DNA of 34,655 nucleotides from Candidatus Merdisoma merdipullorum. Its GTDB lineage: Bacteria > Bacillota > Clostridia > Lachnospirales > Lachnospiraceae. The notes under the pieces were generated by a model. The model saw only the letters and a list, made by a program, of their open reading frames with translations, was not told the origin of the DNA and searched no databases. Location of the stretch: the NCBI GenBank assembly GCA_018715645.1, contig DVLE01000043.1:1-34655 (forward strand), written 5' to 3'. Shown here piece by piece: positions 1 through 34,655 of this stretch; position 1 is the stretch's first letter; every line of letters starts with the position of its first letter. A program made the position numbers and the translations under genes.

Positions 1-354
1 CGAGACGCCATGAATATAGCAAATAATCCCGTAGGTTTAGACGCGACCGTTGCATGGTATGGTTTTGGATTTATCTTATATGCGGTGTTCGATTTGGTAT
101 TTCTCACGGCATTTTATAAAAGCGGTTACAAAGTCGGAAAATCATTTGTTCTTGCAGCAATTCCTATGGTTTTTCTCATGGCGTCGATAGAAGCCACTTC
201 CTACGTCCCGGCGCTTGTTTGGCTGGACAGCTGCCGGCCAGAGCATCTGCTGGCACAGTTGCCGATTTTAATAACGGGGATTGTCTGCTATGGCATACTT
301 GTTCCATTAGCGTACCGGATTTCCGCAAGACGCTTTGAAAGCGTCGATTTGTAA
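1..354 (+). CDS. Probable ABC-2 type transporter permease, C-terminal fragment (cut by window edge)
   Basis: The reading frame is open from base 1, with an internal ATG at base 10, so this is probably the last ~117 residues of a longer protein. What is visible is very hydrophobic: three likely membrane helices (about residues 15-37, 45-62 and 83-105 counted from the ATG) and a short basic C-terminal tail ending in FESVDL. Helix-rich C-termini with a short cytoplasmic tail of this kind are common in ABC-2 family permeases, which partner an ATPase encoded upstream. The ATPase and the rest of the permease would lie outside the window. The family call rests on overall appearance only; another polytopic membrane protein is possible. 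A strong hairpin terminator follows about 90 bases after the stop. Confidence 0.45.
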   Translation, partial: RDAMNIANNPVGLDATVAWYGFGFILYAVFDLVFLTAFYKSGYKVGKSFVLAAIPMVFLMASIEATSYVPALVWLDSCRPEHLLAQLPILITGIVCYGILVPLAYRISARRFESVDL

Positions 355-375
355 AGTCAACATATCAGCAAAGCC

Positions 376-422
376 GGCCGCTACCGGCGGCCAGAGAAAG
401 CAGCCGCGCCAGAAAGCGTGGC
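376..422. other. Two GC-rich hairpins downstream of the permease fragment
   Basis: GGCCGC-TACCG-GCGGCC (376-392) and an imperfect GCCGCGC-CAGAAA-GCGTGGC hairpin (about 403-422) lie between the permease stop and the terminator at 445. Neither is followed by a T-run. They may stabilise the mRNA 3' end or be remnants of a repeat. Confidence 0.4.
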
Positions 423-444
423 CGAAAACAAAAAATCTGTTTTG

Positions 445-502
445 AAAAAAGAGCATTCCCGTTCGTCCGCTTTCGCTCCGAATCCTGGAATACTCTTTTT
501 TT
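445..502. terminator. Bidirectional intrinsic terminator between permease and transketolase
   Basis: AAAAAAGAGCATTCC pairs with GGAATACTCTTTTTT around a 27-base loop, with one G-T type mismatch. A-runs and T-runs flank both sides, so it can end the rightward permease transcript and the leftward transketolase transcript, whose last gene stops at 526. Confidence 0.8.
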
Positions 503-525
503 ACTGAATTATAAATTGAATACTT

Positions 526-1467
526 TTATTTCATCCAGTCCTTAATCTGTCCGTATACGCCGTTGCCATCCAGTCTGTACTTCTCAAGCAGCTTTACAGC
601 CGGACCAGACTCGCAATAGGTATCGTACACACCGATCTTCTTTACCGGAACCGGAAGCTTCTCGCTTAAAACATCGCATACTGCGCTGCCAAGACCGCCG
701 ATAACGGAATGCTCCTCGGCAGTCACTACCTTGCCGGTCTTCTTCGCGGACTTCAGAATAATCTCTTCGTCCAGCGGCTTGATGGTGTGGATATTGATAA
801 CCTCTGCGGATACGCCGTCTGCAGCCAGCTTTTCAGCAGCTTCCAGAGCGCTGTTCACGCAAAGGCCCGTCGCCACGATGGTCAGATCCGTTCCTTCTCT
901 CAAAAGAATGCCCTTTCCAATCTCAAATTTATAGGTCGCTTCATCGTTGAATACCGGAACAGCCAGTCTGCCGAACCGCAGATATACCGGTCCCACGTAC
1001 TCAGCGGCAGCCTTTACGGCCGCTCTCGCCTCAACGTCGTCTGCCGGGCAGATAACGGTCATGCCCGGAATTGTACGCATCAGAGCGATGTCTTCGTTGC
1101 ACTGATGGGTAGCTCCGTCCTCGCCTACGGATACGCCTGCATGGGTAGCTCCGATCTTCACGTTCAGGTGGGGGTATCCTACCGCATTGCGTACCTGCTC
1201 ATAGGCACGGCCGGCTGCAAACATGGCAAAGGTGCTGCAGAACGGTATCCTGCCCGTCGTCGCAATACCGGCTGCGATAGCCATCATGTTCGACTCCGCG
1301 ATACCGCAGTCAAAAAAGCGATCCGGAAATGCCTTCTTGAACACACCTGTCTTGGTAGCTCCTGCCAGATCGGCGTCCAGCACTATTACATTGGGATTCT
1401 CTGCGCCAAGCTCCTTCAGAGCGTTGCCGTAGCTCTCTCTCGTCGCAATCTTCTTTACTTCTGACAT
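526..1467 (-). CDS. Transketolase, C-terminal subunit (pyrimidine-binding and C-terminal domains)
   Basis: A 313-residue protein covering the second half of a classical transketolase. The N-terminal part holds the Pyr domain, with the conserved FFDCGIAESNM segment (the Glu activates the thiamine aminopyrimidine ring) and the TFAMFAAGRAYEQVR stretch. The last ~120 residues form the transketolase C-terminal fold. With the upstream subunit it should move two-carbon ketol units between pentose-pathway sugars. The start overlaps the end of the N-terminal subunit by 13 bases, which implies translational coupling and equal synthesis. Split transketolases are common in Clostridia and archaea. A 1-deoxyxylulose-5-phosphate synthase is unlikely, because that enzyme is a single larger chain. 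This is the last gene before the terminator at 445-502. Confidence 0.9.
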   Translation of the reverse strand: MSEVKKIATRESYGNALKELGAENPNVIVLDADLAGATKTGVFKKAFPDRFFDCGIAESNMMAIAAGIATTGRIPFCSTFAMFAAGRAYEQVRNAVGYPHLNVKIGATHAGVSVGEDGATHQCNEDIALMRTIPGMTVICPADDVEARAAVKAAAEYVGPVYLRFGRLAVPVFNDEATYKFEIGKGILLREGTDLTIVATGLCVNSALEAAEKLAADGVSAEVINIHTIKPLDEEIILKSAKKTGKVVTAEEHSVIGGLGSAVCDVLSEKLPVPVKKIGVYDTYCESGPAVKLLEKYRLDGNGVYGQIKDWMK

Positions 1468-2291
1468 AACGCTTCACCTACCTTCTCCAAATCTGCCATT
1501 GCCACCGCGTACTGCTCGTCGTTCGGAGCAGAGCCATGCCACGCTGCGTTGTTCTCCATAAAGGAAACGCCTTTGCCTTTCACTGTCTTCATGATAATCA
1601 CTGTGGGCTGTCCCTTCACCGTCTTCGCCTCCGCAAAGGCTACTCTGAGATCATCGAAATCATGGCCGTTCACATTGATTACATGGAAACCGAATGCTTT
1701 GAACTTCTCATCGATCGGATAAGGAGAGTTCACCTCGTCGATGGCTCCATCGATCTGAAGATTATTGTTGTCCACAATCACGCAGAGATTATCCAGCTTC
1801 TTGGCGCTGGCAAACATGGAAGCCTCCCATACCTCGCCTTCCTGAAGCTCGCCGTCTCCCAACAGCGTGTACACACGGTAGCTGTCGCCAAACACTTTCG
1901 CAGAAAGCGCCATTCCCACAGCCGCAGAGATGCCCTGTCCCAGAGAACCGCTGGACATATCAAGCCCAGGAGTATGCTGCATACAGGGATGTCCCTGGAG
2001 ATGTGAACCGATCTGCCGGAATGTCGTCAAATCCTCCTTCGGAAAGAATCCACGCTCCGCCAGCACGCCGTACAATCCCGGCGTGATATGTCCCTTGGAG
2101 AGCACAAAGCGATCCCTATCCGGCTTCTTCGGATCCTGGGGATCGATATTCAGCTCCTCAAAATACAGATATGTCAACACATCTGCCGCCGAAAGGGAAC
2201 CGCCCGGATGCCCGGACTTTGCGCTGTGAACGGCGGTAACGATGTCCTTACGGACTTCGTTAGCCGTCTTTTGAAGTTCTAAATTCGTCAT
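1455..2291 (-). CDS. Transketolase, N-terminal subunit (thiamine diphosphate-binding)
   Basis: A 278-residue protein matching the PP domain of transketolase. Visible signatures are SAKSGHPGGSLSAADVL near residue 24, DRFVLSKGH near residue 59, the LGQGISAAVGMA segment, and the thiamine-diphosphate/Mg motif GDGELQEGEVWEA...IVDNNN. It forms one enzyme with the gene immediately downstream. The ATG at 2291 has an AAGGTGG ribosome binding site 7 bases upstream and its own promoter at 2337-2365, so the pair is a self-contained two-gene operon. Length and motifs are typical of split transketolases. No regulatory leader is obvious: the 5' UTR is about 40 bases and A/T-rich. Confidence 0.92.
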   Translation of the reverse strand: MTNLELQKTANEVRKDIVTAVHSAKSGHPGGSLSAADVLTYLYFEELNIDPQDPKKPDRDRFVLSKGHITPGLYGVLAERGFFPKEDLTTFRQIGSHLQGHPCMQHTPGLDMSSGSLGQGISAAVGMALSAKVFGDSYRVYTLLGDGELQEGEVWEASMFASAKKLDNLCVIVDNNNLQIDGAIDEVNSPYPIDEKFKAFGFHVINVNGHDFDDLRVAFAEAKTVKGQPTVIIMKTVKGKGVSFMENNAAWHGSAPNDEQYAVAMADLEKVGEALCQK

Positions 2292-2336
2292 GTTTGTCCC
2301 ACCTTTTTAAAAAATTTTAAAAATGTTTCTTTTTAT

Positions 2337-2365
2337 AGTATACCGGGAGAAATCAGGCTGGTCAA
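2337..2365 (-). promoter_or_regulatory. Promoter of the transketolase pair
   Basis: TTGACC (2365-2360), a 17-base spacer and TATACT (2342-2337) on the minus strand, about 45 bases before the transketolase start. A good sigma-A-type match. It lies just after the stop of the glycosyltransferase gene. Confidence 0.75.
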
Positions 2366-2416
2366 GCTGTTCTTGTCTGAATTTTCTCTTCCCGCAGTCT
2401 CTATTCACAGCCGCAC

Positions 2417-3778
2417 CTATCCCCAGGCACGCGGCGTCAGCCCAAGACCCAGATAAGAGAGGATACTGAGGGCGCTCCACAAGAAAATCAGGCCCAGAAG
2501 TACTGTGGAAAGCCTTTTCCGTTCCTTTTCCTGTACAAACCAGCCGAAGGCCGCTCCGCCTGTCACAGCTGTCAGAGTTATGTACCGGAAGTCCATGCTG
2601 CACACCTTTGTATACTGGAAGCAGAACCGGATATAAAAGACCATAGTCACAGCGTACATCAGGGCAAAAAAGAGCTTCTGAATCCTTTCTTTTCCCGGAT
2701 GTACCACAGTTCTGATCAACGTCGGCACAGACAGGGCTGCAAGCAGGGCGTTGACAGCCGTCAGCGCGCACAGGAGATAGTACTCCAGTCCCCAGCTCAT
2801 CAGCGTATATTCGCCCATGACCGCCGTCTTCAGCATGGCGACAATGATATTATAATCCTTGTGATCATTGCGGATTCTGAGAGACAGACTTTCCAGCGGC
2901 CCATCCTTCAGGCCGAAGAATCGTTCCAGAACCGTGTGATCGCTGACATCCTGAGTGGAGCCCACAGTCAGTCCCGCCGGTGTGAAATCGAAGGGCATTC
3001 CAAACCGGATATAATTCAAAAGCAGCCAGCTCAGTCCCAGCGGAACTGTTACCACGCCAAAGATCACAAACTGACGGATAAGCCGTCTGCGGACCGCAGC
3101 GTCCTTCCAGCCCGTCACCAACGCATACAGCATGACAAAGCCGATCGCCGGAGTGATCAGAAGGGCGTTTGACTTTGTAAGCGCGCCCAGGATAATAACC
3201 AGAGACAGCAGCATAATGTTTTTCCATGTCCGCGCCTTATACCAGCGCAGCGTAAACACTATGGCCGCCGCCATGAAAAGCAGACAGAGACCATCATTAT
3301 TGATGCTTCCTGCCAGCAGATAAAAAGCCGGATGAAAGGCTGTCACAAGAGCGGCCGCCAGAAGACCTCTGCCCTTCAGGCCCAGCTCCCGAAAGATCTG
3401 AACAAACAAAAGAAGAGTAATCACCGAAAACAGCCAGGTCAGATATTGGAGATTCTCAAAGGCCTGTACATACTCCACACCCAGCGCCAGATTGCAGCGC
3501 ACAAAGGCCGCTGCAATCAAATGAAACAGCGGCGGATGATAAAATTCATAAGCGTACATGGGATTAAAATCAAAGAGCAGCGAGCCGCCGTACAGAAAAT
3601 ATTCTATATATCCCAGATGACCGGAGCCAGAACCCAGCTCCATCGTGTCATGCTGCCCCATTGTATAGGGAGTGTAAAGAATATAGCCCAGACGCATCAG
3701 AATCCCCAGCGCCAGAATCCCCCAGAGGAACAGCTTCGCTTTATCCATTTTGGCTATCTTTTGCACAATTCCATTCAT
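2417..3778 (-). CDS. Membrane glycosyltransferase, ArnT/PMT-like (GT39-type fold)
   Basis: A polytopic protein of about 453 residues with some ten or more hydrophobic helices. The first extracytoplasmic loop carries HD (in GQHDTMELG), followed by YHPPLFH. An early acidic residue and an HPPL-type motif are the hallmark of lipid-phosphate-sugar-dependent glycosyltransferases (PMT, ArnT and relatives). SINNDGL in a later loop also fits. It likely moves a sugar from a polyprenyl-phosphate donor to an outer-surface acceptor; substrate and acceptor cannot be read. It is the last gene of the pfkA-dnaX-ybaB-recR operon, starting within about 20 bases of the recR stop. An in-frame GTG at 3793 is an alternative start; both have a GGAG upstream, and I chose the ATG. 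Confidence 0.7.
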   Translation of the reverse strand: MNGIVQKIAKMDKAKLFLWGILALGILMRLGYILYTPYTMGQHDTMELGSGSGHLGYIEYFLYGGSLLFDFNPMYAYEFYHPPLFHLIAAAFVRCNLALGVEYVQAFENLQYLTWLFSVITLLLFVQIFRELGLKGRGLLAAALVTAFHPAFYLLAGSINNDGLCLLFMAAAIVFTLRWYKARTWKNIMLLSLVIILGALTKSNALLITPAIGFVMLYALVTGWKDAAVRRRLIRQFVIFGVVTVPLGLSWLLLNYIRFGMPFDFTPAGLTVGSTQDVSDHTVLERFFGLKDGPLESLSLRIRNDHKDYNIIVAMLKTAVMGEYTLMSWGLEYYLLCALTAVNALLAALSVPTLIRTVVHPGKERIQKLFFALMYAVTMVFYIRFCFQYTKVCSMDFRYITLTAVTGGAAFGWFVQEKERKRLSTVLLGLIFLWSALSILSYLGLGLTPRAWG

Positions 3779-3794
3779 TGGTACAAGCTCCACT

Positions 3795-4391
3795 CTACAG
3801 CTCCACCCGGCCCTCCAAGGCCCGCAAAAGTGTAACTTCGTCGATATATTCCAGATCTCCGCCCACCGGAACGCCGCTGGCGATCCGGCTCACCTTGATC
3901 CCTGTCGGCTTGATCAGTTTACTGATATACATGGCCGTCGTCTCGCCTTCCAGGCTGGAATTTGTGGCGATGATAACCTCCTCCACATCTCCCTGCAGAC
4001 GGGTCATCAGCTCCTTCAGCCGGATGTCTCCCGGTCCGATCCCAAGCATCGGAGAAATCGCTCCGTGCAGCACATGATATACCCCGTCATACTTGCCCGT
4101 CTTTTCATAAGCCGCCAGATCGCGGGTATTCTCGACCACCATGATCATCTTGTGATTCCGCTTCGGATTGCTGCAGATAGGGCAGAGCTCCTGGTCCGTC
4201 ATCGTAAAGCACTGTTTACAGTAGCGAACATTCTTCTTCGCGTCGATAATGGAATCCGATAACGCCTGTACCTTTTCCACAGGCATATTGACAATGTGAA
4301 AGGCCAGGCGCTGGGCCGTCTTGCTTCCGATCCCCGGCAGGGAGGAGAGCTGTTCGATTAATCTGCCAAGCTGACTTCCATAATAATCCAT
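3795..4391 (-). CDS. recR: Recombination protein RecR
   Basis: A 198-residue protein of the usual RecR length. Seen in order: a helix-hairpin-helix near the N-terminus ([18 protein letters not shown]), a four-cysteine zinc finger (YCKQCF...LCPIC, about residues 57-72), a Toprim domain starting at [10 protein letters not shown], and the conserved [15 protein letters not shown] region near the C-terminus. RecR works with RecO and RecF in loading RecA at gaps. Its ATG shares one base with the ybaB stop (TAATG), indicating translational coupling. The dnaX-ybaB-recR order is one of the most conserved gene clusters in bacteria, which makes the identification very secure. Confidence 0.96.
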
Positions 4392-4729
4392 TAGAACGGA
4401 AGGCCTCCGGTCAGCTTCGACATAACCGCAGCGGAATCCTCCTCCTGCTGCCGCAGAGCCTGGTTCACAGCGGCCATAATCATGTCCTCAAGCATCTCCA
4501 CATCATCCGGATCTACCGCTTCCGGATCGATCTTTACTTTTGTAAGTTCCTTTTTGCCGGATACGGTTACTTCCACAGCTCCGCCTCCGGCCGCCGCCGT
4601 GTACTCTTTCTCAGCGAGCTCCTTCTGGCTCTCCTCCATCTGGCGCTGCATCTTCTGCGCCTGCTTCATCAGATTGTTCATATTTCCGGGCATTCCCATG
4701 CCTCCGGGAAATCCGCCTCTTTTTGCCAT
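4391..4729 (-). CDS. YbaB/EbfC family nucleoid-associated protein
   Basis: A 112-residue protein with the family's glycine/methionine-rich start ([24 protein letters not shown]), a long central helix and the [33 protein letters not shown] core. The family forms tweezer-like dimers that bind DNA. The start is the ATG at 4729, which has AGGAGG 8 bases upstream; a TTG two codons earlier lies too close to that site. It sits between dnaX (stop 12 bases upstream) and recR (one-base overlap), the standard place for this gene (yaaK in Bacillus). Confidence 0.93.
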
Positions 4730-4741
4730 TTTCAAATCCTC

Positions 4742-6325
4742 CTATTCGTCTTCGTATTCTATCTTTGTATGAATGAGCTGCTCAATATCAATCGCGCCTA
4801 CATCCGCGTGCGGATCGTTCTGCGCGCAGGCTATCAGGATCTCCATTTCCTTTCCCGTATCCTGAAGGATCACATTCCGAATCTCTCTGATATGAGCTTC
4901 TTCCCTCAGAAACGCCTCACCCGTGGGAGTGGCCGCGATAATCCCAAGCTTATTGCCTCCCAGGGCCTTCAGCCTAGCATCCTTCAGATAGGTGCGCAGC
5001 AGCGGATGCAGACGTCCTGTCACTCTGTGCCAGTTCTTCACCACATCCTGCACATCCTCCGGCAAAGCTTCCGGAGCGGGCGGCGGCGCCTCTGGCGTCT
5101 TGGACTGATCTGCCTCGTACTGCGGAGCCTGGCGCTGATACATACCGCCTCCGGCCGCTATCTCAGACAGACTCTCCTCCAGCTGCTGCTCTAAAATCCG
5201 GATCCGATCCAGGATCACATCCGTGTTTGTCTCCATGGCCGGTCTGCACAGCTTGATAAAAGCCACCTCTACCAGCACACGCTTCTGGGAAGCATAGCGA
5301 ATCTGTCCGCCCAGCTCCGAAAAAATGCGGATGTAACGCATCAGCGTATCCGCCTCCATGAGCTTCGCTTCCTCCTGAAGACGTCGTAAGTTTTCTGTAG
5401 AGACGTCGAGTACATCCTCCATATGATCGGAGCTTTTCAGCAGAAGCAGATTTCTCAGATACCAGGTAAAATCCGTCACAAACTGCGAAAGCTCGCGCCC
5501 CTGCGCCACCAGCTCCTCGATCTGTTCCATGACGCCGGGCAGATCCTGCGCCACCGTCAGCCGCAGCAGCCTGCTGTAAACTTCCGTATCCACAGCCCCC
5601 AGCACATCCAGTACATGATCATAGGTAAGCTCCTGATCAAGATAAAAGGCAATGCACTGGTCGAGAAGACTTAAGGCGTCACGCATAGAGCCATCCGCCG
5701 CCTTCGCGATATAGCGCAGAGCCTTCTCCTCAGTCTGTACGCCCTCCTTGTCCGTCAGCTCCCTCAGCCGGTCCGCGATAACATTGGCCGTGATCCGCCG
5801 AAAATCATATCTCTGGCACCGGGACAGAATCGTCACCGGAATCTTGTGGACCTCCGTGGTCGCCAAAATAAAAATCACGTAGGATGGCGGCTCCTCCAGC
5901 GTCTTAAGCAGCGCGTTGAAGGCTCCAATGGAAAGCATATGCACCTCGTCAATGATATAGACCTTATACTTCCCTTCCGTCGGGGAATACGCCACTTCCT
6001 CCCGAATCTCGCGGATGTTGTCCACGCCGTTGTTGGAGGCTGCGTCGATCTCAATCACATTCATGGAAGTGCCTGCCGCAATAGAACGGCAGGCCGCACA
6101 CTTTCCACAGGGGTTTCCATCCTCCGGATTCTCACAGTTCACAGCCTTTGCGAAAATCTTGGCTACTGTAGTCTTTCCGGTACCTCTTGTGCCGCAGAAC
6201 AGATAGGCATGACCGATTCTGTCCGCTTTTATTTGATTTTTCAATGTAGTCACGATATGATCCTGTCCCTTGACGTCTCCAAACTCGACAGGACGGAACT
6301 TCCGGTAAAGGGCCATATACGACAT
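4742..6325 (-). CDS. dnaX: DNA polymerase III subunit gamma/tau
   Basis: A 527-residue clamp-loader ATPase. The N-terminal AAA+ domain shows a Walker A (GTRGTGKTT, about residues 45-53), a four-cysteine zinc module (CENPEDGNPCGKCAAC), Walker B/DEVH (YIIDEVHML), sensor 1 (FILATTE) and the SRC motif with the arginine finger (ILSRCQRYDF). A collar domain follows, then a proline-rich linker (around residues 400-425) and a tau-like C-terminal domain that would contact the replicative polymerase. I saw no A-run like the E. coli frameshift site, so a separate gamma product is not indicated. It lies 13 bases downstream of pfkA and is presumably co-transcribed with it. Confidence 0.95.
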   Translation of the reverse strand: MSYMALYRKFRPVEFGDVKGQDHIVTTLKNQIKADRIGHAYLFCGTRGTGKTTVAKIFAKAVNCENPEDGNPCGKCAACRSIAAGTSMNVIEIDAASNNGVDNIREIREEVAYSPTEGKYKVYIIDEVHMLSIGAFNALLKTLEEPPSYVIFILATTEVHKIPVTILSRCQRYDFRRITANVIADRLRELTDKEGVQTEEKALRYIAKAADGSMRDALSLLDQCIAFYLDQELTYDHVLDVLGAVDTEVYSRLLRLTVAQDLPGVMEQIEELVAQGRELSQFVTDFTWYLRNLLLLKSSDHMEDVLDVSTENLRRLQEEAKLMEADTLMRYIRIFSELGGQIRYASQKRVLVEVAFIKLCRPAMETNTDVILDRIRILEQQLEESLSEIAAGGGMYQRQAPQYEADQSKTPEAPPPAPEALPEDVQDVVKNWHRVTGRLHPLLRTYLKDARLKALGGNKLGIIAATPTGEAFLREEAHIREIRNVILQDTGKEMEILIACAQNDPHADVGAIDIEQLIHTKIEYEDE

Positions 6326-6338
6326 TGGCTAAATCCCC

Positions 6339-7412
6339 TTAATCGCCGAAGCTGATTCCGATCATCTTTGCCTCCGATATAATCGAAGAATTCGGATCTA
6401 CAAATTTCAGCTTTCCTGCGGATTCCTCAAGCGGAACCCTTACACATTCATTGTTTACAATACCTATCATATAACCATACGCATCCTCCACGATCGCCTG
6501 AGCCGCTGCCGCGCCCAATCTTGTGGAAAGCACACGGTCATAGGGGCAGGGACTTCCGCCTCTTTGGGTATGTCCCGGAACAGTCACACGCACTTCCGTG
6601 CCAAGGCGCTCCGTAAGCTGCGCCGCAATTTCATAAGATACCGTCGGATACTGATAAGTTTCCATAAACTTCTTCAGTTCCTTCTTACCCATCTCTGCGC
6701 GTTCCTTCGGAATCGCACCCTCAGCCACAGCCAGGATCGTAAAGCCCTTTTTCTGCTTATTACGCTCCTCAATCGCCCGGCAGATACTGTCTATGCTATA
6801 GGGAATCTCAGGAATCAGAATGATGTCGGCTCCGCCCGCGATTCCAGCATGCAGCGTAAGCTGACCCACCTTATGTCCCATAACTTCCACGATAAATACA
6901 CGTCCATGGGAGGCTGCCGTAGTATGGATGCAGTCGATACAATCCGTCGCTATATCCACCGCGCTCTGAAAGCCAAACGTCATATCCGTTCCCCATATAT
7001 CATTATCAATGGTCTTCGGCATGTGGAGGATATTAAGTCCTTCCTCCCGCAGAAGATTGGCTGTCTTTTGTGTCCCATTTCCTCCAAGAATCACCAGGCA
7101 GTCCAGACGCAGCTTGTGGTAGGTCTGCTTCATGGCCTCTACCTTGTCCAGACCGTTCTTGTCCGGTACCCGCATCATCTTAAAAGGCTGGCGCGAGCTT
7201 CCAAGGATCGTGCCGCCCTTGGTCAGGATACCTGAAAAATCCCTGGACGTCAGCATCCGGTAATTTCCATAAATCAACCCCTTGTAGCCTTCTTCAAAGC
7301 CATAAAGCTCCACCTCGTCCAGCGCATTGCAGACTCCTTTTACAATACCGCGCATGGTAGCGTTCAAGGCCTGGCAGTCTCCTCCGCTGGTCAGCATTCC
7401 AATACGTTTCAT
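6339..7412 (-). CDS. pfkA: 6-phosphofructokinase, atypical nucleotide-site motif
   Basis: A 357-residue protein that phosphorylates fructose 6-phosphate to the 1,6-bisphosphate. Visible are the phosphate loop TSGGDCQALNATMRG, the donor-site motif GGNGTQKTA, the catalytic PKTIDNDIWG (Asp is the base) and fructose-6-phosphate contacts in VEVMGHKVGQLT and EIPYS. The Gly after GGN (E. coli 104) fits an ATP enzyme, whereas the Lys in PKTIDND (E. coli 124) is typical of pyrophosphate-using or mixed-group enzymes. Asn also replaces the usual Asp of GGDG. The donor is therefore uncertain. The start is the second of two close ATGs: GGAGG lies 7 bases before 7412 but only 1 base before the ATG at 7418. 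First gene of the operon. Confidence 0.9.
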   Translation of the reverse strand: MKRIGMLTSGGDCQALNATMRGIVKGVCNALDEVELYGFEEGYKGLIYGNYRMLTSRDFSGILTKGGTILGSSRQPFKMMRVPDKNGLDKVEAMKQTYHKLRLDCLVILGGNGTQKTANLLREEGLNILHMPKTIDNDIWGTDMTFGFQSAVDIATDCIDCIHTTAASHGRVFIVEVMGHKVGQLTLHAGIAGGADIILIPEIPYSIDSICRAIEERNKQKKGFTILAVAEGAIPKERAEMGKKELKKFMETYQYPTVSYEIAAQLTERLGTEVRVTVPGHTQRGGSPCPYDRVLSTRLGAAAAQAIVEDAYGYMIGIVNNECVRVPLEESAGKLKFVDPNSSIISEAKMIGISFGD

Positions 7413-7442
7413 AAGCATGCCTCCATCTCATTATATTTCTTC

Positions 7443-7531
7443 CCATGCAGTCTCCCTTTATGCGCCGAACTCTTAACCCCCGTCTGCATGGCTCTTCCAG
7501 CCACCGAAGCCTACCGTCGCGGCTGCCGGAA
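7443..7531 (-). other. Structured 5' leader of pfkA
   Basis: The ~125-base leader between the promoter and pfkA holds two stems on the minus strand. TTCCGGCAGCC...GGCTGGAA lies at 7531-7521 with 7502-7495. A perfect 8-bp stem CCATGCAG/CTGCATGG lies at 7491-7484 with 7450-7443. Neither is followed by a U-run. I do not recognise a known riboswitch class. Confidence 0.45.
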
Positions 7532-7545
7532 ATGATAGTAATTGA

Positions 7546-7574
7546 ATTTTACCATAAATATAAAAAACTCACAA
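7546..7574 (-). promoter_or_regulatory. Promoter of the pfkA-dnaX operon
   Basis: TTGTGA (7574-7569), 17 bases, TAAAAT (7551-7546) on the minus strand. It lies back to back with the tRNA-Ser promoter; the two -35 boxes are only 9 bases apart. Confidence 0.65.
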
Positions 7575-7586
7575 GGGAATCCCTTG
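7572..7586. promoter_or_regulatory. Inverted repeat between the divergent -35 boxes
   Basis: CAAGGG-AAT-CCCTTG is a perfect 6-bp inverted repeat with a 3-base centre. It overlaps the -35 boxes of both the pfkA promoter and the rightward tRNA-Ser promoter. It could be an operator, or simply reflect two mirrored TTG-containing -35 boxes. Confidence 0.35.
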
Positions 7587-7612
7587 AAAATTCTCCTGAT
7601 ATATTGTATGAT
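7584..7612 (+). promoter_or_regulatory. Promoter reading into the repeat cluster and tRNA-Ser
   Basis: TTGAAA (7584-7589), 17 bases, TATGAT (7607-7612). The -10 box overlaps the first bases of repeat copy 1. It is the best promoter I can find for the tRNA-Ser, some 210 bases downstream. Confidence 0.65.
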
Positions 7613-7670
7613 AGTTACTGTTCAGATCAGCATCAAGCACTTGCTGCTTGATGCGTGAGTACATGATTCA
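7608..7670. repeat. 63-bp direct repeat, copy 1
   Basis: Begins ATGATAGTTACTGTTC and ends GTACATGATTCA. It is identical to 7749-7811 except for one base (CAGATC against CGGATC). Inside is a 10-bp hairpin, GCATCAAGCA-CTTGC-TGCTTGATGC. Confidence 0.9.
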
Positions 7671-7678
7671 GGTGTGAG

Positions 7679-7764
7679 CAAATCCCATTCGCGAAGCGAA
7701 TTTTCATGGATTTGCGAATGTTACTGTGAACAACGTGAACAGTAACACATGATAGTTACTGTTC
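7679..7764. repeat. Nested palindromes between the direct repeats
   Basis: CAAATCC (7679-7685) pairs with GGATTTG (7708-7714) and encloses ATTCGC-GAA-GCGAAT (7687-7701). GTTACTGT (7720-7727) pairs with ACAGTAAC (7739-7746). GAACAGTAAC (7737-7746) also pairs with GTTACTGTTC (7755-7764), which is inside repeat copy 2, so alternative structures are possible. Confidence 0.8.
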
Positions 7765-7811
7765 GGATCAGCATCAAGCACTTGCTGCTTGATGCGTGAG
7801 TACATGATTCA
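7749..7811. repeat. 63-bp direct repeat, copy 2
   Basis: Second copy of the unit at 7608-7670, with one mismatch. It ends 12 bases before the 5' end of the tRNA-Ser. Confidence 0.9.
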
Positions 7812-7823
7812 TTCTATTTTTAC

Positions 7824-7911
7824 GGAGGAGTACCCAAGTGGCTGAAGGGTCTGGCTTCGAACACCAGTAGGTCGGTAACACGGCGCGAGGGTTCAAATCC
7901 CTCCTCCTCCG
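7824..7911 (+). tRNA. tRNA-Ser(CGA)
   Basis: An 88-base class II tRNA. The acceptor GGAGGAG (7824-7830) pairs with CTCCTCC (7904-7910), with discriminator G and no encoded CCA. The anticodon arm CTGGC-TTCGAAC-ACCAG gives anticodon CGA, with a C-A pair at the loop-closing position. The long variable arm (GTCG-GTAACA-CGGC) and the T arm GAGGG-TTCAAAT-CCCTC are clear. It reads UCG serine codons. It is the only complete plus-strand RNA gene here, opposed to its neighbours divIC and pfkA. Confidence 0.93.
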
Positions 7912-7935
7912 CTTTCCAAAAATCACATTTCAAAA

Positions 7936-7960
7936 CGGGGCGTCCAAAAAGGACGCCCCG
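7936..7960. terminator. Terminator after tRNA-Ser
   Basis: Perfect 10-bp stem CGGGGCGTCC-AAAAA-GGACGCCCCG followed by CATTTTCAT. Also usable in the other direction for divIC, where it is followed by TTTTG on the minus strand. Confidence 0.8.
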
Positions 7961-8002
7961 CATTTTCATATCTCCGTAACATTCTATTTTTCTGTATCGC
8001 CA

Positions 8003-8308
8003 CTACTCCGTAGCCTTAAAAAGTATCTCATCTTCATAGACCAGCCCCAGTCGTTCTTTGGCGACCTCCTCCACGTACTTTTTGGTCTGGACATATTTTT
8101 TCAGCTCCTCAATCTCCTGAGTCCTTTCCTCCTCTTCCGAGATCTGAGCTAAAAGCTCCTCCTCCTGCTGCTGATACGCCTGATTTTTTTGCTGCAGCTG
8201 GAATGTTCCAAAAGAAGCCACAAGCAGCAGACAGAGAACTGTCGCAAAAACCAGCCGGAATTCCATGCGTTTTTTACGCTTGATGACGCGTCTTGTCTTT
8301 GTGGTCAT
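8003..8308 (-). CDS. divIC: Septum formation initiator protein, DivIC/FtsL-like
   Basis: A 101-residue bitopic membrane protein: a very basic cytoplasmic N-terminus (TKTRRVIKRKKRMEF), one membrane helix (about residues 19-36) and an extracytoplasmic coiled coil rich in Q and E (about 38-80). It ends in the KYVEEVAKERLGLVYEDEILF motif typical of the FtsB/DivIC family. It would join FtsL and DivIB at the division septum. Its ATG overlaps the yabQ stop by 4 bases (ATGA). The order yabP-yabQ-divIC is the same as in Bacillus subtilis, which supports DivIC over FtsL. Confidence 0.88.
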   Translation of the reverse strand: MTTKTRRVIKRKKRMEFRLVFATVLCLLLVASFGTFQLQQKNQAYQQQEEELLAQISEEEERTQEIEELKKYVQTKKYVEEVAKERLGLVYEDEILFKATE

Positions 8309-8664
8309 GGCCTCTTTCCTCCTTGAGTAGACTTTAAGGACATTATAACGCCTTTAACTGAATTATGCAATTTCTTTCTTATTTTTTTTAATAACTTTTC
8401 TAATTGTAAACACAATACCATGCCAAGGATTACAGCCACTATCGCAAAGCCACGAATTGCTCCGCTGTTCTCCTCATACAGCATGCGAAATATCAAGATA
8501 CCGCAAATCAGCCAGTACAAAATATCCTCCACAGCCATTGCGGCAGTTCCATGCCGGATCAGGCTTCTGAACAGATGAATCAGCAAATAAAGAAAAGCAA
8601 GAAAGATCCCCCAAAGAAAAGCCCGCAGGAAAAACTGCAGCTCCAGCAAAATCCCTTCGCTCAT
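8305..8664 (-). CDS. yabQ: Spore cortex biosynthesis protein YabQ
   Basis: A 119-residue membrane protein with about three to four hydrophobic segments, including FFLRAFLWGIFLAFLYLLIHLF and the loop-rich ILYWLICGILIFRMLYEENSGAIRGFA. The second is characteristic of YabQ, which in Bacillus is needed for cortex formation and sits in the outer forespore membrane. The C-terminal third is basic. It starts 2 bases after the yabP stop without a clear ribosome binding site, so translation probably depends on coupling with yabP. Its last 4 bases overlap divIC. Confidence 0.85.
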   Translation of the reverse strand: MSEGILLELQFFLRAFLWGIFLAFLYLLIHLFRSLIRHGTAAMAVEDILYWLICGILIFRMLYEENSGAIRGFAIVAVILGMVLCLQLEKLLKKIRKKLHNSVKGVIMSLKSTQGGKRP

Positions 8665-8666
8665 AT

Positions 8667-8951
8667 TTATTTAAATAAACGGCCAAGGAGAGAAGCCCCT
8701 GCCTTATGAAAATCCGTGACCTCCGAGTAGGACATGCTGTCGATCCGCCCCTCGATGTCCACCTCACCCTTTTCCAACGTCAGGCGGTTTACATGCAGAT
8801 CCGCGCCTTTGATAGTCAGCATTCCCTGCTCTGTCTCCAGCAGAATTTCCGCAATGTCAAAGGAAATCACATCGGTCACACCGCTTACGGTACCTGTCCT
8901 TCTGTTGTTCAGCAAAAGCTTGTGTGCCTTTGCATACTGCTTTTCCTCCAC
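8667..8951 (-). CDS. yabP: Sporulation protein YabP
   Basis: A protein of about 94 residues with the YabP/YqfC core: the SGVTDVISFDIAEILLETEQGMLTIKGADLHVN segment followed by LEKGEVDIEGRIDSMSY. The family is made in the mother cell during sporulation in Bacillus; its biochemical role is unclear. I place the start at the GTG at 8951, because AGGAGG sits exactly 7 bases upstream. The in-frame ATG at 8969 lies upstream of that site and inside the hairpin at 8958-9000. The ribosome binding site forms the 3' arm of that hairpin, so translation may be switchable. Followed by yabQ and divIC. Confidence 0.87.
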   Translation of the reverse strand: MEEKQYAKAHKLLLNNRRTGTVSGVTDVISFDIAEILLETEQGMLTIKGADLHVNRLTLEKGEVDIEGRIDSMSYSEVTDFHKAGASLLGRLFK

Positions 8952-8957
8952 AAAAAG

Positions 8958-9000
8958 ACCTCCTAACATATTTAATCTATTGTTAAATATATTAGGAGGT
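8958..9000. promoter_or_regulatory. Long hairpin burying the yabP ribosome binding site
   Basis: 18-base arms at 8958-8975 and 8983-9000 with a 7-base loop. In the minus-strand RNA all 18 pairs form, one of them U-G. The 3' arm contains AGGAGG of yabP and the 5' arm the complementary CCUCCU. The hairpin is followed by CUUUUUG, so it could also act as an intrinsic terminator or attenuator between rqcP and the sporulation genes. Confidence 0.8.
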
Positions 9001-9020
9001 ACTCTTTTTTATTCCTTTAT

Positions 9021-9260
9021 TTAAAGATAACGGTACAACTCTTTCGCTTCATCCTTCCGCACAGTCTCTTGTACGTCCAGAACTTCTACCTTTACAGCCT
9101 TGCTTCCAAACTGTATCTCTATCACATCGCCCGCCTTGACGTTCACCGACGCCTTGGCAGTCTTTCCATTTACCAGAACCCTTCCTGCGTCGCAGGCTTC
9201 ATTCGCCACGGTTCTCCGTTTAATCAGACGGGAAATCTTTAAATATTTATCCAGACGCAT
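9021..9260 (-). CDS. rqcP: RqcP, S4-domain RNA-binding protein (YabO/Hsp15 family)
   Basis: A 79-residue protein made almost entirely of an S4 domain: MRLDKYLKISRLIKRRTVANEACDAGRVLVNGKTAKASVNVKAGDVIEI. In Bacillus RqcP assists RqcH in adding alanine tails on stalled 50S subunits. The start lies 3 bases after the HU stop without a good ribosome binding site, suggesting coupling with HU. HU, rqcP, yabP, yabQ and divIC in this order match the Bacillus layout, with HU added before rqcP. Confidence 0.92.
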   Translation of the reverse strand: MRLDKYLKISRLIKRRTVANEACDAGRVLVNGKTAKASVNVKAGDVIEIQFGSKAVKVEVLDVQETVRKDEAKELYRYL

Positions 9261-9263
9261 AGA

Positions 9264-9536
9264 TTAGTTCAGCGCATCCTTCAGTGCCTTACCAGCAGTA
9301 AACTTCGGAGACTTGGAAGCCTTGATCTGCATCGGCTCGCCGGTCTGAGGATTTCTTCCCTCTCTTGCAGCTCTCTCAGATACTTTAAAGGTACCAAAGC
9401 CAACAAGCTGAATCTGCTCACCCTTGCCCAGCTCCTCTGCTACTACGTCAGTAAAAGCCTTCAGCGCCTTCTCGGCATCTTTCTTGGATAACTCACTTTT
9501 CTCTGCAATGGCAGCAACCAATTCCATTCTGTTCAT
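9264..9536 (-). CDS. hup: HU family DNA-binding protein
   Basis: A 90-residue HU protein: MNRMELVAAIAEKSELSKKDAEKALKAF, GFGTFKVSERAAREGRNPQTGEPM (the DNA-intercalating beta arm, with the conserved RNP) and the SPKFTAGKALKDALN end. It acts as a nucleoid architectural protein. I chose the ATG at 9536 because AGGAGG lies 10 bases upstream and the protein then begins like other HU proteins; an in-frame TTG at 9557 precedes that site. It has a near-consensus promoter at 9620-9648, so it is probably highly expressed. Confidence 0.95.
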   Translation of the reverse strand: MNRMELVAAIAEKSELSKKDAEKALKAFTDVVAEELGKGEQIQLVGFGTFKVSERAAREGRNPQTGEPMQIKASKSPKFTAGKALKDALN

Positions 9537-9619
9537 TCGGATAATTCCTCCTATCAATAATACTCCTTATTGGTTTCGATGATATGACTGTGTGTGCGTT
9601 CTCCATATCTTCTTTCCTA

Positions 9620-9648
9620 TTTATACCCGTTTATTATATATTTGTCAA
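9620..9648 (-). promoter_or_regulatory. Strong promoter of hup-rqcP
   Basis: TTGACA (9648-9643), 17 bases, TATAAA (9625-9620) on the minus strand, with an A/T-rich spacer. One of the best sigma-A matches in the window. The 5' UTR is about 75 bases. Confidence 0.85.
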
Positions 9649-9695
9649 GGAGTTTCCCCCATTTTATTGCCGCAGGAACGAAAAACGCCGCCTCA

Positions 9696-10115
9696 TCAGC
9701 AGGATTCTTTTGCACGCCTTCTGGCACGTTCCTCCTTCTCCTGACGTTTTACCGCTTCCCAGCTCGCCAGTCCTTCTTCTGCTGTGAGAACCTTCTGATC
9801 GCCAAACACATGAGGATGGCGCCTCACCAGCTTGTGAGCCAGCATATTAACTACGTCCTCGATGGTGAACCGGTTCTCCTCCGCCGCGATCTGACTGTGC
9901 ATGAGTACCTGCAGCATCACATCTCCCAGTTCCTCGCAGAGATTCTCGTCGTCCTTATTTTCAATGGCCTGCACTACTTCTTCGCTTTCCTCCCGAAGAC
10001 ACTTGATCAGGCTTTCATGGGTTTGCTTCTTATCCCAGGGACAGCCGTGTTCACTCCGGAGTTCAGCCACAATTCCTAAAAGCTCTTCATAAGTATATCG
10101 CTTTTCCTGATCCAT
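9696..10115 (-). CDS. mazG: MazG-family nucleoside triphosphate pyrophosphohydrolase
   Basis: A single-domain MazG of about 139 residues. The helices with the metal ligands are visible: CPWDKKQTHESLIKCL, then EESEEVVQAI and EELGDVMLQVL, giving the EExxE...ExxD pattern, followed by RRHPHVFGD. It splits NTPs, probably non-canonical or damaged ones, into NMP and pyrophosphate. I start it at the ATG at 10115, preceded by AAGAGGATG; an upstream in-frame start at 10178 would run through the leader hairpin and add 21 residues absent from the family. In Bacillus the equivalent gene (yabN) also precedes rqcP, but there it is fused to a methylase domain that is missing here. Confidence 0.9.
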   Translation of the reverse strand: MDQEKRYTYEELLGIVAELRSEHGCPWDKKQTHESLIKCLREESEEVVQAIENKDDENLCEELGDVMLQVLMHSQIAAEENRFTIEDVVNMLAHKLVRRHPHVFGDQKVLTAEEGLASWEAVKRQEKEERARRRAKESC

Positions 10116-10138
10116 TTCTTCATCCTCTTTAAATTTCA

Positions 10139-10187
10139 GGCGCCGGTACAAAGAGAGAAAGCTTCTTCCTCCCCACATACCGACGCC
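10139..10187 (-). other. Hairpin in the pgcA-mazG intergenic region
   Basis: Arms GGCGTCGGTA (10187-10178) and TACCGGCGCC (10148-10139) pair over 10 bp with one G-U. The 29-base loop contains GGGGAGGA and a smaller internal stem. There is no U-run after it, so it is not a simple terminator. Confidence 0.5.
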
Positions 10188-10210
10188 GTATTTCTTTTTC
10201 TATGCTTTTG

Positions 10211-11893
10211 TCAATTCAGAATCGGCTTCAAAGCCTCCGCCAGCTTATCCTTCTGTGCCTGCGCTTCCTCAAGAGTTTTCCCCAGTGTCGTAAAGTAGGT
10301 CTTGATCTTCGGCTCCGTACCGGACGGACGAACAATCACCTCTGCTCCGCCTTCCAGCTTGAACATCAGCACATTGGCTGCAGGAAGTCCCGTCTCCTCC
10401 GTATTCTTCAGATCCGTCACCTTAACAACCGGGCAGCCGCCGATCTCCGCAGGAGGATTTTTCCGTAATTCTTCCATAATTCCTGCCATCTTGTCCATGC
10501 CAGACAATCCAGGGAACTCAAAACTATCTACTTTATTCAGATAACGGCCATACTTTTCATAGATTTCTTCCAGCCTCTGCTTAATCGAAGAACCAATGCT
10601 TCTATAATATGCTGCCATCTCGCAGATCAGCATAGAACCGATAATCGCATCCTTATCACGTACATAAGGTCCTGCCAGATAACCGTAGCTTTCCTCAAAA
10701 CCGAAGATAAAGCGGTCTACCTCACCTGCCGCCTCAAGCTGCGCGATCTGATCACCAATCCATTTAAAGCCCGTCAGAACACTCCGAAGTTCTACTCCAT
10801 AATTCTTTGCGACTGCGTCCGCAAGCGGAGTGGAAACGATGGATTTGACTGCGACAGCTCTTTCCGGCATAGTACCGTTTTCAATGCGCCCTGCACAGAT
10901 ATAATCCAGCAAAAGCACACCCATCTCATTGCCGGACACCAGCTCGTAGCTTCCATCCGGGCATTTCATCGCTATACCCACACGGTCCGCATCCGGATCG
11001 GTAGCAAGCATCAGATCTGCTCCAGATTTTTCCGCAAGCTCAAGTCCCAGCCGGAGCGCCTCAAAAATCTCCGGGTTTGGATAGGGACAGGTGGGGAAAT
11101 TGCCATCAGGGTACTGCTGTTCGGGTACAATCGTAATGTCCGTGATGCCGATGTCCTTCAGCACACGCATGACAGGAACCAGACCGGAACCGTTCAGGGG
11201 AGAATACACCAGCTTCAGTCCCGCTGTCTTACAGATGCCCGGACGCACGCTGCGCGCCTCGATCGCCGCATACAGAGCTTCCTTACAGTCATCTCCCACA
11301 TACTCGATCAGTCCCTCTTCTATTCCTTTCTCAAATTCTATGGTCTTTGCGCCATTCAGAATATCCGTCTTCTGAATCTCTGCATATACAATGTCAGCCG
11401 CTTCATCCGTCATCTGACAGCCATCCGGGCCGTAGGCCTTATATCCATTGTATTTTGCCGGATTATGGGACGCCGTCACCATAATGCCCGCATTCGCCTG
11501 GTAATAGCGTGTCGCGAAACTCAATGCCGGAACCGGCATCAAAGCATCGTAAATGCGGACCTTGATTCCGTTCGCCGCCAGTACGCAGGCCGCCGTCTTT
11601 GCGAACACGTCACTGTTGATACGGCTGTCATAGCTTATCGCCACCAACTGACGTCCTCCCTGAGTCTTCACCCAGTTCGCAAGTCCCTGCGTCGCCTGAC
11701 GCACCACATAGATATTCATGCGGTTTGTTCCTGCTCCCAGCACACCGCGCAGTCCCGCGGTTCCAAATTTCAGAGCCACCGCGAAGCGGTCTTTGATTTC
11801 TTCCTCCTTACCCTGAATCGATTCCAGTTCCTCCTTCAGAGCCGGATCCTCCAAATCTGCTTCCATCCAACGCTTGTAATCATCCATGTACAT
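10211..11893 (-). CDS. pgcA: Phosphohexomutase (phosphoglucomutase/phosphomannomutase superfamily)
   Basis: About 560 residues. The catalytic phosphoserine loop is TASHNPAKYNGYK (about residue 142), the Mg loop DPDADRVG (about 299), the sugar-specificity loop FGFEESYGYL and the phosphate-binding loop RPSGTEPKIK near the C-terminus, all in family order. It interconverts glucose 1- and 6-phosphate, feeding glycogen, cell-wall and nucleotide-sugar synthesis. Length fits the Bacillus PgcA type. ATG-TAC-ATG at the start gives two options: 11893 (GAGGTG 7 bases upstream) or 11887. Its promoter (11982-12010) lies just past the cotS end, and a GC-rich hairpin with a short U-run sits in its leader. 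Confidence 0.92.
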   Translation of the reverse strand: MYMDDYKRWMEADLEDPALKEELESIQGKEEEIKDRFAVALKFGTAGLRGVLGAGTNRMNIYVVRQATQGLANWVKTQGGRQLVAISYDSRINSDVFAKTAACVLAANGIKVRIYDALMPVPALSFATRYYQANAGIMVTASHNPAKYNGYKAYGPDGCQMTDEAADIVYAEIQKTDILNGAKTIEFEKGIEEGLIEYVGDDCKEALYAAIEARSVRPGICKTAGLKLVYSPLNGSGLVPVMRVLKDIGITDITIVPEQQYPDGNFPTCPYPNPEIFEALRLGLELAEKSGADLMLATDPDADRVGIAMKCPDGSYELVSGNEMGVLLLDYICAGRIENGTMPERAVAVKSIVSTPLADAVAKNYGVELRSVLTGFKWIGDQIAQLEAAGEVDRFIFGFEESYGYLAGPYVRDKDAIIGSMLICEMAAYYRSIGSSIKQRLEEIYEKYGRYLNKVDSFEFPGLSGMDKMAGIMEELRKNPPAEIGGCPVVKVTDLKNTEETGLPAANVLMFKLEGGAEVIVRPSGTEPKIKTYFTTLGKTLEEAQAQKDKLAEALKPILN

Positions 11894-11933
11894 AGTCCTG
11901 CACCTCACCCTTAGAATCTGAGATTTACAGGCC

Positions 11934-11959
11934 AAAACGGCCGCCGGACGCGGCGGCCG
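11934..11959 (-). terminator. GC-rich hairpin with U4 in the pgcA leader
   Basis: CGGCCGCC-GCGTCC-GGCGGCCG followed by UUUUGG on the minus strand. It ends cotS transcription, or attenuates pgcA, since it lies between the pgcA promoter and its start codon. On the plus strand a looser T-rich stretch follows. Confidence 0.6.
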
Positions 11960-11981
11960 CTCTGTCCCCTTTTTCTTTATA

Positions 11982-12010
11982 ATTGTAAATTAATTGGGGA
12001 TAAAAGTCAA
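11982..12010 (-). promoter_or_regulatory. Promoter of pgcA
   Basis: TTGACT (12010-12005), 17 bases, TACAAT (11987-11982) on the minus strand, placed a few bases after the cotS stop. It puts the start site near 11975, giving a leader of about 80 bases. Confidence 0.65.
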
Positions 12011-12015
12011 TGCCG

Positions 12016-13008
12016 TCAGAAAAAAACGCTCTTTATCATCCGTTTCCTTTTCGCGTCCTGGGCAAGAAAAATCTCCAGCTTTTCCGCGTTCTTTTCAGGA
12101 ATCCATGCTTTATTCGTATTGTAATAATGATGAATCAGCTTCCAGACCTTTTCGGGATAATACAGGCTGGCCGCCAGGTATAGCTGTTCCTTCCTTGACA
12201 GCGGCAGCTCCCGTTCGTATGCTTCCAGCATCCGCCCCGCCACGGCCTCATTCCAGTTCTGCTTCTCCATCACTTTGCGCAGAAACAGACAAATATCATT
12301 TACCTGTACATTGATCTCAAAACGCTGGAAATTCACCACCGCCGTCTCCTGACGGCTGATCAGGATATTGTGGTGAATATATTCTCCATGGCAGACGTAC
12401 TCTCCCTCACACGCCGCCTCGTAAAGCTCCATGCAGCCGATTTCCCCAAGCCTTTCCAGCGCCTCCCTGCCGTCTTTAAGGATCTGCTCCGCACACTTCA
12501 AAAACAAAAGCTCAAAATTCCCTTTTTTATGCCGCCCCCGGATGAAATTCTGAGTCCGTTTCAATTCCCGGTTGTGCTTTTCCAATTCTGTGCAGCGATC
12601 GGCGCCGCAAAGCCGCTGCCTTTCCGTTTCTTTGGCCTCAAAAACCCCGCGCGCCTCCCTGTGAATCCGGGCCAGGGTTTTCATGCTTTTCTGCAGATCC
12701 TCCTCGTTTCTCGGATCACACTCACGGCCGGAAGGCCAGTTCTTGAGAATATAGGGCGTCTCATAATCCCCCACAGATACCAGCGCTCCCTCGCGGTTTT
12801 TCACAATCCGATCCACATTGCAGACGCCTCTTTCTTCCAGCCGCTTCAAGAGCTCCTGCTCAAAGGGAAGTTTTGTCTGAGAGCCTGCAAATTCCTTTAA
12901 TAATTTTAATCCCTGCTCGGTCTCCAGTATCAGACTGCCCCGTCCGCCAAAGCTTCTCTGAAGCCGGATGTCATACTGCTCTAAAATTTGCAGCCCTTTT
13001 TCGTTCAC
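12016..13008 (-). CDS. CotS-family spore coat protein with degenerate kinase-like fold
   Basis: A 330-residue protein with the aminoglycoside-phosphotransferase-like fold of CotS/YsxE coat proteins. An N-lobe-like region is followed by WPSGRECDPRNEEDLQKSMKTLARIHREARG, then CHGEYIHHNILIS in place of the usual HGDxxxxN loop and VVNFQRFEIN in place of the metal-binding DF/DW. Catalytic Asp is replaced by Glu and the metal Asp by Asn, so kinase activity is doubtful. In Bacillus, CotS relatives are inner-coat proteins. It starts with GTG, and its GGGGGG ribosome binding site lies in the arm of a hairpin. It follows cca by 25 bases. Confidence 0.75.
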   Translation of the reverse strand: MNEKGLQILEQYDIRLQRSFGGRGSLILETEQGLKLLKEFAGSQTKLPFEQELLKRLEERGVCNVDRIVKNREGALVSVGDYETPYILKNWPSGRECDPRNEEDLQKSMKTLARIHREARGVFEAKETERQRLCGADRCTELEKHNRELKRTQNFIRGRHKKGNFELLFLKCAEQILKDGREALERLGEIGCMELYEAACEGEYVCHGEYIHHNILISRQETAVVNFQRFEINVQVNDICLFLRKVMEKQNWNEAVAGRMLEAYERELPLSRKEQLYLAASLYYPEKVWKLIHHYYNTNKAWIPEKNAEKLEIFLAQDAKRKRMIKSVFF

Positions 13009-13014
13009 ACAAAT

Positions 13015-13051
13015 CCCCCCGTTCCTTTCAAATCTATGAAGAAACGGGGGG
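13015..13051 (-). promoter_or_regulatory. Hairpin covering the cotS ribosome binding site
   Basis: CCCCCCGTT (13051-13043) pairs perfectly with AACGGGGGG (13023-13015). The G-run is the only ribosome binding site before the GTG at 13008. The cca stop codon (13034) is in the loop, so a ribosome finishing cca would open the hairpin; this looks like translational coupling. Confidence 0.6.
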
Positions 13052-14371
13052 TATTATTCTTTCTAAAAGATATTCTTTTGTATTATATTCCGGATGCTCA
13101 ATCACCAATTCCAAAAGCTCGTTCAATATCCTGCCAAGCTCCGGACCAGGCTCTATTCCAACCTCTATCAGATCTTTTCCTGTAACGGCCAGATCCTTCA
13201 GAGACAGGCAGTTCTGTTCCTCCAGAATCCTTTGATATACTGCTTCGACCTCGGCAAGCTTTCCAAGCTTTTCCTCCCGGACTTCGGGATTCTGCGCCAT
13301 GATGTCGGCCCGGCGTACCTTAAGATAATCCGGAAACACCTCGGCCCCTATCCGGTGAACAGCCCGGCGTACGCTTCTTTGCGTCGTTCCGGTCTGCAGA
13401 TCGTCGTGAGTCTGCACCAGCTTTACTACTCGTTTGCGGGTATCGTTGTCAAACTTCAGACGGCGCATGATCCGGCCGGCCAGTTCCGCTCCCTTTTCCG
13501 CGTGGCCGTAAAAGTGATCGATTCCCTCCGCGTCCGTCGTCCGTGTCAGAGGCTTCCCGATGTCGTGAAGCAGCACAGCCAGACGCAGCGTCTTCTGCGC
13601 TTCCACGAAGGGCAGAGCGTGAAGGGTATGCTCTCCCACAGACCAGCAATGATGCGGGTTGTTCTGCTCCGTCTCCATACAGCGATCAAACTCTGGCAGA
13701 ATCACAGCCGAGATTCCCGTCTCCCAGACGGTCCGAAAGACTTCCGGATGCGGGGAGACCAGGAGCTTTACAAGCTCTGTCTGTATCCGCTCGGCGCTGA
13801 CTTTTGAAAGCCTGGGCGCGAACTCCGAAAGAGCCGCCCACGTCTTTTCCTCGATGCCAAAGCCAAGCTGAGCGGAAAATCGTACTGCCCGGAGAATGCG
13901 CAGAGCATCCTCCGTAAACCGCTCTCCAGGATTCCCGACACAGCGAATCTGTCCGCGTTCCAAATCACCCAGACCGTCGAAGGCGTCCACAAGCCCTTCT
14001 TTATCATTATATGCCATGGCGTTGATCGTAAAGTCCCGCCTTTTCAGATCTTCCAGAAGACTGGGCGTAAACGTCACCTGCTCCGGATGGCGGCCGTCCA
14101 GGTATTCCCCATCGATCCGATAGGTAGTAACCTCAAAGCCTTCCTTTCCCTGCAGAACTGTCACGGTTCCATGCTGAAGTCCGGTATCCACCGTGCGGGG
14201 AAAAAGCGCTTTTACCTGTTCCGGCCGGGCGTTGGTCGTAATATCCCAGTCCGACGCGGTCCTCCCCAGGATCGCGTCGCGGACGCAGCCGCCCACCACA
14301 TAGGCCTCAAAGCCGGCCTCTGTAAGAACTGAAATGACCTGATTTGCTTTTTCGGGAACCTGAATCCGCAT
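13034..14371 (-). CDS. cca: CCA-adding tRNA nucleotidyltransferase with HD domain
   Basis: A 445-residue class II nucleotidyltransferase. The head domain has GGCVRDAILGRTASDWDITT (residues 27-46, with DxD metal ligands at 41-43). RRDFTINAMAYN (111-122), the GNPGERFTEDALRILRAVRF neck and an EEAL-like VSAERIQTEL segment follow. The C-terminal half carries an HD domain (LLHDIGK, 268-273), as in many CCA enzymes with extra phosphohydrolase activity. It repairs or adds the tRNA 3' CCA, needed here because the tRNAs in this window do not encode it. It follows proS by 9 bases and precedes the coat protein gene. Confidence 0.93.
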   Translation of the reverse strand: MRIQVPEKANQVISVLTEAGFEAYVVGGCVRDAILGRTASDWDITTNARPEQVKALFPRTVDTGLQHGTVTVLQGKEGFEVTTYRIDGEYLDGRHPEQVTFTPSLLEDLKRRDFTINAMAYNDKEGLVDAFDGLGDLERGQIRCVGNPGERFTEDALRILRAVRFSAQLGFGIEEKTWAALSEFAPRLSKVSAERIQTELVKLLVSPHPEVFRTVWETGISAVILPEFDRCMETEQNNPHHCWSVGEHTLHALPFVEAQKTLRLAVLLHDIGKPLTRTTDAEGIDHFYGHAEKGAELAGRIMRRLKFDNDTRKRVVKLVQTHDDLQTGTTQRSVRRAVHRIGAEVFPDYLKVRRADIMAQNPEVREEKLGKLAEVEAVYQRILEEQNCLSLKDLAVTGKDLIEVGIEPGPELGRILNELLELVIEHPEYNTKEYLLERIIPPVSS

Positions 14372-14380
14372 AGTACTCCT

Positions 14381-15820
14381 TTAATATGCCTTGCCCCAGT
14401 ACACAAGCGCCTTGGCAGGCTTTCCACAGCACACGCATACGTCGGAGATCTTCTCCTGCTTAAACGGCATACAGCGGGCCGTCGCCGTGGTATCTTCCTT
14501 AATCTTATCCTCGCACGCCTGATCGCCGCACCACATGGCGCGCACGAATCCCGGCTTTTCTTCTATAGTCTTTACAAACTCCTCATAGGTATAAGCGTCG
14601 TAGGTGTGCGCGTCCCTATGAGCCCTTGCGCGCTCCAGCATCTCTTTCTGCATTTTCTCAAGCACGCTGCCAAGCTCCGCAGAAAGCTTATCCAAGGGAA
14701 CTACTATCTTTTCGCGAGTATCGCGGCGCACAAGCACAGCCTGATTTGCCTCAATATCCTTCGGTCCAATCTCGATGCGCACCGGAATCCCCTTCATCTC
14801 CTGCTCAGAGAACTTCCAGCCAGGACTCTTGTCAGAGTCGTCCACCTTTACCTTGAAGCCAGCCTCCAAAAGCTCGTCCCGAATCGCATACGCCTTGTCG
14901 AGAACGCCTTCCTTGTGCTGAGCAATCGGAATCACCATAACCTGCGTAGGCGCGATTCTGGGCGGCAGAACCAGGCCGCTGTTGTCTCCGTGAACCATGA
15001 TAATCGCACCGATCAGACGTGTCGTCATTCCCCAGGAGGTCTGATACACATACTGAAGGGTATTGTCTTTCGCCGTATACTGAATGCCGAAAGCCTTCGC
15101 AAAGCCATCACCGAAGTTATGGCTTGTTCCCGACTGAAGCGCCTTGCCATCGTGCATCAGAGCTTCGATGGTATAGGTAGCCTCTGCTCCCGCGAACTTT
15201 TCCTTATCCGTCTTGCGGCCGCGGATCACAGGCATCGCCAGCACTTCCTCGCAGAAGTCCGCGTATACATTCAGCATCTGCTGGGTACGCTCCTCCGCCT
15301 CCTCGGCAGTCGCATGAGCCGTATGTCCCTCCTGCCACAGAAATTCTCTGGAGCGCAGGAACGGTCTCGTAGTCTTCTCCCAGCGCACTACGGAACACCA
15401 CTGATTATAAACCTTCGGAAGATCCCGGTAGGACTGAATCTCTTTCGCATAGAAATCACAGAAAAGAGTCTCCGATGTGGGGCGCACACACATACGCTCC
15501 TGAAGCTCCTCCATGCCGCCGTGCGTCACCCAGGCCACCTCCGGCGCGAAGCCCTCCACATGATCCTTTTCTTTCTGAAGCAGACTCTCCGGAATGAACA
15601 TAGGCAGATATACATTCTCCACCCCTGTAGCCTTAAACCGGGCGTCCAGCTCCTTCTGAATATTTTCCCAAATCGCGTAGCCTGCCGGCTTGATTACCAT
15701 GCAGCCTTTTACGCTTGTATAATCCGTCAGCTCTGCTTTCTTTACAACATCCGTATACCACTGAGCAAAGTCCACATCCATCGATGTGATTTCCTCGACC
15801 AGCTTCTTCTCCTTCGCCAT
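14381..15820 (-). CDS. proS: Prolyl-tRNA synthetase, short archaeal/eukaryotic type
   Basis: A 479-residue class II synthetase of the ProS type 3 family: [29 protein letters not shown] at the N-terminus, motif 1 around [17 protein letters not shown], motif 2 around [24 protein letters not shown] and motif 3 around [16 protein letters not shown]. An anticodon-binding domain follows, then a C-terminal cysteine-containing extension ([18 protein letters not shown]). It lacks the large editing insertion of bacterial-type ProRS. The C-terminal Tyr end (WGKAY) is typical of this type. It has its own promoter at 15870-15899 and a short leader containing a small CTGCC...GGCAG hairpin. First gene of proS-cca-cotS. 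Confidence 0.95.
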
Positions 15821-15869
15821 TCTTTTCTCCTCTCGCTGCCCCAGGGCAGTTTTTCTTCTCTGTCCTGTT

Positions 15870-15899
15870 ATTCTATCGCCCCGCGCCAGTTCTTGTCAA
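15870..15899 (-). promoter_or_regulatory. Promoter of proS-cca-cotS
   Basis: TTGACA (15899-15894), 18 bases, TAGAAT (15875-15870) on the minus strand. The leader is about 45-50 bases, too short for a T-box. Confidence 0.65.
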
Positions 15900-15936
15900 G
15901 TATTCCTATCCAAAACCCGCGCAAAACGCCCCTGTT

Positions 15937-16575
15937 TTAACCCTTCACCAGCTCCCGCGCTCTCTGGGCGCACTCGGCCGCGTCCTTCGTATAAGCATCC
16001 GCCCCAATCTCGTCCGCCAATGCCTGGGTGACCGGAGCGCCGCCCACCATAATCTTGATGTTCTTCCGGAAGGAGGCCCTGTTCAGATAAGCGACCGTCT
16101 CCCGCAGAGCCGGCAGCGTCGTCGTCAACAGGGCGGAACAGCATACCAGATTGATGTCGGGGTTTTTCTCCACTGTCTTCGCGAACTTCTCCCTGGATAC
16201 GTCCACGCCCAAATCAATCACCTCAAAGCCTGCGGATTCCAGCATCATTGCCACCAGATTTTTTCCAATGTCATGGAGATCGCCGGCCACTGTTCCGATC
16301 ACAGCCTTCCCTGCGCTTCCTGTCGCTCCGCTGACCAGGTGAGGTTTCAAAACCTCCACTCCCTTTTTCATGGCTCTGGCCGACATCAGCATCTCCGGCA
16401 CAAAGATCTCGCCCGTCTTAAACTGGGCTCCCACCTCGTCCATGGCCTTTATCATACCGGCATTCAGAATATCCGACGGCGGACAGCCCGCAGCGAGAGC
16501 CTCCTGCACTGCCAGCTCCACAGCCTTCGTCTTGCCTTTTACTACCATTTCATATACTTCCTGAATTCCCTGCAT
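15937..16575 (-). CDS. Corrinoid (B12-binding) protein of the MtaC/MtbC/MttC type
   Basis: A 212-residue methyltransferase corrinoid protein. Residues 1-85 form the helical cap domain (ending around FKTGEIFVPEMLMSARAMKKG). The rest is a B12-binding Rossmann domain with GDLHDIGKN (His is the lower cobalt ligand), SALLTTT and MVGGAPV, giving the DxHxxG...SxL...GG signature. Such proteins carry a methyl group between a substrate-specific methyltransferase and tetrahydrofolate or another acceptor. No methyltransferase or reactivase gene is nearby; its only apparent partner is the VanZ-like gene 25 bases upstream. Substrate cannot be read. AAGGGGA sits about 9 bases before the ATG. Confidence 0.85.
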   Translation of the reverse strand: MQGIQEVYEMVVKGKTKAVELAVQEALAAGCPPSDILNAGMIKAMDEVGAQFKTGEIFVPEMLMSARAMKKGVEVLKPHLVSGATGSAGKAVIGTVAGDLHDIGKNLVAMMLESAGFEVIDLGVDVSREKFAKTVEKNPDINLVCCSALLTTTLPALRETVAYLNRASFRKNIKIMVGGAPVTQALADEIGADAYTKDAAECAQRARELVKG

Positions 16576-16600
16576 CTGTCTTATTCCCCTTTTCTCTGTC

Positions 16601-17122
16601 TCAGGCTCTCTTTTTCTTTTTGGCGAGCGGCCGGAACACCGTCACTCTTCCGATAAAGCAGACGATCTGTACGAGGATCACGCCAATCGCAATTCCGATG
16701 CTGTCAATCATCACGTCCCGTTTTGAAGGACTTCGCCCGGCCACAAAGGATTGGTGATACTCATCCAGACAGGCAAAGCCTACGCAGATGGTCCCGGCCA
16801 AAAGCAGCAGCCAGATGCCGCGCACCCGGTACACGTAGAGCGGAAAGGAAACAGACACTGCCAGAAGGAAATATTCCGTCATATGGGCAAGTTTTCTGAC
16901 CGGATAATGAATCCTGTCTATGTAATAGCTCTGCTCCTGCTCCGTCCAGTTCAGTTCAAACGCCTCATTCGCCGTCTCGATAATGATCTCGCTGACCTTG
17001 TAGCTCAGATTTCCTGATGTAGTCCCATCCTGAGCCGAAAAATTGAAGATCAGATACATCATCAGTATCGCCGGGATAAAAGAAAGGGGCTTCAGTATCA
17101 TTCTTAAAATCGTTTTTACCAT
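16601..17122 (-). CDS. VanZ-like family membrane protein
   Basis: A 173-residue protein with four hydrophobic segments (about 13-27, 67-82, 91-108 and 139-158). The VanZ-type motifs are FSAQDG near the first helix, KLAHMTEYFLLA in the second and FACLDEYHQSFVAGRSPSKRDVMIDSIGIAIG in the third and fourth. The family includes the teicoplanin-resistance protein VanZ, but most members have no known function, and nothing here indicates glycopeptide resistance. It has a clear promoter at 17158-17186 and is followed by the corrinoid protein gene. Confidence 0.85.
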   Translation of the reverse strand: MVKTILRMILKPLSFIPAILMMYLIFNFSAQDGTTSGNLSYKVSEIIIETANEAFELNWTEQEQSYYIDRIHYPVRKLAHMTEYFLLAVSVSFPLYVYRVRGIWLLLLAGTICVGFACLDEYHQSFVAGRSPSKRDVMIDSIGIAIGVILVQIVCFIGRVTVFRPLAKKKKRA

Positions 17123-17157
17123 AATATTCTCACTTCATTCTTTTCAACGCTGTCGCT

Positions 17158-17186
17158 ATCATAGCACCATTCCCGGATTCTGTCCA
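17158..17186 (-). promoter_or_regulatory. Promoter of the VanZ-like/corrinoid pair
   Basis: TGGACA (17186-17181), 17 bases, TATGAT (17163-17158) on the minus strand, about 30 bases before the VanZ-like start. Confidence 0.65.
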
Positions 17187-17244
17187 GAGAATGCCTGAGA
17201 ATTAAGGAAAGCATAAGAAAATTAAGGTTACTGTTCAAAAGCGT

Positions 17245-18075
17245 TCAACGGCGTTGTTCTGCTTCCGCCTCCCGCACGGCTTCCTTCATTTTTTTCACAT
17301 AAGCCTTTACTTCCGGCACACAGCTCATTCCATAGTTTTCGCAGAGTTTTACGATAGCCGAACCTACGATAACGCCGTCAGCCTGGGCGGCTATAGCTTT
17401 CGCCTGTTCCGGAACAGAGACGCCAAAGCCTACGGCGCAGGGAATCGCCCTCTCCTGCTTTACCAGCCTTACCATCGCGCCAATATCCGTGGTAATCTCC
17501 TGTCGTATCCCGGTGACTCCCAAAGAGGATACGCAGTAAACGAAACCTTCCGCCTCCCGTGCAATCTGTGATACCCGTTCCCTGGACGTGGGCGCAATCA
17601 GGGAAATCAGATCAAGACCACATTCCTTGCATACCGTATCAAACTCTTTCCTTTCCTCAAAGGGTACGTCCGGCAGAATTAAGCCATCCACGCCAGCCTT
17701 CGCCGCCCGCTTTAAAAAGTTTCTGGTTCCTGAATCCTTTTTTCCGTCCTCCTTCCCCCTGTGATAAGAAAATACCACGTTCGCGTAGGTCATAAAAGCC
17801 AATGGAATCTGTGTATTCCTGCGGATTTTCTCCACCAGTTCAAAAATTCTGTCTGTTGTCGCTCCACCGGAAAGCGCGCGCATATTGGCTGCCTGGATGA
17901 CAGGCCCCTCCGCCGTCGGATCGGAAAACGGTATCCCAAGCTCTATCAAATCCGCGCCTGCCTCCTCGCAGGCGTACACCAGCTCCTCCGTAATCTCCAA
18001 AGAAGGATCTCCGCAGGTGATAAACGGAATAAAAGCCTTCCCATGCGCAAAGGCCTCTGCAATTCTCTTATTCAT
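17245..18075 (-). CDS. trpA: Tryptophan synthase alpha chain
   Basis: About 276 residues of TIM-barrel enzyme that splits indole-3-glycerol phosphate to indole. Visible: [13 protein letters not shown] near the start, [22 protein letters not shown] with the catalytic Glu and Asp, [20 protein letters not shown], and the phosphate site VGFGVS...GVIVGSAIV. The start is the ATG at 18075, with GGGAGGA upstream and an 8-base overlap with the trpB stop (ATGAATAA). A longer reading from 18144 would lie inside trpB. Last gene of the operon; I see no strong terminator in the 120 bases before the VanZ-like gene. Confidence 0.96.
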
Positions 18076-19252
18076 AAATATCCTCCCCTCTGTAGCGGGC
18101 GATAGCCGCACAGTCCTTGTCACCACGCCCGGATATAGTAACAACCATGAGTTGATTCTTTTTCATGGCAGGAGCAAGCCTTCTGGCACAGGCCACTGCG
18201 TGAGCGCTCTCGATGGCAGGAATGATCCCTTCTGTACGCGCCAGATATTCAAAGGCCTCCACAGCCTCCCTATCCGTCACAGGCACATATTCCGCCCGCC
18301 CTGTATCATAAAGATACGCATGTTCCGGACCCACTCCAGGATAATCCAGTCCCGCCGAGATCGAATACACTGGTGCGATCTGTCCATATTCATCCTGGCA
18401 AAAATATGATTTCATTCCGTGGAAAATCCCAAGCCTTCCTGTGGCGACAGTGGCGGCTGTCTCCGCCGTATCGACGCCGCGTCCGGCAGCTTCGCAGCCG
18501 ATAAGTCTCACCTGTTTGTCTCCAATAAAGTGATAAAAACTTCCTATGGCGTTGGAGCCGCCGCCCACGCAGGCCAGCACCGCATCAGGCAGTCTCCCTT
18601 CCTTTTCCAGGAGCTGTTCTTTTATTTCCTTTGATATTACAGCCTGAAAATCTCTTACGATCGTCGGAAACGGATGAGGACCCATTACGGAACCAAGCAC
18701 ATAGTGAGTATCCGAAATACGCCTGGTCCATTCCCTCATAGTTTCAGACACCGCGTCTTTCAGCGTAGCCGTTCCGCTTTCCACTGCATGGACCTTCGCA
18801 CCTAAAAGACGCATTCGATATACGTTTAAAGCCTGACGCTTTATATCTTCCTTTCCCATAAAAATCTCGCATTCCATATCCATGAGAGCGGCAGCCGTGG
18901 CTGTGGCCACTCCGTGCTGGCCCGCTCCCGTCTCCGCGATCACACGGCTTTTCCCCATTTTCTTTGCAAGAAGTACCTGTCCCAGCACATTATTGATCTT
19001 GTGCGCTCCGGTATGATTTAGATCCTCCCGCTTCAGATAAATTTTCGCTCCTCCCAGGTCCTCCGTCATCCGTCCTGCGTAATAGAGACGGGAGGGGCGC
19101 CCCGCGTACTCATTTAAAAGCTTCTTCAGCTCCAGATTAAATTCAGGCTCGTTTTTATATCGTTCATAGGCTTCTTCCAATTCCAGCACTGCGTTCATCA
19201 AAGTCTCCGGTATATACTGTCCTCCGTGAATGCCAAATCTTCCTTTCTCCAT
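18068..19252 (-). CDS. trpB: Tryptophan synthase beta chain
   Basis: About 394 residues, the normal TrpB1 length. Key sites: [14 protein letters not shown] at the start, [11 protein letters not shown] (the Lys carries PLP), ETGAGQHG, the phosphate-binding [10 protein letters not shown], and SGRGDKD near the C-terminus. It joins indole with serine and forms a channel with TrpA, encoded next. The ATG at 19252 has GGAGGA upstream and gives the expected N-terminus; the frame stays open upstream to 19390, but that part overlaps trpF and resembles nothing. Confidence 0.96.
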
Positions 19253-19307
19253 ATCCGCTGCTCCTCCTTTTCCCGATCCCGGCGCTGCGCGCCGTTTTTC
19301 CATCCGT

Positions 19308-19928
19308 TCAGGCTCTTCCCTGGTCAAGTCCATGCGCCAGTTCCACAATCCTCCGGATTTTCTCCGGATCCTTTTTCCCTTCCGTCTCAAGGCTGCTGCT
19401 TACATCCACCGCCCAGGGCTTTACCCGCCGGACTGCCTGCTCCAGATTTCTCTCTCCCAAGCCTCCGGCCAGAAAAAACGGGCGGGAAAGCTCAGGAAGA
19501 AGACCCCAGTCAAAGCTCTCTCCTGTGCCCCCTCTTCCCTGATCGAACAGCAGGTAATCCGCCGTACTTTCCAGGGCTCTTCCTACGTCCCCCTCCGTTT
19601 GTATGGAAAACGCTTGAATCAGAGGCTTGTCTGTAAGCTGCCGGAGACAGAAGATATAGTCTTCATCCTCCTGACCATGAAGCTGTGCCATGTGGATAGT
19701 TCCTTCTTCTAAAAGTTCCGCCACAAGATCAGGTGAGGCATCCACGAAAACACCCACTGAAAATATTTCTTTTCTCAGTTTTTTCGCCAATATACGAGCC
19801 TCCCTGCGGCTTACTGAGCGGCGGCTTCGCTCCGCCTCTATGACAAAGCCTGCAAAGTCCGCCCCGGCTGCATTTACAGCCTCTATATCCTGCGGTCTTC
19901 TCAGTCCGCAGATCTTAATTCTTGTCAT
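19308..19928 (-). CDS. trpF: Phosphoribosylanthranilate isomerase
   Basis: A 206-residue TIM barrel with the family's start [27 protein letters not shown] (Cys is the general base). [27 protein letters not shown] (the catalytic Asp region), [10 protein letters not shown] and [15 protein letters not shown] (phosphate-binding end) follow. It performs the Amadori rearrangement of phosphoribosylanthranilate. Separate from trpC, as in Bacillus and unlike E. coli. GGGAGGA lies 5 bases before the ATG; trpC ends 37 bases upstream. Confidence 0.95.
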
Positions 19929-19965
19929 GCCTTCCTCCCGCTCTCAGAGTATTTCAGGCTCCGCC

Positions 19966-20787
19966 TCACAGCCTTTCACCGTTCAACGCTTCCAATGCAG
20001 CCCGTTTATCAGCGCTTCGCATCAGAGTTTCCCCAATCAGCACGGCGTCCACTCCATTTTCCCGCAAGGCCTGAATATCCTCCGCTGTACGGATTCCGCT
20101 TTCTGATACAAAGAGAACGTCTGACGGAACCAGCCTGCGAAGGCGGATGCTGTTCTTCGTATCCACCCGGAAGGTCCGCAGATCCCGGTTGTTTACTCCT
20201 ACCAGCCTGGCTCCGGCCTTCAATGCCCGCTCCAGCTCTTTCGCATCATGAGCTTCCATCAGAGAGTCCAGTCCCAGTTCTTCCGACAGTTCCCGGTAGG
20301 AACGAAGTTCCGCGTCGTCCAGAATCGCGCAGATCAAAAGGACTGCGGAGGCTCCCAATGCTTTCGCCTGATAAATCATATACTCATCCACCGTAAAATC
20401 CTTGCGCAGTGTTGGAATCCTTACATTCCCGGATATTTCTTTCAGATACCGATCGCTTCCCAGAAAATAAAAGGGTTCGGTCAGGCAGGAGATCGCCGAC
20501 GCTCCGGCAGCTTCGTATTCCTTCGCAATATCCAGGTACGGAAATTCCGGCGCTATCAATCCCCTGGAAGGAGATGCTTTCTTTACCTCGCAGATATAAG
20601 ACATTCCAGGAGACGCCAGAGCCTTCCGAAAAGGGAAACTCCTGCAGTCTGCGCTTTCACTCTCCATAGAAGGCTTATTTTTCATTATTTCCTCTGTCTG
20701 CGCCCGCAGCCTAGACAGAGGAAGCTCTTGCTTCTCCTTCATTACCCTTTCCCTTGTTTTTTTTGCGATTTCATTTAAAATATTCAT
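19966..20787 (-). CDS. trpC: Indole-3-glycerol phosphate synthase
   Basis: A 273-residue TIM barrel. The substrate-binding and catalytic [51 protein letters not shown] and VSESGI blocks are all present in order. It closes the indole ring from carboxyphenylamino-deoxyribulose phosphate. The ATG overlaps the trpD stop by 4 bases (ATGA), so the two are translationally coupled. Nothing unusual in sequence or length. Confidence 0.96.
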
Positions 20788-21797
20788 TCCCCATTGCTCT
20801 CCCGAATAAATTCCTCCAGCTTCCGCATGGCCGCTCCGCTGTCAAGCAGCTCCTCAGCCATGCGGACGCCCTTTTCCATCGTATCTGACTTTCCGGCGAT
20901 ATAGAGGGCCGCTCCCGCGTTCAGGCAGACCGCATGCCGCTTCGCCCCCTTATCGTTCCCATTTAAAATCGCTTTCGTGATCGCCGCGTTTTCTTCCGGA
21001 AGCCCGCCCTGAAGCTCTTCCTTACCGCAACGAGCATAGCCAAACTGCTCCGGCGTCAGCTCGTAGGACTGGAACCAGCCATTCCGGATTTCACAGACGG
21101 AAGTCGGCGCACACATAGAGATCTCATCCAGTCTGTCCTGCCCGTAAACGACCATACCGCGCTTTACTCCCAGCTTCATCATTACCTGGGCCAGCGGTTC
21201 TACCAGCGTATCGTCAAAGACCCCCATCAGTTCCATATTGGCTCCGGCCGGATTACTTAAAGGACCCAGGATATTAAACACGGTTCGGATCCCAAGCTCT
21301 TTTCGGATTGGAGCCACATATTTCATAGCGATATGATAATTCTGCGCAAACAGAAAGCAGATATTGATTTTTTTTAAAAGGCGGGCGCTCTCCTCCGGAG
21401 AAAGGGTAATCCTCACACCCAAGGCCTCCAGCACATCTGCGGCTCCGCACTTTGAGGACGCCGCACGGTTTCCATGCTTTGCCACCGGCACGCCGCCGGC
21501 CGCGATTACCATGGCCGCTGTCGTGGAGATATTGAACGAGTTGGAGCCGTCTCCGCCCGTCCCCACGATCTCCAGTACATTCATATCATGAAGGAGCTTT
21601 ACGCAGTGAGCGCGCATCCCTGCGGCCGAAGCCGTAATCTCATCGATAGTCTCTCCTTTCAAAGACAGGGCCGTAAGATAGGAAGCCATCTGTACAGGCG
21701 TCGCCTCGCCGCCCATGATTTCATTCATCACCGCCTCCGCTTCCTGATAGGTCAAATCCACTTTTTTTGCCAATTTCAAAATTGCCTCTTTGATCAT
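20784..21797 (-). CDS. trpD: Anthranilate phosphoribosyltransferase
   Basis: About 337 residues, no glutaminase fusion. The PRPP and anthranilate sites are clear: [41 protein letters not shown] and [14 protein letters not shown]. It makes phosphoribosylanthranilate. The start is the ATG at 21797, with GGAGG 8 bases upstream; an in-frame ATG at 21812 precedes that site. It is the first gene after the T-box, so the operon starts at the second pathway step: trpE and trpG are not present anywhere in the window. Confidence 0.96.
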
Positions 21798-21857
21798 TCT
21801 CATTACCTCCACAACATGTTCTGCTTCCCGGAAAACCCGTACTCATGGCTGACGCGC

Positions 21858-21906
21858 AAAAAACGCCCGTCCTGACAGATAGATCTTCTCTGTCAAGGAC
21901 GAGCGT
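21858..21906 (-). terminator. T-box terminator hairpin
   Basis: About 17 bp with one bulge and one mismatch, loop at 21880-21888, followed by UUUUUU (21863-21858). Its 5' part competes with the antiterminator containing the T-box sequence. Confidence 0.88.
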
Positions 21907-22180
21907 ATCCATTCACCCGCGGTGCCACCTTGATTCACGGCATGACCCGTGCGCTTGGCGGAATACCTTCATATTCCCGGCAACTGACGTATGCCTCCAC
22001 GTCGCAGAATACTCGGCTCTGTGCGCCACCACCATGCTTTTGCACCGGCCTTTGACTGCGCCCTCAGCGGTCCATTTGACAATCTGCATCTCGATCCGGC
22101 TCCCACCTGTCCCGGACTCTCTGGGCGCGCATAACTGCCGTTATCTCCGCTTCATCGGTTTATCTCTTTACCATATTAAA
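21858..22180 (-). promoter_or_regulatory. Tryptophan-specific T-box leader
   Basis: The conserved T-box AAGGTGGCACCGCGGGTG is at 21931-21914. Stem I is closed by GCGCCC/GGGCGC, and its internal loop presents AAATGGACC, with TGG (22074-22072) as the Trp specifier codon. The terminator is at 21906-21858: a long stem from ACGCTCGTCC to GGACGGGCGT, followed by six U. Uncharged tRNA-Trp would favour the antiterminator and switch on trpDCFBA. Confidence 0.93.
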
Positions 22181-22188
22181 TTTTCTAT

Positions 22189-22217
22189 AAATTATCACAG
22201 AATTCTGTCTTTGTCAA
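22189..22217 (-). promoter_or_regulatory. Promoter of the trp operon with a palindrome in the spacer
   Basis: TTGACA (22217-22212), 17 bases, TAATTT (22194-22189) on the minus strand. The spacer contains the perfect 12-bp palindrome ACAGAATTCTGT (22197-22208), placed where a repressor would block RNA polymerase. Confidence 0.7.
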
Positions 22218-22245
22218 GAAAAATTTAAGCGGCGCCAGATTAACA

Positions 22246-24315
22246 TTACTGATAATCCTTCCACACAGCTTCCTCACTCTTGTAATTCAGCACGGCTGCG
22301 GAGTAGGGCGGCATAAAGATTTCAATCTCGCCGTTCAGCACCAGATAATACGCCTTTTCCAGTGTAAAGCCGTCCTCCACGGACATAATCTGACGGTTCA
22401 TCAGCACGCCGTCCGGCGTCTCCAGCCTCCATACCGGAAGCTCCAGCCTGCGGCCTTCCCCGGTATTGTTGAGTACCGTGACCACATAATTGCCATCGAG
22501 GAATCTTCCGAAAGAAATAAAGCCTCCGTCCGCCAGCAGCCACACGCTGCATCCCCGGCGGCAGGCCGGATTCTCTTTGCGGATACGAATCAGCTCCTTG
22601 TGGAAGCGAATCAGCTCCTTGTCCTCATGCCCCCAGGGATAGGTCCTGCGGCTGTCCGGATCGGTGAATCCGCAGACGCCGGCTTCGTCTCCATAGTAAA
22701 TCGTAGGCGCTCCATGCCAGGTCAGCATAAAGGTCACCGCCTCGCGGAACACAGCCTTTGATACGCCTTCCTCGGCCGCCCTGCTGCCCAGCTCGCCCAC
22801 ACGGCCCACCTTGTGATTGGTCCGCGTCAGAAAACGGGAATGGTCGTGGTTGGACAACTGGTTCATCGCCACCTGATAGGACTGTCCGTAAAAGGCCGGC
22901 GTCTTATCCTGCAAAAGTCTCAGGAAAAAGTCCGCATTGTTCATCAGCTCCGGCTGGTATGCGTCGCTGTGCTTCTCCATACCGGTCAGATACCAGGTGA
23001 TCGGCTCCATAAAGGTATCGTAATTCATGACGGAATCCCATTCGTCGCCCTGCAGCCAGGCCGAAGCGTCCCCGTAATGCTCGGCAAAAATCACGGCATC
23101 GGGATTGGCTTCCTTCACATTTTTGCGGAAATCCTTCCAGAATTTGTGGTTGAACTCCTCGGACCAGCCCAGATCCGCAGCTACGTCCAGTCTCCAGCCA
23201 TCCACGTTATAGGGAGGGGACACCCATTTCCGGGCGATTTCCATAATGTAATCGTACAACTCCTGGGAAGTCTCATAGCTGAGCTTCGGCAGCGTTTCAT
23301 GCCCCCACCAGCCATCGTAATACTTGTTGTACGGCCAGTCATGCTCATTGTTAAACTTAAAAAACTTCCGGTAGGGGCTGTTCGCCGAAACATAAGCGCC
23401 CTTCTCATAATCACTGTCGCCCTCATACAGACGTTCCCGATCCAGCCATTTATTGAAGGAGCCGCAATGGTTGAACACGCCGTCCAGAAGTACCCGCATT
23501 CCTCTTTTGTGAACTTCCTCTACGAAATGAATGAAAAATTCATTGCTGGCTTCCAGATTCTCTTTACAGACTACCCGCTTGATATACCTGGCAGCCTTTT
23601 TATTGTCCAGCTCTCCGGGCGGCAGAAGCTCCCCGCCGTCGTTTTTAATCACTGTAAAATGGGGATCGATATAATCATAGTCCTGGGTATCGTACTTATG
23701 ATTGGAAGGAGACACAAAAATCGGATTCATATAGATCACTTCGATGCCTAAATCCTGAAGATAATCCAGCTTATCCAAGATTCCCTGCAAATCCCCGCCG
23801 TAAAAATGGCGTACATCCATAGCCTTGGGATATTCGTCCCAGTCTTCCACGCGCTGCACCTGCTCGCCGATATAGCTGTACTCTCCGGTCAGCACGTCAT
23901 TTGAAGGATCTCCATTACAAAAGCGATCCACATAGATCTGGTACATGACCGCTCCCTTAGCCCATTCCGGTGTGGAAAAGCCCGGTACGATACCAAAAGC
24001 ATAACAGCTTTGCAGATCGTCCGTCACATTCTGCTTATTATAAAAAAGCCTTTCATCTCCGGAGCGAACCTCAAAAAAGTATGGAACCAGTTCCGTTCCC
24101 ACATCTATCTGTGTCTCGTAATAATCAAAATATCCCTTAGAGGTAACCTTTTTCATGGCCCAGCGTTCTTCTCCGCTGATCACAAAAACATTATCTACAT
24201 TGTCCTTCCCTGTGCGGAAACGTAAGGTTACCTGATCTCCCGGCTTTGCTTCCAGAGGAACCCGGTATACGCCGGATTCATCCGCATAAAGCGCCTCCTG
24301 ATTAATTTTTCCCAT
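22246..24315 (-). CDS. Glycoside hydrolase family 13 alpha-glucan hydrolase (neopullulanase/cyclomaltodextrinase-like)
   Basis: A 689-residue cytoplasmic protein without a signal peptide. Residues 1-110 form a beta-sandwich resembling CBM34/neopullulanase N-domains. The (beta/alpha)8 barrel follows from MYQIYVDRFCNGD (124-136), with LLDGVFNHCG (276-285), WRLDVAADLG with nucleophile Asp377, IFAEHYGD with acid/base Glu412 and QLSNHDHSRF with the third acid at 491. A C-terminal beta domain ends the protein. It likely hydrolyses alpha-1,4 and possibly alpha-1,6 bonds in maltodextrins or cyclodextrins; exact specificity cannot be read. It stands alone between the ftsH end and the trp promoter, with its own extended -10 promoter at 24499-24507. 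Confidence 0.88.
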   Translation of the reverse strand: MGKINQEALYADESGVYRVPLEAKPGDQVTLRFRTGKDNVDNVFVISGEERWAMKKVTSKGYFDYYETQIDVGTELVPYFFEVRSGDERLFYNKQNVTDDLQSCYAFGIVPGFSTPEWAKGAVMYQIYVDRFCNGDPSNDVLTGEYSYIGEQVQRVEDWDEYPKAMDVRHFYGGDLQGILDKLDYLQDLGIEVIYMNPIFVSPSNHKYDTQDYDYIDPHFTVIKNDGGELLPPGELDNKKAARYIKRVVCKENLEASNEFFIHFVEEVHKRGMRVLLDGVFNHCGSFNKWLDRERLYEGDSDYEKGAYVSANSPYRKFFKFNNEHDWPYNKYYDGWWGHETLPKLSYETSQELYDYIMEIARKWVSPPYNVDGWRLDVAADLGWSEEFNHKFWKDFRKNVKEANPDAVIFAEHYGDASAWLQGDEWDSVMNYDTFMEPITWYLTGMEKHSDAYQPELMNNADFFLRLLQDKTPAFYGQSYQVAMNQLSNHDHSRFLTRTNHKVGRVGELGSRAAEEGVSKAVFREAVTFMLTWHGAPTIYYGDEAGVCGFTDPDSRRTYPWGHEDKELIRFHKELIRIRKENPACRRGCSVWLLADGGFISFGRFLDGNYVVTVLNNTGEGRRLELPVWRLETPDGVLMNRQIMSVEDGFTLEKAYYLVLNGEIEIFMPPYSAAVLNYKSEEAVWKDYQ

Positions 24316-24397
24316 ATATTCACTCTTTCTATATTTCTCCCGTATTAGTTTATTTTATACCACCCTATTCTCAATTACAACCTTTTTCCGCACAAAG

Positions 24398-24427
24398 TGA
24401 AACAGACAGCTTACGCTGTCTGTTTCA
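24398..24427. other. Perfect 13-bp hairpin in the GH13 leader
   Basis: TGAAACAGACAGC-TTAC-GCTGTCTGTTTCA. On the minus strand it is followed by CTTTGTG, so it may be the ftsH terminator's second stem, a weak terminator, or a leader element of the GH13 gene. It is inside the GH13 transcript if the promoter at 24499 is used. Confidence 0.65.
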
Positions 24428-24498
24428 GGAGAAGGTATTTCTTTTACTTATGGGGTGTAGCAAAAACTATATAATGTATTGGGGGTTTTACGAGTATT

Positions 24499-24507
24499 AT
24501 TATAACA
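24499..24507 (-). promoter_or_regulatory. Extended -10 promoter of the GH13 gene
   Basis: TGTTATAAT (24507-24499) on the minus strand is a perfect extended -10. The -35 region (about 24522-24527) is poor. The leader would be about 175 bases. Confidence 0.5.
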
Positions 24508-24606
24508 TGGTTCACGAATAAGTGTGCATAAACTTCACAAAAATCGCAATTCATTTTTATGCATTTTTTACAATTCTCTTCCGGCATAATGACGAATTTA
24601 CGAAAC

Positions 24607-24668
24607 AAGAGCCCCGCGCAGGACTCCAAATTGGCAATCTTGTCAATTCATCCCTCTGCGGAGCTCTT
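24607..24668 (-). terminator. Probable terminator of ftsH
   Basis: AAGAGC...CGCAG (24668-24656) pairs with CTGCG...GCTCTT (24621-24607) in an interrupted stem just after the ftsH stop. Only a short TGTTTCG follows, so it is a weak candidate. The rest of 24316-24680 holds the GH13 promoter and hairpin and no gene I can support. Confidence 0.45.
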
Positions 24669-24680
24669 TTCCATCTGGAA

Positions 24681-26498
24681 TCAGACTGCTGTTTCCTCAA
24701 ACAAAGCCTCAAATTCTTCTCTCGAAATCTTTTCTTTTTCCAGAAGAAGCTTTGCCGCCGCATCCAGCACCTTCCTGTTTTCCAGGATAATCGCCTTCGC
24801 TTTCTCATAGCATTCGTCTACGATTCGTTTGATCTCAGCGTCGATCTTGCCCGCCACATCTTCGCCATAGCTCTTGGTATGGCCGAAATCCCGGCCGATA
24901 AAGACCTCCTCATCGGAATCATAGCTTACAAGTCCCAGTTCACTGGACATCCCGTATTTGGTTACCATGGCTCTGGCCACACGGGTAGCCTGCTTAATAT
25001 CCTGGGACGCTCCTGTAGTAATATCGTCAAAAACAAGCTCCTCCGCAATACGGCCGCCCAGAGACACCTCAATATCCTGAAGCATCTTCCCTCTCGTATT
25101 GAACATCTCGTCCTTTTCCGGCAGAGGCATCGTATATCCGGCCGCTCCGATCCCGGTAGGAATAATGGATACGCTGTAGACCGGTCCTACATCGGGAAGC
25201 ACATGGAACAGGATCGCATGGCCGGCCTCATGGTAAGCCGTGATCCTCTTTTCCTTCTCTGATACGATGCGGCTCTTTTTCTCGGCGCCGATTCCCACCT
25301 TCACAAAGGACTTCTTGATGTCCTCCTGAACAATATAGGGACGGTCCTCCTTCGCCGCGTAGATCGCAGCTTCGTTCAGAAGATTTTCCAGATCCGCACC
25401 CGTCATTCCGGCTGTTGTCTGAGCAATCTGCTTCAGATCCACATCCTCAGCCAGCGGCTTGTTCTTCGCATGAACCTGAAGGATCTCCTCTCTGCCGCGC
25501 ACATCGGGCCTGCCGACCATAATCTTGCGGTCAAAACGGCCGGGCCGCAGGATAGCCGGATCCAGAATGTCCACGCGGTTTGTAGCGGCCATAACGATAA
25601 TGCCCTCATTGACGCCGAAACCATCCATTTCCACCAGAAGCTGATTCAGCGTCTGCTCTCTTTCATCATGGCCTCCGCCCATTCCGCTTCCGCGGCGTCT
25701 CGCCACTGCGTCAATCTCGTCAATAAATACGATGCAGGGATGATTCCTTTTCGCATCCGCAAACAAATCGCGGACACGGGAAGCTCCCACGCCCACAAAC
25801 ATCTCTACGAAGTCCGAACCGGAAATACTGAAAAACGGCACTCCGGCCTCTCCGGCCACAGCCTTTGCCAGAAGGGTTTTACCCGTTCCCGGAGGTCCTT
25901 CCAGAAGCACTCCTTTGGGAATGCGCGCTCCCACCCGAACATATTTCTGAGGCAGCTTCAGGAAGTCCACGATCTCCCGCAAGTCTTCCTTCTCCTCCTG
26001 CAGTCCCGCCACATCCTTAAAAGTCGTATGGATCTGTTCCTGCGTCGTCATCCTCGCCCGGCTTCTGCCGAAATCCATCATTTTCCCGCCGCCGTTTCCA
26101 TTCTGACGGTTCAGAAACATCATCATCAAAAAAACAGTCGCCACGGCTACAAGAAGCGAGATTCCGATAGAGCTGAACAGTCCGCTTTCCCGGACCTCCT
26201 GGAAGGTCACGCTTGCTCCGTATTCACGCAGAAAATTCCCTGCCTCCACTGTATCCGGCACATTTACTTCGCGTTCTCCGCCATCTGTCAGCGTCAGATG
26301 GAGCGTACCCGTAGGCGCCGTCTCTGACTGCTCAACTACGGCGCTCACCACTTGACCGCCCTCTACGGCCGCTTCAAACTGCTCATAGGTATAGGTGTTT
26401 TCCATATCCATATTCGCAATCCATTGTACAAAGAACAGGATAACGATCATCAGGATCACCATGGAAAGCCCTGACACCCGAAATTGTCTGTTGTTCAA
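24681..26498 (-). CDS. ftsH: ATP-dependent zinc metalloprotease FtsH
   Basis: A 605-residue membrane AAA+ protease. Membrane helices are at about 11-28 and 109-128, flanking a small external domain. The AAA module has Walker A GPPGTGKT (201-208), Walker B VFIDEID (257-263) and the second-region-of-homology arginines RPGRFDR (318-324). The protease domain carries the zinc motif HEAGH (423-427). It degrades unassembled membrane proteins and regulators; in Bacillus it also affects sporulation entry. The start codon is TTG, supported by AGAGGAGG 7 bases upstream. It follows hpt, as in Bacillus, separated by a structured spacer. Confidence 0.97.
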
Positions 26499-26513
26499 AT
26501 CTTTTCCTCCTCT

Positions 26514-26567
26514 GAACCGCAGTCTCTGTTCTCTCCCTGCTCCAGGGAGCAGGGAGCGCTGCGGTTC
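26514..26567 (-). other. Strong two-tier hairpin between hpt and ftsH
   Basis: Outer stem GAACCGCAG/CTGCGGTTC (26514-26522 with 26559-26567) and an inner perfect 11-bp inverted repeat CTCCCTGCTCC/GGAGCAGGGAG (26533-26543 with 26546-26556). No U-run follows; the ftsH ribosome binding site comes directly after it. It may act as an RNA stability or processing element. Confidence 0.7.
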
Positions 26568-26573
26568 CCTTTG

Positions 26574-27101
26574 CTAGTCCACAAATTCTATCACTCCGAT
26601 ATAGGGAAGATTCCTGTATCTCTGATCGTAATCGAGACCATACCCCACCACAAACTCATCCGGAATCTGGAAGCCTGTGAACTCCACGTCCACATCCACG
26701 ACTCTCCGCGAGGGCTTATCCAGCAGCGTACAGATGGTCATGGTCTTGGGATTGCGCTGTCCAAGAAGCTTTACCAGATGATTCAGCGTTCTTCCGGAAT
26801 CGATAATATCCTCTACAATGATCACATTTTTTCCCTGAAGCGGCTCGTCCAGGTCTTTGCTCAGACGCACGATGCCGCTGGACTTGGTCTCGGCGCCATA
26901 GCTGGACACCTGCATAAAGTCTATGGTCACAGGCAGCGTAATTCTCTTTGCCAGCTCGCAGACAAAGAATACGCTTCCCTTTAAGATACAGATCAGATGA
27001 ACCTCCTCGCCGGCAAATTTTTCGCTGATCTTCTCTCCCAGCTCTCTGATCTTTGCGTCTACTTCCTCCTCCGAAATCATGACTCTGATTTTTTCAGCCA
27101 T
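26574..27101 (-). CDS. hpt: Hypoxanthine phosphoribosyltransferase
   Basis: About 175 residues, typical length. VMISEEEVDAKIRELGEKI begins the protein, LICILKGSVFFVCELAKRI gives the base/pyrophosphate loop, VIIVEDIIDSGRTL is the PRPP-binding motif with two acidic residues, and PDEFVVGYGLDYDQRYRNLPYIGV closes the fold. It salvages hypoxanthine and guanine to IMP and GMP. The ATG at 27101 overlaps the tilS stop by 8 bases (ATGGCTGA). The tilS-hpt-ftsH order is the same as in Bacillus and many Firmicutes. Confidence 0.96.
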   Translation of the reverse strand: MAEKIRVMISEEEVDAKIRELGEKISEKFAGEEVHLICILKGSVFFVCELAKRITLPVTIDFMQVSSYGAETKSSGIVRLSKDLDEPLQGKNVIIVEDIIDSGRTLNHLVKLLGQRNPKTMTICTLLDKPSRRVVDVDVEFTGFQIPDEFVVGYGLDYDQRYRNLPYIGVIEFVD

Positions 27102-28482
27102 TTCCCTCTCCTCCATCTATTTGTACTTTCAAGATCCTCTCCGTATCTGCCGTTACCTTATATCCTTCGCTGATACGATGTCCCGGCACCCACAGAATAT
27201 GGGAACCGTCCGCAAGCAGCCACAGCCGCTCCCGTTCTGATGCCGGTATCTTTTCATCTACCAGATAAGCTTTCAGTTTCTTCCTTCCATGCTCCCTGTT
27301 GATTTCCAGATAATCCCCAGGCGCCCGCCTGCGAATTGCCAGACATTGCTTTATTTTATCATAGTCAAACCATTTCGTATATGTTTTTTGGGGAATAATT
27401 TGATCTTTTTGCGCGGTTTCCAGCGAAAATGTCCAGATCTGACCGCAAAGCCGCAGGCTTCCGGGTATACGGGGATACACGGACCTTTCCTCATCCGAAC
27501 GCCTCCCGTCCGAAACCGTGCCAATATAAATCCCCTGGTAATCCTTCCGGGCGCTCCTGTCTCCCGGAAGATCCGCCCTGCTCCCGGTCTGCTTTTCCAT
27601 AAGCTCCGAAAGAATCCGAATATGGATACGCTCCACGTCCTTCAATCCTCCGCACAATTCCAAACAGCGGCGCAGCAGCCTTTCCCGGATCACCGGTTCC
27701 TGCCGTCGAAAGCCGGCTTCAAACAGAAAGCAGCCTTCTTCCTCCTCCCGGACGCACAGACGGAAAGCTTCCTCCGTCTTCTTTTCCAGATAACGCTCGA
27801 TTTCCAAAAGCTCCTCTGCGGCTTCCGCCACATGACGTACAGCCTGATCATTGATCTGCGCGGAGGCGTATGCAAGAAGCTCGCTGCGAATCCGGTTCCT
27901 CGCATAATCCATACATTCATTGCTGCTGTCCGTACGCCATTCTATACCTTCCGTCCTTAGCCAGTCCAGGATCTCCTCCCGGCGGATATGAAGCAGCGGA
28001 CGGATGATTCCGTCGTGAACCGGTCTCATGCCGCACAGTCCCTGAAGTCCGGTTCCCCGAAACAGCCGAAACAGCACAGTCTCCGCCTGATCGTCTGCAT
28101 GGTGGGCCACCGCAATCCGGGCCCCGCCCAGTCTTTTTGCTTCCTCCCGGAAGGCTTCATAGCGGCAGAGACGCCCCGCCTCCTCAAGAGACAGCTTCTC
28201 TCTCCTGCTCCGCTCTTTTACGTCGAAAAAAAAGACCCGGAGCAGAATCCCTTCCCGGCCGCACAGCTCCCGGACAAAAGCCTCGTCGCCGTCGGATTCC
28301 TCACCGCGCAGACCGTGATTGACATGAACCGCGTACAAGTCCGCATCCATTTCCCCGCAAAGCTTTTTCAGCAGAAAAAGCAGGCATACGGAGTCCGGGC
28401 CTCCCGATATGCCTGCCACTATCCTTCCGCCCGGTTCGATCATCTGATGTTCCCTTACATACGCCCGTATACGCTGCAGCAT
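27094..28482 (-). CDS. tilS: tRNA(Ile)-lysidine synthase
   Basis: A 462-residue N-type ATP pyrophosphatase. The P-loop is GISGGPDSVCLLFLL (SGGPDS at 26-31). The catalytic-domain segments VAHHADDQAETVLFRLFRGTGLQGLCGM, IIRPLLHIRREEILDWL and RNRIRSELL follow. Linker and C-terminal domains (ending with ADGSHILWVPGHRISEGYKV) match full-length TilS. It converts C34 of tRNA-Ile(CAU) to lysidine so that AUA is read as Ile; it is essential in most bacteria. AAAGGA lies 8 bases before the ATG. The gene follows the spoIIE homologue by about 90 bases, without an obvious promoter in between. Confidence 0.95.
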   Translation of the reverse strand: MLQRIRAYVREHQMIEPGGRIVAGISGGPDSVCLLFLLKKLCGEMDADLYAVHVNHGLRGEESDGDEAFVRELCGREGILLRVFFFDVKERSRREKLSLEEAGRLCRYEAFREEAKRLGGARIAVAHHADDQAETVLFRLFRGTGLQGLCGMRPVHDGIIRPLLHIRREEILDWLRTEGIEWRTDSSNECMDYARNRIRSELLAYASAQINDQAVRHVAEAAEELLEIERYLEKKTEEAFRLCVREEEEGCFLFEAGFRRQEPVIRERLLRRCLELCGGLKDVERIHIRILSELMEKQTGSRADLPGDRSARKDYQGIYIGTVSDGRRSDEERSVYPRIPGSLRLCGQIWTFSLETAQKDQIIPQKTYTKWFDYDKIKQCLAIRRRAPGDYLEINREHGRKKLKAYLVDEKIPASERERLWLLADGSHILWVPGHRISEGYKVTADTERILKVQIDGGEGNG

Positions 28483-28572
28483 AACACTGTCCTTTCTGCC
28501 TCCCGGCAGGACAGCTCTTGTCTCAGCGCCGGAAAGTCCTGCGTTTAGTATACAGGTATTCCCGGACCAAAG

Positions 28573-30003
28573 TCAATACTTTACAAGCCCCATCACCAGC
28601 ACCGTCATATCATCCGAAGGTTCCTTTTCCCGGTACTGACGCACCCGGCCAAGAATATAGGACGCAAGTTCCGAGGGGTTCCCCGTCTCATGCTCCATGA
28701 TAATGTCCTTCATCAGACTTTCCTGATGCGCCGCAGGCAAAGCATCCATAACGCCGTCCGTCACCATGATCACCATATCCCCATCATAAAGCTTCTTTCC
28801 CGTGCAGTCCGGATCAAGTTTATGGAACACACCGGCCGGAAGGCTTGTGGACGAAATGGTCTCCACCCAGTTTTCCCGGCGGATAAAGGTTGTGGAGGCT
28901 CCTACTTTCAGGAACTCGCACACGCCCGTATAGAGATCCAGGGACGCAATGTCGATAGTGGAAAACACCTGTGCGTCCGACCGCAGAATCAACGCGGAAT
29001 TGATCATGCGTACCGCCGTCTCTTTGGAAAATCCCGCCTCCAGAAACTGCTCCAGCAAATCGATGACCAGTTCGCTTTCCCGGTAAGCTGTGATTCCGGA
29101 ACCCATGCCGTCGGACAGGGCGCCGATAAACTGCCCTTCTCTGCAGTGGCGCAGCGAAAAATTATCCCCTGAGATCTTTTCTTTCCCTTTTACCGCTTTC
29201 TCCACTCCGTAGATCACCTGGAAATTCGTCCGTTCCACGAAAAGAACTGTCACTTTCTCGCCTCCGACAAAAGCACGGCTGTCTCTGGCCGGCATCATAG
29301 CCTTTTTCATAAGCTTCGTCAGGGCGGCCGATATATCCTTGACCGCCACGCATCTGCGCCTCCTTGTGCTCATCGTCAGGTACACCTCCTGACGCCTGTG
29401 TTCCTCACTGTAAACCAGCACAGAATAAACCGAAAGTCCCATGGCTTTCAGCTTTCTCCTCAGATGCTCCTCCAGATCCTCGTCATTTCTCGTATCCCAG
29501 GCATGCTCCACAGTGTCCGTCATAATCTGAGCCATCTCGGTAAGCTGCACAGCCATCGCTTCCCTGTTCTCCTCAAGCCTGGTATTCCAGAGAAGACTCA
29601 TTTTCGCCGTCCCATCCAGTACAGCGGCGCCATCCTCCGGCTTGACGTCCGCGCCCCTTTTTCCTTCGCCCTTCATCATCTTTTTCGCCGAAAGTCCCGA
29701 AAAGCTCTGTGCCAGACTGCGGAAGGCAGTCTCATATTCCCGCACTCTTGCGCGAACCGGGCTAAGCCCTTCCTCCTCCGCGGCGAGCGGCAGCGGCCTC
29801 AGCAGCCATTCCATAATACTCCCGCAGATGACCGTCAGCGAGCAGACCAAAAGTCCCTGGGCAAGCCCCAGAATCAGCGCATAGTCCCGCTCCATCTGAA
29901 GCATACCTACGCCAATCTGCATCGCCGCCACGCAGGCTCCCGCCGTGATGCCGTACAGCCAGCCGTAACGGCCGTTTCTTTGCTGTTCTTCTTCCCTTTT
30001 CAT
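28573..30003 (-). CDS. spoIIE: SpoIIE-family PP2C phosphatase with shortened membrane region
   Basis: About 476 residues. The N-terminus has only about two hydrophobic segments (roughly residues 15-62), where Bacillus SpoIIE has about ten. A linker of some 130 residues leads to a PP2C domain: VKGKEKISGDNFSL, GALSDGMGSG (metal Asp), VIMVTDGVMDALP and SDDMTVLVMG. In Bacillus, SpoIIE dephosphorylates SpoIIAA and so activates sigma-F in the forespore. The position next to tilS-hpt-ftsH and the promoter with 21-bp spacing support this being the true SpoIIE rather than a generic Rsb phosphatase. The ATG at 30003 has AGGAGGAG upstream; the reading continues open to 30114 only across the promoter. 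Confidence 0.82.
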   Translation of the reverse strand: MKREEEQQRNGRYGWLYGITAGACVAAMQIGVGMLQMERDYALILGLAQGLLVCSLTVICGSIMEWLLRPLPLAAEEEGLSPVRARVREYETAFRSLAQSFSGLSAKKMMKGEGKRGADVKPEDGAAVLDGTAKMSLLWNTRLEENREAMAVQLTEMAQIMTDTVEHAWDTRNDEDLEEHLRRKLKAMGLSVYSVLVYSEEHRRQEVYLTMSTRRRRCVAVKDISAALTKLMKKAMMPARDSRAFVGGEKVTVLFVERTNFQVIYGVEKAVKGKEKISGDNFSLRHCREGQFIGALSDGMGSGITAYRESELVIDLLEQFLEAGFSKETAVRMINSALILRSDAQVFSTIDIASLDLYTGVCEFLKVGASTTFIRRENWVETISSTSLPAGVFHKLDPDCTGKKLYDGDMVIMVTDGVMDALPAAHQESLMKDIIMEHETGNPSELASYILGRVRQYREKEPSDDMTVLVMGLVKY

Positions 30004-30048
30004 TATCCTGCTCCTCCTAATCTTCTGTGTGTGTCTGTGTGATTGGGT

Positions 30049-30081
30049 ATTATAGAGGACAGAAAATGAATAATTTGTCAA
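30049..30081 (-). promoter_or_regulatory. spoIIE promoter with 21-bp spacer and 0A-box-like sites
   Basis: TTGACA (30081-30076) and TATAAT (30054-30049) on the minus strand are both perfect, but 21 bp apart instead of 17. The -35 overlaps TTGTCAAA (30075-30082, plus strand), matching the Spo0A box TTGTCRAA; TTGTCTAA (30114-30107, minus strand) is a second near-match 32 bases upstream. In Bacillus, spoIIE and spoIIG have the same kind of stretched, Spo0A-activated sigma-A promoter. Confidence 0.75.
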
Positions 30082-30154
30082 ATCACAGAACTGAAAATTG
30101 GAAATTTTAGACAATTCAGGACATAGATTTCCTTTTCTGAAGAATCTCAGAACA

Positions 30155-30979
30155 TCATAAAAGCTTAGAAGCCGCCAAAAGCTCCTCTGCAGTCCGATTG
30201 TACACAGGATGCCGCACGTAAGGCGCGATCTGACAAAGGGGCTTCAGAACGAAGTCCCTCTTGTGCATCTCAAGATGAGGAATATGAAGCTCTTCCTCAT
30301 CCAGGATCAAATCATCATACAGCAAAATATCCAGGTCAAGAGTCCGCGGTCCCCAACGCACGAGCCGCTCCCGCTTTGCCTCGCGCTCAAGCTCATGAAG
30401 CCTCTCAAGAAGCTCATGAGGCGTAAGCAGCGTCCGAATCTTCATGGCTCCGTTCAGAAAATCATCCTGCTCTACGCCGCCGTAAGGCTCCGTAACCAGA
30501 AAATCTGAGACGTCAAGGACCTGGCATCCCCTTGTGGCCCGCAGTCCCTCCACGCCGAGACGCAGATTGGCCTCCTTATCTCCCAGATTGGAGCCCAGGG
30601 CGATATAGGCCGTATGCCAGCCCCGCTCAATCTCTACGGACACTGTCTTCAGCGGAAGTCCCACCGGAGCCCAGGGCTTCTTGATTTCAAGACACACCTT
30701 CTCCAATCCCTGCGTCTGAAGGAGCAGCTCCCAGGCCAGGCGTTCCGCCACCGTCTCCAGCAGCTTCCAGGTGTTCTTCTCCACAAAATCATGGATGAAC
30801 CGGCTGACCTCTCCATAATGGATGGACTTCGTCAGATCATCCGTCTTTCCTGCTTCCCGTGTGGAGGTATAGAGAACGGCTGAGATCACGAACTTCTGTC
30901 CCAGCACATTCTCCTCAGGAAACACTCCGTGTTTTGCAAATACTTCAAGATCCTTTATATATATTTTATCGTAATTCAT
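30155..30979 (-). CDS. folBK: Dihydroneopterin aldolase / HPPK bifunctional fusion
   Basis: About 274 residues in two parts. Residues 1-118 are dihydroneopterin aldolase (KIYIKDLEVFAKHGVFPEEN, ... KNTWKLLETVAERLA, ... LEIKKPWAPVGLPLKTVSVEIER). From about 122 on is 6-hydroxymethyl-dihydropterin pyrophosphokinase (AYIALGSNLGDKEANL, VTEPYGGVEQDDFLNGA, RWGPRTLDLDILLYDD). It converts dihydroneopterin to hydroxymethyl-dihydropterin and activates it for FolP. The ATG at 30979 overlaps the folP end by 14 bases, with AGGAGAGG upstream. Last gene of the folate operon. Confidence 0.94.
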   Translation of the reverse strand: MNYDKIYIKDLEVFAKHGVFPEENVLGQKFVISAVLYTSTREAGKTDDLTKSIHYGEVSRFIHDFVEKNTWKLLETVAERLAWELLLQTQGLEKVCLEIKKPWAPVGLPLKTVSVEIERGWHTAYIALGSNLGDKEANLRLGVEGLRATRGCQVLDVSDFLVTEPYGGVEQDDFLNGAMKIRTLLTPHELLERLHELEREAKRERLVRWGPRTLDLDILLYDDLILDEEELHIPHLEMHKRDFVLKPLCQIAPYVRHPVYNRTAEELLAASKLL

Positions 30980-31796
30980 ATACACCCTCTCCTGCCGCGA
31001 GTATAGCCTCCGCCATTCGGACTGCCCGAAGATTTTCCTTCACATCATGGACACGCACAAAGGCGTACTTTTTCAAAACCGCAAAGACCGTCGTCACCAG
31101 CGTCCCCTCAAGCCGCTCGTCAGCCGGGAGATCAAGAGTCAGGCCGATGACGGACTTCCGGGACGCGCCAAGAAGCATCGGATAGCCCAGCTCATGGAAG
31201 CGTTCCAGGTGACAGAGTGTTTCCAGGTTCATCTCCCTTGTCTTTCCAAAGCCGACGCCCGGATCGAGGATGATTTTATCGTCGGGAATCCCCGCCGCTT
31301 TCGCAAGCTCCACGCACTCCTGCATCTCTCTAAGCATATCCGGAAAGAAATCCTGATACTGCGCCCTTTCCTTATTGTGCATGAGACAGCAGGCCGCTCC
31401 TGACCGGGCGATCAGCTCCGCCATCCGCGAATCGTATTTCAGTCCCCAAATATCATTGACCAGGTCCGCGCCCGCATTCAGCGCCGCTTCCGCCACCTTC
31501 GCTTTGTAAGTATCTATGGAAACCGGAAGAGCAATCTCTCTTTTCACCGCCTCGATCACAGGAACGATGCGGGAGATTTCCTCCTCCTCCGTGATCTGCT
31601 GATGCCCCGGCCTTGTGGACTCGCCGCCAATATCGATAATGTCCGCCCCTTCTTCCGCCATTTCCCAGGCATGAGACAGGGCCGCCTCCCTCTGATTCCA
31701 CTTGCCTCCATCCGAGAAGGAATCCGGCGTGACATTCAGGATTCCCATGATATAAGTTTTGTTTTTTACGTCAAATTCTCTGTTGCCTATCTTCAT
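30966..31796 (-). CDS. folP: Dihydropteroate synthase
   Basis: About 276 residues, TIM barrel. Conserved pieces: YIMGILNVTPDSFSDGG, EEGADIIDIGGESTRPGH, PVSIDTYKAKVAEAALNAGADLVNDIWG, LMHNK, IILDPGVGFGKT, LLGASRKS and the C-terminal VRVHDV. It joins hydroxymethyl-dihydropterin pyrophosphate with p-aminobenzoate and is the sulfonamide target. The ATG at 31796 (GGAGA 7 bases upstream) overlaps the stop of the HD gene by 4 bases (ATGA); an open reading to 31865 lies inside that gene. Confidence 0.96.
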   Translation of the reverse strand: MKIGNREFDVKNKTYIMGILNVTPDSFSDGGKWNQREAALSHAWEMAEEGADIIDIGGESTRPGHQQITEEEEISRIVPVIEAVKREIALPVSIDTYKAKVAEAALNAGADLVNDIWGLKYDSRMAELIARSGAACCLMHNKERAQYQDFFPDMLREMQECVELAKAAGIPDDKIILDPGVGFGKTREMNLETLCHLERFHELGYPMLLGASRKSVIGLTLDLPADERLEGTLVTTVFAVLKKYAFVRVHDVKENLRAVRMAEAILAAGEGVYELR

Positions 31797-32305
31797 AATG
31801 TAATCTCCAAATTCTTTTTTGTCTCCGGCCAATCGCATATTTCCCGAACCGGACAGGCAAAACAATTCCGGGACAGCTTATCCGCCCGGTAAAAGATGCC
31901 CTCCAGCCCATTTTGTCCCTTCGTTCTGTGACTGCGTATGAGATGAAGAATCCGCTCTTTCTCGTCCTCTGAAAATCCACAGTCTCTCAAGATTCCTTCC
32001 GCAATCCCGGCGCTGGCCTCCTCGTGAGGGATGCCCTGCTCATACTGCAGATGACGGCCGATGTCATGTAGCAGCCCCGCCGCGTATAAAAGCTCCTTTA
32101 TCCGCTCTCTGTCCGCCTTTTTATCCGGCAGACTCCCCTCCTCCAGCGCCAGGATATAGGAAAGCCTCGCCACGTCCAGAAAGTGTTCCGGCGTATGACG
32201 GCAAAATTCTCTTGTCTTTTCCAGAGTCCTGATTTGCCGGAGGCAGTCCTGATATATCTTGTGACACCAGATACGGTTTATGCGCTCCATTTTCTTCTGT
32301 TCCAT
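31793..32305 (-). CDS. HD-domain phosphohydrolase within the folate operon
   Basis: A 170-residue HD-superfamily protein. Metal ligands are visible in order: His in HTPEHFLDVARLS, the HD pair in AAGLLHDIGRHL, His in QGIPHEEAS, His in LIRSHRT and Asp in YRADKLSR. A C-terminal cysteine pair follows (NCFACPVREICDW). The gene lies between folE and folP with a 4-base ATGA overlap to folP and 12 bases to folE, so it is firmly in the folate operon. No known function is certain. The pathway step between FolE and FolB, removal of phosphates from dihydroneopterin triphosphate, has no other candidate here. Alternative: a general nucleotidase such as YfbR/YqeK relatives. Confidence 0.75.
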   Translation of the reverse strand: MEQKKMERINRIWCHKIYQDCLRQIRTLEKTREFCRHTPEHFLDVARLSYILALEEGSLPDKKADRERIKELLYAAGLLHDIGRHLQYEQGIPHEEASAGIAEGILRDCGFSEDEKERILHLIRSHRTKGQNGLEGIFYRADKLSRNCFACPVREICDWPETKKNLEITL

Positions 32306-32317
32306 TATACCGCGCCC

Positions 32318-32878
32318 CTATCCCTGTTTCACCATAGACAGAAAACGGTTCTGAAGCTCATAATTGTCCTGGAACACACCCGTCGTCACCAGAGTCACAG
32401 TCTTGCTTCCCGGCTTTTTGATCCCGCGCATGGTCATGCAGGTATGCTCAGCCTCCAGCATCACGATCACACCCTGGGGATTCAAGTTCTCTTCCAGAGC
32501 CTCGGCAATCTGAGCCGTCATCTTTTCCTGGATCTGCGGTCTTCTGGCAAATACATCCACGGTCCGGGCCAGCTTGCTGAGGCCTACGACTTTTCCGTTC
32601 GGCAGATACCCGATATGCGCTTTTCCATAAAAGGGGAGTAAATGATGTTCACAGACAGAATAAAAGGTAATATCCTTTTCAATGACAATATCGTTTCGCT
32701 CCACAGAAAACTGCTTTTTCAGATGCACCGACGCATCCTCATAAAGCCCTCCGTAGATCTCGCTGCACATGCGGGCGATCCGGTCCGGTGTCTCCAGAAG
32801 TCCTTCCCGGCTTATATCCTCGCCTATGCCTTCCAGCATAAGCTCGACGCCCTTCTTAATCTTCTCATAATCCATCAT
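32318..32878 (-). CDS. folE: GTP cyclohydrolase I
   Basis: A 186-residue type I enzyme. The zinc site is [30 protein letters not shown], with the second Cys in [34 protein letters not shown] and [18 protein letters not shown] are also typical. It converts GTP to dihydroneopterin triphosphate, the first folate step. The ATG at 32878 is followed directly by a second ATG; AAGGAGG lies 11-12 bases before the first, in the loop of a small hairpin. First gene of the operon, under a THF riboswitch. Confidence 0.96.
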
Positions 32879-32886
32879 AAAGAAAA

Positions 32887-32906
32887 CACACCTCCTTCAA
32901 TGTGTG
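32887..32906 (-). promoter_or_regulatory. Small hairpin presenting the folE ribosome binding site
   Basis: CACAC (32906-32902) pairs with GTGTG (32891-32887); AAGGAGG of folE is in the 10-base loop. A further possible stem, CAATAT/ATATTG (32964-32959 with 32940-32935), lies between it and the riboswitch. These may form the expression platform. Confidence 0.45.
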
Positions 32907-32965
32907 ACAGAACATATGACGAAATATCCCTTCACAATATGAGATGCGTTATTATCTTATATTGC

Positions 32966-33062
32966 TGCAACGGGTGCGGTTCCCATATCGTAAGACTGGC
33001 TTTTCGTTTCGACGGCAACTCCCCATCCGCTGAACACTTGACGCATGAAAACCTATTTTGCA
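32966..33062 (-). promoter_or_regulatory. Tetrahydrofolate (THF-I) riboswitch upstream of folE
   Basis: In minus-strand order: P1 TGCAA (33062-33058); P2 GGTTTTCAT (33053-33045) with ATGGGAACC over 9 bp; the conserved GCGTCAAGTG (33044-33035); P3 TTCAGCG (33034-33028) with CGTCGAA (33014-33008) around loop GATGGGGAGTTGC; ACGAAAAG; and the conserved GCACCC (32977-32972), then TTGCA closing P1. Layout and core bases match the folE/folT THF riboswitch as I remember it (GCGTTAAGTG, ACGAAG, GCATCC). Confidence 0.78.
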
Positions 33063-33086
33063 TATTATTCTTTTGTTTGGTATAAT
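33058..33086 (+). promoter_or_regulatory. Promoter of the DUF4026-type gene
   Basis: TTGCAT (33058-33063), 17 bases, TATAAT (33081-33086). It overlaps the oppositely directed folE promoter; the two -10 boxes form TATAATcaaaATTATA. Confidence 0.7.
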
Positions 33087-33090
33087 CAAA

Positions 33091-33118
33091 ATTATAGCAC
33101 ACCATAGCCGGTATGCAA
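33091..33118 (-). promoter_or_regulatory. Promoter of the folate operon
   Basis: TTGCAT (33118-33113), 16 bases, TATAAT (33096-33091) on the minus strand. It places the start near 33084, just before the riboswitch. A second possible promoter (TTGATT 33089-33084, TAATAT 33067-33062) would start inside P1 and is less likely. Confidence 0.65.
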
Positions 33119-33170
33119 GAGAAAAGTTAGAATTTTACGCTGCCCTTAACCCGTACAGGAGGACACAACT

Positions 33171-34409
33171 ATGAGCCGACCTTTATCTCAAATGCTGGCG
33201 ATCCCCGCCAGCCCCGACGCCCTGCATGACCCGGAAGAACTGCTGCGCCGTCTGAAAGCCACCGGAGCCTTCCAGCTCCAATCCGCTCAAATCCGGGACG
33301 GAAGCCTGATCGCAGAGATCGCTTCCGGCGGAGAGACCTTCCACGCGGAAGCATACCCTCTGGAATTTCAGATTCCGGAGCTTTACCGCTGCCAGCACCT
33401 CTTTCCCGATGTGGATATAGAGGCCATAGAGCGGGCTCAGCTTGGACTCGCCGTGGAAATGGAATTCAACAAAAATCCGCTGACATCCTACCATCTCCAG
33501 CTCAAGCTTATCTGCACCCTTGTACCGAATCTGCTGGCCATTCTGGATGACAGCTCGGAAAAAATCCTGTCCGGGCGATGGGCTCTGCTTGCCGCGCAGT
33601 CACGGGTAGCGCCTGCTCCCCGTTATCTCTACACCGCTCAGGCCGTATCCGGCGAGGACGACTGCGTCTGGCTCCATACTCACGGCCTGAATCGCTGCGG
33701 CTGCCCGGAGCTTGAAATCCTGGGCTCCACCAAGGAGACATATCAGTCTCATTACCATGTGATGGAAACCCTGGCCAACCGTCTCCTTGACGAGGATGAA
33801 TTGCCTGAATGGGAGGAACCTTTCTTTCTGGCCTACGCGGCCCAGGACATCCCTCTTATCGTCACACTCATTCCCTGGAGGGATGCGGTAGAGCATTATC
33901 CTGAGGAGATGACGGGAGGAAAGGCTGACCGTGCGGAAGGACATAACGACTATACCTGCGCCATATTTGTCTATCCTTCCGAGGAAAGCATCGACAAGGG
34001 AGAATATTCCTCCCTCTCTATCTATGATGAGCTTTTACAGGATAACCCCATTTATATGATCACTACCTCCGAGACCAACCGGATGCACGATCTGGCGGCG
34101 GAGCGTCTGCCCTATTTCATCTCTGCTTTTCAGGACAAGCGCAATAAACTTCTGGGAAAATTCGGTCTTCTCATCGACGAGGAGCATCGCACAGAGGATA
34201 ACTGCCGGGAACATATCTGGTTTGAAATTCTGGACATCAGGGAGAACCGCTTCCTGGCCCGTCTCACCCAGGAGCCCTACTACGTAAGCGGCGTCCACGA
34301 AGGATACGAATGTGAGTTTACGCCGGAGGATTTGACAGACTGGCTGATCTTTACGCCGGAGAGACGGATCGCTCCGGATGACGTGTATATTCTGGAACTC
34401 TCCTCTTAA
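33171..34409 (+). CDS. DUF4026/DUF2314-type protein of unknown function
   Basis: A 412-residue soluble protein with no signal peptide or membrane helix. The central region contains SHYHVMETLANRLLDEDELPEWEEPFFLAYAAQDIPLIVTLIPW; the C-terminal ~90 residues (HIWFEILDIRENRFLARLTQEPYYVSG...YECEFTPEDLTDWLIF) resemble the DUF2314/YegJ fold. I recall similar proteins annotated DUF4026 in gut Firmicutes, with no known role. It is rich in acidic residues. AGGAGG lies 8 bases before the ATG, and the promoter at 33058-33086 is close to consensus. It is single-gene, plus strand, followed by an inverted repeat and a bidirectional terminator. Confidence 0.65.
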   Translation: MSRPLSQMLAIPASPDALHDPEELLRRLKATGAFQLQSAQIRDGSLIAEIASGGETFHAEAYPLEFQIPELYRCQHLFPDVDIEAIERAQLGLAVEMEFNKNPLTSYHLQLKLICTLVPNLLAILDDSSEKILSGRWALLAAQSRVAPAPRYLYTAQAVSGEDDCVWLHTHGLNRCGCPELEILGSTKETYQSHYHVMETLANRLLDEDELPEWEEPFFLAYAAQDIPLIVTLIPWRDAVEHYPEEMTGGKADRAEGHNDYTCAIFVYPSEESIDKGEYSSLSIYDELLQDNPIYMITTSETNRMHDLAAERLPYFISAFQDKRNKLLGKFGLLIDEEHRTEDNCREHIWFEILDIRENRFLARLTQEPYYVSGVHEGYECEFTPEDLTDWLIFTPERRIAPDDVYILELSS

Positions 34410-34424
34410 CGGACAAAGATACAA

Positions 34425-34483
34425 ATAGGAAAGACCTTTTTCTACTTTGCGTTCGCACATTAACGTAACACTGTCTTTCCTAT
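34425..34483. repeat. 11-bp inverted repeat after the DUF4026-type gene
   Basis: ATAGGAAAGAC (34425-34435) and GTCTTTCCTAT (34473-34483) are perfect complements around a 37-base centre that contains a small TGCG-TT-CGCA hairpin. An A/T-rich stretch follows. It could be part of a terminator or a small remnant element. Confidence 0.6.
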
Positions 34484-34493
34484 GAAATAAAAT

Positions 34494-34531
34494 AAAAGCA
34501 GAAATTCCTTTTAAGGAGTTCCTGCTTTTTT
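34494..34531. terminator. Bidirectional terminator between DUF4026-type gene and tRNAs
   Basis: AAAAGCAG...TTCCTT pairs with AAGGAG...CTGCTTTT (34494-34510 with 34513-34529), followed by T6 on the plus strand and by T4 on the minus strand. It can end the plus-strand gene and the minus-strand tRNA transcript. Confidence 0.85.
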
Positions 34532-34532
34532 A

Positions 34533-34603
34533 AGCGGGTGATGGGAATCGAACCCACGTGTCCAGCTTGGAAGGCTGGTGTTCTACCATTGAACTACACC
34601 CGC
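34533..34603 (-). tRNA. tRNA-Gly(TCC)
   Basis: Acceptor GCGGGTG (34603-34597) pairs with CACCCGC (34540-34534), discriminator T. Anticodon arm CCAGC-CTTCCAA-GCTGG gives anticodon TCC. The T arm GTGGG-TTCGATT-CCCAT is normal. CCA is not encoded. It reads GGA and GGG glycine codons. Confidence 0.94.
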
Positions 34604-34615
34604 AGATTGGCGAAA

Positions 34616-34655
34616 TGCCCAGAACCGGAATCGAACCAGTGACACGAGGATTTTC
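34616..34655 (-). tRNA. tRNA-Phe(GAA), 3' part only (cut by window edge)
   Basis: Visible from the anticodon onwards: GAAAA followed by stem TCCTC, variable loop GTGTC, T arm ACTGG-TTCGATT-CCGGT, acceptor TCTGGGC and discriminator A. The loop position makes the anticodon GAA. It is 12 bases from tRNA-Gly, so the two form a cluster that continues to the right. Confidence 0.8.

Follow-up and report, generated by a model that had tools for sequence, protein, structure and literature searches.

The folate operon of Candidatus Merdisoma merdipullorum raises the question of what an HD-domain phosphohydrolase is doing among the genes of folate synthesis, and whether it could be the phosphatase acting on dihydroneopterin triphosphate, the role put forward for it in a preliminary description of the window (the whole stretch of 34,655 nt of DNA that was analysed). 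The minus strand carries a THF (class I) riboswitch aptamer (32966..33062; Rfam RF01831, 80.3 bits, E 3.6e-17) that lies upstream of the operon and is followed by folE, the HD gene, folP and a folB-folK fusion, an arrangement that had been read by eye and is confirmed with curated models and RF01831. The first gene, folE (32318..32878), encodes a GTP cyclohydrolase I of 186 aa (PF01227, 245 bits; TIGR00063, 228.9 bits with a cut-off of 181.6), and is followed by the gene for an HD-domain phosphohydrolase of 170 aa (31793..32305; PF01966, 51.4 bits, cut-off 22) that is a FolQ2 candidate. Then come folP (30966..31796), encoding dihydropteroate synthase (DHPS; TIGR01496, 313.8 bits, cut-off 162.6), and the fusion of dihydroneopterin aldolase and HPPK (30155..30985; PF02152 and PF01288, with TIGR00525 and TIGR01498 above cut-off). 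The HD gene had been given the interval 31793-32878, which takes in folE as well; it does directly follow folE, with 12 nt between them in the sequence, and the ATGA overlap described for it is present, the ATG of folP (31796-31794) lying on the HD stop codon TGA (31795-31793).

Promoter-like sites in 29900-33300 exceed the shuffled expectation (9 against 2.7), terminator-like sites in the same region are near chance (4 against 2.9 expected) and 32290-33110 contains no inverted repeats. One promoter-like site (10/12) at 32332-32304 on the minus strand runs from the end of folE into the start of the HD gene, and an internal promoter at this junction is possible. The next downstream gene on the same strand is a 513-aa ORF (28573-30114), the C-terminal half of which resembles a SpoIIE/PP2C-type phosphatase by eye. 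The loci of 20 relatives were scanned and 7 have a THF riboswitch; this is not a measure of prevalence as the loci were hand-picked and many have little DNA upstream of folE.

The idea that such proteins act in folate synthesis has a history. HDIG-superfamily proteins encoded in folate clusters were named "FolQ2" by de Crecy-Lagard et al. in 2007 and proposed as alternatives to FolQ, the example being CPE1020 of Clostridium perfringens (PMC1971073); FolQ2 was later used in the folate pathway rule of a 2019 reconstruction (PMC6593275), and an assignment for the E. coli Nudix enzyme has followed (PMC5526541). Within the open-licence literature folQ2 or CPE1020 is named only in PMC1971073 and PMC6593275, and no report that an HD protein had been assayed on dihydroneopterin phosphates was found in that literature, although one could exist elsewhere. 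The HD protein of the window is very probably the FolQ2 candidate put forward in 2007 for the removal of phosphates from an early folate precursor in many Clostridia. Like FolQ2 its family consists of HD/HDIG proteins encoded in folate gene clusters, a Clostridium relative (L083, Clostridium acidisoli) has the order HD-folP-folBK, and the deeper relatives occur in fhs-HD-folP clusters, which ties the family to FolQ2 since fhs is named in the legend of the FolQ2 clusters (PMC1971073). We infer that the family is homologous to CPE1020. The prediction itself dates from 2007 and is not new here; what differs is that the Cys motif, FolC fusions and genome-wide co-occurrence described below are not met in the available text of PMC1971073.

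The HD protein contains the residues of the dinuclear motif (H41, H80-D81, H94, H126 and D142), the pattern "H ... HD ... H ... H ... D" having been described as the sign of a dinuclear HD site (PMC8177086). It had been noted that all HD metal ligands are kept, and this is true well beyond the window: over 187 loci (181 distinct sequences) H80, D81, H94, H126, D142, R146, C148, C151 and C157 are invariant in 187/187, H37 and H41 are kept in 186/186 aligned loci with one locus gapped at H41, and C35 is Cys in 184/186, part of this conservation being built in as the loci were admitted by a match to the family profile. The Cys residues of the protein are C35, C148, C151 and C157. A tail of the form R-x-C-x2-C-x5-C is present in 187/187 family loci, and the Cys-rich tail that had been thought to set this protein apart is therefore real (C148, C151, C157) but is a family-wide signature, not special to this gene. 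As a control, ten HD proteins of the order that come next after the family were used, all scoring under the family cut-off, five of them picked for a match beyond model position 140 (G117, G027, G101, G245, G211) and five from among the stronger remainder (G163, G037, G180, G072, G294); neither R-x-C-x2-C-x5-C nor the looser C-x2-C-x4-7-C occurs in any of the ten, and no fol gene was detected near any of them within the fetched stretches.

PF01966 is matched by 58/58 members of set A2, and the narrower HDIG model TIGR00277 gives 22.3 bits on the window protein, under its cut-off of 27.6. Besides its similarity to Cas3/Csm1-type HD models the HD domain has below-cut-off similarity to part of NF045665 (DVU_1551 NTP transferase family, E 5.4e-5), as does L130:2462-4168 (E 4.4e-10). 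The AlphaFold2 model of the protein has a mean pLDDT of 94.1 and a pTM of 0.90. Its closest solved fold in a Foldseek search is 2PQ7 (E 7e-4), followed by SAMHD1 chains and YpgQ with weak E-values. The same structure, a predicted HD superfamily hydrolase from an uncultured Thermotogales bacterium, is the closest by profile (E 4.4e-11), but the profile match stops short of the Cys tail, at position 136. Reading a function from the closest structure was dropped, as the title of 2PQ7 assigns none and only 1/322 Foldseek matches has E<=0.001.

Several known enzymes can be compared with the HD protein. YqeK (COG1713, symmetric Ap4A hydrolase/diphosphatase) has the same six-ligand dinuclear HD motif and acts on phosphoanhydrides, but neither a Cys tail nor a folate context is described for it in the available text of PMC8177086 and PMC9426524. 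None of the 13 NCBIfam matches of the HD protein at E<=1 is a YqeK model, the nearest being NadD-type (E 0.04). The family profile reaches 2OGI (SAG1661), which we take to be a YqeK, at E 0.013. FolQ/NudB, the Nudix dihydroneopterin triphosphate pyrophosphatase, shares the proposed reaction but has an unrelated fold, and no Nudix domain is matched in the HD protein by Pfam or NCBIfam at E<=1. MptB is an archaeal HD enzyme and is alike by description in that it acts on a dihydroneopterin phosphate; its substrate is the cyclic phosphate made by MptA, whereas here the upstream enzyme is FolE, encoded by the first gene of the operon.

The distribution of the HD protein among genomes follows that of DHPS. 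A genome was scored for DHPS by a PF00809 match of E<=1e-50 in an ORF under about 410 aa, ORFs >1200 aa (methionine-synthase size) being left out, and for the HD protein by its best match to the family profile, at E<=1e-29 in the order (the values leave a gap from 1.1e-29 to 1.9e-16) and at E<=1e-17 in the class and phylum (weakest class member 3.5e-50). Across 295 genomes of the order 74 have the HD protein and 86 have DHPS, and the HD protein is found in 73/86 genomes with DHPS compared with 1/209 without. For the class outside the order, 373 genomes as tabulated and 372 on a recount, the corresponding figures are 56/97 and 0 of about 275, no HD protein without folP being found in that sample; four doubtful genomes (G550, G515, G455, G475) were left out of the DHPS count, and the three of them that were fetched have just a FolP-like ORF. 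Related genomes are not independent and Fisher values therefore overstate the support, but the pattern also holds within f1, the family to which the window belongs and in which many genomes have no DHPS-grade match (HD protein in 17/22 genomes with DHPS, 0/26 without). In the phylum 30/109 genomes have the HD protein, own genome included. FolE was found in 70/75 order genomes searched (the 74 with the HD protein plus G236), and four of the five lacking it (G184, G263, G231, G290, G236) are 78-92% complete.

The link between the HD protein and DHPS is not absolute, since DHPS occurs without the HD protein in 13/86 genomes of the order and 41/97 of the class outside it, and since a single genome (G184) keeps the HD protein without DHPS or FolE. 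The sole PF00809 match of G184 has E 1.1e-29, far weaker than any DHPS counted. Its HD protein is a canonical member of the family (L135:4712-5215), and the gene stands by itself, flanked by two very long ORFs that are penicillin-binding-protein-like by eye. The 13 include G236, scored as lacking the HD protein as a contig end truncates its HD gene; in G144 and G175 the gene is split over contigs and the fragment on the folP contig was taken. In its own genome the HD protein is the sole full member, being the one full member among three family-profile matches at E<=1e-6, and the next matches in a single-query search have E 0.018 and 0.12.

Linkage to folP is close throughout the group. The order-wide scan found that 28 of the best 29 relatives adjoin folP, as do all of the best 80 in the named collection, 77 of these 80 with folE directly before; both sets are biased to close kin. 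In genomes of the order the HD gene is within 300 bp of the folP match in 69/73, and the remaining four have it within about 420 bp (G014, G128) or about 3.6 kb away (G021, G035). Outside the order it lies inside about 3.5 kb of folP in 51/56 genomes of the class with the HD protein; the five exceptions have it about 3.7 kb away (G497), on another contig (G486) or far away or on another contig (G492, G612, G595). The last three belong to family f55, have small genomes and retain both folP and the HD gene in spite of their being unlinked, and this supports a functional tie between the two without an operon. At the level of the phylum 18/19 loci besides that of the window adjoin a folP-like ORF, and where the order is fhs-HD-folP the three upstream neighbours tested with Pfam are all formate-tetrahydrofolate ligases. 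The nineteenth locus (L238) is beside a glutamine amidotransferase and a gene of the anthranilate/aminodeoxychorismate-synthase type.

The association is not confined to one arrangement, as the gene orders include folE-HD-folP, folC-HD-folP, folP-folE-HD-folBK, folE-folP-folB-folK-HD and folE-HD-folBK; in L022 the HD gene lies downstream of ORFs that are pabB- and pabC-like by eye, giving the order pab-type genes-HD-folP. Furthermore, FolC and the HD protein are fused in single reading frames (FolC::HD) in seven genomes, five of family f11 (G168, G287, G064, G263, G206) and two of f35 (G341, G482), the domains having been identified by Pfam in G168, G287 and G064 and FolC by TIGR01499 in G168. 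The fusions in f11 and f35 look independent, since other f35 genomes keep folC and the HD gene as separate neighbours. In most of L240-L256 and in class loci such as L139 and L157 the folP frames are about 400 aa and not about 275, and in these lineages dihydropteroate synthase seems to have an extra part.

Taken from genome comparison, the co-occurrence, the linkage in several gene orders and the FolC fusions place the HD protein in the folate pathway and give strong support to the prediction of a dedicated folate-pathway enzyme family. Of the role first proposed for it, this part is strongly supported, whereas the specific step is plausible and the preferred, though putative, reading.

An absence of FolQ as an argument for this step has fared less well. 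Four Nudix proteins are encoded in the genome of this organism, which is 87.4% complete; the best reaches 25.1 bits on the NudB-type model against a cut-off of 103, so that no NudB-type DHNTPase is above the curated cut-off, and the NudB model NF006961 has no match at E<=1e-6. This absence is weak, however, because the genome is 87% complete and the specificity of Nudix proteins is hard to read from sequence, and also because NF006961 is above cut-off in 0/66 genomes, 33 with and 33 without the HD protein. It is above cut-off in only 1/14 control genomes, few DHNTPases being visible to it; L. lactis, the source of FolQ, is among the control genomes that it matches, not necessarily above the cut-off.

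An exchange of the HD protein for a Nudix protein was considered and rejected. In G209, which lacks the HD protein, a Nudix protein (L124:3310-3921, PF12535 (Nudix_N) and PF00293) occupies the slot between folE and folP. Relatives of this protein at E<1e-30 are no rarer where the HD protein is present (10/40 genomes, sampled from 130) than in genomes with DHPS only (7/40, sampled from 53 and including G209), and NF006961 is above its cut-off in neither kind. The stretches around folP in genomes lacking the HD protein were scanned for FolE, FolP, FolB, FolK, FolC, HD and five Nudix queries, and with a Nudix-box pattern. A Nudix gene in the folE-folP slot was found only in G209 among 12 such stretches of the order (13 with G236), the five Nudix queries had no match in any of 100 class stretches, and 41 class genomes with DHPS have neither the HD protein nor a detected Nudix in the folP stretch. 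In these 41 folE is <=100 nt from folP in 27, a wider gap is present in 3 and the stretch has no folE in 11; as the 27 have no room for a gene between the two, the step is done elsewhere there and could be here too. The co-occurrence search that had been suggested as a check has shown that the HD protein tracks folP, but has brought to light no complementary distribution of Nudix proteins.

The function of the HD family is very probably pterin phosphate hydrolysis, as a putative assignment, and dihydroneopterin (tri)phosphate is, we consider, fairly probably what the HD protein hydrolyses. Its two-metal centre would activate water against the triphosphate chain of the 7,8-dihydroneopterin triphosphate made by FolE, the cut most likely falling between the alpha and beta phosphates to give the monophosphate and PPi, and the enzyme may possibly continue to dihydroneopterin, which would then be used by FolB. 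C35, C148, C151 and C157 may together make up a structural metal site by which the pocket is shaped or closed. To our knowledge the gene for dihydroneopterin monophosphate phosphatase is unassigned in most bacteria. A bolder version, itself rather improbable, is that the HD-Cys enzyme takes the triphosphate all the way to dihydroneopterin, stepwise or in one cut that removes tripolyphosphate, and so replaces both FolQ and the monophosphatase, with Zn or Fe-S at the Cys site tuning the pocket in anaerobes.

A division of labour in which a general Nudix enzyme makes the monophosphate and the HD protein removes the last phosphate only is unlikely; the four Nudix proteins of the own genome would suit it and several HD enzymes are monophosphatases (YfbR, YGK1), but these two are listed as mononuclear (PMC8177086) whereas the motif of the HD family is six-ligand and dinuclear. 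Also quite unlikely is a role in repair or proofreading, in which the HD protein would hydrolyse damaged or mis-made phosphates of the folate pathway and would not be an obligate step. Such a role has been assigned to dinuclear YqeK, which in most mycoplasmas forms a fusion with NadD and elsewhere has its gene clustered with that of NadD (PMC9426524), and it would accommodate both the FolC::HD fusions and the genomes with DHPS that do without the HD protein; the near-perfect restriction of the family to folate-making genomes suits a pathway step at least as well. The precedent of YqeK, the HD domain of which cleaves 8-oxo-GTP and NaAD (PMC9426524), serves the phosphohydrolase and repair readings alike, and a fusion partner that acts as late as FolC does not point specifically to the product of FolE as the substrate.

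Two further roles would take the protein away from phosphate hydrolysis altogether. The family-wide Cys set and the FolC fusion would be in keeping with a protein that regulates folate enzymes or partners them structurally and does little catalysis, which is very improbable given that none of the six metal ligands varies in aligned loci, a constancy that argues for catalysis. Least credible of all is a diiron oxygenase-like enzyme of the MIOX/PhnZ type acting on a pterin: the motif H..HD..H..H..D is common to oxygenases (PMC8177086), but the known pathway has no step needing one. The hosts moreover are Clostridia, which are mostly anaerobes.

Relative to the available text of PMC1971073 and PMC6593275 what is new is how widely the protein and DHPS occur together, along with the fusions to FolC and the Cys signature, which bring strong genomic support for a dedicated folate-pathway HD family. 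With so sharp a co-occurrence and with its residues defined, a hypothesis put forward nearly twenty years ago can be tested directly. If a large proportion of the Clostridia that make folate do use such a dedicated enzyme, it would complete their pathway, would correct metabolic models and may provide a possible antibacterial target.
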